A DNA stretch of 64,000 bases from contig NZ_FOAF01000006.1 of NCBI RefSeq assembly GCF_900109575.1, positions 1-64,000 of the forward strand, in the 5' to 3' direction. The DNA is from Olivibacter domesticus (GTDB lineage: Bacteria; Bacteroidota; Bacteroidia; Sphingobacteriales; Sphingobacteriaceae). Made by a program: the position numbers and the translations under genes. The notes under the pieces are model-generated. The model did no database searches. It was not told where the DNA came from and saw nothing but the letters and a program-made list of their open reading frames with translations. The first letter of the stretch is position 1. The number at the start of each line of letters is the position of its first letter. Below are positions 1-64,000 of the stretch, one piece after another.

Positions 1-1238
1 GCAATCGCATGGGCATTCTTACATGCTTCATACGGCTCTGTTTCTACTTTTAACAACTGCTTATTCTCTTCACTGCTACGGGTAGCCAGATAATCCAGAT
101 CACTGTAAACCTGCTGCTCCGGTACCTTCGGATCGTAAACAGATATGTTCGCCTGTTCAAAAAGCAAATGGTCGGCAACATAGATCGCTGCTGATTCCCT
201 CGTATCGTTCGTGTCTTTCTTAAACGCCCAACCTAAGAAGGCTATCTTTTTACCATTAACCGTATTATACAGTGTACGGATAACCTTATTGGCAAAACGG
301 CGTTTCTGATGGTCATTCATGATGATTACCTGTTCCCAGTAATCTGCTACCTCCATTAAACCATAGGTACGGGCTATATAAACCAGGTTCAGGATATCTT
401 TCTGAAAGCAGGATCCACCAAAACCTACCGATGCCTTTAAAAACTTTGGACCAATGCGGCTATCCGTTCCGATTGCCCTGGCCACTTCGTTGATGTCTGC
501 CTCAGTATGCTCGCACAGCTCCGATAACGCATTTATCGAGGAAACACGCTGGGCAAGCATCGCGTTGGCTGTCAGTTTCGACAGTTCCGATGACCAAACG
601 TTCGTTGTTAATATCCGTTCCCGCGGTACCCACCGTGCGTAAACAGCCGCCAATGCTTCAATGGCCCGCTGTCCGTCGCTATCCTGATCGCCGCCGATCA
701 GTACCCGATCAGGGGCCATCAGATCCTCAACAGCTGTCCCTTCCGCCAGAAACTCCGGGTTAGACAATATCTGGAATTTTATCCCGTTGCCGGTATGGTG
801 AAGGATATCCTTCAATGTGCTTGCCGTACGCACCGGAAGTGTCGATTTTTCCACGATGATCTTATCCGTTGTACTTACCCTGGCAATCTGCCTGGCACAT
901 AATTCTATCCACTTCAGGTCTGCCGCCTGCCCTTTACCTGCTCCATAGGTTTTGGTAGGCGTGTTAACAGAAATGAAGATCATATCCGCCTCATCAATGG
1001 CCCGCTCAACATCCGTAGAAAAAAACAGGTTCCGTCCGCGTGCCTCTCCTACAACTTCACTAAGCCCAGGTTCATATACCGGAATCTTTGTTACGTCAAC
1101 ATCGTTCCACGCAGCTATGCGCGATTCGTTCAGGTCAACTACCGTTACCTGGATATCAGGGCACTGTTTCGCTATTACAGACATCGTAGGGCCACCCACG
1201 TAGCCTGCTCCTATACAGCAGATTTTCTTTATTGTCAT
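1..1238 (-). CDS. ugd: UDP-glucose 6-dehydrogenase (3' part beyond window)
   Basis: Oxidises UDP-glucose to UDP-glucuronate in the cytoplasm, supplying an acidic sugar for the EPS. I translated it by hand from the ATG at 1238; the frame stays open for 412 codons to the window edge, so the C-terminal 40 to 60 residues are missing. The N-terminus carries a Rossmann motif ([11 protein letters not shown], residues 8-18), followed by the VNTP motif and EKSTLPVRT. The catalytic cysteine lies in [10 protein letters not shown] at about residue 275, and [16 protein letters not shown] of the UDP-binding domain follows. It is the last visible gene of the EPS operon, 33 bases after the Wzc-like kinase, whose relatives often control Ugd by tyrosine phosphorylation (family knowledge). 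The alternative, GDP-mannose dehydrogenase, is less likely given the eukaryote-like UGDH motifs. Confidence 0.93.
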
Positions 1239-1271
1239 CGTATCAGAAACTATTAAGGGTTAATATAATCG

Positions 1272-3650
1272 TTATTTTTTCCAAAATTTCCACAAAGGTT
1301 TATTTTCTTCATCCTGTGCATAGTGTCCATAAGCATAACCATAATAACTCATGCCTTTACCTTTCATTTTTACATCATTAATTACAATGGCATAACTTTT
1401 AATTTTTCTTTCCCTCTTCAAATCTTCCGGTAGGCCTAACATATTATATGGTGTATAATTTGCTCTTGCTACAAACAAAAATAAATCGGCGTAATTACTT
1501 AAAAGCTGTGCATCAGTCACTGCGCCAACAGGTGGTGCATCAATGATAACAATGTCAAACTGTTCTCTTGCCATGGTAAACATTTCCTTCGTTCTAGCCT
1601 TTAAGATCAACTCTGATGGATTTGGAGGAATCGAGCCACAGGCTGCAAAATAGACATTTCCTGTATTATCAACTGCTGTAATAATATCATCCAGCGACAG
1701 TGATTTATCAATAATAAAATTAGAAATTCCCTTTTGCCCAGATTGATATGTTTTAGAAAGTTTCGGTTTTCTTAAATCAAATTCCATCAACAAGACCTTC
1801 TTGTCTGAATGAGCAAAAACATTTGCCAAATTGAGTGCAGTAAAAGACTTTCCTTCTCCCGGCATTCCAGATGATAACAAGACCACCTTATTCCCTTCTT
1901 CTGCCAGTAGAAATTGAACATTTGTACGAAGGCCCCGAAACTGTTCTGCTAGTACGGATCTGGACGATTCAAACTCAAGCAGTTCTTTTCCGGTATAGTT
2001 ATGCCCTAATTCTGCAATCACCGGTGCTGTACTTCTATCTTCTACATCCTTCCTACCTTGAATTTTTGTATTTAAACTATCACTTAAGAAAACCTTGCCC
2101 GTTGGTATTAGAAAGGCAACTATGAAACTTCCAATCCAAATAAAAGACGATTTTGGACTGAATGGGCTCTTATCGGCTTTCGGCCTATCGAGAATAGTAA
2201 TTCCCGCAATACTTGATGTATTCGCTAAAGCCGTTTCTTCTCTTTTTTGTAACAGGAACAGATAAAGCTCTTGTTTCAATTGTTGCTGCCTAGAAAGGTC
2301 CAAAAAAGCACGCTCCTGTTCAGGCACCTCTCGAATGTCACCCTTAACAAAAGTAGCGCTTCTTTCAATTTCCTGCTTATTCACCTCAAGCGTTTTCCTC
2401 GAATTCCTGATATATTCAAAAATATTATCTTTTACAGAGACTATCCGTTGATCTACATTCTTAACGACAGGATTATTAACCCTATATCCCATTAAAAGTC
2501 TTTCTCTTTCTAATACCAAACCGTTGTAATTAGATATCATTGCATTGAATGCCTGATCGGACAATCCATTATTCAAAACCGTTCCCGATATTAAACTTTT
2601 TCCTCCGGGTACATTTAATAACGAATCCACCGCCTTCATAACCTCCATACGTATTTCTACATCCTCCAGCTGTTTTAAATATTCATTATCCCTTTGCAGC
2701 ATAATTTGAGATTGTGCGGAAATATTAGTAAGACCTTTACCTTGCATAAATTGCTGTATCTTTTGCTCGATCCCATTTAACTCAGCATTCACCAAAACAA
2801 TACGTTGATCAATAAACGCAATCGTACTATCGGCAACCCTGCTCTTATTTTGAATATTCTGTTTAATATATTGATCAATATAACGTGTTAAAATAAATTC
2901 ACCCTTCGACTTTAAAGCACAATCCATTTGAATATCAATAATGGTAGTAAGTTTATTTATAATATTGGTCGTTATAGTGGAACGCAGCGAAGACACCGCA
3001 TCATCAAATGGCAATATTTTAATTTTAAATTCCTCTCCAGCTGCTGGCAGTTTCTTCTGAGGATTACTGCTCATCGTAAAAGCACCGTATCCAGGCAGTT
3101 CAAAAGGGCTATTAAAAGGAATATTTTGCAAAGCAATTTCTTCTTGACTTCCATTTGTGTAGACTAAATTGAATTTAGTACTATCTAATGTTGTCATACT
3201 GAGGATTAAAGAACGGTTCAATGTATCCGTTGTACCGTTAAATGTCAGTGTAAAAGGACCATTAAAAATCTCTATTTCCCTTAACGGTTCTTCTTTATAC
3301 CACATGATATTCAACTTAAAATCGCGTACCAGAGCTTCCATTAATGACCTAATTTTCAAAACTTCCGACTGATTATCGACACCACTGGTAGTACCTAGGA
3401 GATTATCAAGGTTTAATTGAGCTGAGGACTGGCTCCCCGATTGTTGATCATTTTCTATCAATATTTTTGCTCCTACATGGTATGCAGGTATAGTATAGTA
3501 ATGCAAATAAATATAGGCAGCAATAAAGCAAACTATTAGACTAAACAAAAAGAGTGGCCATAAACGAATTAATCGCAAAAAATAGTCGTGATAACTAAAG
3601 GCTGTCTTTCGTTTAGGTTGAGGTGTCACTTCCGTATAATTTGTACTCAT
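1272..3650 (-). CDS. Wzc-type polysaccharide copolymerase with BY-kinase domain
   Basis: Inner-membrane protein that controls chain length and export of EPS and autophosphorylates on tyrosine. Residues about 25-50 form the first membrane segment of a Wzz domain. A long periplasmic coiled-coil and GNVR-like region follows, and a second membrane segment sits at about 515-535. The cytoplasmic kinase has Walker A GMPGEGKS (595-602), Walker A' EFDLRKP (about 622) and Walker B VIIDAPP (about 699). The C-terminus holds a tyrosine cluster, YYGYAYGHY (769-777), the usual autophosphorylation site. Length 792 aa is typical. It lies 13 bases after the Wza-like gene. Its partner phosphatase should be the PHP protein at 25082-25816. 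Confidence 0.95.
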   Translation of the reverse strand: MSTNYTEVTPQPKRKTAFSYHDYFLRLIRLWPLFLFSLIVCFIAAYIYLHYYTIPAYHVGAKILIENDQQSGSQSSAQLNLDNLLGTTSGVDNQSEVLKIRSLMEALVRDFKLNIMWYKEEPLREIEIFNGPFTLTFNGTTDTLNRSLILSMTTLDSTKFNLVYTNGSQEEIALQNIPFNSPFELPGYGAFTMSSNPQKKLPAAGEEFKIKILPFDDAVSSLRSTITTNIINKLTTIIDIQMDCALKSKGEFILTRYIDQYIKQNIQNKSRVADSTIAFIDQRIVLVNAELNGIEQKIQQFMQGKGLTNISAQSQIMLQRDNEYLKQLEDVEIRMEVMKAVDSLLNVPGGKSLISGTVLNNGLSDQAFNAMISNYNGLVLERERLLMGYRVNNPVVKNVDQRIVSVKDNIFEYIRNSRKTLEVNKQEIERSATFVKGDIREVPEQERAFLDLSRQQQLKQELYLFLLQKREETALANTSSIAGITILDRPKADKSPFSPKSSFIWIGSFIVAFLIPTGKVFLSDSLNTKIQGRKDVEDRSTAPVIAELGHNYTGKELLEFESSRSVLAEQFRGLRTNVQFLLAEEGNKVVLLSSGMPGEGKSFTALNLANVFAHSDKKVLLMEFDLRKPKLSKTYQSGQKGISNFIIDKSLSLDDIITAVDNTGNVYFAACGSIPPNPSELILKARTKEMFTMAREQFDIVIIDAPPVGAVTDAQLLSNYADLFLFVARANYTPYNMLGLPEDLKRERKIKSYAIVINDVKMKGKGMSYYGYAYGHYAQDEENKPLWKFWKK

Positions 3651-3663
3651 AGATCAAATCAGA

Positions 3664-4437
3664 TTAAAGGCGTGTTATAATTAAAGCTGCTGTTGATAAT
3701 AAAGAGGCCACAATAGCGATCACACTAAACCGCGACGATTCAGCAGAAGCAATTTTACCCTTACTTGGCTCCACATAAATAATGTCATTTTGTTTCAAAT
3801 AGTAATAAGGAGATTTAAAAATTTGGGCGTCATTTAAATTAAACTGAACTAGCTCCTTCCCAGTATCTGTTTCCCTGATCAGCAACACATTTTCTCTTTT
3901 TCCATAAATGGTCAGATCTCCCGCTAAACCAATAGCATCCAAGATCGTTACTCTTTCAGAAGGCATTGTGTAACTTGAGGGTCTTTGTACCTCACCTATT
4001 ACCGTTACTTTGAAATTAACAAAACGTACTTGTACTGTGGGATCCACGAAAAACTCATCCGCCTTTTTACGAATAGCACTACGCGCTTCATAGCTTGTCA
4101 ATCCTCTTACTTCAATCCTTCCTAGCACAGGCAATTCTACTTCTCCATTTTTATCTACCACAAAGCCAGATACGCGCGTTTGCCCGCTGCCAGCAACTAC
4201 ACTATTGTTCGTTGCACCCTCATTTACGGCAGATGAAGCGTTCAAATCAGCCGTTTGAATAGTAATATCCAAAATATCATCCTCCTTGATCTTCAACTCT
4301 GTATAAGCTGCTTGTTCAATCTTATTATATTCAGATTTTGGTATATTTTTAAAATAAGGAATCGTTTTATTGCTTCTACATCCCACTATCAAAAAAATTG
4401 CGCATAACATAAAAAACCTACTTACATATCTCATCAT
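3664..4437 (-). CDS. Wza-like outer-membrane polysaccharide export lipoprotein
   Basis: Forms the outer-membrane channel for EPS together with the Wzc-like protein. The N-terminus is a lipoprotein signal with lipobox IVGC (Cys at about 20). A Poly_export domain follows (DDILDITIQTADLN, then a stretch reading VSGFVVDKNGEVELPVLG). SLBB-like repeats come next, including VTVIGEVQRPSSYTMP and VLLIRETDTGKELVQFNL. A C-terminal hydrophobic helix (IAIVASLLSTAALIITRL) probably crosses the outer membrane. At 257 aa it is shorter than E. coli Wza (about 380 aa), which is usual in Bacteroidota. It sits 22 bases after the Wzi-like gene. Confidence 0.94.
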   Translation of the reverse strand: MMRYVSRFFMLCAIFLIVGCRSNKTIPYFKNIPKSEYNKIEQAAYTELKIKEDDILDITIQTADLNASSAVNEGATNNSVVAGSGQTRVSGFVVDKNGEVELPVLGRIEVRGLTSYEARSAIRKKADEFFVDPTVQVRFVNFKVTVIGEVQRPSSYTMPSERVTILDAIGLAGDLTIYGKRENVLLIRETDTGKELVQFNLNDAQIFKSPYYYLKQNDIIYVEPSKGKIASAESSRFSVIAIVASLLSTAALIITRL

Positions 4438-4459
4438 AAAACACTTATAAGATTAAACA

Positions 4460-5932
4460 CTAAAAAATTATATATTTCATTCCCAGGCCAACACCAAAAT
4501 TATGGTAGAAATCGCCCGCGTCCCAAGCTAAATTACCCGTCACTGTCCATTTATTGTTAAATGTATGTTCTACAGATTGTAGCATATAAAATTGCTTATA
4601 CTTATCATTCGTTAAATGGCTAATTGCCGATCTATCCATGAAGTGAACGTTATAAGTGAGGTTTGTCCTGAACTTAAACTGTCTAAAAAATGAATATTCC
4701 GCTCCAACATTCCCTCCAATTATACGATTACTAATAATATTTCCATTTCCCCTTAAGAGGCCCTCAGTATACTCGTCTCGATGCCAATCTAAGGGTCTCA
4801 CCCTCAAAAAATGGCTTCCCCTCACTCTATTTATAAAAAGCGGGATTCCGACAACCATGTCATGATATTCCCATCCCGTTTTATACATTCCATTGTTATA
4901 ATAACTTTGCTGTTCTCCGCCATATGATTCCATTTGTTTCGTGTATATATATTCCACCAGCACTCTTTTTAGCTTTCTGTTATTTCCTTTAAAAGTTAAA
5001 CTTAATCCAGCTAGGCGGTCAACGTTTCGAATATCGATGCCAGTACCACTTTCAAAAGGTGTTTGGTGATAAAAATGCCAAGAACCATATTTACTTTCTA
5101 AGTCTGCTCCAAACTCTAGAACACCTCTTTGATCACCTGCCCTGTTCGGTCTTAGGATACTTTCCTTCGGGAGACTGCCGTCGTTTGCTTCCTTCACAAA
5201 TAGTACATCAAAGAAACCTTTCCAACTTCTATCTAGCTTATAGCCTTTTCTAATCCCCCCCCATTCACCGAAATGAACGGCACCACCATATAATTTCAAC
5301 TTACCAGGGCCAATCCTCAGGTAAAATGCCTTCTCGTGTAAGTATGAATTATACAGGTAACGTTCCTTACCCATCCAGCCATGGCTAATAAGTCCCTTAA
5401 ACTGCAGCCAACCATTCGTAAAAGGGACATTTTTGTAATTCAGCACTGCTATACCAACTTTGGGGATAGGGAGGGCATTTGCACTTAGTCCCAATGATCC
5501 CGTAGAAAGTAAAGGATCCACTTCTCCAATAGTCTCGCGATACCGCCCAGCTCTGATCTCCCAACCGCTATAGTTTAACTTTACATTGCCTTCAACCAGG
5601 GTAAAGTCATCAAAGTGATTATGATTATAGATATCCAATGTATAACTAAGCTTCAAAGGATGATAGTTTTTCCCACTATCCGTTGGATGCTTATTTAATA
5701 AATGCTGATTACTAACATAAAGATTAGTAGAAAAATCTTGCTTTCGATCGATAATTGTTCCATACTGATTCATAACCATCCAAAAGGGTTGAAAATCCTT
5801 CGAGGCAAATGTTCCCATTGTTCCAATATTTATTCGCATAGAGTCTTGCCAATGTTTTACAGTATCCTGCGCAAATGCCACAACCGTAAATTCCATCCCT
5901 ATTAAAGTTAAAAAGCACAACTTCGACAACAT
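4460..5932 (-). CDS. Capsule assembly Wzi family outer-membrane protein
   Basis: Predicted outer-membrane beta-barrel that anchors or organises surface polysaccharide. A signal peptide (start MLSKLCFLTLIG, cleavage near AFA-QD) is followed by about 465 residues of alternating aromatic strands, with features of the family such as IRAGRYRETIGEVDPLLSTG and GKLKLYGGAVHFGEWGG. It ends in a barrel-type terminus (VGLGMKYIIF, final Phe). In Bacteroidota, Wzi homologues of about 480-500 aa regularly sit next to Wza and Wzc genes, as here. A shorter overlapping frame on the same strand at 5724-5939 is a shadow. Confidence 0.85.
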   Translation of the reverse strand: MLSKLCFLTLIGMEFTVVAFAQDTVKHWQDSMRINIGTMGTFASKDFQPFWMVMNQYGTIIDRKQDFSTNLYVSNQHLLNKHPTDSGKNYHPLKLSYTLDIYNHNHFDDFTLVEGNVKLNYSGWEIRAGRYRETIGEVDPLLSTGSLGLSANALPIPKVGIAVLNYKNVPFTNGWLQFKGLISHGWMGKERYLYNSYLHEKAFYLRIGPGKLKLYGGAVHFGEWGGIRKGYKLDRSWKGFFDVLFVKEANDGSLPKESILRPNRAGDQRGVLEFGADLESKYGSWHFYHQTPFESGTGIDIRNVDRLAGLSLTFKGNNRKLKRVLVEYIYTKQMESYGGEQQSYYNNGMYKTGWEYHDMVVGIPLFINRVRGSHFLRVRPLDWHRDEYTEGLLRGNGNIISNRIIGGNVGAEYSFFRQFKFRTNLTYNVHFMDRSAISHLTNDKYKQFYMLQSVEHTFNNKWTVTGNLAWDAGDFYHNFGVGLGMKYIIF

Positions 5933-5952
5933 TTAACACTCCTTCCTTTTCC

Positions 5953-7182
5953 TTAACCCGTCAATTCCAGCAGGTTGTTTTCAAAATTTCTCATTATTCT
6001 TTCTTTCGAAAGGTGCTTCATTGCGTAATCTCTAGCAGCATTTTGATAAGCGCTAAGATCTTCCTCAAGCATTTTCTCCAGACCACTAACCAGCGCATTT
6101 TTTGACTCTGGTTCAACCAGTACCCCTAGCTGATCACGTTGTATCACATCATAAAGAGAGGTGTTCGGCATAGCCGTTACCAATGCACATCCGCCCGCCG
6201 AAAGTATTCCTGTCAGTTTACTGGGCATCACAAGATCTGCAGCCGATTTTTTTTGCAATACTAGATGAATATCAGCAGTTGCTAACATCTCACTTAGCTT
6301 AGCATAGGGTTGTAAGGGATAGAAATAAACATTTGTCACCCCTTTTTCTGCTGCTAGTTTTTCCAAATTTTCCTTATTTCCACCAGAACCTACGATCAAA
6401 AAACGAATATTTCGTCTTTCTTTGAAATGCTCGGCTGTTTCAATAATAATTTCCAGTCCTTGTTTTTCACCCAGATTGCCCGCATACAATACAACTTTAT
6501 CACCTAATGGGATGCCCCATTCCTGACGAAGGGAATTCTCTTTCGCTAAGGGTTTAATCGTACGCTCGTCTACCCAATTGGGAAACATAATAAACTTTTT
6601 TTCCGGCACCCCTTTGGCCAATATTTTACGCTGCATGCCTAAGCTTATTGATGATACGGCGTGACTATTGTTCAGTAGGTACTTTTCTGATTTAAACATC
6701 CATTTTAATAAACGTTCATTGTTAATCATACCCAAATCTTTAGCTGCATCAATTTGCAAATCCTGTATATGAGTAAGAAGTCGGGCTTTTTTTATTTTTG
6801 CGTAAAGCAGGGCAAAAAAACCAAGATGAAAGGGTGGGTTAATGTTAATAACTACATCATATTTCTTCCTAAGCAATAAGCCGAACCATTTGGGAAATAC
6901 CGCCCCCAAAAAGGAAAATTCATGCAAAATTCTCTTTTTTGACGTCACCTCTTTTGGCACATACAAAGGAACTCTATACACCGTAACTCCGTCTACAATT
7001 TCCTTAAACCAATTTTTCCCTTTATATGCTGGATGTATGTTCCACTCGGGATAATATGGTGGAGCGGTTACCACCGCTACTTCATGCCCCTGAGAAGCTA
7101 ACCAGGCGCCCATCTCCCCTGTATACTTTCCTATACCTGTCAATTCAGGGGAATAATTGATCCCAAAGATTAATATTTTCAT
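5953..7182 (-). CDS. WcaI-type GT4 glycosyltransferase
   Basis: Cytoplasmic glycosyltransferase that adds a sugar to the lipid-linked EPS repeat unit. The N-terminus (ILIFGINYSPELTGIGKYTG, then VVTAPPYYPEW) is the signature of the WcaI colanic-acid family, in which the E. coli enzyme is thought to transfer fucose. The GT-B C-terminal domain shows VVLYAGNLGEKQGLEIIIE and the donor-site region MPSKLTGILSAGGCALVT. Length 409 aa matches the family. The WcaI identity and the presence of gmd in the same operon fit a 6-deoxyhexose donor, but donor specificity is inference. Confidence 0.88.
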   Translation of the reverse strand: MKILIFGINYSPELTGIGKYTGEMGAWLASQGHEVAVVTAPPYYPEWNIHPAYKGKNWFKEIVDGVTVYRVPLYVPKEVTSKKRILHEFSFLGAVFPKWFGLLLRKKYDVVININPPFHLGFFALLYAKIKKARLLTHIQDLQIDAAKDLGMINNERLLKWMFKSEKYLLNNSHAVSSISLGMQRKILAKGVPEKKFIMFPNWVDERTIKPLAKENSLRQEWGIPLGDKVVLYAGNLGEKQGLEIIIETAEHFKERRNIRFLIVGSGGNKENLEKLAAEKGVTNVYFYPLQPYAKLSEMLATADIHLVLQKKSAADLVMPSKLTGILSAGGCALVTAMPNTSLYDVIQRDQLGVLVEPESKNALVSGLEKMLEEDLSAYQNAARDYAMKHLSKERIMRNFENNLLELTG

Positions 7183-7257
7183 CCGTTATAGATTTGTTTT
7201 ATTACACATCTAAAATTCCTCTAACACATATATTTATGCATCTGGATCTATAAATTC

Positions 7258-8085
7258 TCATTTAGAACTTTGTTTATTTACTAATTCCTTTGTCTTTAAA
7301 ACAATAAAGTATTCATAAATAGACTGTAAAGTAGCATAAGTAGTTCCCGCTACTCCATCCATAAAAGCCCTTCTCCACATAACCATATAGCACCATTTTA
7401 TAAATGGTCTACCAGGCATTTTATAAAATAAACCTTTCTGATGGAATCGTTTTTCAGTAAAATCTTTGCTGAAAAGAGCCTTCTTTAAAGAAAAACTTGT
7501 TCCGTTACCCATATCTTCCAATCGCATAGCCGCCTCCATATCAGCATAGCTTAAATGGCGTTGTAGCCAATATCTAAACCCTTTACTGAAAGGATAATGG
7601 TCTAAATACCCCTCTAGTCTTCCTGTTGGACCATCTGGCAAAGAAACGGGGTTAACTAAACGTTCGTAACGCATTTTATCTGGCCTAAAAAACCGCAGAT
7701 AAAAGGGTGAAATTTGGGCATGTTTTAACCATCTGCCATTCCATGCGAAATCACGTCTTTGTATTTCATGTGCTACGGCGTTACTTCCCTGAGAATCGAA
7801 AGCTAATAAGGCTTCCTTTAATCCATTAGAAACCCGCTCGTCTGCATCTATATATAACACCCACGAATATTTAAAAGGAATATTTGCCAATCCCCAATTT
7901 TGGTGAGCCGACCAATTATCAAATTTACGTTGGGTAATTACCGCCCCCGCTTTTTGGGCAATTTCAACAGTACGATCATCACTAAATGAATCGAAAACAT
8001 GCACATCGTCGCACCATGCTACAGAAGCTAAGCATCCAGGTAAATCCTGTTCCTCATTTTTTGTTAGAATCAATACAGATATCAT
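7258..8085 (-). CDS. GT2 family glycosyltransferase (WaaE/KdtX-like)
   Basis: GT-A fold inverting glycosyltransferase. It begins ISVLILTKNEEQDLPGCL, the nucleotide-binding start of GT2 enzymes, and carries the DxD-type metal motif in VLYIDADERV (about residues 95-104). The overall layout (WSAHQNWGL, the stretch ending with a membrane-proximal basic C-terminus) matches the short WaaE/KdtX subgroup of 250-280 aa. It lies between WcaF-like and WcaI-like genes with 127-base and 75-base gaps, the largest inside this part of the operon, so an internal promoter is possible. Acceptor and donor sugars cannot be told. Confidence 0.88.
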   Translation of the reverse strand: MISVLILTKNEEQDLPGCLASVAWCDDVHVFDSFSDDRTVEIAQKAGAVITQRKFDNWSAHQNWGLANIPFKYSWVLYIDADERVSNGLKEALLAFDSQGSNAVAHEIQRRDFAWNGRWLKHAQISPFYLRFFRPDKMRYERLVNPVSLPDGPTGRLEGYLDHYPFSKGFRYWLQRHLSYADMEAAMRLEDMGNGTSFSLKKALFSKDFTEKRFHQKGLFYKMPGRPFIKWCYMVMWRRAFMDGVAGTTYATLQSIYEYFIVLKTKELVNKQSSK

Positions 8086-8212
8086 GTTGTATTTTTTTAT
8101 AAGTTATGAGCTACGAATATCCCTACCCTTACTCCTTGTCGTAAAAAATTTTAAATCAATATAAAACGCTTACTTAATCATTACTCTACTCTTTCAATCA
8201 TGAGTAGCTTAG

Positions 8213-8758
8213 CTAATTATCCATCACACGCTCTTTTAGCGGCTTACAAGGATGGCCAGCACAAACCATCCAATCAGGCATATTTTTCGTTACAACCGAA
8301 CGGGCCCCTATCACGGCCCCTTCTCCAATAGTAACTCCAGGATGGATAAAACAATCAGCAGCAACCCACGCCTTATTCATTATAGTGATAGGCAACGTAT
8401 ATAAAGGGTGCCCTACTTTAGTATAATCATGTGTACCAGTACACACATAAGTTCCTTGAGATACAATCGCTCGATACCCAACCGTAATTACTCCCTGTGA
8501 ATATAATTCTACTCCGCTTGCAATACCACATTCATCATCCAAAATCAAATTCCAGGGTGCCCAAATTTTCACGCCAGGATAAACATGGACACCTTTACCC
8601 ACCTTCGCTCCAAAGCAGCGCAGAATAAAAGCTCTATAAGCATGCATAGGACGCGGTGAAAATCTAAAAAAAACCACATAAAACATACCCCAGGCTAGCC
8701 GTTTTAAACGATTCCCTAGCGAGAAAGAAGCCCCTTTATACGTATCAATATTATGCAT
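8213..8758 (-). CDS. WcaF-like colanic acid O-acetyltransferase (LbH fold)
   Basis: Left-handed beta-helix acetyltransferase of the WcaF/NodL group, predicted to O-acetylate an EPS sugar using acetyl-CoA in the cytoplasm. Hexapeptide turns are visible throughout (AKVGKGVHVYPGVKIW, GCVELY-type turns, CFIHPGVTIGEGAVIGARSVVTKNMP). The catalytic His lies in the CTGTHDY motif (about residue 115). Length 181 aa is standard. Its start overlaps the end of the upstream GT4 gene by 8 bases, which suggests translational coupling. It is one of three separate decoration functions in this operon, with the pyruvyltransferase and the MBOAT/SGNH pair. Confidence 0.9.
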   Translation of the reverse strand: MHNIDTYKGASFSLGNRLKRLAWGMFYVVFFRFSPRPMHAYRAFILRCFGAKVGKGVHVYPGVKIWAPWNLILDDECGIASGVELYSQGVITVGYRAIVSQGTYVCTGTHDYTKVGHPLYTLPITIMNKAWVAADCFIHPGVTIGEGAVIGARSVVTKNMPDWMVCAGHPCKPLKERVMDN

Positions 8759-9941
8759 ATTTTAAGCTTTTTAATGCTTGAGCCATTCGCTTTGCCGCCT
8801 GTTCTATCGTAAAATAGTTATGATAAACGGCCAGCGCTTGTTCTGCCATCCTTTGTTTATGGCCGTCGCTTAACACTGCCCATTTTTCAAGCATGATAGT
8901 GGCTCCTTCCAACGTATCTGATTCTACTATACCTCCATCTAACGCTTCAATTTCTCGCCATATATTTACTTGATTGCTTATTAATACTGGTTTTGTGCAA
9001 GCAAGTGCCTCCACAACAGCAATCCCAAAATTTTCCTGATGGCTTGGCAATACGAAGGCTTGCGCTCCATAAATAGCGCCCCATTTCATATCACCTTCCA
9101 ACATTCCAGTAAAAATGATGTCTTTTTCACTAGCAGCCACATGTTGGACATGCTGACCAAAAGTCGTTTCCAATCCCGGCCCGGCCACTACCAACTGCGG
9201 GATTTTAAGATTTCCCTTTTTTTTGAGATTTAAGTAAGCTTGGACCAATAGATCAATTCCCTTCTTTTCATTCACTCTACTCAAAAAGAGCCAATATCCA
9301 TCTTTGCTAATTTGTGGAAACTTTTCAACGAGCTGGCCCCACATGGTTACATGAAAAGCTGGTGGCTGAGGAATACCGTATCCTACATTCCATTCGCTTT
9401 TAGGTCGGTAAGGTGAAAACGGAATCCGGGCAAGCTTCAATTCTTCTTCACAAGTAAAAAACATCCCTTCTGCTCCATTTACCACTTTGTTTTCGATTAA
9501 TTTCCAGTAAAGCCAGTTTCTTAAGGCTTTTAACTTCCTAGTAGACGCCTGCTGAAAATAAGGATCTAACATGCCATGCGGCATAATATACACCGCGGGA
9601 GTGTTAACACTCTTGTTCGTCCGCTTATACTGATCAATTGCCTTATTAACGGCATAACTATGATAGAGCCATAAACCATGAATAATGATACGCTGATAAT
9701 TAGCTATATTATTTAGCAGCCAAGGCAATAGTTTCTCTTGGTATTGCCATGGTCCTTTACTATTTCCCAGCGCATGAATCACAAAGTCATCTGCTTTAAT
9801 AAATTCAGCATCTGGATCATCCATGCATACTACTTCATTTTCTAATCCGAAAGTTGCCAATGCAGGTATAGCGTTTCTAACACCTTGACTGGTTCCCCCG
9901 TGCTCGGGATGCATACTTGCTATCACATTTAAAATCTTCAT
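8751..9941 (-). CDS. GT4 family glycosyltransferase
   Basis: GT-B retaining glycosyltransferase. The N-terminal acceptor domain starts ILNVIASMHPEHGGTSQGVRN. The C-terminal donor domain has LFLSRVNEKKGIDLLVQAY, VVAGPG and the E-x7-E motif in ENFGIAVVEALACTKPVL. Length 396 aa is typical. The protein resembles WcaL/PimB-like enzymes of EPS loci. It is coupled to the following WcaF-like gene by an 8-base overlap and follows the next GT4 gene by 14 bases. The sugar specificity is unknown. Confidence 0.9.
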   Translation of the reverse strand: MKILNVIASMHPEHGGTSQGVRNAIPALATFGLENEVVCMDDPDAEFIKADDFVIHALGNSKGPWQYQEKLLPWLLNNIANYQRIIIHGLWLYHSYAVNKAIDQYKRTNKSVNTPAVYIMPHGMLDPYFQQASTRKLKALRNWLYWKLIENKVVNGAEGMFFTCEEELKLARIPFSPYRPKSEWNVGYGIPQPPAFHVTMWGQLVEKFPQISKDGYWLFLSRVNEKKGIDLLVQAYLNLKKKGNLKIPQLVVAGPGLETTFGQHVQHVAASEKDIIFTGMLEGDMKWGAIYGAQAFVLPSHQENFGIAVVEALACTKPVLISNQVNIWREIEALDGGIVESDTLEGATIMLEKWAVLSDGHKQRMAEQALAVYHNYFTIEQAAKRMAQALKSLKYA

Positions 9942-9955
9942 CTATCATCAAAAAT

Positions 9956-11038
9956 TTATAGTATACCAATCGCTTTATCAACCATATGATTCATACGCAA
10001 ATACTTCTTTGCATATGCCTTTGCATTTGCCCCCATTAATGCAATAGCCGTGTTATTTAAACTCAATAATTTTCCAGTTAACTCATCCAAGCTTTCTACA
10101 ATAAGTCCATTATAGCCGTCCTGTATATAAGCATATTCTACACATTGAAGCGTTTCTTCGCTTCTTTTAAAAGTAATAACTGGTTTACCGTATGCCAATG
10201 CCTCCACAACAGACAAACCTATCCAACCCGGTTGATAATACAAGTTGGCTATTCCAAACAACTCATCCTTCAACACCTTATCATATACCGCTCCGAAATC
10301 ATAAACATTCTTATACATGCTAAAATCAGGCTTAAAAACCCCATCACCAATGATAATGAATCCAAATTTTTGAGCATCCAAAGATTTTATCAATCCCTCC
10401 AAGAGATCAATACGTCGATTCGGATTTTCAAATCGAGCGCAAAAAATAAGGCAGACTTCTTCTTTTATATTATGCTTATTTTTTAAATCCGAGATGCTTT
10501 GCATACCTGGACTTTCCAATATCTCATCGATGTTGGAAACGGTATTATTAAGTGCCGCAATTTTTTTATTTGGAAAAACCGCTTGCCATTGTTTCGCTTC
10601 CTTTTCCATATATACCCATGCACCATCGGCCAAACCTAACATGCCTTTCAATAAGATATTAGGTGTATTTTCCTCCGTTAAATAGCGCTTCACAGAAATA
10701 CCCTGCCCCCACAAGATAATTCTCTTACGGTGGAAAAATTTAGTAGCGAGCAACCACCAAGTAGTTAATTGCGAAAAATCCCACATCAACACCAATGTTT
10801 GATAATCAGCTTGCATAAGCGGTTGCGTTTTATAAATCAGAAATTTACTAAACCGCTTTTTCTTCAATGTACAGGTAACAGTATCACTTACCTGAAACTG
10901 ATTCTTCTTCATATCGCCTATCTGCTCATAGGTAAATACATCACAAGGCATAGCCTGTTGTATACCTAGAAAAAAATCTTTCCGGTAATGTGGAACAGTC
11001 GGGTTTACGATGGCAATTTTCTTTCTCACACTATTCAT
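9956..11038 (-). CDS. Glycosyltransferase, GT-B fold (GT4-like)
   Basis: Cytoplasmic glycosyltransferase of the EPS operon. The chosen ATG at 11038 overlaps the TGA of the upstream polymerase gene (11035-11037) in an ATGA arrangement, and the protein then begins at MNSVRKKIAIVNPTVPHYRK, a natural GT start. A longer reading from 11071 adds 11 residues inside the upstream gene and is less likely. The donor domain has LIFCARFENPNRRIDLLEGL, FIIIGDG and GLSVVEALAYGKPVITF with the E-x7-E pattern. The resulting length is 360 aa. Substrate unknown. Confidence 0.85.
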   Translation of the reverse strand: MNSVRKKIAIVNPTVPHYRKDFFLGIQQAMPCDVFTYEQIGDMKKNQFQVSDTVTCTLKKKRFSKFLIYKTQPLMQADYQTLVLMWDFSQLTTWWLLATKFFHRKRIILWGQGISVKRYLTEENTPNILLKGMLGLADGAWVYMEKEAKQWQAVFPNKKIAALNNTVSNIDEILESPGMQSISDLKNKHNIKEEVCLIFCARFENPNRRIDLLEGLIKSLDAQKFGFIIIGDGVFKPDFSMYKNVYDFGAVYDKVLKDELFGIANLYYQPGWIGLSVVEALAYGKPVITFKRSEETLQCVEYAYIQDGYNGLIVESLDELTGKLLSLNNTAIALMGANAKAYAKKYLRMNHMVDKAIGIL

Positions 11039-12186
11039 GCTAATTGTTTGGTAACGGCCAATAACATCCAATAAGTAAAAGCAGGAATACTTATTGTATC
11101 TAATAAATATCCCTCAAAAACTGATGTCACTAAGACCAACGTCAATATGGATAAATAAGCTAATCGTCTAAAATTTTTTGTATTTAGTAAGTCCTGGTAA
11201 GCAGATGCCATTGCCCCAAACAGGCTCCTATAGAAAAAAATTGCACCTACAATACCTCCTGCTACAATCGCAAACATGTATGCATTGGTACTGGCACCAG
11301 TTCTACCTTTACCTACAATAGGCAATTTCGCGACATCTTCGTATAATTCCTTCCAGGTTTGCTCCCTTGTATTTCCTCTATCTGCATAATCCAAAGAATC
11401 AGCCGTTATATTTGCTATTAGTATCACTGATACAAATACCATCAAAATCATAAAAAATGGCTTAAAAGAAGAATTTTTCATTGCCACACAAGAAAAAGCA
11501 AACCCCGCTGAAACCACTCCTAACATTGAAGTACGTGATAAGGTGAGTAAACAAACATAAGCCCCTAAACCAGCGCCAACACTATATATTACCCGATTTT
11601 TCCATTTTTTCTCCTCCATGAAAAAAAGTAGAGCCAATACCGTTTCAATAGCTGCACAAATTCCTAAAAAATTTGGGTGGGCCGTGAGCCCAAATAATCG
11701 ACCTTTCCACATTACAGTGGCTAAGCCTGTTTTGTGTAAAAGAAGGTTTAAACAAATAAAAACAAAACTCCCCCAAAAGAAAGCCTTTAAGATCGAGTAA
11801 TCATTTGCCTTATAGAGCGGAAGCTTTCCAACTACCTTTAGGAAATAAAAAAATGTAACAGTACTGAATATCAACCTAATCAAAAAATCCTGAAGATTGT
11901 TTTGTCTAGAAAATTCAGTCAATAAAATAATAACCTGGAAAACAAAAAAACATAACAATAAGGAAGTAGAAATTTCTGCGTTTTCACTTTCTATATTAAC
12001 CATTAGGAAAATACTTAGCAACATACACAACAGCACCAATGGAACGGAAAGACTCTGAATAATCTGAATATAACCTGGAACCGCATAATTGAGTGCTACT
12101 TCCAGATCAGGAGCCCGAAATGAACTTAGAAACACAATCATGACCATGCATCCATATACCCAAATCTTATTTCTTTTCTCGTGCAT
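11035..12186 (-). CDS. O-antigen ligase/polymerase family protein (Wzy-like)
   Basis: Polytopic inner-membrane protein with about ten hydrophobic segments along 383 residues. The Wzy_C/O-antigen ligase signature is visible around LFGLTAHPNFLGICAA (about residue 165) and LTLSRTSMLGV, before the large periplasmic loop (YADRGNTREQTWKELYEDV, then GKGRTGASTNAYMF). As the only such protein in the locus and lying among the glycosyltransferases, it is most likely the EPS repeat-unit polymerase and not a lipid A ligase. It is coupled to the next gene by an ATGA overlap and follows the previous gene by 14 bases. Confidence 0.85.
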   Translation of the reverse strand: MHEKRNKIWVYGCMVMIVFLSSFRAPDLEVALNYAVPGYIQIIQSLSVPLVLLCMLLSIFLMVNIESENAEISTSLLLCFFVFQVIILLTEFSRQNNLQDFLIRLIFSTVTFFYFLKVVGKLPLYKANDYSILKAFFWGSFVFICLNLLLHKTGLATVMWKGRLFGLTAHPNFLGICAAIETVLALLFFMEEKKWKNRVIYSVGAGLGAYVCLLTLSRTSMLGVVSAGFAFSCVAMKNSSFKPFFMILMVFVSVILIANITADSLDYADRGNTREQTWKELYEDVAKLPIVGKGRTGASTNAYMFAIVAGGIVGAIFFYRSLFGAMASAYQDLLNTKNFRRLAYLSILTLVLVTSVFEGYLLDTISIPAFTYWMLLAVTKQLA

Positions 12187-12200
12187 ATATTCTATTAACC

Positions 12201-13367
12201 TTATAAGCCGGCGGCCACTTCAACGGCAAAATGTTCTACTGTTTTTGTTCGAACAAATTCATGTGCTCTATCGCCGTTATGAGGAGTTTTAATGGCAAAT
12301 TCTATTTTGTTGGCAACAAGCTCAGGCGTCACCTCTTCTACCAATAAACCTAAGTTATATGTTTCAACAATATCTTTCAATAATCCCTTACCTGCTGTAA
12401 TCACCATCTTATTGGAAGCTGCAGCGTGCCCGAGTATACCACTAGAAGCCTCTGCATTTTTATAGGGGATCACCACCGCATAACACTGGTCAAATAGACT
12501 TTTCATCATCTCATTAGAAACAAATTGGTTATCCCAAACAATCGTTACATTGCTCTCTTCATTCACCTTTCGAATAGCTTTTTGAAGAGCCTCCTCTTCC
12601 TGTCTATTTCCAGTCTTTCCAACCAGTAAGAACATGGCCATCTCTTGCACTTCTGGCGCCAAAAAAGTAGCTGCCTTCACAAATTCAAAGGTCCCTTTAC
12701 GATCGCTTAGGCTGCCAATATGAAGAAATATTTTGCGTTGTCGTTCAATTTCATAATGCTGGTAAATCTCAAAAGTCTTAACAGGAGAAAATACCGGGAT
12801 CGGGTCAGCAAGCATTTTAAAAATTACGGTATTAAATTCCTGATTTAAGAAGGATACCGTCTGCTCATCATTCAATACGAAAACACGTTTAAGCCGCCTA
12901 TTCATGGTATATCCTTTCGTTATGGCATATTTTCGATAATATTTCAATTTTTCTTTCCAACTGCTTGTAGCCATGCGAGAAAACTGAAAGAATAAAATAC
13001 CGCTCACGGTGTATTTGGGTCGAAAAATTGACAAAGGAAGCTGAAAAATATTAAAATAAAGTAAGCATACATGCTTCGCATTGTACCGGCGTGCATACTT
13101 ATTTGCAACTTTATACATACTAAAAGATTGCCGTACCAACCCGCCTTGCTGAGTTATATCGAACTCTTTTTGAGTAACCCCAACAAGCATCATATTACCG
13201 GCATGCTCTACTTTCGTGGCTATTTGCGAAAAACGGTCTTCAAAATCAGGATGTACAATAAACACATATTGATGCTCATTCTCATTCCTCGAAAGATAAT
13301 CAACCAAATGACTGATATATTCGATATGGTGCCCTGTAATTAGTATATCAAATAAAAGTTTTACCAT
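12201..13367 (-). CDS. GT4-like glycosyltransferase
   Basis: GT-B glycosyltransferase of 388 aa. The N-terminal domain begins KLLFDILITGHHIEYISHLVDY, with the HxxEY-type start seen in several EPS transferases. The C-terminal domain has FLHIGSLSDRKGTFEFVKAA, FLLVGKTG, and a donor-site stretch YKNAEASSGILGHAAASNKMVIT. In the last motif the usual E-x7-E is altered (E, then H where the second acid is expected), so it may belong to a divergent branch. It begins 2 bases after the stop of the upstream GT2 gene. Substrate unknown. Confidence 0.82.
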   Translation of the reverse strand: MVKLLFDILITGHHIEYISHLVDYLSRNENEHQYVFIVHPDFEDRFSQIATKVEHAGNMMLVGVTQKEFDITQQGGLVRQSFSMYKVANKYARRYNAKHVCLLYFNIFQLPLSIFRPKYTVSGILFFQFSRMATSSWKEKLKYYRKYAITKGYTMNRRLKRVFVLNDEQTVSFLNQEFNTVIFKMLADPIPVFSPVKTFEIYQHYEIERQRKIFLHIGSLSDRKGTFEFVKAATFLAPEVQEMAMFLLVGKTGNRQEEEALQKAIRKVNEESNVTIVWDNQFVSNEMMKSLFDQCYAVVIPYKNAEASSGILGHAAASNKMVITAGKGLLKDIVETYNLGLLVEEVTPELVANKIEFAIKTPHNGDRAHEFVRTKTVEHFAVEVAAGL

Positions 13368-13369
13368 CT

Positions 13370-14161
13370 TTATCTATTTAACTTAAATTTGAATAAACTT
13401 AGATACAAATTACTAATGGCAATTAAGGTATAGAGCTTTTTGGGAACATGACCAAACAGTCGGCTTAAAGATTTTATTCGCTCATAGTAAACGGGTGAGG
13501 TTTTACTATAAGAATCTGATATTCTGTCACTGCTATGCCTAATGTAAGTATAAAGAGGTTTATTTATATAAGCAATCTTACTCGACATCAACGCCGCTTT
13601 TAAGAAATAATCAACATCCTGATTCCTTTTAAGATTTACATTCCAATCAATCTTATCCGCTAGCTCCTTTGTAAGCAAAGGAGAACCACATCCAAAAGAA
13701 CCATGTGTTTTAAGAACTTTTCGCAACCTTTCCGCATTCGAATGATACACATGTTTTCCATTATCTACATAGATCATTTCGAAATCACATAAACCAAAAT
13801 CAGCACCTTCCTTTGTCATAGCGTCAATTTGAAGGATAAACTTTTCTCGACTAATGAGGTCATCGCTATCCAAAAATTGAATAAACGTGCCTTCCGCGTG
13901 TGCATAACCAAGGTTTCTTGCCACAGGAGCACCTTGATTGCGCTGATCGAGCACCTTAACAATGAACGTTTCATCTTCATACTGTTCTTTAAACTCTTTA
14001 AGAACAGCTAACGATTCATCTTTTGATCCATCATTTACCAAGACTATTTCCAATGGACGATAGTTATTGGCCAAGAGGTTATCTAACGTACTCCCAACAA
14101 AATCAGCCCTGTTGTATACAGGAATAATTACAGAAACCAATGCGTTTTTCGAAACCTTCAT
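13370..14161 (-). CDS. GT2 family glycosyltransferase
   Basis: GT-A inverting glycosyltransferase of 263 aa. It has the N-terminal VSVIIPVYNRADFVGSTLDNLL, LVNDGSKDES, the acceptor helix QRNQGAPVARNLGYAHA, and the DxD motif in IQFLDSDDLIS (about residue 97). A C-terminal amphipathic stretch may touch the membrane. It is the first of three consecutive GT2 genes at the 5' side of the polymerase gene, and shares the QGAP-ARN/KGAP-ARN motif with the gene at 15216-16124, so the two may be old duplicates. Donor unknown. Confidence 0.9.
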   Translation of the reverse strand: MKVSKNALVSVIIPVYNRADFVGSTLDNLLANNYRPLEIVLVNDGSKDESLAVLKEFKEQYEDETFIVKVLDQRNQGAPVARNLGYAHAEGTFIQFLDSDDLISREKFILQIDAMTKEGADFGLCDFEMIYVDNGKHVYHSNAERLRKVLKTHGSFGCGSPLLTKELADKIDWNVNLKRNQDVDYFLKAALMSSKIAYINKPLYTYIRHSSDRISDSYSKTSPVYYERIKSLSRLFGHVPKKLYTLIAISNLYLSLFKFKLNR

Positions 14162-14200
14162 ATAAGTATAAATTGAAGCAAGCCTTAATCTTTTTATGTT

Positions 14201-15148
14201 TTATCTATTCAACATCGTTCTGTAATAAATCTTATACTCTTTAAGCAACCACTTATCCTTCACTAGGTATTTCATAAATAAGCCCCAAGCATTCAAGAAA
14301 TAAGCGCTGGCAATTTTGTAAGAATAGATTCGTCGGCTAATTAAGCGTTTATATTTTGAAGCAATCTTTTCTTGTTCACTCCATTTACTTAAGCTTTCCC
14401 ACACCAATAATTGATTACGATAATATTTTTTCTCCTTAAATCCGACTTGTGTATAGCGATTTTCAAGATGTACTCCTCTCGTAGCTATTGCCTGATCAAT
14501 AATTCCAGGAATAAATCTTGCATAATATCCTAATCGTATAGTAAATTCATAATCTTGATGCAATCTTAAATTCTCCTGAAAATGTGTAGGCATTTTATCC
14601 AATATCTCTTTTCTTATTGTCAGTGTATCCAAATGAATATGGCCCCTTCTTTTCCTATTCATTCCTAAAAGCTCTTCAAACATAGATTCGCCATCTTCAA
14701 AATCTCTTACAACTGTAAAATTAGTAGAGAAATGGCTGGCATATTTCTCTTGGGCATCAGTAGAGTAAAAATGTATACCCAACGCACCGTACATTGCATC
14801 AAAAATTCTCCCTTGCACTGCCATTTCCCTTTCGGCATTAAATCGATTAGGCATATAGAGGTCATCCGCATCCAAGAATGCTACATGAGTACCGCTAGCT
14901 TTGCTAATACCTAAATTTCTTGAAGCACCAGCCCCCTTATTCACACCATTTTCATGTTGAAATAATTTTACCCGCCCATATTCTGCTTCTAATTCCTTAC
15001 AGATTGCTAATGCATTATCTGGAGAGCAATCTTCAACTAAAATCACTTCACGCACCTCATTAAATTGTAGAGCGGAATCGACAGCAGCTCTTATATAAGT
15101 TTCAGCATTGTAAACAGGAATAATTACCGATATTTCCATTTCGTACAT
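14201..15148 (-). CDS. GT2 family glycosyltransferase
   Basis: GT-A glycosyltransferase of 315 aa with ISVIIPVYNAETYIRAAVDSAL, LVEDCSPDNAL, the GAGASRNLGISKA helix and the DxD motif in VAFLDADDLYMP (about residue 98). Two ATG codons are possible, 15148 and 15139; the second gives the more usual start MEISVIIPVYN. It lies 39 bases before the next GT2 gene. Substrate unknown. Confidence 0.9.
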   Translation of the reverse strand: MYEMEISVIIPVYNAETYIRAAVDSALQFNEVREVILVEDCSPDNALAICKELEAEYGRVKLFQHENGVNKGAGASRNLGISKASGTHVAFLDADDLYMPNRFNAEREMAVQGRIFDAMYGALGIHFYSTDAQEKYASHFSTNFTVVRDFEDGESMFEELLGMNRKRRGHIHLDTLTIRKEILDKMPTHFQENLRLHQDYEFTIRLGYYARFIPGIIDQAIATRGVHLENRYTQVGFKEKKYYRNQLLVWESLSKWSEQEKIASKYKRLISRRIYSYKIASAYFLNAWGLFMKYLVKDKWLLKEYKIYYRTMLNR

Positions 15149-15215
15149 TCTTATATTTTTTGCGATCTATTGAAATTAAACTCCATGACTTATCAAGTAA
15201 CTTGCTGTATCAGCG

Positions 15216-16124
15216 TTATCTTCTTATTACGACTCTTTTTACCATTCTTTTGGCGTATTCGAAATTTTGTTTCATTCTGTCTTTAATATCCACATCGAGC
15301 ACAAGGCTATTCATACGCGACTTGACATAGGTCGGAATACTGTCTTTATTAAACATCAATTCACAATAGATATAATTATCAATCAATCGTTTTCGTTCTA
15401 CATTTAGTTGTCCGGTTTCCGTCAGGTATTGTTTGATATCCAACCTCAACTGAATTCTATTATCGACTATCCGACTTACTTTTTCTTTATCAAAACTTTT
15501 TGATATAACGCTATCTGCCTGATGAATAATTGTATTTGTTTTGTTGTCAAATACTACTTTTGCCCCCTTTTTCATCATCCTAAATAGCAGATCATATTCT
15601 TGGGAAGAAGACATAGCCTCATTCCAACCCCCTATATCTTCCAGCATATCTTTACGCCAGAGATTTGTGCTTGTAATACCTAAAAGAGATAAAATAAGTC
15701 CCGACCAAAAATCGCTTTTATAGACTTTCCGGGTACTTTCCAACGTCTTTCCATGAACCCATTTAAAAACAATTGCTTCACTAACGATCACATCAACATC
15801 CTGATTTCTTATTATATCTATTTGATCCTGAAATTTAGAAGGCAATAGTTCATCATCTGCATCCAAAAATTGTATCCATTCTCCTCTTGCATGTTTAAGT
15901 CCCGTATTTCTTGCTGCCGGAGCACCCTTTTTTAACTCGTCTAGTAATTTAAATCTATGAGGCCATTGTTTCTCCACCTGCTCCAGCACCGCGCGGGTAT
16001 TGTCAGTAGAATTGTTATTTACTGCAATAATTTCCCAATCTGTAAAAACCTGCTTCTCCACGCTATTGATGGCTCTCATCACAAACTTCTCACAATTAAA
16101 ACAAGGTATGACAACCGAAATCAT
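15216..16124 (-). CDS. GT2 family glycosyltransferase
   Basis: GT-A glycosyltransferase of 302 aa. Motifs: ISVVIPCFNCEKFVMRAINS, AVNNNSTDNT, KGAPAARNTGLKHARGEW, and the DxD motif in IQFLDADDELLP (about residue 92). It begins 8 bases after the stop of the pyruvyltransferase gene. It resembles the gene at 13370-14161 in its middle part. Substrate unknown. Confidence 0.9.
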   Translation of the reverse strand: MISVVIPCFNCEKFVMRAINSVEKQVFTDWEIIAVNNNSTDNTRAVLEQVEKQWPHRFKLLDELKKGAPAARNTGLKHARGEWIQFLDADDELLPSKFQDQIDIIRNQDVDVIVSEAIVFKWVHGKTLESTRKVYKSDFWSGLILSLLGITSTNLWRKDMLEDIGGWNEAMSSSQEYDLLFRMMKKGAKVVFDNKTNTIIHQADSVISKSFDKEKVSRIVDNRIQLRLDIKQYLTETGQLNVERKRLIDNYIYCELMFNKDSIPTYVKSRMNSLVLDVDIKDRMKQNFEYAKRMVKRVVIRR

Positions 16125-16132
16125 CCGCTATC

Positions 16133-17287
16133 TCAATTAATATTGTTTATAAAATCAAAAATCTGTTCCCACGCTTCTTTTGACCGTTTCTTTTGAATGG
16201 CACTGTTATCTTTGAGTCGCTGGGAAATTTCCTTTCTTTTATCCGGGTTTGACAATTCATTAATTTTATTTTTAAGATTATCAAAGTCTTTCAGATCCTT
16301 AATCACTCCTTCAGGATATCCATATTCTTCCATGAGCATTTCGTATTTATGCGACCAGCTGGTTGCTAAACAAGGAACACCTTGTGATAAAGCACTAACA
16401 ACACCATGAAATCTTGAGCAGATGATAAAGGAAGCAGTGGAAATTATCCCTTTAACAGCTAGTGGGTTTGCGTAATGAAATAGTGAAATAGGTTTTGCTA
16501 GCCTTGCATTAGCTTCTTCAGCAATACTACGATCCTTTTCTCCTTCATGAATCAAAAAATAGGGTTGTTTCCCATTTTCGAGAAGGGCTTGGATCGTCTC
16601 ATTCAAGAATGCTAAATATTCCTCTTTACTTAAAATTTTTTCAATCATTTTATAATTAGGAATAATTGCAACATCATTCTTTGTAGCATCAAAATCTTTT
16701 GGAATAACCCCACTTATCAGATTCGTAAAGTCAGGTGCTAGTTTAATCTTAGGCGAGGCATTTATACCGTTCATATATTCATACGACTGTTTCTCCCTTG
16801 CAAAAATAAGGTCCGAATGGTTGATGATTTTTTTCATCACTTCGTGAAGTGCCTCGTCGTTAAATGGCCCAAATGCTTGAGGTAACAAGATTACTTTCTT
16901 CCCTTCATTCTTCCATTTAGCAATATCATTCCCTAATCTTTTCTGCGCATATTGTGCACCCCATTGATCTCCAAATGCAAATCCCGAACCATCTAAAACT
17001 AAATCAATATCTTGAGGAAGCACATAATTACGATTAAGCAGCAAAGTCCTTGGTAAGAAATAAGCGACGTTCTCCCACTTCACCCGAAAGTTCCGAAAGA
17101 GAAACTTGATATAAATATTATTTTTATTAAGCTCAGCAGCAGGGGCTCTTGGATTCTTCTGCATTACAAAGATGATGTCTGGATACCTTTCTAATAAAAT
17201 GGTTCTAATGGCATTCAACATTAATTCTGCTCCTTTATTAACAAAATCAACACCTCTTAATTCGATTACTAAACGCTTTTTTATCAT
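16133..17287 (-). CDS. Polysaccharide pyruvyl transferase family protein
   Basis: Predicted to add a pyruvate ketal from phosphoenolpyruvate to an EPS sugar (CsaB/WcaK/GumL family, GT-B-like fold). The N-terminus has ELRGVDFVNKGAELMLNAI, the typical NxGAE start. Further motifs are DLVLDGSGFAFGDQWG, ILLPQAFGPFNDE, FAREKQSYEYM and, in the C-terminal domain, CSRFHGVVSALSQGVPCLATSWSHKY, the PEP-binding signature region. Length 384 aa is standard. Pyruvylation would make the EPS acidic. In other Bacteroidota EPS loci this family is often found near nitroreductase-like genes, as here. Confidence 0.9.
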   Translation of the reverse strand: MIKKRLVIELRGVDFVNKGAELMLNAIRTILLERYPDIIFVMQKNPRAPAAELNKNNIYIKFLFRNFRVKWENVAYFLPRTLLLNRNYVLPQDIDLVLDGSGFAFGDQWGAQYAQKRLGNDIAKWKNEGKKVILLPQAFGPFNDEALHEVMKKIINHSDLIFAREKQSYEYMNGINASPKIKLAPDFTNLISGVIPKDFDATKNDVAIIPNYKMIEKILSKEEYLAFLNETIQALLENGKQPYFLIHEGEKDRSIAEEANARLAKPISLFHYANPLAVKGIISTASFIICSRFHGVVSALSQGVPCLATSWSHKYEMLMEEYGYPEGVIKDLKDFDNLKNKINELSNPDKRKEISQRLKDNSAIQKKRSKEAWEQIFDFINNIN

Positions 17288-17343
17288 TTATTTTAATTTA
17301 ACGGCTGCTTCAAATCCTGTTACCACAAACAGGTAGTTAACAA

Positions 17344-18411
17344 TTAATTGTACTTACGGATCTGGTCTAAAGGTCTTTTCTCTGAATAGGCCACCAATCC
17401 TTCAGGATCTGGATACCCTACACCTATACACATCAATGCCCGTTGATGTGCTTTCAGATTTAGAAATTTATCCATTTTCTGTTCCCTGGTTTCTATATCC
17501 GGCCAGTTGATTGCACAGCTACTTAATCCCATTGTTTCTAATGCCAACATAAAAGACATGGATGCGAGGGAAGCATCAATATAAATGACATGCCTGTCCC
17601 GCTCATCAAAGTAAGCGTCTAGATTCCCAACAAGCACAATAAATATCGGAATAGAGTGACCATATCCTTTCGTTCCCATAGGAAGATTGATTCCCTCTTT
17701 TACCAGATCAATCTCATCAAAAATTCTGAATTCAAAAGGCTGACGGTTACAGGCACTGGGTGCTTGATTGGCGGCTAAGACCGCTTTGTCTATCATATCA
17801 CGTTGCACAGGTTTATCGAGAAACCATCTCACCGATCGTCTTTGTTTACATAGGCGATAAAACTGTTCATAAGAAATATCACTTTTATGCTCTTCCAACC
17901 TTACATAAGGTATTGATTTCAGTGTCTCCTCAGTGTGCACATTATCCGGCCCGCAAGAAGCCATAATCTTAAAAAATCGTTCTCCTTGTTTCTGAACGAA
18001 AGCATCGACCTCTCCCGCCAGCGTAAAATACTCCGAAAGTACATCCTTGAACCATTTTAATTGCAAGTTTGCCTGGACGTCCGACTGCATTTTACATATT
18101 CCTTCGAAGCTGTCGATCGTTTCTTTAATATAGTCTTTCCCAAACACAGGGCGTCTAGGTCGCATTAAGAGCCCTTTTTCAATACGGTGTGTATTTCTCA
18201 CAAGTAAGAAGTAGTTGGCCTTAACTTCTTTCGCTTCTGTAATGTGTTTAACTCTACCAGCTAAAACAGCTTGATTTTCCCTCAGAAAAGACTTGTCAAA
18301 AAATGCATAATACAGACTGGAGAGCATACGTGATTTCATGCAATATTTTGGAAGATGTTCGCTTACTAAACCCTGAAAAGAAGACCTGATTGGTTTTAGG
18401 ATTTTTCTCAT
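17344..18411 (-). CDS. Nitroreductase family protein with N-terminal extension
   Basis: FMN-dependent oxidoreductase fold. The nitroreductase domain occupies about residues 185-345, with FMN-binding QRRSVRWFLDKPV, APSACNRQPFEF, a central MGTKGYGHSIPIF and the C-terminal MCIGVGYPDPEG. A further 180 residues precede it (including RNTHRIEKGLLMRPRRPVFG), which ordinary NfsB-type enzymes (about 220 aa) lack. This long form is characteristic of EPS loci. Its reaction is not known; reduction of a nucleotide-sugar keto intermediate is only a guess. It sits between the flippase gene (8-base gap) and the pyruvyltransferase gene. Confidence 0.85.
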   Translation of the reverse strand: MRKILKPIRSSFQGLVSEHLPKYCMKSRMLSSLYYAFFDKSFLRENQAVLAGRVKHITEAKEVKANYFLLVRNTHRIEKGLLMRPRRPVFGKDYIKETIDSFEGICKMQSDVQANLQLKWFKDVLSEYFTLAGEVDAFVQKQGERFFKIMASCGPDNVHTEETLKSIPYVRLEEHKSDISYEQFYRLCKQRRSVRWFLDKPVQRDMIDKAVLAANQAPSACNRQPFEFRIFDEIDLVKEGINLPMGTKGYGHSIPIFIVLVGNLDAYFDERDRHVIYIDASLASMSFMLALETMGLSSCAINWPDIETREQKMDKFLNLKAHQRALMCIGVGYPDPEGLVAYSEKRPLDQIRKYN

Positions 18412-18419
18412 ATATTTAA

Positions 18420-19874
18420 TTACTTTTTTAATCCCTTTAATTGAAGCACCATAAATTTTAGCTCATTCTCCATCAATAACCAGATAAAAAGCCCATAGCT
18501 AATTAATAAAGTGGCACCTGCCAGAAAAAAATTCACACCAACATATTTATAGCAGGTATAACTTATTATGAAAGCCAAAATTGAGGCTATCCATGGGTTT
18601 TTAACCGCAATAAGAAACTCGGTTGTGCTTACTTTTAAGTGAAGCAATCTATTAAACGTATATTGTGCTATTACTACTGCGATTGCTTTATTGATCATTA
18701 CTGCCCATGCCGCTCCTATTATTCCATAGAAATAAATACCCATCACCAGCGTTGGTACAAAGATAAACGCCTTCACTAGTTGGAGTTTCATTTCTAGCCC
18801 AGGCCTGCCCATACCTCTGATAAGTGCGGTATTGCTATTAACCATCATATGGAACATCACAGATACCGACAACAGTCTAAGTGGCTCAACAGAATCTATC
18901 CATTTGCTTCCAAAAAAGGTCAATATTAAAGGTTCAGCAAAAGTGAACATGAACGTCATTATCGGATATATGATTAAGCTATTGTAATTCACCACTTTGA
19001 GATAATATTTTTTTAACTCTTCTGGCTCCGACTGCTTTCTTCCATAAAACGGATACATCACGTTATTTACCACTGCCATTAATCTTCCTCTAAAAGTATC
19101 TGTTAAAACAAAAGCGAAAGTATATGCACCCAGCAGTTGTGCACTTAAAAGTTTACCTATCAACAGATAATCTATATTATTAATAAGGTAATTAATAACA
19201 TTAGTGGCTGTTGTATAGAGGCCAAAACCGAATATATCCTTAAATGCTTGTCGATCCCATATAAATTTTGGGGTCCATCCCGTGGCTCTAAAATATAGTG
19301 GAATAGCAACAACAATAGATGCTACAGAATTAAAAGCCAATGACCAAACGCCTGCACCCATAAACGCAAGTATTAATGCTAAACATCCAGAAATAATATT
19401 AGATGTATTATCAATAAATGCAATTTTTTTGAAGTTCATCATTTTTGTCAATTGTGCTCTGTTAACCAAATTAATTGGACTAGAAAGCACTCCTAAACTA
19501 ATAATGGGAATTAAGGACTTCAAAACAGGTTCCTTATAGAACATAGCAGCCAGCGGCGCAACCAATAGGCTAATGACGGTATATAAACAGATGGACCAGA
19601 CTACACCGGTCCAAAACGATGTATGAAAATGTTCATCCCTAAGGTCGGTAGATTTCTTTTGTATTAAGGCAGCTCCAATGCCAATATCGTTAAACACCTG
19701 TACAAAACCCGTGAATACGGTTGCCATACCTACTACTCCGAATTCTTCCGGAAATAAGATACGCGCCAAAACCAAGCGTATAATAAACCCAAAGCCCTGG
19801 TTGACGACCATTTGCACCCCAGTCCAAAAAACACCTGTTACAACCAGCTTTTTAGAATTATCCATTGATGGCAT
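18420..19874 (-). CDS. Lipopolysaccharide/EPS flippase, MOP superfamily (WzxC-like)
   Basis: Inner-membrane exporter that turns the undecaprenyl-linked repeat unit to the periplasmic face. It has about 12-14 hydrophobic segments over 484 aa. The N-terminus (KKLVVTGVFWTGVQMVVNQG, then RILFPEEFGVVGMATVFTGF) and LIQKKSTDLRDEHFHTSFW are hallmarks of the WzxC/TagF-like polysaccharide_synt group. It may start at 19874 or at the third downstream codon, 19865 (MDNSKK). It is the only Wzx candidate in the window. Confidence 0.93.
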   Translation of the reverse strand: MPSMDNSKKLVVTGVFWTGVQMVVNQGFGFIIRLVLARILFPEEFGVVGMATVFTGFVQVFNDIGIGAALIQKKSTDLRDEHFHTSFWTGVVWSICLYTVISLLVAPLAAMFYKEPVLKSLIPIISLGVLSSPINLVNRAQLTKMMNFKKIAFIDNTSNIISGCLALILAFMGAGVWSLAFNSVASIVVAIPLYFRATGWTPKFIWDRQAFKDIFGFGLYTTATNVINYLINNIDYLLIGKLLSAQLLGAYTFAFVLTDTFRGRLMAVVNNVMYPFYGRKQSEPEELKKYYLKVVNYNSLIIYPIMTFMFTFAEPLILTFFGSKWIDSVEPLRLLSVSVMFHMMVNSNTALIRGMGRPGLEMKLQLVKAFIFVPTLVMGIYFYGIIGAAWAVMINKAIAVVIAQYTFNRLLHLKVSTTEFLIAVKNPWIASILAFIISYTCYKYVGVNFFLAGATLLISYGLFIWLLMENELKFMVLQLKGLKK

Positions 19875-19965
19875 TTATATATCTCTACTATTTCAATTCG
19901 TTCAAAAAAGCGCTTCGCACGCTTAAAATCCCCCTTACATGGTGGAAAATCAATGCTTAATCTAT

Positions 19966-20910
19966 TCAATTTCGTGACAGATTAGTACTTTGATAAATTG
20001 TTCTAAGTTTTTCCAAAACATATTTATTATACAGATAAACTCCTTTTGCATTAATATGGCTTTGGTCCATAAAGAAAGAACGTGGCAGGGATTTCTCCTT
20101 GTTAAAATTATAATAGTTACCAAAGCCCTTCAGCGTGTTATCGAGCTCATCGTTATTTAAATAACTACTATATCGTTCCTTCGGTAAAGGCGCTTGCAGC
20201 ATAATATATTTGATATTACGCTCTTTTAGCATACTGATTATCCTTGTAAAAGATATCTCTTGTTCCTCAGAAATTTTCAGTGAAGAAGCAGGGAACGGCG
20301 CGTCCTCATATTCAGCAATATATGAGCGAACATAACCACCCTTCACATACTTCTCTCCGGGAATAGACTTATCTTTAAAATCTGATGAAAAGTGAAAAAG
20401 TTTATTCACTAAGGTGTAGAGCAGCGTATTATACACCCTTATATCAAATGTGCACAGTGCTTCGTACACCATATTTTTAGTTAACACTTCAACAGAAAGT
20501 AATTGACACATAGACTCTATTCCATCGTTATCAAGTAATGCCGGATAAATATCCAATACAACATATTTAGGATTTAATCTAGAAATATAGTGTTCTAATA
20601 ATATCTCAGTTTGTTTCAATGTTTGCGCAGATGTGCCAAGATTAAATGTTTTCAAACCAGTTTGTTTTGCTAAAAACTCGGTATCATATCCCCTGTAGGC
20701 ATGAGAAGAGCCTAGAATCAGCAGATCAACATTTTCCGTGCTATCGGCCTCATGAAGTCGCGTTGCCGTAAAATCACTGGCAGTATCATACTTAAAAGTA
20801 TTAGGCATCAAGCGTTGGGGTAAAAATCTTTTATTCAATACCAATAGGCAGGTATAAAGAATGAGCGCAAATACCCCAAATCCAGCAGAAGCTTTTAAAA
20901 ACTGTTTCAT
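19966..20910 (-). CDS. SGNH-type partner of the MBOAT O-acyltransferase
   Basis: Membrane-anchored periplasmic protein, 314 aa from the ATG at 20910. This start lies 5 bases after the MBOAT stop; a longer frame from 21018 would overlap that gene by about 100 bases and is rejected. One N-terminal membrane helix (residues 8-25) precedes an SGNH-like domain with LLILGSSHAYRGYD (Ser about 68-69) and a C-terminal FFMDQSHINAKG carrying the Asp and His of the triad. AlgJ/AlgX and DltD proteins have this layout and pass acyl groups delivered by an MBOAT channel to the polymer. Hence it likely acetylates the EPS in the periplasm. Confidence 0.8.
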   Translation of the reverse strand: MKQFLKASAGFGVFALILYTCLLVLNKRFLPQRLMPNTFKYDTASDFTATRLHEADSTENVDLLILGSSHAYRGYDTEFLAKQTGLKTFNLGTSAQTLKQTEILLEHYISRLNPKYVVLDIYPALLDNDGIESMCQLLSVEVLTKNMVYEALCTFDIRVYNTLLYTLVNKLFHFSSDFKDKSIPGEKYVKGGYVRSYIAEYEDAPFPASSLKISEEQEISFTRIISMLKERNIKYIMLQAPLPKERYSSYLNNDELDNTLKGFGNYYNFNKEKSLPRSFFMDQSHINAKGVYLYNKYVLEKLRTIYQSTNLSRN

Positions 20911-20915
20911 ACCAT

Positions 20916-22370
20916 TTAGAACTGAAAATAAATAAACTCCGCACCTCCAGTATTCATATACATACCTATACAGTAAACGAGCAGACCATAGATAGACCAA
21001 CGTATTATTCGAGGCCATTCAAGACCTAATGTTTCAATCGCATAGTTATTTTTCCGTCCCAACCATTCCACACATAAGAATGGCACTAACAACATGGCAC
21101 AAATCCTCGAAGAACGAAGTTCAGGATAATGAAAAGGATTAGGATCACTTCCGAACAAGAACATTCTACTAATATATTCGCCGGCATGTCCTAGGCTTTC
21201 TGCACGAAAGAATATCCATGCGAAAGTTGCTAAACCAAAGGTGAGTAACAATTGCCCCGTTTCTTTTAAAGAAGGTAATAAGCTATTTTCTGCCACAACC
21301 TGTGTCTCCCTATTTTTCTTTTTCCAGATCACCGAAGGCATAATAAATAAGGCATTTAGCCCTCCCCACACAATGAATGTCCAATTAGCGCCATGCCAAA
21401 AACCACTTACTAAGAAAATAATAAAAGTATTTCGAATAGTCATCCATAGAGACCCACGGCTTCCTCCCAATGGGATATATAAGTAGTCTCTAAACCACGA
21501 CGAAAGAGATATATGCCAACGCTTCCAAAACTCAGCGATATTTCTTGAAAAATAAGGATAATTAAAGTTCTTGAGGAGTTCAAAACCAAACAACCTAGCA
21601 GTCCCTAAAGCCATATCAGTATATCCAGAAAAATCACCATATATCTGAAAGGCAAACAATATAGCCCCCCAAACAAGCACTAATCCCGAGTATTGCTCCG
21701 TATTGTTAAAAATCGCATTCGCATATTCTGCACAATTATCTGCAATGACAATTTTTTTAATCAGCCCCCATAGAAATTGCTTTAACCCATCTACTGCCTG
21801 CTGGTATCTGAAAGTGCGTGCTTTTTCAACTTGAGGCAATAGATGGGTTGCACGTTCAATAGGTCCGGCAACCAGTAAGGGGAAAAAACTCACGAAAAGG
21901 GAGTATTCAACCCAATTGGTTGTTGGTTCGATCTTTTTATTATAGATATCAAGTACATATGAAAGTCCGTGGAATGTATAAAAAGAAATTCCTACCGGTA
22001 AGATGATATTTAAGGTGGTATAAGATGCTTTAAGGCCAAACACACCTATAAAATCGACAAAAGATGCTGCGAAAAAATTATAATACTTAAAGAAACCAAG
22101 GAAACCCAAGTTGATTCCAATACTAATTACCAACCAAATTTTTTTTCCAAGCTGCGAGTCCGATCTATAAATTTTCAACCCCGTTAGATAGTCCAATCCG
22201 GTTGAAAACGCCAATAAAAACAGAAAACGCCAATCCCAACAACTATAAAAGTAATAACTAGCAAATAAGAGTAGCCAGTTTTGCGTTTTTAGGGATTTAT
22301 TGGTTACAAACCAATATAATATAAAAACGATCGGAAAAAAAACAAGAAACGAAATAGAATTGAATAACAT
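20916..22370 (-). CDS. MBOAT family O-acyltransferase (AlgI-like)
   Basis: Polytopic membrane acyltransferase of 484 aa that moves acyl groups (usually acetyl) across the inner membrane. AlgI-family marks are GISFYTFHGLSYVLDIY, FFPLLVAGPIERATHLLPQ, QIYGDFSGYTDMALG, WHISLSSWFRDYLYIPLGGS and the catalytic His in SGFWHGANW (His326). Its immediate neighbour is an SGNH protein, so the two form an AlgI/AlgJ-like O-acetylation module. It is 73 bases downstream of gmd. Confidence 0.93.
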   Translation of the reverse strand: MLFNSISFLVFFPIVFILYWFVTNKSLKTQNWLLLFASYYFYSCWDWRFLFLLAFSTGLDYLTGLKIYRSDSQLGKKIWLVISIGINLGFLGFFKYYNFFAASFVDFIGVFGLKASYTTLNIILPVGISFYTFHGLSYVLDIYNKKIEPTTNWVEYSLFVSFFPLLVAGPIERATHLLPQVEKARTFRYQQAVDGLKQFLWGLIKKIVIADNCAEYANAIFNNTEQYSGLVLVWGAILFAFQIYGDFSGYTDMALGTARLFGFELLKNFNYPYFSRNIAEFWKRWHISLSSWFRDYLYIPLGGSRGSLWMTIRNTFIIFLVSGFWHGANWTFIVWGGLNALFIMPSVIWKKKNRETQVVAENSLLPSLKETGQLLLTFGLATFAWIFFRAESLGHAGEYISRMFLFGSDPNPFHYPELRSSRICAMLLVPFLCVEWLGRKNNYAIETLGLEWPRIIRWSIYGLLVYCIGMYMNTGGAEFIYFQF

Positions 22371-22443
22371 CCGTCTATTTTAAATTATTTTCTCAAATAT
22401 TATAGCTATTGAACATCCAAATCTTCATTTAACGAAAGCAATT

Positions 22444-23541
22444 CTAACCAGCCAGATGCTCCCACTGGGTCTTATTATCCTTTTTAAATACCTCTACATC
22501 CGCAGCAACCATTTCCCGACATAAAGCAGGTAAATCATATTCCGGCTCCCAGCCTAATTTAGTTTTTGATTTAGTAGGATCACCAATTAGCAATTCTACT
22601 TCTGTCGGACGGAAATAAGCAGGGTCTACCGACACAACCTCTTGGCCAACTTTTAGCTCAAATTCCGGATTAGTTACCGCCTTCACAAATCCTTTTTCAT
22701 TCACGCCTTCTCCCGTAAATTCAATCTCGGCTCCTACCTCTGCAAAGGCCATTTTTACAAAATCGCGTACTGGAGTAGTTATACCCGTCGCAATAACATA
22801 ATCTTCTGCCTTATCCTGTTGTAGTATAAGCCACATCGCTTTTACATAATCCTTTGCATGCCCCCAATCGCGACGAGCATCCAAATTACCCAAAAACATT
22901 TTTTCTTGTAGACCTAAGGAAATAGCCGCTACCGCCCTTGTAATCTTTCTTGTCACAAACGTTTCACCTCTTAAGGGGCTTTCATGGTTAAATAAAATAC
23001 CGTTACAGGCATACATATCATACGCTTCGCGGTAGTTTACTGTGATCCAATAACCATAAAGTTTAGCTACAGCATAAGGACTACGAGGATAGAAAGGAGT
23101 TGTTTCGCTTTGAGGTACTGCCTGTACTAGGCCATATAATTCCGAAGTAGATGCTTGATAAATACGCGTTTTCTTTTCCAATCCTAAAATCCGAATAGCT
23201 TCTAAAATTCTCAAAGTTCCAATTCCATCGGCATTAGCGGTGTATTCAGGGGTATCAAAACTTACTTTTACATGGCTCATTGCCGCCAAGTTATAAATTT
23301 CATCAGGCTGCGTTTCCTGAATAATACGGATAAGATTCGTGCTATCCGTCATGTCACCATAATGCAGCTTAAACCGTACATTCTCACTATGAGGATCTTG
23401 GTATAGATGGTCTATACGATCTGTATTGATGAGTGATGAGCGTCTTTTAATGCCATGCACCATATAGCCTTTTTCTAGTAGTAGTTCTGCTAAATAAGCG
23501 CCATCTTGTCCGTTTACGCCGGTAACTAATGCTGTTTTCAT
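22444..23541 (-). CDS. gmd: GDP-mannose 4,6-dehydratase
   Basis: Converts GDP-D-mannose to GDP-4-keto-6-deoxymannose, the precursor of GDP-fucose, GDP-rhamnose and GDP-perosamine. It has the extended-SDR start [23 protein letters not shown], the [20 protein letters not shown] signature, the active-site Ser/Thr in STSELYG and the YAVAK motif, plus [18 protein letters not shown]. Length 365 aa matches the family. No Fcl (GDP-fucose synthase), Rmd or Per gene follows within the window, so the reductase or aminotransferase must be encoded elsewhere or be replaced by another enzyme. Confidence 0.97.
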
Positions 23542-23560
23542 ATCTTACTTATTAATATAA

Positions 23561-24076
23561 TTAAATTGCTTGTTTATCTAAGAAATTGTCATTCAACCGC
23601 ACTACATCATGATCATCAGAAGGATTTTGCGCATCAACATGGTGCCATATTTGTGCGATTACGGCCCAATCTTTTAATCCTACCAAACGATGACGTTTAC
23701 CGGGACTTAATTCCATTAATTCATTTGATTGCTTTATAGATAACGTCCCTTCTTCATCGTTATCACTTGTTATCACCCCTACCTCCCCCACAAGCACCTG
23801 CCACCATTCGGCCCTTCGTAGATGATATTGCCATGCAATTGCGCGTTTTGGTTCAACCACTAAAATTTTCGGTTTCATTGGGAGATGAGGAGAAACGTAT
23901 TGATTCATTTTCCAATTTTTAAAGTACATCTTTGCAAACTGCATCGATTGGGCTTCGTCTATAAGAAGAAAACCGCCCCACGGTTGTGATTGATCTAAGC
24001 TAGCAATACGAAAACCTTGTAATGCGAGTTTGGCTTTCACTTCTTCAAAAAGATCACGCTTATATGAGATACGCAT
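23561..24076 (-). CDS. Cupin-domain protein, mannose-6-phosphate isomerase-like
   Basis: A 171-aa protein with a single type II cupin resembling the C-terminal domain of mannose-6-phosphate isomerase/GDP-mannose pyrophosphorylase (about residues 65-155: KILVVEPKRAIAWQYHLRRAEWWQVLVGEVGV, then ELSPGKRHRLVG). Databases often call such Bacteroidota proteins phosphoheptose isomerase, which the sequence does not support. As the first gene of the main EPS run, 19 bases before gmd, it may act in GDP-mannose supply. The residues LLIDEAQSMQFAKMYFKNW before the cupin are not typical of the isomerase catalytic domain, so activity is uncertain. Confidence 0.75.
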   Translation of the reverse strand: MRISYKRDLFEEVKAKLALQGFRIASLDQSQPWGGFLLIDEAQSMQFAKMYFKNWKMNQYVSPHLPMKPKILVVEPKRAIAWQYHLRRAEWWQVLVGEVGVITSDNDEEGTLSIKQSNELMELSPGKRHRLVGLKDWAVIAQIWHHVDAQNPSDDHDVVRLNDNFLDKQAI

Positions 24077-24233
24077 AATTGAAAATATTTAATCTTATAC
24101 AATCAACATGAATCCGAATATTACATCCCCAAAAATATTTCATGTTTTTCCCCTTATTATTGTCTTTCTAAACGTTCACTCAGCTCGTTTCGTCAAAATT
24201 CTACCCTGAGTAAGAAGGAGTTAACTCGCACTA

Positions 24234-24256
24234 AAAATATTACAGTATAATATTTT
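24234..24256. repeat. Perfect AT-rich inverted repeat, 9-base arms
   Basis: AAAATATTA (24234-24242), spacer CAGTA, TAATATTTT (24248-24256). It lies about 160 bases upstream of the first gene of the main EPS run and could be an operator; the low G+C makes chance more likely than for a mixed sequence. Confidence 0.5.
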
Positions 24257-24500
24257 CATAAAGCACGACATATAAATGAATATTTTTCAATTAATTAACC
24301 AAATCTTAACAACATTTTAAAATAAAAAGTCATTTTATTGGCTTTCTTCGAAAATAGCAAGCTTTTCAGAAGCAAACAAGATTTACCATTATACATGTGT
24401 ACCAACTACACAATAATGTGTAAATTTGTAGAAGTAAGTGTGATGGGAGATAAACGATTGTAAAAAAGGCACTAAACAACCATAGCCCTTATAGAAAGGA

Positions 24501-24514
24501 CTTCTTTAAAGAAG
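24501..24514. repeat. Perfect 14-base palindrome
   Basis: CTTCTTTAAAGAAG reads the same on both strands with no spacer. It lies between the small gene at 24572 and the EPS leader. A dimeric regulator could bind here. A related inverted repeat, with arms CTTCTTTT and AAAAGAAG, occurs at 51612-51632 between the GH29 and beta-helix genes. Confidence 0.5.
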
Positions 24515-24533
24515 AGACAAGGCCCGAAATCAG

Positions 24534-24563
24534 TTAATATTTGCTTCTTTTTGCAAAAATTAA
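24534..24563 (-). terminator. Stem-loop after the small gene, possible terminator
   Basis: Arms TTAATATTTGC (24534-24544) and GCAAAAATTAA (24553-24563) pair with one mismatch around an 8-base loop. It starts 9 bases beyond the stop codon of the small gene on the minus strand. No long U-run follows, so termination is only a possibility; an RNA-stabilising 3' hairpin is the alternative. Confidence 0.35.
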
Positions 24564-24571
24564 TTCTTTAA

Positions 24572-24763
24572 TTACTCGGCATAGAGTATAAGGTAATCAT
24601 TATCGATTTCAAAATCCTCATACACTAATTGGCGATCCGTATCAGCTCGTAAAAGAGATTTACCTTCACCTCTCTCTGCACAAATCTTAGCAAGTTCCCC
24701 CTCATTAAGATGCAGCCTCTGCCATTGCCCCAGTTTAGCCGGCATATTACTTTTATTATTCAT
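24572..24763 (-). CDS. Small hypothetical protein, 63 aa
   Basis: I do not recognise this protein. It starts at an ATG (MNNKSNMPAKLGQWQRLHL), is soluble and mixed-charge with an acidic C-terminal half (RQLVYEDFEIDNDYLILYAE), and has no signal or membrane segment. The amino-acid composition looks protein-like, unlike the translated AT-rich surroundings, and a stem-loop follows its stop. It lies between the phosphatase/WcaJ-like genes and the main EPS run on the same strand, so it may be a small regulator or partner of the EPS machinery. That role is inferred from position only. Confidence 0.5.
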   Translation of the reverse strand: MNNKSNMPAKLGQWQRLHLNEGELAKICAERGEGKSLLRADTDRQLVYEDFEIDNDYLILYAE

Positions 24764-25081
24764 TTACAATTAGGTTTTTATAAAAGCATCTAAGGTACAA
24801 AGGTAACCATATTAGCACGGGTAAATATACCTGTTTTCAAGTATATTATCTTCAATTACGCACATACCATTTGGTATTACTTTAGATAGCTGCACCAAAT
24901 ATCGGTAAATCAAACGTTTCCAAGTAGATATAAGCACGAAACGTGTATAAATAGAGAAAATTTGAGTATTAATTATTAAAGATTTAATAATAAGATCATC
25001 TTTGTTTAAAACCAATGTGTTTTGAAAAGGAGCTTATTCAATGCAACAGAATTAAAAGAACTGCAATAGCAGACAGATCAA
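24764..25081. other. Intergenic, no supported gene
   Basis: The 318 bases between the small gene and the phosphatase gene are AT-rich. A 67-codon frame at 24812-25015 on the minus strand has a composition expected of random AT-rich DNA (many Ile, Tyr, Leu) and no family resemblance. I see no tRNA or clear terminator. A short CACG-AAA-CGTG repeat lies near 24937 and is probably chance. Confidence 0.5.
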
Positions 25082-25816
25082 TTAAGAAAATAAAAGTTGA
25101 TTTTGCAGATTTAGTCCACCTAAATCTTTATGTGCTTGGCCACTTTTAACATATTGTGTAATCTTTCCTAAATGACGCTCATGGTGTAGATCAGTACCTA
25201 CCAGATCGTATAATCCATTTTTTATAAGGTACATGGTAGCTTTCGCTACTTCCTTGCCATAATAACCTGTTGGTGAAAGCAAATTCAATTGCAATAAGCA
25301 ACCTAGCTCCTTTAAACGGTGATATGCTTGCGGTTTTTGAAAATAAAAAGTATAGCGTTCAGGATGGGCCATAATAGGTTTATAGCCTTTCGTAACGATT
25401 TCAAAAATAGTTTGCTCCAGTTGCATGGGTTCTGCCAGCCAGGGCATTTCTATCAGCAAAAAATTATTAGGAAAAGTATTTAGTCTATTATTTTTTAACA
25501 AACTCGCGAATTGCTCTCCCAACATATGTTCAGCCGCAGCAAACGTGTAAGCATCTATATTTTCTTTTCTTAATTCATCCGTTAACGTATGATGTACTGC
25601 TGCAATTATTTCAGGAGTATTAGGGTACACTTCATCGTAAACATGAGGTGTTATGATAAAACGACTCAACCCTAGCGCTTGTAATTTTTTAATAAAATCA
25701 ATACTGGTGACAAGCGTTTGCACCCCGTCATCTATACCTGGTAAAAGGTGAGAATGTATATCCGTTCCCATCCATTGCAGATCTGTATGGCCTTGTTTTT
25801 TAAATAAACTAAACAT
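25082..25816 (-). CDS. PHP-type tyrosine phosphatase (CpsB/CapC/YwqE family)
   Basis: Manganese-dependent phosphatase expected to dephosphorylate the tyrosine cluster of the Wzc-like kinase. The ATG at 25816 (MFSLFKKQGH) is preferred; the longer frame would start with TTG. All PHP metal-site motifs are present: DIHSHLLPGIDDG (residues 19-31), ITPH (55-58), EH (96-97), MAHPERY (149-155) and VGTDLHH (206-212). Length 244 aa is typical. It is cotranscribed 48 bases after the WcaJ-like gene. A degenerate relative is encoded at 29370-30050. Confidence 0.93.
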   Translation of the reverse strand: MFSLFKKQGHTDLQWMGTDIHSHLLPGIDDGVQTLVTSIDFIKKLQALGLSRFIITPHVYDEVYPNTPEIIAAVHHTLTDELRKENIDAYTFAAAEHMLGEQFASLLKNNRLNTFPNNFLLIEMPWLAEPMQLEQTIFEIVTKGYKPIMAHPERYTFYFQKPQAYHRLKELGCLLQLNLLSPTGYYGKEVAKATMYLIKNGLYDLVGTDLHHERHLGKITQYVKSGQAHKDLGGLNLQNQLLFS

Positions 25817-25864
25817 TTTTCCTAATTTCAAACACCATCAATTCCTAACCAACCAATCGGCTAT

Positions 25865-27283
25865 CTAATAAGCCTGCTTGTCTCCAATAATCATTCTCCA
25901 AAAAGTCAAAAATATGATTTTTAAATCAAGTAAAAAGGCCCAATGTTCAATATACCAAATATCATGTTCAATTCGGGCTTTCAAGAGATTTGGGTTAGCA
26001 GATTCACCCCTTAACCCATTTACCTGTGCCCAACCGGTAATACCGGGTTTTGCCTGATGCCTTACCAAGTAATTTTTCACCAGATAGGTAGATTCGAGGT
26101 TCATTAACGAAGCATGAGGACGTGGTCCAACTACAGACATTTCTCCTCGTAATACGTTTAAAAACTGTGGAAATTCGTCCAAACTAGTTTTTCTCAAGAT
26201 CCTTCCTACCTTCGTTATACGCGGGTCATCTTTCTGCGCCTGTTGAAATTTACCTTGATTATTTGTGTCAGGCGCTTTTACATACATAGACCTAAATTTA
26301 TAACATAAAAAGGGTCTATTACGTTTTCCCCACCGTTCTTGTTTATAAAAAACAGGTCCTCTTGAATTCAATTTAATAGCAATAGCTATGATCGGGAAAA
26401 GCCACGAGCATACAAAAATTAGCACGAAACCGCTAAAAATCAAATCAAAACCCCGCTTTGCCGCCCGGTTATAAATATCCTCTAGCGGTTCATTACGCAC
26501 ACTTAATAAAGGAAATCCGCCTATCATACTAAAACTGTACATTCCAGGACTACTCATTTGGAACACATTCGGTATAATCCGTAAGCGCACGGCATGAGCA
26601 CTTAATACAGAAGCTATTTCCTTTGCATTATATGGTGCATCGGGCTCTTCCGTAATAAACACTTCATCAATATCATCGATATTTCCTAATGGCTGACCGC
26701 CCAACATCAACACTCTTCCGTCCTTTTCATTGCTTGCGGGACGAGAAAGACTTAGTACTCCTTGTACATAACGGACCAACTCATAACCGTAAAATTTGTT
26801 CTCACGGATATATTTACAAAATAATTGGCCGTTCTCTCCCCCCCCAATAACCAACGCTCTCCTTCTTAAATAGCCATGCCTAAAAACAAGCAAGTAGATT
26901 TTTTTTAGCAAAATTTTACTTAGCGGTATTAAAAACCCCAACAGTACACCATAAATCACTACAAAAGTTCTCGAATAATCATTTTCTTTCACCGCAAAAA
27001 TGAAAAGCACTACAAGCATAATTTGCCAAAGTATAGTGTTAGCAGTTTTAAAAAGTTCTCGCATTTGGTTCTCCTGTATTTTATCTTCGTATAAACGGCT
27101 TGAACGAGCAGTAAAATACCAGCCGCATAATAAAAACAATAAGAAACCTAAATCGTAAAGCCCCAGTTGATAAAAATACTCATAGTTACTCAGGCGAACA
27201 GCCACAAAAAACGAGAGAATAATAAAAAAGAAGTCTGAAACTACATGCGTAAAATGAAAGAAATAACGGCTACTTAAGTCCAT
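25865..27283 (-). CDS. Undecaprenyl-phosphate glucose/galactose phosphotransferase (WcaJ-like)
   Basis: Initiates the EPS repeat unit by moving a hexose-1-phosphate to undecaprenyl phosphate on the inner membrane. The N-terminal half has four membrane helices and a CoA-binding-like domain (RRRALVIGGGENGQLFCKYI). The C-terminal bacterial sugar-transferase domain (from about residue 275) has AAKRGFDLIFSGFVLIFV, SRGPVFYKQERWGKRNRPF, CYKFRSMYVKAPD, RKTSLDEFPQFLNVLRGEMSVVGPRPH and KPGITGWAQVNGLRGE. Length 472 aa fits. It is the first gene of the whole minus-strand EPS region; the regulatory unit starting at 27642 is divergent from it. Confidence 0.96.
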   Translation of the reverse strand: MDLSSRYFFHFTHVVSDFFFIILSFFVAVRLSNYEYFYQLGLYDLGFLLFLLCGWYFTARSSRLYEDKIQENQMRELFKTANTILWQIMLVVLFIFAVKENDYSRTFVVIYGVLLGFLIPLSKILLKKIYLLVFRHGYLRRRALVIGGGENGQLFCKYIRENKFYGYELVRYVQGVLSLSRPASNEKDGRVLMLGGQPLGNIDDIDEVFITEEPDAPYNAKEIASVLSAHAVRLRIIPNVFQMSSPGMYSFSMIGGFPLLSVRNEPLEDIYNRAAKRGFDLIFSGFVLIFVCSWLFPIIAIAIKLNSRGPVFYKQERWGKRNRPFLCYKFRSMYVKAPDTNNQGKFQQAQKDDPRITKVGRILRKTSLDEFPQFLNVLRGEMSVVGPRPHASLMNLESTYLVKNYLVRHQAKPGITGWAQVNGLRGESANPNLLKARIEHDIWYIEHWAFLLDLKIIFLTFWRMIIGDKQAY

Positions 27284-27641
27284 ATGAAGTAAATTATGAG
27301 AAGATATTACACAGTAAAGAGCATTTTTAAGGCAAAAACGCGCTTAGCAAAAACCATACCGCTATATTATAATATAACAAAAATCCAGCACTCTTTATTT
27401 TTTATTCACACCTCATAAAAATCTCGCTTTATGTACTTTTTGTTCATGGAACCTGATTAAATAATAAACTCATGCAAAAAAATGACATACTTGTCAAAAA
27501 ATCAACACACACATAAACAATTTATAAATGTTTATACACAATTATTGATAAATTTGGCATGATTTTTACACTTAATTGTAAAATTGTTAACGAATTTCAA
27601 CAATTATTCACATAAAATTTATATAATTTTAACACATACAT
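27284..27641. promoter_or_regulatory. Divergent intergenic region between EPS initiation genes and regulatory unit
   Basis: The 358 bases are very AT-rich and must contain promoters for both directions. A block made of TAATTGTAA (27573-27581), TTAAC (27587-27591) and CAACAATTATTCACAT (27598-27613) recurs with similar order upstream of the glycosidase at 54755. Within it AATTGTT (27582-27588) and AACAATT (27599-27605) form an inverted repeat. These could be binding sites of the neighbouring LytTR regulator; this is inference. Confidence 0.5.
27549..27556 (+). promoter_or_regulatory. Possible -7 promoter element for the kinase operon
   Basis: TAAATTTG matches the Bacteroidota -7 consensus TAnnTTTG, 86 bases before the GTG start of the kinase gene. 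No clear TTG -33 element is seen about 20 bases upstream, so the call rests on one half of the promoter only. Confidence 0.35.
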
Positions 27642-28523
27642 GTGAAAGAAAGACTATTAAACCCACAAGCATTATTATTTAAATTGTTACATACGAAACC
27701 AAACTCAGCCACTAAACATTACGCCAAGGTCGTTCGGTTAAAAAAAAGACCATCGCGACTTTCGGTGCTGGCTACACAAAGCTCTAAATTTGGTATAATG
27801 CTTATCGGTTTTATACTTTATAGACGTAATAAAAACACACAAAGGCAGATTATTGAATTACAGAAAATTAATGGAGCACTCCAAACGCAATATGATGTTT
27901 TAAAAGACACCAATGATAAAAACGAATTATTGTTAAATGAAATTCACCACCGTGTGAAAAATAATCTACAGTTTGTGTCCTCTTTATTGAACATGAAGAT
28001 GCGCTCCTCCGACAATGCAGAAGCCAAACAGGCGCTACACGAGAGTGCCGTAAGGTTACAATCCATGTTGTTAGTGCACCAAAAACTATACAGTGAAGAT
28101 CGTCAAGGCTTCGTAGACATGAAGCAATATACGCACGACTTAGTGCATTATCTTTTACAAAGTTACATTACAAATAAGCATCCCATCCTCCCACATATAT
28201 CGGTAGGCACTATAAAATTTGAAACCGATACAGTTATTCCTTTTGGCCTACTACTCACAGAATTAATAACCAATTCCATTAAGTATGCAAAACCTAAAGA
28301 ACAAAAACTACATTTAAACATTGAGCTGTCCCCTTTACAACATGGGCAATACTGCCTGCACTACAGTGACAATGGAAAAGGTCTTTCTTCTCCAATTGAC
28401 TTCACGAGTGTAAACACCATGGGATTACGCTTACTGTACAACCTCACCAAACAACTAAAAGGAACGATTCATTACGAATTCAGAGAAATCTCCATTTTTA
28501 AAATTAATTTCAGAAGTATTTAG
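27642..28523 (+). CDS. HisKA_2 sensor histidine kinase lacking a sensor domain
   Basis: Histidine kinase of the HWE/HisKA_2 type. The phosphoacceptor region EIHHRVKNNLQFVSSLLNMK (from residue 100, His102/103) and ATPase motifs LLLTELITNSIKYAKP (N box), YSDNGKGL (G1) and MGLRLLYNLTKQLKG are intact. Upstream of a coiled linker (about 62-95) only a short hydrophobic piece, FGIMLIGFILY (50-60), remains. Relatives in Bacteroidota normally have several hundred residues of periplasmic or TPR sensor before a full membrane helix, so this looks N-terminally truncated. The start is GTG; an overlapping ATG is followed at once by TGA. The stop is directly followed by the ATG of the response regulator. Confidence 0.85.
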   Translation: MKERLLNPQALLFKLLHTKPNSATKHYAKVVRLKKRPSRLSVLATQSSKFGIMLIGFILYRRNKNTQRQIIELQKINGALQTQYDVLKDTNDKNELLLNEIHHRVKNNLQFVSSLLNMKMRSSDNAEAKQALHESAVRLQSMLLVHQKLYSEDRQGFVDMKQYTHDLVHYLLQSYITNKHPILPHISVGTIKFETDTVIPFGLLLTELITNSIKYAKPKEQKLHLNIELSPLQHGQYCLHYSDNGKGLSSPIDFTSVNTMGLRLLYNLTKQLKGTIHYEFREISIFKINFRSI

Positions 28524-29219
28524 ATGCAAAATTTACGAATTGTTATAGTTGAAGATGAAATGATCATTGCAATGGACATGCAAGAGATGCTCCAGGATGT
28601 GGGTTATACGGTGTGTGGTATTGCCAGCACTTACGAAGAAGCCCTTTCAATGACAAAAACAGCGCAACCGGATCTATTTCTACTAGATATTGGTATAAGC
28701 GGGGCCAAAAACGGTATAGGTTTAGCGCACACTTTACATCAGTTAGGTTTACCCTTTATTTTCACGACATCCCGTACGGAAAGCTCCTATATTGAAAGTG
28801 CTAAAAGCACAAAGCCCTACGGTTATTTGCTTAAACCATTCTCCAAGTTAGATCTATACGCCAATATAGAAATGGCATTGGGCCACGTACAAAGCCCAAA
28901 AGTACAAAGCTTATACCTTCCAATGGGCCGGAACAAGCATCATGTTGCGCTTAATGATTTACTTTTCATAAAGGCAAACGGCAACTATGTAGAGTTGAAA
29001 ATCGGAGAGAGAAGAGTTGCATTGCGAAAAAACTTAAAAGAGTTTGAAGCGAAATTACCGGCAGGCCACCCCTTTCTACGCGTTCATAAATCGTATTTGG
29101 TAAACCGAAATCACATAAGTTCATTTAATCAGCTAGAATTAAGTCTTTTAGACGGTACAAAAGTGCCCATTGGCCGCACATATTTTACCGAAATCAAATC
29201 AAACATGATGATTGTTTAA
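28524..29219 (+). CDS. LytTR-family response regulator
   Basis: DNA-binding response regulator of 231 aa. The receiver domain (1-120) has acidic pocket VEDE (9-12), phosphoacceptor Asp55 in LFLLDIGISG, and the conserved Lys in YLLKPFSK. The C-terminal LytTR domain (about 135-225) reads LLFIKANGNYVELKIGERR, LRKNLKEFEAKLP, FLRVHKSYLVNRNHI and GTKVPIGRTYF. Start and the kinase stop abut (TAG then ATG), so the two are translationally linked and form a two-component pair. Targets are unknown; the divergent EPS promoter region and its own downstream gene are the nearest candidates. Confidence 0.94.
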   Translation: MQNLRIVIVEDEMIIAMDMQEMLQDVGYTVCGIASTYEEALSMTKTAQPDLFLLDIGISGAKNGIGLAHTLHQLGLPFIFTTSRTESSYIESAKSTKPYGYLLKPFSKLDLYANIEMALGHVQSPKVQSLYLPMGRNKHHVALNDLLFIKANGNYVELKIGERRVALRKNLKEFEAKLPAGHPFLRVHKSYLVNRNHISSFNQLELSLLDGTKVPIGRTYFTEIKSNMMIV

Positions 29220-29248
29220 AAAAATATTAAGCAATCCGTCATATAATT

Positions 29249-29368
29249 ATGGTTTACACACAAAAAGCAGTCATTCAAATACAAAAAATTCAAGAAATAT
29301 TACAACAAACAATAGATCATCCTATATTTATACTGAAGAAAATGATACGCAGTAATAAAAACATATAG
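29249..29368 (+). CDS. Possible 39-aa leader ORF before the pseudo-phosphatase
   Basis: An ATG at 29249 opens a 39-residue frame (start MVYTQKAVIQIQKIQ, end MIRSNKNI) that ends with TAG at 29366-29368, one base before the ATG of the next gene. It is Gln/Ile/Lys-rich with no recognised family. It spans the left arm and loop of a perfect inverted repeat whose right arm covers the next start codon. It could be a leader peptide whose translation opens that hairpin. It is too short for composition to prove coding. Confidence 0.35.
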   Translation: MVYTQKAVIQIQKIQEILQQTIDHPIFILKKMIRSNKNI

Positions 29369-29376
29369 GATGATCT
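29314..29376 (+). promoter_or_regulatory. Perfect 14-base inverted repeat burying a start codon
   Basis: Arms AGATCATCCTATAT (29314-29327) and ATATAGGATGATCT (29363-29376) are exact reverse complements separated by 35 bases. The right arm contains the ATG (29370-29372) of the pseudo-phosphatase gene and the stop codon of the 39-aa leader ORF. In the mRNA this would form a stem that hides the start codon, a layout suited to translational control. A protein-binding site or remnant of a small mobile element are other explanations. Confidence 0.65.
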
Positions 29377-30050
29377 CAATTCTACCAAACGATACTACTT
29401 CTATTTCAGTAGGCAGTTTATTAGGCGTCGACATGCATATCGATTTGCTCAATTCGAGCAGTGATTTCTTTGCCACCAATGATGTAACTGAAGGCCTCAA
29501 AATTTCGGGTTATAATGCTATTATTGGCGCTGCATTAGACAATGAAAGTGCTAATCAAACGATTATGGAAGCAGCCCTTCCAATTCGCACGGTACGTCTT
29601 TATCACCTAGAAACGGAAACAGCAGAACTACAAGAAAGTGAACTTGTATGTTTTGGAAAAAATTATGTGCTCTTACAAGCCAGTTCAGCGATCTTAAGTA
29701 AAGACCTTGAAGATGGCATAGCCGATCTCAAACAAAGAGGTTATACACCTATATTAGTTAAAGCCGAGCAGTATGAATGTTTGCAAGACAATTATCGTAA
29801 CATACAACGTGTAATTCTCCAAGGTTGTTTATTTGAAACGGACATGCTGTCTTTAACAGGGCATAATGGAATCGAGTCCAAACGTTTGGCACAAAAGTTA
29901 TTTAAAGAAGAACGCGTAAGTTTTGCCGGATCTGGAGCTTGCAGCGCTGACGAACAATATATGGTAAATGAGCTTTTCCATTCCAAAAAATTAGTTAAGC
30001 AGCTACAATCGCCACAGATAAAGAACAAAGAGTTACTAACAACATATTAA
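29370..30050 (+). CDS. Degenerate CpsB/YwqE-like PHP protein (predicted pseudo-phosphatase)
   Basis: A 226-aa protein that aligns along its length with the PHP tyrosine phosphatase at 25082-25816. Matching segments are VDMHIDLL for TDIHSHLL, GYNAIIGAALDNES for GLSRFIITPHVYDE, NYVLLQASS for NFLLIEMPW, RGYTPILVKAEQY for KGYKPIMAHPERY, and GCLFETDMLSLTGHNG for GCLLQLNLLSPTGYYG. The metal ligands are lost: HSH is HID (23-25), the ITPH His is gone, HPER is KAEQ (131-134), and GTDLHH is GSGACS (187-192). Catalysis is therefore unlikely. The reading frame is intact and free of stops, which points to a retained non-catalytic role, such as binding the BY-kinase tail or another phosphoprotein. Homology is my reading of the two sequences; function is inference. 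Confidence 0.75.
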   Translation: MISILPNDTTSISVGSLLGVDMHIDLLNSSSDFFATNDVTEGLKISGYNAIIGAALDNESANQTIMEAALPIRTVRLYHLETETAELQESELVCFGKNYVLLQASSAILSKDLEDGIADLKQRGYTPILVKAEQYECLQDNYRNIQRVILQGCLFETDMLSLTGHNGIESKRLAQKLFKEERVSFAGSGACSADEQYMVNELFHSKKLVKQLQSPQIKNKELLTTY

Positions 30051-30073
30051 ACATTCAAATATAAACCCAAAGA

Positions 30074-30113
30074 CTTTATTGGGGTTAGCAATTAGCATAC
30101 TAACCCCTTAAAG
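30074..30113. terminator. Bidirectional terminator between converging units
   Basis: A strong stem: GGGGTTAG (30081-30088) pairs with CTAACCCC (30100-30107) across an 11-base loop, and CTTTA (30074-30078) pairs with TAAAG (30109-30113) outside it. It lies between the converging pseudo-phosphatase gene and the symporter gene, whose stop codon is inside the right arm. Confidence 0.75.
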
Positions 30114-31755
30114 GCATACGTTTTGTTGATGATCGCCATATTGCGGCTCCCCCTAATAATATCCCTCCACCCACAACAACAGCCACAGCTCCATTCGCTG
30201 CAGAAAATCCGAGTATGCTAATACCCAATCCCACCAGCGCAATAGATATACCTATTACTTTTACTCCAAATGCGTTTTGCTTCTGTGATTCACTATCTTT
30301 ATCTGTCGCCGCTAATTTACCTGCTGCACCTTTAAATGAAGGGTAATGTTGACTGCTATTAACTACTTCAAAAAACAACAATACCAAAAGCGGTAAACCG
30401 ACCCCCAAAGCAGTCTCCCAAACCCTATTTAATTTTATTTCCAACAATACAGGAGCACCTATCTTCATAAACATACTGACCATTAAACTGATTAGGGAAG
30501 CTGTTACAATAGATACAGCGGTTTGCTTTTTTGAGAATAACGACCAAATAAGAGGAGCAAAGAGTGATCCGCCAGCAATTGCTGCTGTACTCAATACCAT
30601 TTCCACAATCCCACCAACTTTAGGTATCAGAATAGCAATAACCATCGTAAGTAATCCAAAAAGCACCGTAAAGACTCTTGCAACCCATACCAATGTTTTA
30701 TCAGAAGCTTTCGGAAAAAAGATCTTTTTATAAACATCATTTGCAAAAACTACTGCAACTAAATTGAGTGTCGTATTTGCTTTACTGGCCGTAGCAGAAA
30801 TCATTCCTGAAAGCACTAAACCAACCAAGCCAGCAGGTAATACCTTTTGCGCCATCATCATGTAGGCCCCTTCCGCTTCTATACCTTGTAAACTTGGATT
30901 AATCACACGGTAAAGCATGGGAGGTAGCATCCAAATAAACGGACAGATCAAATATAGCCCCGTAAATAAAAAGGCAACTTTACGTGCATTCTTTTCATTA
31001 GAAACACTCGTGTAACGTTGCACGTATGGCCAGTTGCCCCCTATATAAATAGTTTGATACAAAAGAAAAGCAAGAAAAAATCCAACGCTGTACTCACTAT
31101 TAAAAAAATCAAAAAAACGATCTGGAGCATTGGACACAAAAGTCGGGATACCTCCGGCATCCTTTAATGCTAGCGGAATCACAATTAATACCGCGGCAGA
31201 TAATACCACAAATTGTACCACATCTGTTACTAAAACGGCCCAAAGGCCACCCGCAGCGGTGTATAAAATAATAATACCGCCAATGATGAGCACACTGGCC
31301 TCAATAGAAATTCCTGATGCAACATTTACCATCTTTCCTACCGGGTATAAAACTGCCGCAACAGAAAACAGACTATACAATAATGTTAGCGTAGTATAAA
31401 ATTGCTGTGTTTTTACACCAAAACGAACGCCGATGTATTCTGCTGCTGTAAGTGCGCCGGTTTTCTTCCATCGATGAGCAATAAAGATAGCCGTTATTAA
31501 TCCCCCTAACATCATGGTCAACTGTATCCCGTTGGCTACAAATCCCGCTTGATAGGCAATGGATCCCCAAACAACAAAAGTCCCTGCCGAAAAGTAGCTG
31601 ATAAACAAAGAGAGCCCATTAATCCACCAAGGTGTTTGCCCGCCCGCTTCAAAAAATGTCGAGGTATTCTTACTTCCCGAATAAGTAAACACCATTCCAA
31701 TACATAAAATCAGTAGGGCAAATACGGCCATTACTACATAATCGATGTTATTCAT
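30100..31755 (-). CDS. Sodium:solute symporter (SSS family)
   Basis: Inner-membrane transporter of 551 aa from the ATG at 31755 (a GTG one codon earlier is less likely). It has about 13-14 membrane helices. SSS family features are FFEAGGQTPWWINGLSLFISYFSAGTF near the N-terminus, the AAEYIGVRFG segment and GLVLSGMISATASKANTTLN, the conserved region at the sodium site. It is the last gene of the PUL operon, 38 bases after the FAD oxidoreductase, so it probably imports a mono- or disaccharide or acid freed by the PUL enzymes. The substrate cannot be told from sequence. Confidence 0.92.
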   Translation of the reverse strand: MNNIDYVVMAVFALLILCIGMVFTYSGSKNTSTFFEAGGQTPWWINGLSLFISYFSAGTFVVWGSIAYQAGFVANGIQLTMMLGGLITAIFIAHRWKKTGALTAAEYIGVRFGVKTQQFYTTLTLLYSLFSVAAVLYPVGKMVNVASGISIEASVLIIGGIIILYTAAGGLWAVLVTDVVQFVVLSAAVLIVIPLALKDAGGIPTFVSNAPDRFFDFFNSEYSVGFFLAFLLYQTIYIGGNWPYVQRYTSVSNEKNARKVAFLFTGLYLICPFIWMLPPMLYRVINPSLQGIEAEGAYMMMAQKVLPAGLVGLVLSGMISATASKANTTLNLVAVVFANDVYKKIFFPKASDKTLVWVARVFTVLFGLLTMVIAILIPKVGGIVEMVLSTAAIAGGSLFAPLIWSLFSKKQTAVSIVTASLISLMVSMFMKIGAPVLLEIKLNRVWETALGVGLPLLVLLFFEVVNSSQHYPSFKGAAGKLAATDKDSESQKQNAFGVKVIGISIALVGLGISILGFSAANGAVAVVVGGGILLGGAAIWRSSTKRMPLRG

Positions 31756-31793
31756 CACGATCTTTTTTTTGTTTAAGACAATTGTTTTAGAAT

Positions 31794-34082
31794 TTAAGCA
31801 TAACAGCGTATAGCAAACAAGGCTGCCGGAACTTTAGCCGAAGGATGTTCCATACTAATGGTCAATCTTTCTGTTTCTACAAAACGATCAAAGATTATAG
31901 TATTGACTGTTTTATAGTTATTCCGTTTTTCATATAATATGTTCCCCTCACCATCTAGAATTTTATACTCCTGTATACAAAAAGGCATTACACGTTCAGG
32001 ATGCGTCATTAATACAGACTCCATTGGATGATCGAAATCCGTATCGAAGAAAAGATCTAGCCTTTTTATCTTTTGTTTTTTATTCCAAACAATTTCTATT
32101 GCCGGATGAGGGTCTGCAGGGTCTGCCACCCAGGCATTTGTACTCACTGTTGGCCTATCTATACCATTTACAAGAAAGCTACTATCAAAAATGTGGATTC
32201 TTTCAGAGAGCGCTAGCAATATATTTTGTCCTTCAGGTCTTCGTGCAGGACACCAAAATTCAAAGGCTTCAACTCCCATATTTAACGGTGGAATTTGTTT
32301 CCCGTAATTTGATACCGCTTTGTTTACACCGTTAAATACAGAAACCAGTCCCGTAACCCGTTGCTCTGTATAAGGAAGTAAAATATCCGAATTATCTTTA
32401 AACACGAGAAATACATATGCAGGATGCGTCAGTGTGACATCAAAAATTAACTCCAGCATCTGCTCTCCTTCCTTCACATTGAGCGTTTGGCTCGCTAGCA
32501 GAACATCCGGTGTAAAGCTTCCAATTCGACTGCTTTTTTTCAATTCCACTACTAATGAAGTGTTGCAGCTCCCTTGCACGCTTATCTTAAAGGTTGGGCA
32601 TAGACCGCTCGGCAACGGTAGCAATTGAGCAGCAGCAATGAGCAAAGGCTTCCATTGAACATCTATGGCATCAAATCCGTTAAACTCCCATACAGAAGAA
32701 GTTTTTATAAAACCTTGCTGCATCAAATCCAGCGGATCTTTTTGCACTACATGTGGAATATAATGGCCTATTCTTATTAGTTCCTGCTGAAGTAAATTGA
32801 TCTTTTTCTCTTGTAAAATAGCTGCCGGGTTTATTTTTAACTGCTTGCATAAAACAGCTGCCATACCCACCGCCTCTCCCACGTAAGCACTGGTAGCCAT
32901 TACCCTAGTAGCTCCAAAGGCGACGTGGCTTACGCTGATAATTCGTCCCGCCAGCAATAGATTCTTAATGTTGCGGCTATACAAACAACGGTAAGGAATC
33001 TGAAAAACCCCTTTACTATGCCACTGATCACAGGCGTTATTTTCACCGAACACACCATCTGCAGGATGTAGGTCAATAGACCATCCCCCATAAGCCACTG
33101 CATCTTCATGTTTCCTTTGTTCTACCAGATCCTGTTGTGTCAGTATATAATCTCCTTCAAATCTTCTACTTTCTCTTTTCCCTGGAATGGCGCCTACCCA
33201 TTCTAACGTCATGGTATCCGCTTCGGGAAAATTTCCCGAATTCTTGATATAATCCCATACACCGTAAACGATCCTCCACAGATCCCATTTAATTTTTTCA
33301 CTATCATGCACCGTATCCATTCTACCTCCGTGTTCTACCCACCACAATTTACAGCCAAATTCCCGTGCGTTAAAATTCTTAAATCGCGGAATTTCTTTCG
33401 TTACGTCCATCGCAAATGCGGGCGGTATAAACTTAACCGATTTACCCACATCTTTACTATAAAAATATAAGCTATGCCCCAGCAGTTCTCCATATACAGC
33501 TTCTGGCGCCATCAACTCTCCAAACTCCTCTTTACTTTCAGCACCCATTCTAAAGGCTGCGCCGGCCAAAAAACCAATAATACCGTCTCCAGATGCGTCA
33601 CAGAATAAAGGTGCCCTTAGCTGATATTCTGTTGAATTTTGACTGCAAAATGCTGTCAATGCTGTGATATGATCAGGCCCATCTTTTTCCACCTCATATA
33701 CAGCTGTGTTGAGTAATAAGGTAATATTTGATTCTTGAGCTACTTTGTCTAACAAAATCATGTCCAAAATAACAGCGTTTCCCTCAGGATTACGATACGT
33801 ATTTTCTACCAATAGTTCGTCAACCACCCCACCCTCACGGCTCCACCGGTTATTATTACCCATATGTGAAGTAGCTCCCAATATCCACAGACGGATTTCA
33901 CTGGATGCGTTACCGCCAAGTACTGGCCGGTCTTGTACAAGTATCACTTTAATCCCTTTACGGGCAGCTGTGATTGCTGCACAAACGCCAGAAAGTCCCC
34001 CCCCTGTCACAACGAGATCGGCCTTTAGTACTTCCACACGCTTATTTCTTCCTGCTGCTACAAATTCTTCTTTAAACTTCAT
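31794..34082 (-). CDS. FAD-dependent oxidoreductase, PUL-associated
   Basis: A 762-aa protein with an FAD_oxidored-type N-terminal domain (about 15-450): dinucleotide motif VVTGGGLSGVCAAITAARKG, then LVQDRPVLGGNASSEIRLW, FCDASGDGIIGFLAGA and a C-terminal flavin-site stretch LLLAGRIISVSHVAFGATRVMATSA. Residues 450-762 look beta-rich, like a carbohydrate-binding module fused behind the flavin domain. No signal peptide is visible, so it is probably cytoplasmic. Proteins of this type occur in Bacteroidota PULs but their reaction is poorly known; oxidation of a released sugar is plausible. It lies between the GH31 gene and the symporter gene. Confidence 0.85.
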   Translation of the reverse strand: MKFKEEFVAAGRNKRVEVLKADLVVTGGGLSGVCAAITAARKGIKVILVQDRPVLGGNASSEIRLWILGATSHMGNNNRWSREGGVVDELLVENTYRNPEGNAVILDMILLDKVAQESNITLLLNTAVYEVEKDGPDHITALTAFCSQNSTEYQLRAPLFCDASGDGIIGFLAGAAFRMGAESKEEFGELMAPEAVYGELLGHSLYFYSKDVGKSVKFIPPAFAMDVTKEIPRFKNFNAREFGCKLWWVEHGGRMDTVHDSEKIKWDLWRIVYGVWDYIKNSGNFPEADTMTLEWVGAIPGKRESRRFEGDYILTQQDLVEQRKHEDAVAYGGWSIDLHPADGVFGENNACDQWHSKGVFQIPYRCLYSRNIKNLLLAGRIISVSHVAFGATRVMATSAYVGEAVGMAAVLCKQLKINPAAILQEKKINLLQQELIRIGHYIPHVVQKDPLDLMQQGFIKTSSVWEFNGFDAIDVQWKPLLIAAAQLLPLPSGLCPTFKISVQGSCNTSLVVELKKSSRIGSFTPDVLLASQTLNVKEGEQMLELIFDVTLTHPAYVFLVFKDNSDILLPYTEQRVTGLVSVFNGVNKAVSNYGKQIPPLNMGVEAFEFWCPARRPEGQNILLALSERIHIFDSSFLVNGIDRPTVSTNAWVADPADPHPAIEIVWNKKQKIKRLDLFFDTDFDHPMESVLMTHPERVMPFCIQEYKILDGEGNILYEKRNNYKTVNTIIFDRFVETERLTISMEHPSAKVPAALFAIRCYA

Positions 34083-34123
34083 CGCTAATTTTTATTGGTT
34101 TTTATTCCTTTTATGCATATCGC

Positions 34124-34291
34124 TCAAGCTCCGGCTATTATTACCTGTTCCCAAGGCGACCATTGACTTTCTATTGTACCTGTTAGACCTTTTATTCTAA
34201 GCTCATAGCTCCCTGGCGGCACATTATCGATTTTCAGAGAGCCCTCCAATGATGATTTCGTAGGGATATAAAACTTATTTGTAAATTTCAT
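34124..34291 (-). CDS. Possible 55-aa FN3-like fragment
   Basis: A short frame from the ATG at 34291 to the TGA at 34124-34126, overlapping the end of the GH31 gene by 17 bases. The peptide starts MKFTNKFYIPTKSS and contains LKIDNVPPGSYELRIKG and SQWSPWEQVIIAGA, which resembles the last strands of a fibronectin type III domain (PPG-Y-LR and the W-SPW-ending). It may be the worn 3' end of a former gene in the PUL. It is also possible that it is chance. Confidence 0.35.
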   Translation of the reverse strand: MKFTNKFYIPTKSSLEGSLKIDNVPPGSYELRIKGLTGTIESQWSPWEQVIIAGA

Positions 34292-36554
34292 ATCGATGCC
34301 CTGGCAACAGTTTAAAGCTCCACCATTTATTCCCTTGCTTTAGTTCTAATTCAATCTTTTTATTCATAGTAAGGTCTTTCACCTTGACATTTTCATCGAT
34401 GATGCCCTTCACGCTCTTATTAATAGTAGATTTTCCCATACCATCAGGAAAGAAGAAATTATACGAAAATGCTTTTTCTGATATAGGATATATCTCTGCA
34501 TAAAATTCCTGTTTTTGGCTGCTTACTAAAATCCCCTTTCCACCTATAAATAGAGGCAACTTGTCGACAGGAAATGCGTAATCTTGCAATATACAAGGGC
34601 CACTAAAAACTGTCCCATTTTCATAATCTATCCATTTCCCTTCTGGCAGGTACACATCCCGTGAGGTCGCAGTGGCATAATCATTTCCGTACAGCGGTGT
34701 CGCCAATAAAGACTCGCCCAGCATCCAAGCATATTGTCGATGCTCCTTACCTGCCAAATAATAGGTGCTTGTATCAGTAGGAAAAGCAATCGGCAGTGGC
34801 GTCATGGCATACGGAAAACCTTCTTCAAAACTGCTAACTGCCGCACTATAAAGATAAGGCGCGTATTTAGTATGCCAGTCCGCTGCTTTCTTCACCGCAT
34901 TCCTGTAATGGCTATGTGTAATATTCCATGGTCCTAAACCCATAGCCATCACAGGGCTTATGGCAGCCAGCATGGCATTTCTCGCAAAATACAGTTCTTG
35001 ATCAGTCGTAAGTGGCAATGTCAAGTATTTACCCGCCACAATATCTAAGTAAACGGCGGGCACACCACTTGCTGCATAATTCAATCCGTTAATGACAGGA
35101 CGGTCTTGGTCATGACCGTATTGCGTATCCTCCAATCGCAAAATATGACCCGGAACAGCGTATGCTCCATTTCGAGCCATTATTAAATATTGTTTATCTA
35201 TCAAAGACCTATTAACTAAATCAACTTTTGCATCGTTATTTAGCTTCGCGCCGTCCAATAACATGAGGTCCTCCTTAAATCCTTTCACGCCCCATTTATC
35301 AACGCCTTTCACATACCAATCAACCGCTTGTCTATTCTCACTATTCAACAAAAACACGTTTCCCTGTGGAAAGACGACCTTATAAGTACCCGGCTCCCCT
35401 CTCACCCCCTTTACAAAATAGCTTGAATCCATTCCCTGCAACGTATAAAACCCATCGTTTGCCTGATAAAAGTTACCATTATATTGTTGAGGTGCTTTAA
35501 AATTAATACGCAACCCCAGCAATAAATCTATCTCCCGCTTAACGAAGAAATCTTTAAAGCCGCTCACATCAGGATATCTCGGAGATGGTAGACCATCCCT
35601 TCTTCCCTTCTGCGGCTCGTCATCCCATATACCAAAGCTAGTGGTACTGCCTTCATTTGGATTTCTTCTTTCTCCCTTCCAAAATCCCGAGCCTATCACC
35701 GCCCACTTTAATTTAAATCCGCGTTGCAGGTAATTATCAATATCCTCTTGCACCGAATGCTGAAAAGTATTCCATCCCAACGATCCAAATGCTTCATACC
35801 CTACTTCAAAAAATCGGTATTTCGGTTTCACGTCTTGGTATCCTTCCCGCACTTTCACCTGCTTATAACTGGCATAGATTACCTGAGGGCTCCCAAGAAA
35901 ATAGTAAATAGTAGCATCCTTTACACCTACTGCACCTAAGCGATTTTCTTTATCGTTGATCGCTACACGCTTTGTTCGTTTTTCAAAAAGGACCTGTGCA
36001 AAGTTATTTTTGGGAAAAATGGCAAAGTTGGATATAAAACGATGCCCGTTATCCCGATTACCAAAATCATTATCTGTAAAATGATGGATCGCGGTGTTAT
36101 CTCCGTAGCCCCCATGATCTCCCAAACCATAGGCAGGGCCAGTAGCAGCTGTACAAAAATCTATTACATACAAGTCATCATCGTCACGGCCGACAGATGG
36201 TATCAACTTTAAAGCAATATAATTTGTATCTAAAAATATACTCAATTGCGCTTTTACGCCCTCTTTATTTTCAACGCTTAACAGCAACAGATCTCTCCCT
36301 TGTTTTAATACAGCTGTAGCATTAGCAGTGAGGGGAGCACTTTCAGCTCCTTTTACAAAACGGATTCCTGCTTGTGCATGTGGCGATATTGCGGCTGTTT
36401 GCCCCTCATTTAATAAGGCGCCATAACGCAAACCTTGCGGCATGATAAAAAAAGTATACTTATCTCTTTTGATAAATAATGTATCCGGTAAATTTGCGGC
36501 CTTAACAGAGAAGCAAACGAAATAAAATAAAAACACAAGACCTTTACTTTTCAT
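34275..36554 (-). CDS. Glycoside hydrolase family 31-like enzyme
   Basis: Secreted or periplasmic protein of 759 aa with signal peptide (MKSKGLVFLFYFVCFSVKAA). An N-terminal galactose-mutarotase-like beta-sandwich (to about 230) is followed by a TIM barrel (GYEAFGSLGWNT, GLRINFKAPQQ, VKGFKEDLMLLDG with the candidate nucleophile Asp) and the C-terminal GH31 signature EHRQYAWMLGESLLATPLY, RDVYLPEGKWIDYENGTVFSGP. The barrel motifs are divergent from alpha-glucosidases, so it may act on another alpha-linked sugar. It overlaps the esterase gene by 11 bases, implying coupled translation. Confidence 0.82.
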   Translation of the reverse strand: MKSKGLVFLFYFVCFSVKAANLPDTLFIKRDKYTFFIMPQGLRYGALLNEGQTAAISPHAQAGIRFVKGAESAPLTANATAVLKQGRDLLLLSVENKEGVKAQLSIFLDTNYIALKLIPSVGRDDDDLYVIDFCTAATGPAYGLGDHGGYGDNTAIHHFTDNDFGNRDNGHRFISNFAIFPKNNFAQVLFEKRTKRVAINDKENRLGAVGVKDATIYYFLGSPQVIYASYKQVKVREGYQDVKPKYRFFEVGYEAFGSLGWNTFQHSVQEDIDNYLQRGFKLKWAVIGSGFWKGERRNPNEGSTTSFGIWDDEPQKGRRDGLPSPRYPDVSGFKDFFVKREIDLLLGLRINFKAPQQYNGNFYQANDGFYTLQGMDSSYFVKGVRGEPGTYKVVFPQGNVFLLNSENRQAVDWYVKGVDKWGVKGFKEDLMLLDGAKLNNDAKVDLVNRSLIDKQYLIMARNGAYAVPGHILRLEDTQYGHDQDRPVINGLNYAASGVPAVYLDIVAGKYLTLPLTTDQELYFARNAMLAAISPVMAMGLGPWNITHSHYRNAVKKAADWHTKYAPYLYSAAVSSFEEGFPYAMTPLPIAFPTDTSTYYLAGKEHRQYAWMLGESLLATPLYGNDYATATSRDVYLPEGKWIDYENGTVFSGPCILQDYAFPVDKLPLFIGGKGILVSSQKQEFYAEIYPISEKAFSYNFFFPDGMGKSTINKSVKGIIDENVKVKDLTMNKKIELELKQGNKWWSFKLLPGHRYEIYK

Positions 36555-38631
36555 GTAAAATATGCCCCTTTACTAAAATTTTCCCTATGTAGATTTCTGA
36601 ATGCGCATATTTTTCGGGATGTTCTGTAATATCCTTTAATTGCTTTGTTCCCAAAATCTCTCTCTTATCGGGTATCGTTTTATCTATGCTAAACGTCACC
36701 TCATGTTTTCCAGGATTGACCTGCAGCACAAAATATTGCCCTCGGTAACGATTGTTGCAATTACTATTAAACCGGTTAATTCCAGTAAGCCCTTCATTGA
36801 CTACCTTATAACGAACCCCTTCATCAACGAGCATTTGCACCTCCCTGCCATCCAATAACACCTTCAGCTGTCCAACTTCCGGTCCTCCAATATCAAACAA
36901 CCCAATAGCATCTCCTTCAAAGCGGATCGTGCAGCTCGCTCCAAGGGTTTCTGCAGCCATAACGGTCGGAAACCATGTCGCAAATTGCTGCAGTCGCCCA
37001 CTGGTAGGTATTTCTTTCCAATCGTTCGAAAATATTGCACCTTCTTTTGGATTAACCCATTGCGCTTCCTCCCAATTATCGGGATACATTGCAGTTGGCA
37101 AATCATGTATCGTCGCCTCTTCCGGCACAAAAAGATCATAAGCAGCACTGAACATTCTTGCTATCGCAGCAGCATACAGGTTTCCTCCCTCCTTTAAGGG
37201 ATGCACCCCATCCGCTGTAAAAATCGGTTTGCCAGATTTAACCTCTGGGTCTCCCTTGGCCACCAGTTTTTCTTGCTGCACCATCCAAGCCGGGTATAAA
37301 GCCATGTGCACAGAAGGCAATTGATAATAATCTGCTAACTGTTCTATCGCAACAATATGAGGTAATATTGATCCTTCTTGGTAAGCATTCAATTGATTCA
37401 CCGTTGCCACATATACCAAACAAACATCCGTATGGACATCCGTCTTTTTTACCTGCCGGATAATCCCCTCTATACCTTGTGGAAAACCACCATTCGCAGC
37501 AAATTCTATAAAGACTAGATCCGGCTGTTTAGACAGCAATTGATCAGCCACCCGGCAGGCACCTAGGTCAGCATCCGTGCCCGGAATACCTGCTGCTAGT
37601 TCAATGATTTCGTTGTTGGGCAATAATTCACTAAGAAGTTTTGTGGTTTGTTTACGATATCCATAGTTTGCTTCTGTAATGCTCCCACCAATATAAGCTA
37701 CACGGACCTTTTTACTTCGGTTGGTTTTTTTAAAAAAATCCGGCAGCCCACTTCGAAGTTTAAACTCGTCAATTCCTGCTATGTGTAGCACCGAGGACTT
37801 ACTTAATCGCTGTTCACGTATCCGAAGGGTATTAACTATCTTAACCGCGAGCGAATCCCCCACCTTATCCAAGCCACCTTGATTGTAATGGATTTCATCC
37901 ATCATGAAACCACTATTTATAAAAAGATTAGTCCCCTCAAAAGCAATATGCACCGCATCCATTTGTTTGGCTATATTTCCCTGACTGGCCCTTACTAGAT
38001 CAAAACCCATCGTTGGGTGATCTTTATAATAACCTGTTTTAACTATAAAAATTGGAGTATTAGCATGTAAAGCAGTTCTAAAGCGCTCTATCAGCTCTTT
38101 AAAACACTGTTCGTAGGCCAATTGACTTAACTGTTTTTTATTAATAGCATTGGCATCCCGTTCGCCCTGCAGCCAAATAATACCACTTAACGGCAATCCG
38201 GTCTTTTTCATGGCAGCCGAAACCTTACGCAAAGCATTCTTAAATAGTTTCCCAGAAGACGCCCATGTTCCATAGCTATCCAGTTCTGCCTTTTCGTTGC
38301 AGGAACTTCCCCCTCTAGCAGCCGGCACTAATATAATGGTGTCGCCGGTGAGCTGATGAAAAGTACGAGAAAAAGCAGGCCAAGCACTTCCCGATGTGGC
38401 CGACTCAAAGTCCAATTCATTGGCACCCACGGGATCGATCAATGGCCTCAGGGAGTCTTCTTGATAGACATATTCATAGGCTGTTCCAGGCATTAGAGCA
38501 GGCGACAATGAGGCGTCACCCTTCCCCACGGCGTTACTCTGTCCAGCTACTAAAAACAAATATTTAGCCGCTTGCACTTTCCATACCGAACAGCTTAACA
38601 ATAAAAAAATACAGCTAACCTTCAATCCCAT
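36544..38631 (-). CDS. Two-domain carbohydrate esterase (SASA domain plus SGNH domain)
   Basis: Secreted 695-aa protein; signal peptide ends near VQA-AKY. The N-terminal domain (22-270) is of the sialate O-acetylesterase/SASA type: LFLVAGQSNAVGKGD with the Ser nucleophile, VPAARGGSSC, IIWLQGERDAN and MDEIHYNQGG with Asp-His. The second domain (about 285-500) is SGNH: VAYIGGSITEANYGYRKQT, IELAAGIPGTDADLG, VFIEFAANGG and ADGVHPLKEGG. A C-terminal beta-rich piece (500-695) resembles CBM-like domains joined to SGNH esterases. Both triads look complete, so it may remove two kinds of acyl groups from one glycan. Confidence 0.85.
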   Translation of the reverse strand: MGLKVSCIFLLLSCSVWKVQAAKYLFLVAGQSNAVGKGDASLSPALMPGTAYEYVYQEDSLRPLIDPVGANELDFESATSGSAWPAFSRTFHQLTGDTIILVPAARGGSSCNEKAELDSYGTWASSGKLFKNALRKVSAAMKKTGLPLSGIIWLQGERDANAINKKQLSQLAYEQCFKELIERFRTALHANTPIFIVKTGYYKDHPTMGFDLVRASQGNIAKQMDAVHIAFEGTNLFINSGFMMDEIHYNQGGLDKVGDSLAVKIVNTLRIREQRLSKSSVLHIAGIDEFKLRSGLPDFFKKTNRSKKVRVAYIGGSITEANYGYRKQTTKLLSELLPNNEIIELAAGIPGTDADLGACRVADQLLSKQPDLVFIEFAANGGFPQGIEGIIRQVKKTDVHTDVCLVYVATVNQLNAYQEGSILPHIVAIEQLADYYQLPSVHMALYPAWMVQQEKLVAKGDPEVKSGKPIFTADGVHPLKEGGNLYAAAIARMFSAAYDLFVPEEATIHDLPTAMYPDNWEEAQWVNPKEGAIFSNDWKEIPTSGRLQQFATWFPTVMAAETLGASCTIRFEGDAIGLFDIGGPEVGQLKVLLDGREVQMLVDEGVRYKVVNEGLTGINRFNSNCNNRYRGQYFVLQVNPGKHEVTFSIDKTIPDKREILGTKQLKDITEHPEKYAHSEIYIGKILVKGHILHEK

Positions 38632-38637
38632 ATTAAA

Positions 38638-40917
38638 TTAATTAATAGTGATAGATGCTTCTTTAGTAAAATGACCTAAACCATAAGAAAAGGTAAGTAC
38701 ATCGCCTTTTATCAACTTAAAAGGCAGTTCTTCTACGTTCAACACTTTCTTAAAATACAAAGCGTCTACGCCTTCCTCTTCCAGCACCACTACCGTATCA
38801 TCTTTACCATTTTTAGCTACACGTATTTTAGCCTGCTCTTGCACCAAAGGATTTAAGTTCAGCGGTGCAGCCAGTTGTAGCGTTATTTCTTTATTCTTTA
38901 AGTTACCTATGACACTCAAGGCCGTTAAATCATAATTTCTATAAGCAATTCCTTCCATCCAGGCAGTATTAAAAGTAACCCAGCCTTCCGTATGACCGGG
39001 ATCGCCTCCATATGGATCATATTGGTACACATCCTCCTTTGGCGAGCCATCTAACACACCTCTAACCGTTTGCAGCATACCCGCTCCACCTTCCAATTCC
39101 TGGAACCAGCCAATGTCGGCCCCTTCAAAATCGACACAGGCATCATAGCTGTAATGCCTGCCGGTAGGATTTCTACCAAATACATTGTCAATATGGCCTA
39201 CCGCCAATTGCTCCAACTTGTCCTTCAACTTTTTATCACTCAGTACTTGCTTCGCAGCCAAGACAGCTGCCGGAAACCCCGCAATATTACCAGGTTCATT
39301 AAAGCTACCATTTGGATTAAACGTTGGATCACTCGCTGGTTTAATGTCAGGTATTACCCATTTATCCTCTTTATACTTCCTAAAATCCCACATATTATCC
39401 GAGCGTTTTACAGCCACTTCCGCCCAAGACCTTATTTTCTCCAGCAGCTTTTTCGGCGCTTTATCGGGATAATGCTTAAAAAAGTAGCTCAGCGATTGCA
39501 TTGTTACATATTCATTCATTCGCTGCCCCTTTGTTGTTGCCGGATCGTTCCAATCAAGGTTATCAATAATCCACACCGTTTGCTTAAGCGCTGCATTCCA
39601 ATAGCGCTCAGCATCCTTTCGCCCTTCTCGTTTTGCCACTTCATATAGCATCAGATTTGGTACAATGGAGTGACCTGGCGGGAATTGTCCCTTCCCTGTC
39701 CCCATAATGGTATAGATTTGAAATAGATCAGCACTGTGTTCAATATCGTGCCAGCGCCACCTACTATTATCTGTATTGCCCCATATTGAAAACAGGTAAT
39801 CCTTTGCCTCCTCATACACTTCTTTGGGTATATACTCACTCAGATAAGGGTACGCATATAAAAAATAAGCCAATTGTTCTTTCAATAAAGTATGATTCAC
39901 CTTTCCTCTTAAATAGATATCTACCGCGTAATAGATTAAGCGAACAATCTCCGGTGTATTTTCAGGAAGCTCTTTTCTCAATCCGATATACTGACCCTCA
40001 ATCGGCATTTGTTCTACTGTAAAAGCGTCCGGATTAGAGAAGTATAGGTTTATTAAGGCTTGTAATTCAAATGAAAATTGATGACTGTCGCGCCAGGCAA
40101 CTCCCAAGAAGGGGCAACCGGCATTTTCCACGGTAGGCACAAAGCTATTGGTATTCCCATACCAACATCTATCATCGATCATAAATTGCATCGCAGGTTT
40201 GTAAGAAACCCGTTCGATCAGATAGGGCGCTATCTTAAAAGGAAAAGATTTACCGGCATCTTTTCCTTTAACAATTACCTGATAGGCTAAAGAACCGGTG
40301 GGATTGAATGCACTAAAGTCGCCTATTTTATCTTTTATCGTCCCTTCAAACAAGGTTTTATTCTCCCCTGCTTTCACGACCAGAAACGGGGTACCATCTG
40401 CCGCAAGCGGCGCTGTAAACCTTTTTACAGCACCCGTATTGTAACCGCTTTGATTCACCATTACCGGTTGGGGTTCATACGCAAAGACTTCCAGCTCACC
40501 CATCAATGTTTTATCCTTCGGTTTATATTCAACAACTAATTTATGCGCCTCAATCGGCTTAAAAGTTATCAGTTTTTTCGCCGGCAATACATCGGCAAAA
40601 ACTTCCTTCTTCTCACCAGCCGAGCTAATGGCATAGATCCGAAGCGTGTCTGTTCCACGAAAACCTCTTAGCAACACACGATCAATATAGAAGGCCCCCA
40701 ACAAGTCTACAACTATTTCATTCATGGGAGCCGTTGGGTAAGCGTAAAACAACGTAGCATCGTCCCCATCAACAAAATGTTTCCCAGGGTTATCAGAAAT
40801 TTTCGGCTCAATAGAAACGGGCTTTCCTTTAGCAAGATTAAGCATTTGAGCTGCAAGCTTATTGTAAAACAATAAGCCTGTAAATAAACAACATATTATT
40901 AACTTTCGATTTATCAT
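38638..40917 (-). CDS. Glycoside hydrolase, GH9-like
   Basis: Secreted protein of 759 aa; signal peptide MINRKLIICCLFTGLLFYNKLAAQ. Residues about 28-150 form a discoidin-like module (AKGKPVSIEPKISDN). A cellulase-type Ig domain follows (VMVNQSGYNTGAVKRFTAPL, DFSAFNPTGSLAYQVIV). The rest is an alpha/alpha barrel (about 240-650) with GFPAAVLAAKQVL and IDNVFGRNPTGRHYSYD, which matches the GH9 NPxGRSY region. The usual GH9 catalytic DxxD segment is not obvious, so activity and substrate are uncertain. Spacing to the neighbours is 5-6 bases on both sides. Confidence 0.7.
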   Translation of the reverse strand: MINRKLIICCLFTGLLFYNKLAAQMLNLAKGKPVSIEPKISDNPGKHFVDGDDATLFYAYPTAPMNEIVVDLLGAFYIDRVLLRGFRGTDTLRIYAISSAGEKKEVFADVLPAKKLITFKPIEAHKLVVEYKPKDKTLMGELEVFAYEPQPVMVNQSGYNTGAVKRFTAPLAADGTPFLVVKAGENKTLFEGTIKDKIGDFSAFNPTGSLAYQVIVKGKDAGKSFPFKIAPYLIERVSYKPAMQFMIDDRCWYGNTNSFVPTVENAGCPFLGVAWRDSHQFSFELQALINLYFSNPDAFTVEQMPIEGQYIGLRKELPENTPEIVRLIYYAVDIYLRGKVNHTLLKEQLAYFLYAYPYLSEYIPKEVYEEAKDYLFSIWGNTDNSRWRWHDIEHSADLFQIYTIMGTGKGQFPPGHSIVPNLMLYEVAKREGRKDAERYWNAALKQTVWIIDNLDWNDPATTKGQRMNEYVTMQSLSYFFKHYPDKAPKKLLEKIRSWAEVAVKRSDNMWDFRKYKEDKWVIPDIKPASDPTFNPNGSFNEPGNIAGFPAAVLAAKQVLSDKKLKDKLEQLAVGHIDNVFGRNPTGRHYSYDACVDFEGADIGWFQELEGGAGMLQTVRGVLDGSPKEDVYQYDPYGGDPGHTEGWVTFNTAWMEGIAYRNYDLTALSVIGNLKNKEITLQLAAPLNLNPLVQEQAKIRVAKNGKDDTVVVLEEEGVDALYFKKVLNVEELPFKLIKGDVLTFSYGLGHFTKEASITIN

Positions 40918-40922
40918 TGTCT

Positions 40923-43523
40923 TTATCGATCAAATTTTATCACCCTTAAACCCGCGGCCGGAATGCGCATGGTTATGTTATTATTAGTCTGGATGCGTAT
41001 CGGCACTATCATCCCCTTTTGGTCCAGCAAAACTGGTTTTCCTTTCGACGCTTCTTGCTTAAATTCCTTCGAAAGGTCAATAGCTACCTCTATGTTTTGG
41101 TCAACCACACTGTTATTCATCAGCACAACATAGTAGGTGTTTTTGGTTAAACCTTTGGCACAGAAATAGTCGATCTTTTCATTATCTATCTGAACAGTAT
41201 TTTTAGGAAGGTGAAGCGCTACCTCTTCATTAAACAACTTGCCCGGTGCAAAGCCATAAGGCTGGTGCGGACCAACTTTAGGGGTGAGGAATCCTCTGGG
41301 AAAACTAATCAAATTAGTTGTTCTTAAGGAAGCCTCCGAGAGGAGATAATCCATAATCCACCCTATTTGCCACCAGGCATGATGCGGAAATGGCCCTGGC
41401 CCCGCATTCATGGTACTCCAATAATAAGATGCCACATGGCTAGCCGGATCAACAAATGCATCTCTTCCCCAAGCGGCAGCACGCGCCATATCAATAAAAA
41501 TAGCATCTTTTGTAAGCTCAAACATCCGAACAAACATGCCCGCGTGGCTGGCGAGCAGAATCGGCCCAGAAACATTGGCCGAACCAAAAATCCCACCATG
41601 CTCAAAACTTAAACCAACCTGACTAATCTGCCAATCCTTCCATTGCACGTCCTTAACGCGCTTATCTGCCGTAGAAGGGATTGGATGCGTGTAAATAGAA
41701 GTTGTATACAATCGGGCTGTTTCAATGGCGGCTGAGAGGTATACCTCCTTTTTAGTGAGATCATACAAATCCAGCAATGCCTGCGCCGTCTGACCAGTTG
41801 CAAAATCCGGGGCAAAACGAACGTCGCCACAAACACCTAAAAAAGAACCTTTGTTAACAGCTTCATCTATTAACCAAGCGGCACCTTTTTCAGCTCCCGC
41901 CAAGTATTTTTTGTCGCCCAACAAACGATAGGCCACCAGCAACCCATAAAAAGTGGGGCGTCGATCCATCAATTCCTTAAACACCGGATGCGTAGTCTTC
42001 CGATCATAAGCAACTTCCCATTGTCCATTCGTCTTTTGCCACGCCAACAATTTATCCCCCCCTATCCGCAAACGTTTCAAAAGTTCCAAATCCTGTGGTT
42101 GATATAACAATATATTCCCGAGATCAATCATTGTATAATAGGTCAGTGCGATAGGTTCTACATAATTCCCCCATTCTTCCGTGAAACGCTTTCCCTTCCA
42201 TAGATAGTACTGACCGATTGCAGCACCCTGAAAAAAACCCGTATCCTGCTGCTGTTGTACCAATTTGAAGTTGCGGGCATCAGGCAGTCTCTCTTTTTGA
42301 AGTACCGTATCACCACTTAGCCTTGCAGCCATCCACATGGCACCGTAGTCTGAATTTTTAACAGCATCATGATCCGAACCGGCAATAGGTCCCAAATACG
42401 CTTGTGCGCCAATTTTTAATCCCTTATAATCATAAGTATTCCAAAGAGATGTGGAATCATCTTTTAGATAGTTCACCATGGCATTGATGCGGTGGGTGAG
42501 TGATTCATGGGTGTTTTTTAATTTCAGAAAATCGTTGAATTTATAGATATCATACACCACATGCTTATAGAGGTCAAACCAGCTATTGGTATTTAATGTA
42601 TATCTAAATCGAAAAATCCGCTGTTCGCCCGCATGCATATAGGAGCTATCCTCGCCTAACACAGGGTGATATAAAGTAGGCGAAAGTTGGCCAGCGCGGT
42701 TCATTAAAGATAAACCTAACTTCCATTTACGTTGGGTTATGGCGTCTGTTTCCCAGGGATCCCTTCCTGTTCCCGGTTCTGGGGTTACCGCCAGACTCAG
42801 TCCATTCAGCTGCTGCACGAGCGGTGCTAAAGTGCTCGCTACCCGTTCACGTACCACAACGGGCTTATCCGGTATCCCCTGTCCATAACCATATGCTAAT
42901 GTCAAATTTGGTTCCAATTTCTTTCCCTGAAAGTAACCAGGAAGAATCGCCCATTTCAAATTGCTCTCTTCGGTTGGATATAGCGTCGGGCTGGCTATTG
43001 CGTAATATCCATCTTCTTTTGCCGTGATGCGTATCTCTACCAGTAAATCGCTTGCATGATGATTGTCTAGTTGCCAGCGTGATTCCATCGAAAGTACACC
43101 CATATCCTGTTTAAAGTGCAGTTCCCCATCACTTGAATCAACTTCCCTAGGAAAAAAAGAAAGAGCCTTACCTGCCGTATTCAATGGAACAGGTTGGAGC
43201 GCCTCTTTCCACATCTTCAAATTATGCGGATAGGCGCTAAATAGATCAAGCTGATAGGCTTGCTCATTCGTATTACTTGTGTCTGGTATATCTTTGCTGA
43301 ATAATATCGTGTATTCACCCAGCGGATTAACAACCGAATTGGCGTGCTGCCCATCTTTTAAAACGAGCTGATTCAAACGATAACCTTGCGGTGTTTTTGT
43401 CCACTGCAGCTTAAGATGGTCATTCTCCAAATCTACATTTGATTGAGCAAAGCCCGTCAAACTTATAAAAACCAAAACAATAGAAATAAATAGGCAATAA
43501 CGCATGAGAACATCCTTTTTCAT
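40923..43523 (-). CDS. Unknown secreted PUL protein with alpha/alpha-barrel features
   Basis: I do not recognise the family. The chosen ATG at 43523 (MKKDVLMRYCLFISIVL) gives 866 aa with a clear signal peptide ending near TGFA-QSN; a longer frame from 43583 would overlap susD. Residues 30-290 look like an N-terminal beta-sandwich. Residues 300-720 are rich in helix-pair motifs seen in (alpha/alpha)6 barrels (KNSDYGAMWMAARLSGD, RRPTFYGLLVAYRLLGDKKYL, ATGQTAQALLDLYDLTKKEVYL, GPFPHHAWWQIGWIMDYLL). A C-terminal beta domain follows. This layout is shared by several lyases and glycosidases (GH88/105, PL families). It sits directly behind susD, the usual place for a key enzyme or surface protein. 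Confidence 0.7.
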   Translation of the reverse strand: MKKDVLMRYCLFISIVLVFISLTGFAQSNVDLENDHLKLQWTKTPQGYRLNQLVLKDGQHANSVVNPLGEYTILFSKDIPDTSNTNEQAYQLDLFSAYPHNLKMWKEALQPVPLNTAGKALSFFPREVDSSDGELHFKQDMGVLSMESRWQLDNHHASDLLVEIRITAKEDGYYAIASPTLYPTEESNLKWAILPGYFQGKKLEPNLTLAYGYGQGIPDKPVVVRERVASTLAPLVQQLNGLSLAVTPEPGTGRDPWETDAITQRKWKLGLSLMNRAGQLSPTLYHPVLGEDSSYMHAGEQRIFRFRYTLNTNSWFDLYKHVVYDIYKFNDFLKLKNTHESLTHRINAMVNYLKDDSTSLWNTYDYKGLKIGAQAYLGPIAGSDHDAVKNSDYGAMWMAARLSGDTVLQKERLPDARNFKLVQQQQDTGFFQGAAIGQYYLWKGKRFTEEWGNYVEPIALTYYTMIDLGNILLYQPQDLELLKRLRIGGDKLLAWQKTNGQWEVAYDRKTTHPVFKELMDRRPTFYGLLVAYRLLGDKKYLAGAEKGAAWLIDEAVNKGSFLGVCGDVRFAPDFATGQTAQALLDLYDLTKKEVYLSAAIETARLYTTSIYTHPIPSTADKRVKDVQWKDWQISQVGLSFEHGGIFGSANVSGPILLASHAGMFVRMFELTKDAIFIDMARAAAWGRDAFVDPASHVASYYWSTMNAGPGPFPHHAWWQIGWIMDYLLSEASLRTTNLISFPRGFLTPKVGPHQPYGFAPGKLFNEEVALHLPKNTVQIDNEKIDYFCAKGLTKNTYYVVLMNNSVVDQNIEVAIDLSKEFKQEASKGKPVLLDQKGMIVPIRIQTNNNITMRIPAAGLRVIKFDR

Positions 43524-43542
43524 AACAATTTTGACATGACCA

Positions 43543-45042
43543 TTAATTCCAGTCAGGGTTTTGCACCAATTCCCTATTAGCATTTATTTCATCCTGTGGT
43601 ATTGGGAAATACCTATATTTTGCCTGCACATTTCGTTGCGGATACACATCGTTTGTAGCCGTTGGTATAACCGTCATAAATTTACCCGTTCTTGTTAAGT
43701 CGTACCAGCGATCTCCCTCTGCAAAGAATTCCCAAGCCCGTTCCTGTATCACCGCATCAATAAAGCCCTCATTCCCTAAACCAGGTACTAAGGCCTGTAG
43801 ACCAGCACGTGTACGAACAGTATTTAAATAAGCATAAGCCGTCGTTGTTGGTCCATTTAATCTTGCTTCTGCCTCTGCCGCAATTAGATACACATCGGCT
43901 AAGCGTAAAATTGGAATATTCCGGATCGTGCCCGTTGTCGATACCGGATCTTGGTATTTTTTGATTAAAACCGCTTGCGGCGTAAAAGGAGAAATATTCC
44001 TCTGCGCAACCCATTCTCCATCTCTATTCAGATAAGTAGTATCCAACATCTTTCTTCTTTGATCACTCGGATCGAAAGAGTTGAAAAACGACATATAAGC
44101 AAACATGGAACCGTAAGAGGTACGCGCATATTCTGCCCCTCCACTACCCGATGGACCACACAGGCCAACCAACTGGTGGCCATTTCCCGGCGAAATAGGA
44201 TCGCATTCATAAGACCAGATCATTTCCTTTCGCGCATCATCTTCCTTTGTATATGCATATAAATCGACCACATTCGGTATGAGCGAATAAGTTCCTGAGC
44301 TTATCACCAATTGCGCTTTTTCCAGTGCTGTCGACCAGTCTTCATTGTATAGTGCCACCTTCGCATAAAGGGTATAAATAGCTTCCCGCGATGGTCTTCC
44401 AGGTACTATAGAAGGGTAAGAAGGTAAACCAGCAGCATAAGCACTATCCAGGTCGCTGTATATCTGGCTATACACTTCCGGCAAGGCGCTTTTAGGTGTA
44501 TAAGCCTCTGCCTGCGTTACACTCGGCGTGATTTTCACGGGGATTTCACCGAAATTTTTTGTGAGCATCCAAAAATAAAAAGCCCTCAAAAAGTGCGCTT
44601 CACCTAAGATTTGCGTTTTCCTGGTTTCATTCATCGTAATTTCCGGCACCTTTGTAAGTACCCAGTTTGCCTGTTCGATACCACTGTAGCAAGATGTCCA
44701 AATCTGCTGTGGTGATTCGTTTAACCTACCTTGACTACGCTGTATTGTATAGGTTGGATCTAGCGTAAAAAGCGTTAGGGAATTTCGGCCAACCACCGCA
44801 CGTGGAAAAACCTGATCGCTGCTTAGATCGGGCACGAGGGTTGCAGCAGGACCGCCGTATAGAGGGCCCATCGCACTATATACAGCTAAAAGGCCTTTCT
44901 CAGCATCTGACGCTGTTTTATAAAAAGTCTCAGTAATGATAGAAGAATATACATCTTCTTCCATGCTGCAAGAAGTATAGGTAGAACTTATTATCAATAC
45001 CGACAATAATTTCCAAATGTTTTTATATTTAAAAAATTTCAT
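43543..45042 (-). CDS. SusD/RagB family glycan-binding lipoprotein
   Basis: Outer-surface lipoprotein that binds the target glycan and covers the SusC barrel. The ATG at 45042 is preferred over the TTG two codons earlier. Lipobox SSTYTSCSM gives the lipid-modified Cys at about 25. SusD features are ETFYKTASDAEKGLLAVYSAM, the TPR-like region WTSCYSGIEQANWVLTKVPE with GEAHFLRAFYFWML, and the C-terminal ILRLADVYLIAAEAEARLNG and IIQERAWEFFAEGDRWYDLTRTG (reading with the V-I-Q start). Length 499 aa is typical. It follows susC by 23 bases. Confidence 0.96.
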   Translation of the reverse strand: MKFFKYKNIWKLLSVLIISSTYTSCSMEEDVYSSIITETFYKTASDAEKGLLAVYSAMGPLYGGPAATLVPDLSSDQVFPRAVVGRNSLTLFTLDPTYTIQRSQGRLNESPQQIWTSCYSGIEQANWVLTKVPEITMNETRKTQILGEAHFLRAFYFWMLTKNFGEIPVKITPSVTQAEAYTPKSALPEVYSQIYSDLDSAYAAGLPSYPSIVPGRPSREAIYTLYAKVALYNEDWSTALEKAQLVISSGTYSLIPNVVDLYAYTKEDDARKEMIWSYECDPISPGNGHQLVGLCGPSGSGGAEYARTSYGSMFAYMSFFNSFDPSDQRRKMLDTTYLNRDGEWVAQRNISPFTPQAVLIKKYQDPVSTTGTIRNIPILRLADVYLIAAEAEARLNGPTTTAYAYLNTVRTRAGLQALVPGLGNEGFIDAVIQERAWEFFAEGDRWYDLTRTGKFMTVIPTATNDVYPQRNVQAKYRYFPIPQDEINANRELVQNPDWN

Positions 45043-45065
45043 AACCAATTAAATTTAAACAGCCC

Positions 45066-48000
45066 TTAAAAATTTACCTGAATACCTGCTATAAACGACC
45101 TAGCTTGCGGATAAACCAAATTATCAACACCAATTTCCTTGTTCGAACCCGCAAAAGTGTTTACCTCCGGATCATAACCCGAATAATCAGTAATCGTAAA
45201 AAGGTTATTGCCACTTACATAAAACCTAACATCACTCAACACCCCTTTCAATCCCGATAAGCGATATCCCAAGGTCACATTACGCAGACGCAAATAAGAG
45301 CCATCTTCCATGGAATAATCGCTTATGGGTAATCTTCCCCCAACAAAGGGGCTAGAATATTGATTGCTGTGATTCTCCGGTGTCCAACGATTTACCACTC
45401 CTTTAAACAGATTTCGTTGCCCAATTGGGTTTTCAAATGATAACCTACTGATATTATAGATATCATTGCCCTGTGTTCCCGACAGGAACATACTTAAATC
45501 AAAATTCTTGTAACTTAAATTGGTAGAAAAGCCGTAAATAAATTTAGGATTAGGATTTCCCGTAATGATTTGGTCGTTCGAATTAATAATTCCATCATTG
45601 TTAATATCCTTCACTTTATGCCCGCCTACACGACCATCATAACCCGGCACAATTTCGTCTACACTTTGGTTGATCCCATCAAAAACGTATGTCTTAAAAA
45701 CACCCAGGGGCTCTCCCACTTTAAGAAGTGTGTAGTTGGTAATAAATCGCTCGTTTGTAACACCACCATCTAAATCCAACACCTTATTTCTATTTATGGT
45801 CATATTGGCCGCTACCGACCATTTAAAATCACCATCAAAAATTGTCGCATTCGCCGCTATTTCAACGCCCTTATTCTCCAAAGACGCAAAGTTTCCTATC
45901 ATCGTTGCGTATCCGGAAGAAAGCGGAAGTGCCTGCACATATAGCAAATCATCGGTACGTTTATGATAATAATCTGCCACAAACGATAACCTATTGTTGA
46001 ACAGGCTAACATCGAGCCCGATATCCAGTTGTTTGGATTTTTCCCAACGCAAATCCGGATTCGCGATACCGGTTGGTCCAATGGCTGTTAACCAGGTATT
46101 GCCTATATTGTAGCCGCTGTTAGCAGCCACCGTTGCAAGCGACTGATACGGGATGATTCCTCCTGCATTGCCACTAATACCATAGCTGGCGCGCAGTTTT
46201 AAATCAGAAATTGCTTGCACATCCTTTAAAAACGGTTCCTCACTAATTCTCCAGGCACCAGATACTGCCGGGAAAAAGCCATATTTGTTATTTGCTCCAA
46301 ATTTACTCGACCCATCTACCCTTGCCGTTACATCCAGAAAATACTTATCCCTAAAACCATAATTGATACGGCCCATGTAAGAATCCAAGCGCTGTGACGT
46401 TTTTTCGCTTGATACCGTCTGGTTTAAAGCAAGCTGTAGCGCCTCATTTACAGTGGCATCGTTCGGAAATCCCGTTGCACTGATTCTGTTCATCTTATAA
46501 CTCTCGGTTTGCGTAGCAAACAAACCGGTAAATTTCAACGAATGGTCCTCTCCTATTTTCGTTGTATAAGTTAATAAACTCTCATGGAGTAAATTGAGGT
46601 AGTCGCGGTTCTCCTTTGATGCCGAACCGGAATTTTCGTTAACATCTGCAGCATTTAGAATAGATAGAGGTGAATAGTTGTCATATAAACGGTTCTCAAT
46701 ATCCGAATTAAAGGATGCGCGATAAACCAAACCCGGCAAAATGGTATACTCGCCAAATAAATTGATTAAGGTCCTTTTAATGTTATTACGCTGTAAGATT
46801 TCTGTGAAATTGAGTGGGTTTACTACCTCCCTATACCTACCATTTCCTTGCTCGCCAAATGGGAATACCGAACCATCAGGCCGATAGGCCTGTAGTACAG
46901 GAGGAGCACCAACCGCTGCCCCCAAAACACTTCCGGTTACCACCCCGCCACCATCTAAGGTTTCGGCACCCGCATTAACACCATTATTAGTAGAATAACT
47001 ACCTAAAATACTAGTCCCTATTTTAAAGCGATCACTAATCTTATGGTCCACATTTAGCCGATAAGAATAGCGTGTGAAATCAGAATTTACAATAATCCCG
47101 TCCTGTTTAAAATAATTTAAGGACAGGGATAACTGCGTCTTGTCGTTTCCACCGTTTATAGCTAGTTGCTGGTTGTTAATAGGAGCACTTTGAAAAATAA
47201 GATCCTGCCAGTCTACCCCTTCACCCAAAGAAGCAGGATCTGGATAATAATTATCTTTAAAAACCTCATTCTCTAAGGTAGCAAATTCAGCTGCATTCAA
47301 CAGGTCAAGTTTTTTACCAACCTTCTGTATGCCATAATAACTCTCCAGGGCAATGCGGGTAGCGCCTTCCTTACCTCTTTTTGTAGTAATCAGCACGACT
47401 CCATTTGCAGCCCGCGCGCCATATATAGCTGATGCAGAAGCATCCTTGAGTACCTCAACCGATTCAATATCATTCGGATTGATCGTAGAAAGCGGGCTCA
47501 CATCATTGATTCCCCCACTATTTGAAATCTGAATCCCGTCTACAATATAAAGCGGTTCCGAATTTCCATTAATAGAATTTGTTCCACGTATCCGGACACT
47601 CACATTTCCACCCGGCGAGCCCGAATTCTGATTTATTTGAACACCCGAAACGCGCGATTGTAGTCCTTGGGCCACATTTACAACCGGCATCTGCGTCAGC
47701 TCATCGGCCTTCACCGAAGCAATAGAACCCGTTGTTTCTATTTTCCGCTGCGTACCGTAACCCACCACTACTACCTCATTCAGGACTTCATTTTTTTCCT
47801 TTAATTGCACTTTAAACACTAACTGATCGCTTTTTAAAGGAATCGTTAACGTTTCATAGCCTATCAAAGAAAAAAGCAGTGATTGGTCGCCCTGCTCAAC
47901 ATCCAGTCTATACTTGCCTTCCACATCCGTTTTAGTACGCACTTGTTTACCCGTTACCGAAATGGTAACGCCAGGAAGGTTTGCTCCGCTTATCTCGTCT

Positions 48001-48092
48001 GTCACGGATCCGGTTATCGTCCGTTTTTTTTGTGCTAGTACGGTTCCCATCCCGATTATTGCACAGAGAAATGTTAATAGAATTTTACGCAT
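45066..48092 (-). CDS. SusC/RagA TonB-linked outer-membrane protein
   Basis: TonB-dependent oligosaccharide importer of 1008 aa. Signal peptide MRKILLTFLCAIIGMGTVLAQ, then a carboxypeptidase-regulatory-like domain (TITGSVTDEISGANLPGVTI, 24-105), the SusC signature EVVVVGYGTQRKIETTGS, plug domain (SGVQINQNSGSPGGNVSVRIRGTNSI, LYIVDGIQI, SVEVLKDASASAIYGARAANGVVLITTKRGK) and a 22-strand barrel ending in the C-terminal Phe. No STN domain is present, so regulation is probably by the divergent GntR protein and not by an anti-sigma relay. First gene of the PUL operon. Confidence 0.97.
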   Translation of the reverse strand: MRKILLTFLCAIIGMGTVLAQKKRTITGSVTDEISGANLPGVTISVTGKQVRTKTDVEGKYRLDVEQGDQSLLFSLIGYETLTIPLKSDQLVFKVQLKEKNEVLNEVVVVGYGTQRKIETTGSIASVKADELTQMPVVNVAQGLQSRVSGVQINQNSGSPGGNVSVRIRGTNSINGNSEPLYIVDGIQISNSGGINDVSPLSTINPNDIESVEVLKDASASAIYGARAANGVVLITTKRGKEGATRIALESYYGIQKVGKKLDLLNAAEFATLENEVFKDNYYPDPASLGEGVDWQDLIFQSAPINNQQLAINGGNDKTQLSLSLNYFKQDGIIVNSDFTRYSYRLNVDHKISDRFKIGTSILGSYSTNNGVNAGAETLDGGGVVTGSVLGAAVGAPPVLQAYRPDGSVFPFGEQGNGRYREVVNPLNFTEILQRNNIKRTLINLFGEYTILPGLVYRASFNSDIENRLYDNYSPLSILNAADVNENSGSASKENRDYLNLLHESLLTYTTKIGEDHSLKFTGLFATQTESYKMNRISATGFPNDATVNEALQLALNQTVSSEKTSQRLDSYMGRINYGFRDKYFLDVTARVDGSSKFGANNKYGFFPAVSGAWRISEEPFLKDVQAISDLKLRASYGISGNAGGIIPYQSLATVAANSGYNIGNTWLTAIGPTGIANPDLRWEKSKQLDIGLDVSLFNNRLSFVADYYHKRTDDLLYVQALPLSSGYATMIGNFASLENKGVEIAANATIFDGDFKWSVAANMTINRNKVLDLDGGVTNERFITNYTLLKVGEPLGVFKTYVFDGINQSVDEIVPGYDGRVGGHKVKDINNDGIINSNDQIITGNPNPKFIYGFSTNLSYKNFDLSMFLSGTQGNDIYNISRLSFENPIGQRNLFKGVVNRWTPENHSNQYSSPFVGGRLPISDYSMEDGSYLRLRNVTLGYRLSGLKGVLSDVRFYVSGNNLFTITDYSGYDPEVNTFAGSNKEIGVDNLVYPQARSFIAGIQVNF

Positions 48093-48289
48093 GGTTAGCC
48101 ATAATTAGTTTACATTGGTGTGGTCTGGTCTGGTAATTAATACCAGCAAGCAATTATAGGCAGTTTCATTTTAAAATCCAAATTATTTTTTATATTCGTA
48201 TAATATATTGATTTATAAGATCAAAATATCATAAAAAATTGGTTTGGTGTGGTCATGCATATCCTATCAATTTATTAATCATTTAAAAC
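48093..48289. promoter_or_regulatory. Divergent susC/gntR regulatory region with repeated operator-like sites
   Basis: The 11-base sequence TTGGTGTGGTC occurs twice in the same orientation, at 48115-48125 beside the susC start and at 48244-48254 beside the gntR start. The first copy continues into a further TGGTC and an inverted repeat, CTGGTA-ATTAA-TACCAG (48130-48146). TGGTC half-sites are a common theme of GntR-family operators. Placement next to both starts suggests the GntR protein controls both units and itself. The central 48150-48240 part is AT-rich and probably carries the promoters. Confidence 0.6.
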
Positions 48290-49318
48290 ATGTCTAGTAC
48301 AACAAAATCTTTAGAAGAGAAGAGTGATTCCTCCAGTCAGCGCATGAAATACCTGCAGCTGGTAGATCATATACAACAGCTTATCGAAACAGATCAATTA
48401 CATATTAACGATCGGTTACCTTCGTTAAAACAATTTGAAAAGCAGTTTCATATCAGTAAGGAAACTGTTTTAAAAGGCCTGAATTATTTACTTGAAAAAG
48501 GTATTATTGAGTCGGTTTACAGGAAAGGGTATTATGTACGAAGAAAGTCGGTTGAACATACTTTTCGTGTTTTTCTGCTGCTTGATAAAATGAATCTTAT
48601 GCGCGATAAATTTTATCACACCCTTTTCGAAGCGATAAAAGATAAAGCAGATATTGATGTATACTTTCACCATCACAATGTAAAGGTATTTGAAAAATTG
48701 ATCACCGAAAACCTTCAAAGCTATACACACTTTGTTGTAGCGGCCTATCTAAAAGAAGATGTCTCCACGATCCTTAACCACATTCCGCCTGCTAAAAGAA
48801 TCCTGATCGATTTCGATCAACCACATTTAACAGGCAAATATTCTTCCATCTATCAAGATTTCAAGTTAGACATATATGACGCGCTTACACAAGTAAAGTC
48901 TCAATTAGCCAAGTATACACAGCTTATACTCATTGTACCCGCTGCGGCATTCCATGCTACATTAGTAATCGATGGATTTCTGCAATTTTGCCAACAGCAC
49001 CAGTACCCATACGTTATACAACATGAAGTATCCGCTGCTAATTTCCAAAAGGGAAATGTATATATAACCTTCAGTAGATACGATACGGATGATGTTGCGC
49101 TCATAAAATTAGCTCGCCAGAAAAAATACCTGTTAGGAGAAGACATCGGGCTTATTTCTTATAACGATACCGATGTAAAAGAAATTTTGGAAGGTGGTAT
49201 TACAGTTGTTTCTTCAGACTTTGAGGCAATGGCTAATCAAGTAGCCGAAACCATTGAAAAAAAGCAGATTACCAGACAGCGGAATCCTACCAAGGTCATT
49301 CTTCGCCAGTCTTTATAA
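48290..49318 (+). CDS. GntR-family transcriptional regulator with sugar-binding-like domain
   Basis: Cytoplasmic regulator of 342 aa. The winged helix-turn-helix lies at about residues 20-88 (LVDHIQQLIETDQLHINDRLPS, FHISKETVLKGLNYLLEKGIIESVYRKGYYV). The rest (about 95-340) resembles a LacI-type periplasmic-binding fold (FRVFLLLDKMN, HFVVAAYLKEDV, GLISYNDTDVKEILEGGITVVSSDFEAMANQVAETI), typical of Bacteroidota GntR proteins that sense a sugar. It is divergent from susC and shares its operator-like repeats, so it is probably the repressor or activator of the PUL. Confidence 0.92.
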   Translation: MSSTTKSLEEKSDSSSQRMKYLQLVDHIQQLIETDQLHINDRLPSLKQFEKQFHISKETVLKGLNYLLEKGIIESVYRKGYYVRRKSVEHTFRVFLLLDKMNLMRDKFYHTLFEAIKDKADIDVYFHHHNVKVFEKLITENLQSYTHFVVAAYLKEDVSTILNHIPPAKRILIDFDQPHLTGKYSSIYQDFKLDIYDALTQVKSQLAKYTQLILIVPAAAFHATLVIDGFLQFCQQHQYPYVIQHEVSAANFQKGNVYITFSRYDTDDVALIKLARQKKYLLGEDIGLISYNDTDVKEILEGGITVVSSDFEAMANQVAETIEKKQITRQRNPTKVILRQSL

Positions 49319-49352
49319 GCCAATCCTTCTGTATGTGTTATATATGATTGGC
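49319..49352. terminator. Possible bidirectional terminator
   Basis: GCCAATC (49319-49325) pairs with GATTGGC (49346-49352) around a 20-base loop, directly behind the gntR stop codon and between converging genes. The long loop and lack of a strong T-run make it a weak candidate. Confidence 0.35.
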
Positions 49353-49379
49353 AAGCCTTCCATGTAATCAACATCGTTT

Positions 49380-51506
49380 TTATTGAAGATCCAAGGAAAG
49401 GTTTACCATATTCATCGTTTCATGTATCGTAAAGGGTTGATGCAGGGCCCAACTCAGCGAATAAACCTTGCCTTTATTTACATTGATTGGCGTTAATACT
49501 TTGCGGTATAGTTGTTGGGGAATGTTCCGATCCACTTCAATTACTACCTGCCGCTGAAACATATTATTCGACTTAATAAGTAACTGGTTTATACCTTTCT
49601 TTAATTTAAGCAACACCACGTCCTGTTTTTCACCTGCCCGCTTATCATTATTATGAAGTAACAAATTCTCTCCATTTAGTGCCAGCGCTATTCCATCAGC
49701 CGATGTCAAGTTAATCAATACGCTCGTTTCTTTATCAGCTATTATTTTTTGTGCGTAATAATAACATGCCATCCTATCTGCCGGAAGTTTAAGCTTACCA
49801 GCATGGGGATTTTCTATCCATGCTTTGTTCTTCCAATTTTTATGCATGTCCAGTAACGGATCCTGTGAATTGATCTCACCGATTCCCTCAAAGAATGGCC
49901 CAGCCACATAACTTTTTTCCCATCTCACAGCAGTTTTATCTCCTTGAAGAACAATTGCTTTATCTCCTTTTAATTCAACAGTCGTTTGCTTCCCATCAAA
50001 GGTAAGATCTATTTTTTTACCCCTTTCCTGATCCGTATACCATAAAACAGGCTTGATCGTTTTCGCATGCGCTGTCTTTAAATTCCACGACTCTTTTACG
50101 GTGCTTTTAAATCGACTATTATAATCAATTCCAGAATTGCTATAATATTTAAACGAATTTTGATGATTGAGTAACAGTGGTTTGTTTCCCAAAGTCAAAA
50201 GATGTGTAGGACTGATTTCATATCCTTTATCAAAAGACAGAGCAATGACTTTAAAATCAGCATCAACGGAGAAATCTGCAGGTAGTTGAAGAACAATCTG
50301 TCCATTCCCTTTATTAGCAAGCACGGGTTTTAAATGAGGTTCACCAAAGATCGATGCGGTTGTCACATGGCCATGTATACGGGGCAAGTAAATCACATTA
50401 TCTTTCGGCTGTTTCATCACTAACAGATAGATCTTGTGAGGCGTACTGGTAACCGCTCCCCAATCGAAGATTTCACGAAAGGGATCGGGATTAACATCAT
50501 AAATAGCTTCCTGATTTGTATCCAACCATTTGCCTATTCGTAACAATATTTTTTTTTCATAAGGCACCACTTCGCCATTTCCCTTGGGCCCTATATTAAG
50601 TAAGTACTTTCCTCCCCTACTCGCTACATTAATTAAACTCGTGAGCTTCTCTTTAAACTTTTCTTCCTCCGGAACATACTTCTGCCAGGATCTATACCCC
50701 CAGGTTTCGTCAAAAAAGGAGGCTGGAGACTGCCAAGGAACTCCTATTTCATAGTCGGGCTGCTGGTTATCAGACATCACTGTAAAGTCTCCCATATCGT
50801 TGCCCAATCTACTGCCAATCATACAATTTGGTTGCAGCTGATGTACCAGTGCCCTCATCTCCTTACTTTGTTCAAAAGTATTCGAACCCATATCAAACCA
50901 CAATTCGGTTATTTCACCATAATTTGTTAACAGCTCCCTTATCTGCGCGAGATTATACTGATGATGAAGAGGTGGTATAGAATCAGAGTTATGGCTGGAA
51001 ATCGGAGAAGCTTCCGGAAAATGCCAATCAATATTAGAAAAATAAAGTCCTAGTTTTATTCCATGCCGTTTACATGCCGCCGAAAGCTCCTTGATAACAT
51101 CTCGTTGATAAGGTGTCGCTTTTACTACATTAAAATCTGTTGTTTGTGTGTTCCACATACAAAAACCATCATGATGTTTCGAAGTAAAGACAATCGCCCG
51201 CATCCCTGCATTTTTAGCCAGTAGCGCCACCGAATCGGCATTCCATTTTTCTGGATTAAACTGTTCAGCAACCTTTGCATAACTATCGCTGTAAATACCC
51301 GCATGCGCCTGAATCTGTTCTCCCAAACCTCTTGTAATCGGTTTACCATCCCAAACACTTCCTAATACCGAATAGATACCACCCCAATGTATAAACATAT
51401 TATACCGCTCGTCTTGCCATCTTTTAAGTTCTTTCGGACCCGGCTGCGCCGCAAGTTTAGTCGCAAACATTATTATTAACAGAAAGCAAAGCTTTCTTCT
51501 TAGCAT
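49380..51506 (-). CDS. Alpha-L-fucosidase, GH29
   Basis: Removes alpha-linked L-fucose; retaining mechanism. The start at 51506 (MLRRKLCFLLIIMFATKLAAQ) gives the best signal peptide; ATG 51524 and GTG 51551 are alternatives. The catalytic domain (about 25-360) has RWQDERYNMFIHWGGIYSVLG, FTSKHHDGFCMWNTQTTDFNV, KLGLYFSNIDWHFP and the nucleophile Asp in ITELWFDMGSN. A C-terminal beta region of about 340 residues (708 aa in total) is longer than the basic enzyme and likely binds glycan. It is convergent with gntR and divergent from the beta-helix gene. Confidence 0.92.
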   Translation of the reverse strand: MLRRKLCFLLIIMFATKLAAQPGPKELKRWQDERYNMFIHWGGIYSVLGSVWDGKPITRGLGEQIQAHAGIYSDSYAKVAEQFNPEKWNADSVALLAKNAGMRAIVFTSKHHDGFCMWNTQTTDFNVVKATPYQRDVIKELSAACKRHGIKLGLYFSNIDWHFPEASPISSHNSDSIPPLHHQYNLAQIRELLTNYGEITELWFDMGSNTFEQSKEMRALVHQLQPNCMIGSRLGNDMGDFTVMSDNQQPDYEIGVPWQSPASFFDETWGYRSWQKYVPEEEKFKEKLTSLINVASRGGKYLLNIGPKGNGEVVPYEKKILLRIGKWLDTNQEAIYDVNPDPFREIFDWGAVTSTPHKIYLLVMKQPKDNVIYLPRIHGHVTTASIFGEPHLKPVLANKGNGQIVLQLPADFSVDADFKVIALSFDKGYEISPTHLLTLGNKPLLLNHQNSFKYYSNSGIDYNSRFKSTVKESWNLKTAHAKTIKPVLWYTDQERGKKIDLTFDGKQTTVELKGDKAIVLQGDKTAVRWEKSYVAGPFFEGIGEINSQDPLLDMHKNWKNKAWIENPHAGKLKLPADRMACYYYAQKIIADKETSVLINLTSADGIALALNGENLLLHNNDKRAGEKQDVVLLKLKKGINQLLIKSNNMFQRQVVIEVDRNIPQQLYRKVLTPINVNKGKVYSLSWALHQPFTIHETMNMVNLSLDLQ

Positions 51507-51831
51507 ACTCCAGCGAACGATCATTTGATATATTTGCTTAAGGTTTAACACTTATACGAATAAGATATTCAATAATAAAAAAATAAACGAAACATGCCTT
51601 TTCAAAAACAGCTTCTTTTCATTTAAAAGAAGAAGAAAAAATGTCCCTTTTAATAAGATAGCTCAATAATAGCCAAAATAATCAATGGAATTCGCTATTG
51701 CTAATATTACATATTACTTTGCTAATTAAGCATAATGAGAAAAACGGGCTAAATCGCACATTTGTAATAAGCATATTTTGCGTAGAGAACCATTATCCTG
51801 TTATAAACCCAGTTTATTAAACGCTCAAAAA
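51507..51831. promoter_or_regulatory. Divergent intergenic region, GH29 and beta-helix genes
   Basis: AT-rich region that must carry both promoters. It has an inverted repeat at 51612-51632 with arms CTTCTTTT and AAAAGAAG around CATTT. No TGGTC sites like those at susC were seen, so these two genes may have their own control. Confidence 0.4.
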
Positions 51832-54222
51832 ATGAAATGTCTTCGGCCCTTCAGCGTACAAGCAAAACACTTCCTTATAGCATGCCTATTAGTCACTTTT
51901 TGCATGGCATGTGGAAATAGTAATACAACACGTATTTATGTTTCAAAAAGAGGCAAAGACACAAACAACGGCACCAAAGACACCCCTTATGCAAGCCCCA
52001 CAACAGCGAAAGAAGCCATTCTCAAACTAAAAAAAGAGGGACATCAGGGTGCCATTGAATTAGTCATTGAAGAAGGCATTTATTATCTAGATAAGCCATT
52101 GGTATTTCGAGCAATAGAATCAGGAACGACCCAAGCTCCCTATATCATTAAGGCTGCAGAAGGTCAAAAGGTCATCCTCAGCGCAGGTATTCCACTTGAA
52201 CTCACTTGGGAGAAGCATAATGATAAAATCTGGAAAGCCACGGTTCCAAACGGGATAACCTTTGAAAGCCTTTTTGCCAACAATAAAAGCTTAATCCGGG
52301 CACGATATCCAAACTATGATGCTGAAATCCTACCATTTAACGGTTATGCAGCGGATGCAATGAGTTTAAAAAGAACACAAAAATGGAAAAATCCCATAGG
52401 CGCTTACGTGCATGCATTGCATGTGGGCCGTTGGGGAGGTTTTCATTATCAAGTTAGTGGAAAAAATGCGCTTGGAGAGCTTCAATTAACTGGCGGACAA
52501 CAGAACAACCGACCCAGTGCCATGCACGAAACCTATCGTTATGTAGAAAATGTATTTGAAGAGCTTGACCACGAAGGGGAGTGGTATCTCGATAATACAC
52601 AGCACATACTTTATTATTACCCTGCACCGGGAGAACACATCGAGCAAATGAACTTCGAAGCGTCCCATCTAGAAAACCTCGTTACACTGCTAGGTAATGA
52701 ACAGCAGCCTATTCATGATATCACCATCCAAGGTATCAGCTTTATTCATACGGCCCCTACTTTTATGAAGACTGCGGAACCGCTCCTTCGAAGTGACTGG
52801 ACCATCTACCGCCAAGGGGCTATTAAAATTGAAGGGGCAGAACGTTGTAAAATCCTCCAGTCGAATTTCACTGATCTCGGTGGTAACGCACTATTTGTAA
52901 GCAATTATAATCGAAAAATTGAAATTGCTGGCAATCTGATAGAAAATATTGGTGCGGGCGCCATTAATGTGGTAGGCAATCCAGCAGCGGTACGCTCTCC
53001 CTCCTTTCGTTATGAAGAATTCGTGCCTATAGCTAGAATGGATACGATAAGCGGACCAAAAACAAACCAATATCCCGCCGAATGTAAGATAACAGACAAT
53101 CTCATTCGAAATATAGGACGCATAGAAAAACAGGTTGCAGGCGTACAAATCTCGATGGCGTCAGCCATACAGGTAAGCCATAATACTATTTATAATGTAC
53201 CGCGAGCAGGCATCAATATTGGTGATGGTACTTGGGGCGGTCACTTGCTAGATCATAACGATGTATTCAATACCGTACTGGAAACAAGCGATCACGGCGC
53301 TTTTAATTCATGGGGAAGAGACCGCTTTTGGCATCCCAATAGAGCAACGATGGATTCGATTGCGGATGCACATCCAGCATGGGTAAAATTGGATGCTATA
53401 AAAACCACCATTATTCAAAACAATCGTTTCCAATGTGACCATGGCTGGGACATTGATTTAGACGACGGATCTACAAATTACACCATTTTCAACAACCTCT
53501 GCCTAAGTGGCGGACTAAAGCTTCGCGAAGGTTTCTACAGGACAGTTTATAATAATGTGATGGTAAATAATGGTTTCCATCCGCACGTATGGTTCAAAAA
53601 TAGTCATGACGTCTTCAAAAACAACCTTGTTATGCAAGCACACCAAGACATTCAAGTTAATTATTGGGGAGACACCGTTGATTATAATATATATACAGCA
53701 CCTGCTGCGTTGCAGCAAGACCAAGCGAAAGGCATTGAGCATCACGGCATGGTTGTCGCTTCTTCCTTTATCAATCCCAACAGCGGAGATTTCAATTTAA
53801 ACAATACAACAAATACCTCCTTTAAACGTTTTGACATGCAGCATTTCGGCGTTACCAGCGACCGTTTAATACAGCTCGCTGAAAAGCCTGAAATCCCTCT
53901 ATTAATTACGCAAAGCAACCCTGATACTGGTGAGACCTTCAAGTGGAAGCAAAGTATCTTTAAGAATGTAGAGACCCTAGGTGAACAGTCGGCCGCAGGT
54001 TTACCAACTATTGCCGGTGTCCTCACAATAGACATCCCTACCAGCTCACCTCTCTTCGAAAGCACCCTAAAGGTTGGCGATGTCATAGTGGCTTGTAATG
54101 ACCGGCAAACAAAGAATTTTCAGGAATTATCCAATGTTTTAAAACAAGATCAATATAAAAATCAACTAAAGCTAATTATATATCGTAATCAAAAACAACA
54201 AGAAATTTTTGTTAACGAATGA
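51832..54222 (+). CDS. Lipoprotein with right-handed beta-helix (GH141-like) and C-terminal PDZ domain
   Basis: Predicted surface or periplasmic lipoprotein of 796 aa. The ATG at 51832 is preferred over the TTG at 51778; it gives signal and lipobox FCMACGN. The N-terminal part (IYVSKRGKDTNNGTKDTPYAS, ESGTTQAPYIIKAAEGQKVILSAG, FANNKSLIRARYPN) and the central parallel beta-helix (HDITIQGISF through NGFHPHVWF) look like GH141/GH110-type glycan hydrolases; GH141 includes alpha-L-fucosidases. Residues about 715-796 form a PDZ-like module (DIPTSSPLFESTLKVGDVIVACNDRQTKNF). A PDZ fused to such a beta-helix is unusual. Next to GH29 it may be a second fucosidase, but family and activity need a profile search. 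Confidence 0.75.
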   Translation: MKCLRPFSVQAKHFLIACLLVTFCMACGNSNTTRIYVSKRGKDTNNGTKDTPYASPTTAKEAILKLKKEGHQGAIELVIEEGIYYLDKPLVFRAIESGTTQAPYIIKAAEGQKVILSAGIPLELTWEKHNDKIWKATVPNGITFESLFANNKSLIRARYPNYDAEILPFNGYAADAMSLKRTQKWKNPIGAYVHALHVGRWGGFHYQVSGKNALGELQLTGGQQNNRPSAMHETYRYVENVFEELDHEGEWYLDNTQHILYYYPAPGEHIEQMNFEASHLENLVTLLGNEQQPIHDITIQGISFIHTAPTFMKTAEPLLRSDWTIYRQGAIKIEGAERCKILQSNFTDLGGNALFVSNYNRKIEIAGNLIENIGAGAINVVGNPAAVRSPSFRYEEFVPIARMDTISGPKTNQYPAECKITDNLIRNIGRIEKQVAGVQISMASAIQVSHNTIYNVPRAGINIGDGTWGGHLLDHNDVFNTVLETSDHGAFNSWGRDRFWHPNRATMDSIADAHPAWVKLDAIKTTIIQNNRFQCDHGWDIDLDDGSTNYTIFNNLCLSGGLKLREGFYRTVYNNVMVNNGFHPHVWFKNSHDVFKNNLVMQAHQDIQVNYWGDTVDYNIYTAPAALQQDQAKGIEHHGMVVASSFINPNSGDFNLNNTTNTSFKRFDMQHFGVTSDRLIQLAEKPEIPLLITQSNPDTGETFKWKQSIFKNVETLGEQSAAGLPTIAGVLTIDIPTSSPLFESTLKVGDVIVACNDRQTKNFQELSNVLKQDQYKNQLKLIIYRNQKQQEIFVNE

Positions 54223-54754
54223 TTTTAATAGTTTAGTTCATACCCATTCAAAATCAACTTGCTTTGATTGATTCGTCTATACTTTTACTTATGCAGTAAA
54301 AAATTCCGTCAACAACCAGCCTACAGTAATTAACGAGAGTATTTAATAATCAGAATTTAAGTTGAAAATTTTTAATCATAAATCCTCATAACTCTTACAA
54401 AGGGTATATAAAATGAAGCATTTGAACCGTCAAAATAATATGTATCACCGAAACAATATTTCACAAAATTCAGCTTAAAAGTGAGAAATAATGAGAATGA
54501 ATAATTTACAAACAACACACATATATCTGATTATCAAATAATTGTAATTAATAAATTTTTTATTAACCTACAACAATTATACACATTTCACATATAAACA
54601 CATTTTTTCTCTAAAATTTACATTTTTTTCTCTATTTTTATCTCAACATAATTTAAATGAAACTCAGAAAATTTACTGAAGCATAATATCAGTTATTTAG
54701 CCGACAACCTTTATTGATTTCTTTGGAGTTTCACGGTAACCTTAAAACATATAT
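54223..54754. promoter_or_regulatory. Long AT-rich leader upstream of a glycosidase gene
   Basis: These 532 bases hold no convincing gene; the longest ATG frame noted (54413 onward, 21 codons) is not supported. The DNA is extremely AT-rich between 54480 and 54660. TAATTGTAA (54539-54547), TTAAC (54563-54567) and CAACAATTATACACAT (54571-54586) repeat the block found at 27573-27613, and ATAATTGT (54538-54545) with ACAATTAT (54573-54580) form an inverted repeat. I see no clear -7/-33 pair. The length suggests complex regulation or a long untranslated leader. Confidence 0.45.
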
Positions 54755-55786
54755 ATGAAAAGAGTTTTACATGACCTTCTTCTAATTTGCTTGTTATCGA
54801 TTATTCTAGCCTGCTCAAAAGAACCTATTCCCGGCGGTGGCGATAGCTCATTAAATCCAACCAATCCACTAGAACCAGGCTTACATTTAGGTGTGGTTGG
54901 CCATCCTCTTAATCAGGAGGCTTACAAAAAGCTTTCTCCTGCTGCTCAAATCACATTAATTAAATCCCTTGGCATGAACATTTACCGGATAGGTGCTGCT
55001 ATAAGCCCGAGTACTGGTAAAATGAACATGCATGAACGTTACCTAGAATTAAAGCATTCCGCTGACTCAGCGGGCATCACGATTCTTCCTATGGTTCCGG
55101 CTAAATTAGACTTCAATGATACAGAAACAAAGTCGTACCAAGCGGGTTATGATCGTGCCAATAAATATGCCTCTGTTTATAAAGATGACTTTATATATTA
55201 TAATATTGCTAACGAGCTAGACAACAAGTGTATTTTACCGAATAAATCAGGTGTCTCCCGTTCAGACTATGATACTGCTAAATTTAAAATTATAGCAGCA
55301 CATCTAAAAGGAATGAATGATGGAATAAAAGCCGTCGATAATAATGCACAAACTATGATTAATGCTTGTTGGATGCATTATCAATATTTATTAATGCTGG
55401 AGGAATATGGAGTGGATTTCGACATTGTAGCTTACCATTGGTATGACGATATGGAAAAGCTCGCACTAAAAACTTATAACATAACAGACATTTCACAATT
55501 TTTATCTGAGAAATTTACCAAGCCCATATGGTTTACAGAGGTCAATATAAGAAACTATAAAGGGACTACAGCAGACGAAATACAGAGAGATTTTTTAAAT
55601 AGTTTTATTACTAAGTGTAAAAATAACCCTCAAGTTAAAGCGCTTATTATTTATGAGTTATTTAATCAGCCTGTTTTTAAAAATTCGGAATCATATTACG
55701 GACTATTCGATTGGGTTAAACCTTATAGCGACTATATTCCGAAATTGTGGGCGAAAGAAATCACAGACTACAAGGCCCATTATTAA
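54755..55786 (+). CDS. Lipoprotein glycoside hydrolase, clan GH-A (GH39/GH5-like)
   Basis: A 343-aa lipoprotein with lipobox ILACSK (Cys20) and a TIM-barrel hydrolase domain (about 40-340). The clan GH-A acid/base lies in YNIANELDN (Glu154) and the nucleophile in IWFTEVNIRN (Glu262); AYHWYDD fits the active-site strand before it. The family cannot be fixed; GH39 and related PslG-like enzymes are the closest by pattern. PslG-type enzymes trim self-made EPS, and this gene shares an upstream sequence block with the EPS-adjacent kinase operon, so an EPS-processing role is possible. It stands alone, 122 bases before the iron-uptake genes. Confidence 0.75.
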   Translation: MKRVLHDLLLICLLSIILACSKEPIPGGGDSSLNPTNPLEPGLHLGVVGHPLNQEAYKKLSPAAQITLIKSLGMNIYRIGAAISPSTGKMNMHERYLELKHSADSAGITILPMVPAKLDFNDTETKSYQAGYDRANKYASVYKDDFIYYNIANELDNKCILPNKSGVSRSDYDTAKFKIIAAHLKGMNDGIKAVDNNAQTMINACWMHYQYLLMLEEYGVDFDIVAYHWYDDMEKLALKTYNITDISQFLSEKFTKPIWFTEVNIRNYKGTTADEIQRDFLNSFITKCKNNPQVKALIIYELFNQPVFKNSESYYGLFDWVKPYSDYIPKLWAKEITDYKAHY

Positions 55787-55825
55787 TAGCATACCGTATC
55801 AGTAATTATTTAGATTAATTCAAAA

Positions 55826-55855
55826 TAATTTTGGTAAAGTGTAACCAATACACTT
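55826..55855 (+). promoter_or_regulatory. Promoter element and inverted repeat before the siderophore receptor
   Basis: TAATTTTG (55826-55833) matches the -7 consensus TAnnTTTG. Immediately downstream AAGTGTA (55837-55843) and TACACTT (55849-55855) form a perfect inverted repeat with spacer ACCAA, 54 bases before the start codon. The position at a likely transcription start fits an operator, perhaps for an iron-responsive repressor. It does not look like a standard Fur box. Confidence 0.45.
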
Positions 55856-55908
55856 ACTTTGTTATTTAGATTTAATACAAATAAATATCAACTGAACTGT
55901 ATATTAGC

Positions 55909-58353
55909 ATGAAAGCCTTTGGCCCTTTTCTATTTTTCTTCATACTGTGCTATCAAGTCATTTTTGCACAGCAACATCCATCAACGCTTCAAGGTACTAT
56001 CACCAATGACAAAAATGAACCATTAGAAGGTGTAACCGTAGCGGTAAACAATCGCTTAACAACTAAATCAAACGATCAAGGAAAGTTTGCGCTTTCTTTT
56101 CCTCCAGGCACCTACCAGCTCACTTTCCGTTTTGTAGGATACAACACAGAACAGGTATCGGTCGAAATTTTTCAAGATGTATCCAAAGAACTTACAATAG
56201 CTCTTTCACCGACAAATGAAACGCTCCAATCCGTAGAAGTGATCGGCAGAAAAGAAAGTAGCTATAAGAACACCAACTCATTCAGTGGTACAAAAACAGC
56301 TACTCCCATTAAAGAAATACCTCAATCAATCAGCTACGTTACGAAAGAAACCCTTGACGATCAGTTAGCTTTCAAAACCAGTGATGCCATTAAAAATGTA
56401 AGCGGTGTGAACCAATACTCCTACAATAATAATGACTTTGTGTTACGCGGCTTTCGCGCCAGCAATACCCTTGTAAATGGCTTACGCATTTCAACAAGGG
56501 GTTGGGCGCAGAACCTGCTCCCTTATGTGGAGCGTATTGAAGTAATCAAAGGGCCTGCATCTGCCCTATTTGCAAATACAGATCCCGGCGGCACCATTAA
56601 TACCGTTACAAAAAAACCTTTGGATGAAACAAGAAGATCTATCAATTTTACTACCGGCAGCTACAATACCTATCGCACCACATTAGACTTCACAGGACCG
56701 CTTACCGAGAATAAAAATCTGTTATACCGACTCAATCTCGCTTATCAAAATGCAGAATCATTCCGCATGCTGCAAGACGGTACGGCCATGGTTATTGCAC
56801 CATCGTTCTCCTTCATCCCCAATGAACGTACACGCATCAACTTCGATCTGGTATACCAGTATAATAAAGGGCGGTTAGATCGTGGCCAGCCTATCTTTGG
56901 TGCTTCACAGGGCACTGATCTTTATTCAACGCCTACTTCTTTTGCCATTGGGCGCAAAAACGATTATCAGAAAGAACTTAATCTCTTTTCTACTATTTCC
57001 CTTCAACATCAATTCACGGACAATATCAGTTTCAACGCCTCTTATTTAAAATCTTATTACGATGAAGACCTGTTAGAGCATCGTACATCCAATAATTATG
57101 GTGTAGATAAAGAGGGGAATCAGATCCCCACACTTATGGGCATGCAAACCATCAGACGCCTTCGCAAAAACTACATTGACAACCTCACTACTTATTTTAA
57201 TTTCAATTTCAATACCGGCCCTTTAGCACATAAATTATTAGTCGGTTATGATTATATTCAAGAAGTATTTCCGAAAGGCAACTCCACCTATAATGCAAAC
57301 GGTTTCTTAAGTCGCGATGGGAAAAGCACCATCAGCACCTATAAGCCGGCAGATAGTGCAAAATACATGATCGTAAACAATATGCCGGTTCCTAATGTGC
57401 CCTATTTTAATTTGGCCAACCCCGACTATTCCATCTCCGAAATCTCCAATTATCTCAATGTATCGCGCGAGGAAACACCTACTAAATACTATGTAAATGG
57501 AATCTATCTACAAGAGCAGCTTAAGTGGGGCAAATGGCAGGCATTACTAGGTTTTAGGCAAGAATTTTATACCGATATCTTAAATTACACGAAAGAAAAT
57601 GAAGAAAAAGTAGAACAAAAAGCATTTATCCCACGCGTTGGTCTAGTATATACACCGCTAGAACCGGTGAGTTTTTATGCCACCTATACCGAAGGGTATC
57701 AACCACAAAGTGCCGGTACCATTGGTGATCCAGAGACCTACGGTGGACCCTTTGACCCGTTAATAAGTAATATGATTGAAGCCGGTGCAAAAATGGAATT
57801 CTTTCATAAAAACCTGGCGATAAATACCGCCTTTTATCGTATTGAACAAAACAACATCCTCGTGAATGCAAACGCCGAGGGCAACCCGGATCTACTTCGA
57901 CAAATAGGTCAGCAGCAAGCAAAAGGGATAGAGCTAGATATTTACGGTAATGTACATCCCAACTTTAGTGTTACCGCCAACTTCTCTTATAATGTGGCAA
58001 AAATCACTAAAAGCGATGATGCGGAAGAGGTAGGTACCATCATGCCCAACGCGCCTAAAAGCCAGGGTAATCTTTGGATGAAGTATGCCTTTACAGGTCA
58101 AACACTCGAAGGTTTCGCCCTTGCCTTAGGCGCTAACTATGCGACCCGTCGAAACACAGATACAGATATCCTAAAGCTTCCTGCTTACTGGGTGGCCAAT
58201 GCTGCTTTATTTTACCGCATTGACAAATTTAAACTTTCCGTAAATATGAACAACCTATTAAACAAGGTTTATTGGGTAGGAGGATTTGATTATGTACGCC
58301 TTTTTCCCGGCGCCCCCCGTAATTATATGCTGTCACTTGGTTATACATTTTAG
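55909..58353 (+). CDS. TonB-dependent siderophore receptor
   Basis: Outer-membrane receptor of 814 aa for an iron chelate. Signal peptide ends near VIFA-QQH. A carboxypeptidase-regulatory-like domain (about 25-105, LQGTITNDKNEPLEGVTVAV) precedes the plug domain (PIKEIPQSISYVTKETLDDQ, FVLRGFRAS, VERIEVIKGPASALFANTDPGGTINTVTKKP) typical of TIGR01783 ferric-siderophore receptors. A 22-strand barrel ends in MLSLGYTF. No STN domain is present. The PepSY protein gene follows after 155 bases, a frequent pairing in iron uptake. Confidence 0.95.
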   Translation: MKAFGPFLFFFILCYQVIFAQQHPSTLQGTITNDKNEPLEGVTVAVNNRLTTKSNDQGKFALSFPPGTYQLTFRFVGYNTEQVSVEIFQDVSKELTIALSPTNETLQSVEVIGRKESSYKNTNSFSGTKTATPIKEIPQSISYVTKETLDDQLAFKTSDAIKNVSGVNQYSYNNNDFVLRGFRASNTLVNGLRISTRGWAQNLLPYVERIEVIKGPASALFANTDPGGTINTVTKKPLDETRRSINFTTGSYNTYRTTLDFTGPLTENKNLLYRLNLAYQNAESFRMLQDGTAMVIAPSFSFIPNERTRINFDLVYQYNKGRLDRGQPIFGASQGTDLYSTPTSFAIGRKNDYQKELNLFSTISLQHQFTDNISFNASYLKSYYDEDLLEHRTSNNYGVDKEGNQIPTLMGMQTIRRLRKNYIDNLTTYFNFNFNTGPLAHKLLVGYDYIQEVFPKGNSTYNANGFLSRDGKSTISTYKPADSAKYMIVNNMPVPNVPYFNLANPDYSISEISNYLNVSREETPTKYYVNGIYLQEQLKWGKWQALLGFRQEFYTDILNYTKENEEKVEQKAFIPRVGLVYTPLEPVSFYATYTEGYQPQSAGTIGDPETYGGPFDPLISNMIEAGAKMEFFHKNLAINTAFYRIEQNNILVNANAEGNPDLLRQIGQQQAKGIELDIYGNVHPNFSVTANFSYNVAKITKSDDAEEVGTIMPNAPKSQGNLWMKYAFTGQTLEGFALALGANYATRRNTDTDILKLPAYWVANAALFYRIDKFKLSVNMNNLLNKVYWVGGFDYVRLFPGAPRNYMLSLGYTF

Positions 58354-58508
58354 ATGGATAAAAACCGCTTTGCGATTCATGAGTTCCTTAAAAAGTAAAA
58401 GATGAACGAACTAATTATTTACGGATGAAACCTGCATAAATTGCCATATACAGAAGGCGATGAATAATTTGTGCAAGCTTCATTGCCATTAAAAGAACAA
58501 TTATTCGA

Positions 58509-59666
58509 ATGAAAAATGCAAAAAAAATAATCAGCTGGCTACATCTATGGTTGGGGTTAGCGGTAGGCCTAATCTTTAGCATCGCCGCGCTTACCGGCGC
58601 TATATTAGTGTTCGAAGAAGAGTTAGATCCGGTATTGTATCATTCGTTTTACTATATGGATAAGCCTGTTCCTGATCAGACGCCTCTGCCACTTGATAGA
58701 TTAGCCCAACAGGCAACCCTATATGCTAAAGAAGACACCCTTCATTCCATGCTGATACCCGCCAATCAAATCAGCCAACGTAATATACTTTTCCAGACGA
58801 CAGGAACACGGTTAGAACGAACACTTTTAGCCATTAATCCCTATACAGGGCAGCTCGAAAAAAAGATTGCCGGTAATAGGCATCTTTTTACAATGGCTGA
58901 AGACCTTCACCGACAATTATTCTTAGGCAAAATAGGAAAAGCAATTACCGGTGTTTGCTGCCTCTCATACCTCACCATCCTCCTTACCGGCTTAATCCTG
59001 TGGTGGCCCAAGAACAAAAAGATCCTACAACAGCGATTGAAGATCAAATGGGATGCGAAATTTAAAAGGCTAAACTGGGATTTACATGCCGTGGGAGGCT
59101 TTTATACCTTACCTATCTTATTGATCATTGCCTTTACAGGCCTTACCTGGAGTTACAAGTGGTTCAATGATGGTATCTTTTATTTATTTGATGGCAAAGG
59201 ACCTCAAAAACTGGCAATACCTTATTATGCTGGCGCAAGCTCATCATCGCAGGGAGTATTACAGAAGACCTACATGCAGGCGCAAAAACTACTCCCCTAT
59301 AACAGTGACATTACGATATCGCTTCCCGAAAAGGCATCTCCCATCATCCAGATCAGTAAGGAGCAAACAAATGCATCCGTACCGAATGTGGTTGATCGAC
59401 TGTTATTTGATCAATACACCGGTAAACTAATCAAAAAAGAACTTTACGAAAGCCAGTCACAAGGTATGAAAGTACGGCGGCTTATTTTTCCTATCCATAC
59501 CGGTAGTATATACGGCCTTCCCACTAAGATATTAGCTTTTTTATCCTGTCTTATTGGCGCCAGCCTGCCTATTACCGGTTTTATCATTTGGTTAAAAAGA
59601 AAAAAGAAAACAAAGAAGGCCGGCAAAAAAATGGTCGTTTATGCAAAACAACCAATATTACAATAA
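58509..59666 (+). CDS. PepSY-associated TM domain protein (iron-regulated membrane protein)
   Basis: Inner-membrane protein of 385 aa with four membrane helices: IISWLHLWLGLAVGLIFSIAALTGAILVFEEELDP at the start, ITGVCCLSYLTILLTGLILWWPK, VGGFYTLPILLIIAFTGLTWSYKWF and a C-terminal ILAFLSCLIGASLPITGFIIW. This is the PepSY_TM pattern; members reduce ferric-siderophores (FsrB/PiuB-like) in studied cases. Conserved His residues (HLW, DLHAVGG, FPIHTGSIYGL) could bind haem. It follows the siderophore receptor and likely acts after uptake. Confidence 0.93.
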   Translation: MKNAKKIISWLHLWLGLAVGLIFSIAALTGAILVFEEELDPVLYHSFYYMDKPVPDQTPLPLDRLAQQATLYAKEDTLHSMLIPANQISQRNILFQTTGTRLERTLLAINPYTGQLEKKIAGNRHLFTMAEDLHRQLFLGKIGKAITGVCCLSYLTILLTGLILWWPKNKKILQQRLKIKWDAKFKRLNWDLHAVGGFYTLPILLIIAFTGLTWSYKWFNDGIFYLFDGKGPQKLAIPYYAGASSSSQGVLQKTYMQAQKLLPYNSDITISLPEKASPIIQISKEQTNASVPNVVDRLLFDQYTGKLIKKELYESQSQGMKVRRLIFPIHTGSIYGLPTKILAFLSCLIGASLPITGFIIWLKRKKKTKKAGKKMVVYAKQPILQ

Positions 59667-59987
59667 CTTTTGCCTACAGCTGTCATTTCGCGGCCTTTTA
59701 GACATCCTCTACGGCAGCATATCCCATTTAAAACTACCTCTCGGTTTTAATTTTATTTAATAGGGTTACCCTTAAATTGGCAGCCTTTTTTGGCAGCGAA
59801 AGTTAACTTCACATCATCATTCGCGTTAGTTTTTAATAGTTGCCTACATGCTCACCATTCATCACATAAAAGATATTATAGAAGAAAGAAAACATTAATT
59901 ATCTCCAATTTATTTAATTTTTATATAGCTTTGTTTATTCAGGATGTAAAATAAACCTTCATTACCAACCAATTAATTATCCTAACG
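59667..59987. other. Intergenic region before the ECF sigma operon
   Basis: The 321 bases carry no gene that I can support. AGGGT-T-ACCCT near 59761 is a very short hairpin, and TTGGCAGC occurs twice around 59778-59795. The -7-like element at 59926 is listed separately. No tRNA is visible. Confidence 0.5.
59926..59933 (+). promoter_or_regulatory. Likely -7 promoter element of the sigma factor operon
   Basis: TAGCTTTG matches TAnnTTTG exactly and lies 54 bases before the ATG of the sigma factor gene. No clear -33 TTG is seen at the expected distance in the AT-rich upstream DNA. Confidence 0.45.
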
Positions 59988-60572
59988 ATGGCATCACATG
60001 AGCCTATAGATCCCTATTTAATCGCGCAGCTCAAATTGGGCAGTGAGGCAGCATTCAGGAAAATTTATCAGCAATTACATCTTAAGGTTTACCGGTTTAT
60101 TTTTGCTTTACTAAAAGATTCCTGTCAAAGTGAAGAAATATTACAGGAAACGTTCGTTAGTTTATGGGTAAACAGGCAGCACCTCAAGGGAGAGCTCCCC
60201 CTTTATCCTTATCTATACCTAACTGCGCGCCGGCTCACTATTGATGCCTTCCGCAAAGCAAGCAGCGAGCAGCACTTCAAAGAAAGGCTGCAGTTCTTAC
60301 AGCTAGACAGCACGAACGAAACGGAAGAACAGATTCTGATGTCCGACTTGCAAAACCTCACCAAAGAGGCCATCAATATTTTACCACCACAACAGCGCAT
60401 CATCTTTCAGTTAAGCAGAATAGAAAATTTATCTTACGATGAAATTGCTCTCCAACTAAATATCTCAAGAAATACCGTTCGTAACCACTTAGTAAGTGCG
60501 TTAAAAACATTAAGAGCACATTTTGTCAAACATGATATTATCTTATTTTTTATTTTTTTTCTGCTCCACTAG
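59988..60572 (+). CDS. ECF RNA polymerase sigma factor (FecI-like)
   Basis: Sigma-70 family factor of 194 aa. Region 2 (about 25-90) reads FRKIYQQLHLKVYRFIFALLKD, CQSEEILQETFVSLW and YPYLYLTARRLTIDAFRKA. Region 4 (about 130-182) has ILPPQQRIIFQLSRIENLSYDEIALQLNISRNTVRNHL. A hydrophobic C-terminal tail (IILFFIFFLLH) is common in Bacteroidota SusC-linked ECF factors. Followed by fecR (65-base gap) and an STN-bearing susC, so it should drive this glycan-uptake locus when released by FecR. Confidence 0.95.
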   Translation: MASHEPIDPYLIAQLKLGSEAAFRKIYQQLHLKVYRFIFALLKDSCQSEEILQETFVSLWVNRQHLKGELPLYPYLYLTARRLTIDAFRKASSEQHFKERLQFLQLDSTNETEEQILMSDLQNLTKEAINILPPQQRIIFQLSRIENLSYDEIALQLNISRNTVRNHLVSALKTLRAHFVKHDIILFFIFFLLH

Positions 60573-60637
60573 TTCGCTAAAGCCTTTCATCCGTTTTAAT
60601 AATATACACCAGTTATAAACAATCTTTTCACGCACCA

Positions 60638-61825
60638 ATGGAGGAGAACCCTATTGATCGTTTACGTCCCCTGCTTCGCGCCTACATGGATAACGCAATC
60701 AGCGAAGCTGAATTTGACGAGCTGGTACAACTTATTCAAGAAACAGCGGAAGAAGAAACACTTGCTTTGGCGATTGACGAGATCTGGCATGCCTCCGCGC
60801 AAAAAACACCCCTTAGCATTAATAGTGAACGGATTTATGATCAAATCTTGGCTGATCCACGCATTGCGCCCCCTAAATATGCTTCCAAAAGAAAGCTTAT
60901 TCAATCCTTATGGCCTTTCATTGCCGGTGCCGCCGCATTTGTTTGCCTGGGCATTTTCTTATATGTGCAACAAAAGCCAACCGATCGCCGTGTTACGCAC
61001 ACCGATATCACCAGCAATTTATCAAAATCCATCGTTCCCGGGAGAAAAAAAGCCATATTAACCTTGGGCAATGGGAAACAGATCGCGCTCGATACAACAT
61101 CTGAAAAAGCTCTTTCACAGCAATTAGGCACGACGATAAAAAAAGAACAAGGGAAACTATCATACATAAACGAAGTTACTTCCATCCAGCATACGAGCGT
61201 TGCTCAAAACACCATCAGCACACCTTACGGAAGTGAGTTTGAGCTTACACTGCCGGATGGCACGAACGTATGGCTCAACGCCGGCTCCTCACTTACTTAT
61301 CCAACTCGCTTCAGCAAACACCAGCGGAGCGTTCAATTACTAGGTGAAGCCTATTTCGATGTTGCCAAGAGCAAAAACCAGCCTTTTATGGTGGACGCTA
61401 ATGGAACGCATATAAAAGTATTAGGCACCCAATTTAATGTGCGCGCTTATCAAGATGAAGCAAATATAAAGACCACTCTGGTAAGCGGTTCACTCCTGGT
61501 AAAATCAAAAAAAATAAAACCCGGCCAACAAGCTATCACATTTTCACAATCCGAAAATATCAATGTACATGATATTGACATAGAAGAGGCCACCGCCTGG
61601 CGGAAAGGTTATTTCTTTTTTGCAGATGAAGAATTAACAACCGTAATGAATACGCTTGCAAGATGGTATAACATTGAGGTAAAGTACAGTGGCAATCTGC
61701 GCGGTAAAACGTTTGGCGGTACCATTTCCCGTTACGAAGATTTCCATCAATTGCTAAAAGCCATTGAGCTTACCGGATCTGTTCATTTTCAAGTAAAAGA
61801 AAGGAGGGTTATGGTATCACCCTGA
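60638..61825 (+). CDS. FecR family anti-sigma factor
   Basis: Inner-membrane anti-sigma factor of 395 aa. A cytoplasmic N-terminal region (1-85) is followed by one membrane helix (LWPFIAGAAAFVCLGIFLYV, about 90-110). The periplasmic FecR domain (about 190-290) has NTISTPYGSEFELTLPDGTNVWLNAGS (read in two parts), LTYPTRF and VLGTQFNVRAYQDE. The C-terminal DUF4974 part has FFFADEELTTVMNTLARWYNIEVKYSG. It holds the ECF sigma factor inactive until the STN domain of the downstream SusC signals substrate. Confidence 0.96.
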   Translation: MEENPIDRLRPLLRAYMDNAISEAEFDELVQLIQETAEEETLALAIDEIWHASAQKTPLSINSERIYDQILADPRIAPPKYASKRKLIQSLWPFIAGAAAFVCLGIFLYVQQKPTDRRVTHTDITSNLSKSIVPGRKKAILTLGNGKQIALDTTSEKALSQQLGTTIKKEQGKLSYINEVTSIQHTSVAQNTISTPYGSEFELTLPDGTNVWLNAGSSLTYPTRFSKHQRSVQLLGEAYFDVAKSKNQPFMVDANGTHIKVLGTQFNVRAYQDEANIKTTLVSGSLLVKSKKIKPGQQAITFSQSENINVHDIDIEEATAWRKGYFFFADEELTTVMNTLARWYNIEVKYSGNLRGKTFGGTISRYEDFHQLLKAIELTGSVHFQVKERRVMVSP

Positions 61826-61833
61826 TGAATAGC

Positions 61834-61891
61834 CTTATTTAAGCAAAAGACCAGGAACGGCTTCAACGTCCCTGGCCAAAACTTAAATAAG
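61834..61891 (+). promoter_or_regulatory. Two-tier stem-loop between fecR and susC
   Basis: An outer stem of ten perfect pairs, CTTATTTAAG (61834-61843) with CTTAAATAAG (61882-61891), encloses an inner stem CCAGGAACG (61851-61859) with CGTCCCTGG (61867-61875), one mismatch, 7-base loop. No T-run follows, so it is not a standard terminator. It could protect or process the mRNA to set a different susC to fecR level. Confidence 0.6.
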
Positions 61892-61939
61892 ACTCGGATT
61901 AATAAACGTATATCGCCCATTTAATAAACCGAAAATCAA

Positions 61940-64000
61940 ATGTATAAAAAAAATACTGCACTTTTCCGTCGGTGGAAGAGTAGCATGCTCTTTAAACCTT
62001 TACTTCTTATGAAATTAGCGTTAATTGTTTTATTGATAAGCTTATTGGAAGTAAACGCCACTACCTATGCTCAACACATTAACTTAGAGAGAAAAGAAGC
62101 ACCTTTAACAAGTATCTTTAAAGAGATCCAGAAGCAAAGTGGTTACAACATCTTTTACGATGTTAATATGATAAGAAATGCATTTCGGGTAAGCCTCCAC
62201 CTACAAAAAGCTACATTAAAAGAAGCGATGGATCAAGCATTAAGGAATCAAGACTTAAGTTATGAGATTGTCGACAAAAATATTATCATCAAGAACATCG
62301 CAGGGAATAACATAACACAAGAGAGAACAATTACCGGCAGGGTAACCGATCAACAGCAGCAGCCTTTACCTGGAGTCACTGTGCGCTTGAAAGATGCCCG
62401 CACGGCAGGAAGTACCAATGCAACCGGTTATTACGCCATTAAGGTATCCAATCCACAGGCAGTGCTCGTTTTCAGTTTGATTGGTTATGGCACTGTAGAA
62501 CGTGCCATAAGTGCAGACAATACACTAAATATTATATTGCAAGAACAGGCCGCCGATCTTAATGAAGTCGTGGTCGTGGGTTATGGCACTCAAAAACGCG
62601 TTGATCTCACAGGCGCCGTTTCTTCTGTAAATGCAAAGCAAATACAAAATTTACCTAGCCCTAGTTTAGATGGCGCTATCACAGGTAAAATGCCGGGCGT
62701 ACAAGTTTCGCAAACAACCGGAGCACCGGGGGGCGGCATCGCTGTAAAGATAAGAGGGATGGGTTCTATCGGCGCGGGCAATGAACCACTATATGTGATT
62801 GATGGCTTTCCCATCACTGCAAATTATAATCAAGGCGACAATCCCTTGAATTCCTTAAATCCAAACGATATACAATCTATTGAAGTATTAAAAGATGCAT
62901 CATCCACAGCCATTTATGGATCAAGGGGAAGCAATGGTGTGATTATCGTAAGCACCAAAAGCGGGCAATCAGGAAAAATGAAGATTGATCTGGATGCCTA
63001 TACCGGGTTCCAGCGCGTCACTAAATATATGGACCTGATGAATGCGCAAGAGTATGCCGAATACATCATCGATTCCCGTAATAATGCCTGGATAGATGCT
63101 GGTGGCGATCCCAGCGCACCCAATGAAGAACGAGGCGCTATTTACCAGATTTTGCCGGCACTGCAAAATCCAGCGGCGCTGGGTGAAGGCACCGATTGGC
63201 AAAAAGAAGTGCTACGCACAGCTCCCACACACAACTTGCAGCTCACCTTTTCGGGTGGTAACGAACGCGTAAATTACATGACCAGCGCGGGTTATTACAA
63301 ACAAGATGGGATTATCCTAAATTCCGATTTTGAGCGTTATTCTTTCCGCGTAAACCTAGATGCCAATGCCTCTAAGAAATTCCGAATAGGGCTCAATTTA
63401 ACACCCGCCTATACCGTTAGCAATCCGGTAACAGCAGAAGGGCATTTTAGCGATGGTGCAATTGTACTGAGCTCATTGATGATGGCTCCCCACCTTCCGG
63501 TTTATAACGAGGATGGCAGCTACACCACGGGGCTTACCCTGGGTAATGGATTTAGCAGCTTGGAAAATCCTGTAAAAGTAGCAAACGAACGCGTTAGGCA
63601 CCGCAATCAGTTTAGACTGCTGGGCACATTATTTGGGGAATATTCCTTTTCCGATCATTTACGTTATAAATTATTGGTAGGTACCGATCTACAAAACTAT
63701 AAACAGAATACATTCAACCCATCCACTGTTGGCTTTGATGGAAACCCTGCGCCCGTGATTCCCACTGCCGACTATAATTCACAGGAATCCTATAATTGGT
63801 TGGTAGAACACACCTTAAATTACACAAAAGACTTTAATCGGCACCACATAGATGCCCTCGCAGGTTTTACGGCGCAAAAGGTTCGTGCCGATATCGCTGC
63901 CATTTCCGCTACCAATTTCCCGAATGATCTCGTGCAGACCATCAATGCCGGCATTGTATCGGCTGCCTCCACATCGGCACTCGAATGGTCGTTACTCTCC
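61940..64000 (+). CDS. SusC/RagA TonB-linked outer-membrane protein with STN domain (3' part beyond window)
   Basis: I translated this from the ATG at 61940; the frame is open for 687 codons to the edge, about 60 percent of the usual 1100-1200. The signal region reads KLALIVLLISLLEVNATTYAQ at about residues 25-45. An STN domain (about 46-115: LTSIFKEIQKQSGYNIFYD, then LKEAMDQALRNQDLSYEI) gives the link to FecR. A carboxypeptidase-regulatory-like domain (RTITGRVTDQQQQPLPGVTV), the motif EVVVVGYGTQKRVDLTGAV and the plug (GAPGGGIAVKIRGMGSIGAG, SIEVLKDASSTAIYGSRGSNGVIIV) follow. It is probably paired with a susD just outside the window. Confidence 0.95.
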   Translation, partial: MYKKNTALFRRWKSSMLFKPLLLMKLALIVLLISLLEVNATTYAQHINLERKEAPLTSIFKEIQKQSGYNIFYDVNMIRNAFRVSLHLQKATLKEAMDQALRNQDLSYEIVDKNIIIKNIAGNNITQERTITGRVTDQQQQPLPGVTVRLKDARTAGSTNATGYYAIKVSNPQAVLVFSLIGYGTVERAISADNTLNIILQEQAADLNEVVVVGYGTQKRVDLTGAVSSVNAKQIQNLPSPSLDGAITGKMPGVQVSQTTGAPGGGIAVKIRGMGSIGAGNEPLYVIDGFPITANYNQGDNPLNSLNPNDIQSIEVLKDASSTAIYGSRGSNGVIIVSTKSGQSGKMKIDLDAYTGFQRVTKYMDLMNAQEYAEYIIDSRNNAWIDAGGDPSAPNEERGAIYQILPALQNPAALGEGTDWQKEVLRTAPTHNLQLTFSGGNERVNYMTSAGYYKQDGIILNSDFERYSFRVNLDANASKKFRIGLNLTPAYTVSNPVTAEGHFSDGAIVLSSLMMAPHLPVYNEDGSYTTGLTLGNGFSSLENPVKVANERVRHRNQFRLLGTLFGEYSFSDHLRYKLLVGTDLQNYKQNTFNPSTVGFDGNPAPVIPTADYNSQESYNWLVEHTLNYTKDFNRHHIDALAGFTAQKVRADIAAISATNFPNDLVQTINAGIVSAASTSALEWSLLS

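Follow-up and report, generated by a model that had tools for sequence, protein, structure and literature searches.

CpsB/Cps4B of Streptococcus and YwqE of Bacillus are PHP-type protein tyrosine phosphatases, and the three metals of Cps4B are described as being coordinated by His5, His7, Asp14, His42, Glu80, Glu108, His136, Asp199 and His201, with the phosphate held by the three metals together with Arg139 and Arg206 (PMC2777267). Php1 of Porphyromonas gingivalis is reported to dephosphorylate the Tyr-tailed kinase Ptk1 and to be needed for EPS (PMC6759763), and CcpS of Streptococcus suis is reported to bind and inhibit CpsB (PMC10148854). An inactive PHP domain is described as being kept for a structural role in Escherichia coli DNA polymerase III (PMC3666897), and conserved families of bacterial pseudokinases have already been described (PMC12599244). 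Among the titles and abstracts listed from an open-access library, which lacks most subscription papers, none was on a pseudophosphatase of the CpsB/YwqE family.

We analysed a 64,000-nt stretch of DNA from Olivibacter domesticus (the window), which encodes an intact CpsB and a paralogue that, as far as its sequence can tell, is catalytically dead (Table 1). This dead CpsB resembles CpsB/Cps4B and YwqE in its homologous sequence, in having them as its sole PDB fold matches at E<0.001 and in its EPS neighbourhood, but it has lost eight of the nine ligands and the catalytic Arg, has a shorter N-terminal part and lies beside a regulator cassette of its own. Php1 shares its family and phylum and pairs with a Tyr-tailed kinase in EPS production; however, Php1 has its catalytic residues and is active (PMC6759763). 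The polymerase III domain has a PHP fold that, like the dead CpsB, lost metal ligands, and it is retained for structural reasons (PMC3666897), but it is a domain of a polymerase, whereas the dead CpsB is a free-standing paralogue with its own regulator. An earlier note had recognized the gene as a pseudophosphatase; it mentioned neither the two-component cassette, which is conserved, nor a site of LytTR layout ahead of the dead gene, nor dead copies of CpsB outside the genus. The site and the survey of CpsB frames across the family are new here.

Table 1 Positions of the dead CpsB gene, its putative control elements and the EPS-related genes of the window
Feature	Position	Strand	Evidence or detail
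Wzc-like tyrosine kinase, C-terminal tail SYYGYAYGHY	1272..3650	-	GNVR + AAA_31
Intact CpsB, all nine ligands	25082..25816 (25085-25831 in the profile search)	-	PF19567, alignment
WcaJ-type sugar transferase, divergent neighbour	25865..27283	-	PF02397, 220 bits
Short HisKA_2-type histidine kinase, 293 aa, without Pfam sensor domain	27642..28523	+	PF07568
LytTR response regulator, 231 aa	28524..29219	+	PF00072 + PF04397
LytTR-layout putative operator, 9-12-9 direct repeats	29253..29285	+	repeats 29253-29261 and 29274-29282, 12 bp between
-7-box-like TATATTTA	29323..29330	+	38 nt after the 32-nt site pattern; TAnATTTR
Predicted dead CpsB/YwqE paralogue, 226 aa	29370..30050	+	PF19567, ligand loss, orthologues in genus

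The frame of the dead gene is unbroken, as the earlier note had read it, and opens with ATG, and the relation to the EPS tyrosine phosphatase that the note proposed is borne out by profile and fold matches alike. The PF19567 (CpsB_CapC) profile matched the protein with 63.8 bits (E 2e-17; curated cut-off 27 bits), through residues 82-195 only, and the intact CpsB of the window with 131.2 bits. A profile of four Olivibacter orthologues retrieved three distinct solved sequences at E<=0.1, namely YwqE (3qy6/3qy7) and two CpsB proteins (2wjd/2wje/2wjf and 3qy8). The orthologues are 226, 225, 225 and 203 aa long, against 244 aa for the intact window CpsB. The claim that the two window paralogues align along their whole length was generous: the N-terminal part is shortened and poorly aligned, with the TPH stretch gapped in three alignments and opposite TND in a fourth.

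AlphaFold2 models of the dead protein and, as a control, of the intact window CpsB were each built from the same five sequences. The dead-protein model had a mean pLDDT of 66; residues 1-74 lay <50, whereas values were ~90 over most of the C-terminal half. The control was better ordered and reached a mean pLDDT of 74.7 and a pTM of 0.77, with nearly all of its first 22 residues <50. Foldseek matched the dead-protein model at E<0.001 to 3qy6, 3qy8 and 2wjd only (TM 0.45-0.51 by query length), so the check proposed earlier returned YwqE and CpsB solely and no different fold, in a model whose N-terminal third is unreliable. Because residues 1-74 of the model are unreliable, the YwqE/CpsB fold is predicted for the C-terminal part of the protein only; strand 52-55 and helix 67-84 of the intact model could not be clearly matched to any element there. 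Relatives for modelling were also sought in viral contigs, where none of 65 pattern stretches proved to be a relative.

Alignment with Cps4B revealed that the dead protein of the window keeps the His5 equivalent alone. The CpsB alignment in which the orthologues were read had 58 rows (53 intact and five dead), after removal of the duplicate or truncated rows L002, L004, L087, L088 and L089. The four destroyed metal-site motifs were all as listed in the earlier note (HSH to HID, ITPH without its His, HPER to KAEQ and GTDLHH to GSGACS), and that list was even too mild, as the Asp14 equivalent is also lost and the Glu80 and Glu108 equivalents are replaced by Leu and Gln. A His at the place of His42 was absent in every alignment made, though gap placement varies. 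The catalytic Arg139 of the CpsB/YwqE family is Gln in the window protein, and across the four orthologues this position reads Q, Q, T and R, that is, it is kept in one of four; the His201 position reads Cys, Arg, Arg and Ile. The trinuclear metal site is incomplete in every orthologue, with 7-9 of the nine ligands missing.

The dead gene is carried by four of the five Olivibacter genomes (the window genome, G001, G003 and G004), a genus of the family Sphingobacteriaceae. Identity to the window protein is 58, 53 and 43% in G001, G004 and G003, respectively; here, as in the ligand analysis and the AU tests below, the N-terminal extension of the G001 frame was left off and its start taken at MFSIL. 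Searched against 301 family genomes, the four-row profile scored the orthologues at 310-408 bits, and no other place exceeded 96.6 bits; the four form one clade (support 100/100). In the codon comparison, pN (0.24-0.42) lay far below pS (0.68-0.87), and therefore the dead protein is under constraint. We dropped a single dN/dS figure, as only one of the six pairs had unsaturated dS; its dN/dS was 0.171. The adjoining kinase gene, trimmed by 40-90 N-terminal codons before comparison, had similar pN/pS values. The frame is open in all four genomes, the ligand loss is shared and the relatives form a clade with one unsaturated pair well constrained, which agrees with the earlier view of a maintained paralogue; shared loss and constraint in all four orthologues mark it as a predicted pseudophosphatase, and we are close to certain that the dead enzyme is kept for a function. 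The stem branch to the orthologues is long (1.85 and 2.05). Olivibacter has two CpsB groups, and AU tests of descent of the dead copies from either one rejected neither alternative (p 0.204 and 0.129, with long branches).

In all four carriers the dead gene is the third of a cassette, always preceded by a HisKA_2 histidine kinase and a LytTR response regulator, and the cassette is divergent from a WcaJ-type sugar-transferase gene of an EPS cluster, which supports the proposed EPS linkage of the dead gene. Kinase and regulator adjoin one another as expected of a LytTR-type two-component system; the regulator was recognized by Pfam in the window and by orthology in the other three genomes, where the regulators beside dead cpsB are 74, 67 and 58% identical to that of the window. 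The cassette kinases are 286-334 aa long, and all four have HisKA_2 and none a Pfam sensor domain or TPR match; in the fifth genus genome, which lacks the dead CpsB, the best kinase match is 631 aa long and has a TPR match. From gene order, the WcaJ-type gene appears to lead the minus-strand EPS genes as an operon. The Wzc-like kinase of the window ends in a tyrosine-rich tail, as the earlier note had implied.

Between the regulator and dead genes of all four carriers lies a direct-repeat site. LytTR regulators are described as binding direct repeats of 9 bp, in most cases with 12 bp between them (PMC6193735), and the Olivibacter site has the same repeat length and spacing and the same location upstream of a promoter; it differs in its half-site, which is TTTAnAnAC-like rather than ACCnnTTA-like, and in its putative target, a dead enzyme. 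A TAnATTTR box follows the site at 38, 38, 37 and 37 nt, in DNA that is AT-rich there, and is close to the -7 consensus TAnnTTTG, which is a flavobacterial one (PMC9723704). With at most one mismatch, the site pattern occurred in four of 101 family genomes, once per carrier and nowhere else, and a stricter pattern with at most three mismatches recovered these four sites again, with no match in G002; the fifth genus genome has neither the dead gene nor the site. A two-mismatch search gave one extra match in the window genome (G000 C19), set aside as a further target as it lies between convergent genes. The pattern was derived from the same four intergenic sequences, and therefore its presence there is by construction and the evidence consists of layout, spacing and absence elsewhere only. 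Among offsets 14-30, offset 21 had the highest summed repeat identity (38; runner-up offset 23, 36), and 2 of 2,000 sets of dinucleotide shuffles reached 38 at offset 21, although the four sequences compared are not independent but related. For G004 and G003, the site is equalled in score by a repeat with a different start. By its layout only, the site qualifies as a putative 9-12-9 operator upstream of the predicted promoter of its putative target. Because a conserved LytTR-layout site stands at a set distance from the box and is unmatched elsewhere, the dead protein seems to be what its own two-component system controls, and regulation of dead CpsB by its neighbouring regulator is probable. 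As a separate observation, a 14-bp perfect inverted repeat (29314-29327 / 29363-29376) has its left arm over the -7-like box and its right arm across the start codon of the dead gene. Other inverted repeats have one arm on the box in G001 (12 nt, 92%) and G003 (13 nt, 92%), and G004 has none there; the repeat sequence is not conserved among carriers, and we did not retain it as a control element.

Ligand loss of this kind is confined to few of the CpsBs surveyed. A PF19567 search of 111 family genomes returned 114 rows, spread over 86 of them. With three pieces of a broken G121 gene left out, 111 open frames remained; the nine ligands are all present in 101 frames, three are missing from one, and 7-9 are missing from the other nine. 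The loss is not chance, because 101 of 111 family frames keep every ligand. The nine dead frames fall in Olivibacter (four), g4 (G068, G139 and G047), g19 (G022) and g17 (G041), and each of the ten genomes with a ligand-losing frame also has an intact one. Dead copies keep ligand residues in 8 of 81 cells, whereas each of the 41 non-ligand columns with >=85% constancy among intact frames is, on average, retained by 4.15 of the nine; Gly177, Gly189 and Gly192 are kept in all nine, and the GCxxQ...LSLxGxxG stretch is among the best kept. The metal site is, on this comparison of sequences, erased and part of the C-terminal half retained. A single clade of all nine dead copies was not rejected (p 0.32), and therefore we do not claim convergence. 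The sole intermediate of the survey was L181 (G153:C21:396860-397630), with three of nine ligands lost; the broken gene, L121 (G121:C117), is interrupted by stops or frameshifts and is the sole CpsB found in its genome.

The surroundings of the dead copies vary. In G022 a wcaJ-cpsB pair adjoins another wcaJ-like gene, and the dead copy comes after the latter. In the g4 genomes the dead copy lies in an EPS cluster, and the gene before it is of Polysacc_synt_2 type (Pfam on G068; the G139 and G047 genes are 63 and 54% identical). The most diverged dead CpsB is that of G041 (L120 5818-6567), around which no gene within 13 kb besides the dead copy itself matched the EPS proteins of the window. The window kinase and regulator had no tblastn match around the five non-Olivibacter dead copies, in stretches of 11-18 kb; the G068 and G047 contigs extend only 0.3 and 1.6 kb beyond their dead genes.

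We propose that a dedicated two-component system switches on production of the dead CpsB, which may modulate the phosphotyrosine cycle of EPS without any enzymatic activity of its own, a reading to which we give a probability of about 0.5. The LytTR regulator would bind its putative site and switch the dead gene on; the dead protein, through its better conserved C-terminal part and not through the emptied pocket, would then bind the Wzc-like kinase or the active CpsB, and such binding would shift kinase phosphorylation and EPS output. That the target lies within the Wzc-CpsB cycle is an even call, and that the protein would antagonize the active phosphatase is a tentative direction, somewhat less likely than not. 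CcpS offers the same logic, a regulated protein that inhibits CpsB by binding, but it is switched by Ser/Thr-kinase phosphorylation, and the abstract of that report does not call it a CpsB homologue (PMC10148854). The locus suggests a role as regulated binding protein for a dead enzyme of some soil bacteria. It is nearly an even chance, though somewhat below one, that dead CpsBs are recurrent capsule/EPS regulators of the Sphingobacteriaceae, placed in Olivibacter under a dedicated two-component system of which the dead enzyme is the only recognizable target, and that outside signals thus reach the EPS tyrosine-kinase cycle. A dead phosphatase with its own putative promoter site and two-component system suggests how an outside signal could reach the EPS phosphotyrosine switch, in a form open to testing, and the survey yields a comparison set of nine dead copies, each from a genome that also has an intact partner.

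The main rival is a feedback role on the short histidine kinase, in which the dead CpsB would be the missing input module of that kinase, sensing the state of the EPS machinery and binding the kinase; the loop would close, because the dead gene itself would be the target of the regulator. The fixed linkage of kinase and dead gene fits such an adaptor, as do the short, sensor-less kinases of all four cassettes beside the longer TPR-matching one of the genome without the dead gene. However, the N-terminal part of these kinases, in which a possible membrane segment was read by eye, may itself do the sensing, and no such kinase was found in the 11-18-kb stretches around the dead CpsBs of three other genera, and we regard this role as unlikely. 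The earlier note had suggested binding of the phosphotyrosine tail of the Wzc-like kinase, which would shield or titrate it; we take this as binding by the emptied pocket. The Tyr-rich tail, descent from the CpsB family and the EPS neighbourhood speak for it, but in Cps4B it is the three metals, Arg139 and Arg206 that hold the phosphate (PMC2777267), and the His of TPH is missing from every alignment; because no orthologue has a complete metal site and only one of the four still has an Arg at the Arg139 position, the proposal is weakened and the odds are well against it.

The position of dead copies next to wcaJ-like genes in Olivibacter and G022 could point to a scaffold for the WcaJ-type transferase or another adjoining membrane EPS enzyme, but the three g4 genomes have the Polysacc_synt_2-type gene before the dead copy instead, and the G041 copy has no EPS-protein match within 13 kb, which leaves a scaffold improbable. 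Fast evolution along the long stem branch and the broken CpsB of G121 are what a functionless duplicate heading for loss would predict. Such decay is nevertheless strongly disfavoured, and we consider it very improbable, given the open frames in all four carriers, the excess of pS over pN and the conservation of both gene order and promoter layout. That the active site has been rebuilt, giving a phosphatase or some other hydrolase, is scarcely credible: the equivalents of Asp3 and of the HPER Glu are kept in all nine dead copies, but the His201 replacements vary among orthologues and the old ligand positions hold no common new set of His, Asp or Glu.

Against the preferred reading, a regulated non-enzymatic modulator, counts the finding that no intact cpsB lies behind the divergent wcaJ in G001 and G004, as do the extra two-mismatch site in the window genome and the dead copies of three other genera, around which the cassette was not found in the 11-18-kb stretches searched. 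A cpsB remnant was sought in the gaps after wcaJ in both genomes and set aside, with no tblastn match at E<=1. The window has a 63-aa small ORF (24572-24763, minus strand) between cpsB and the next EPS gene, and the G001 and G004 gaps each contain an ORF of 63-64 aa that, by eye, resembles it. The gap after the WcaJ-type gene in G001 (L100 13487-14324) also contains a 210-bp tandem repeat in four copies with 96% matches.
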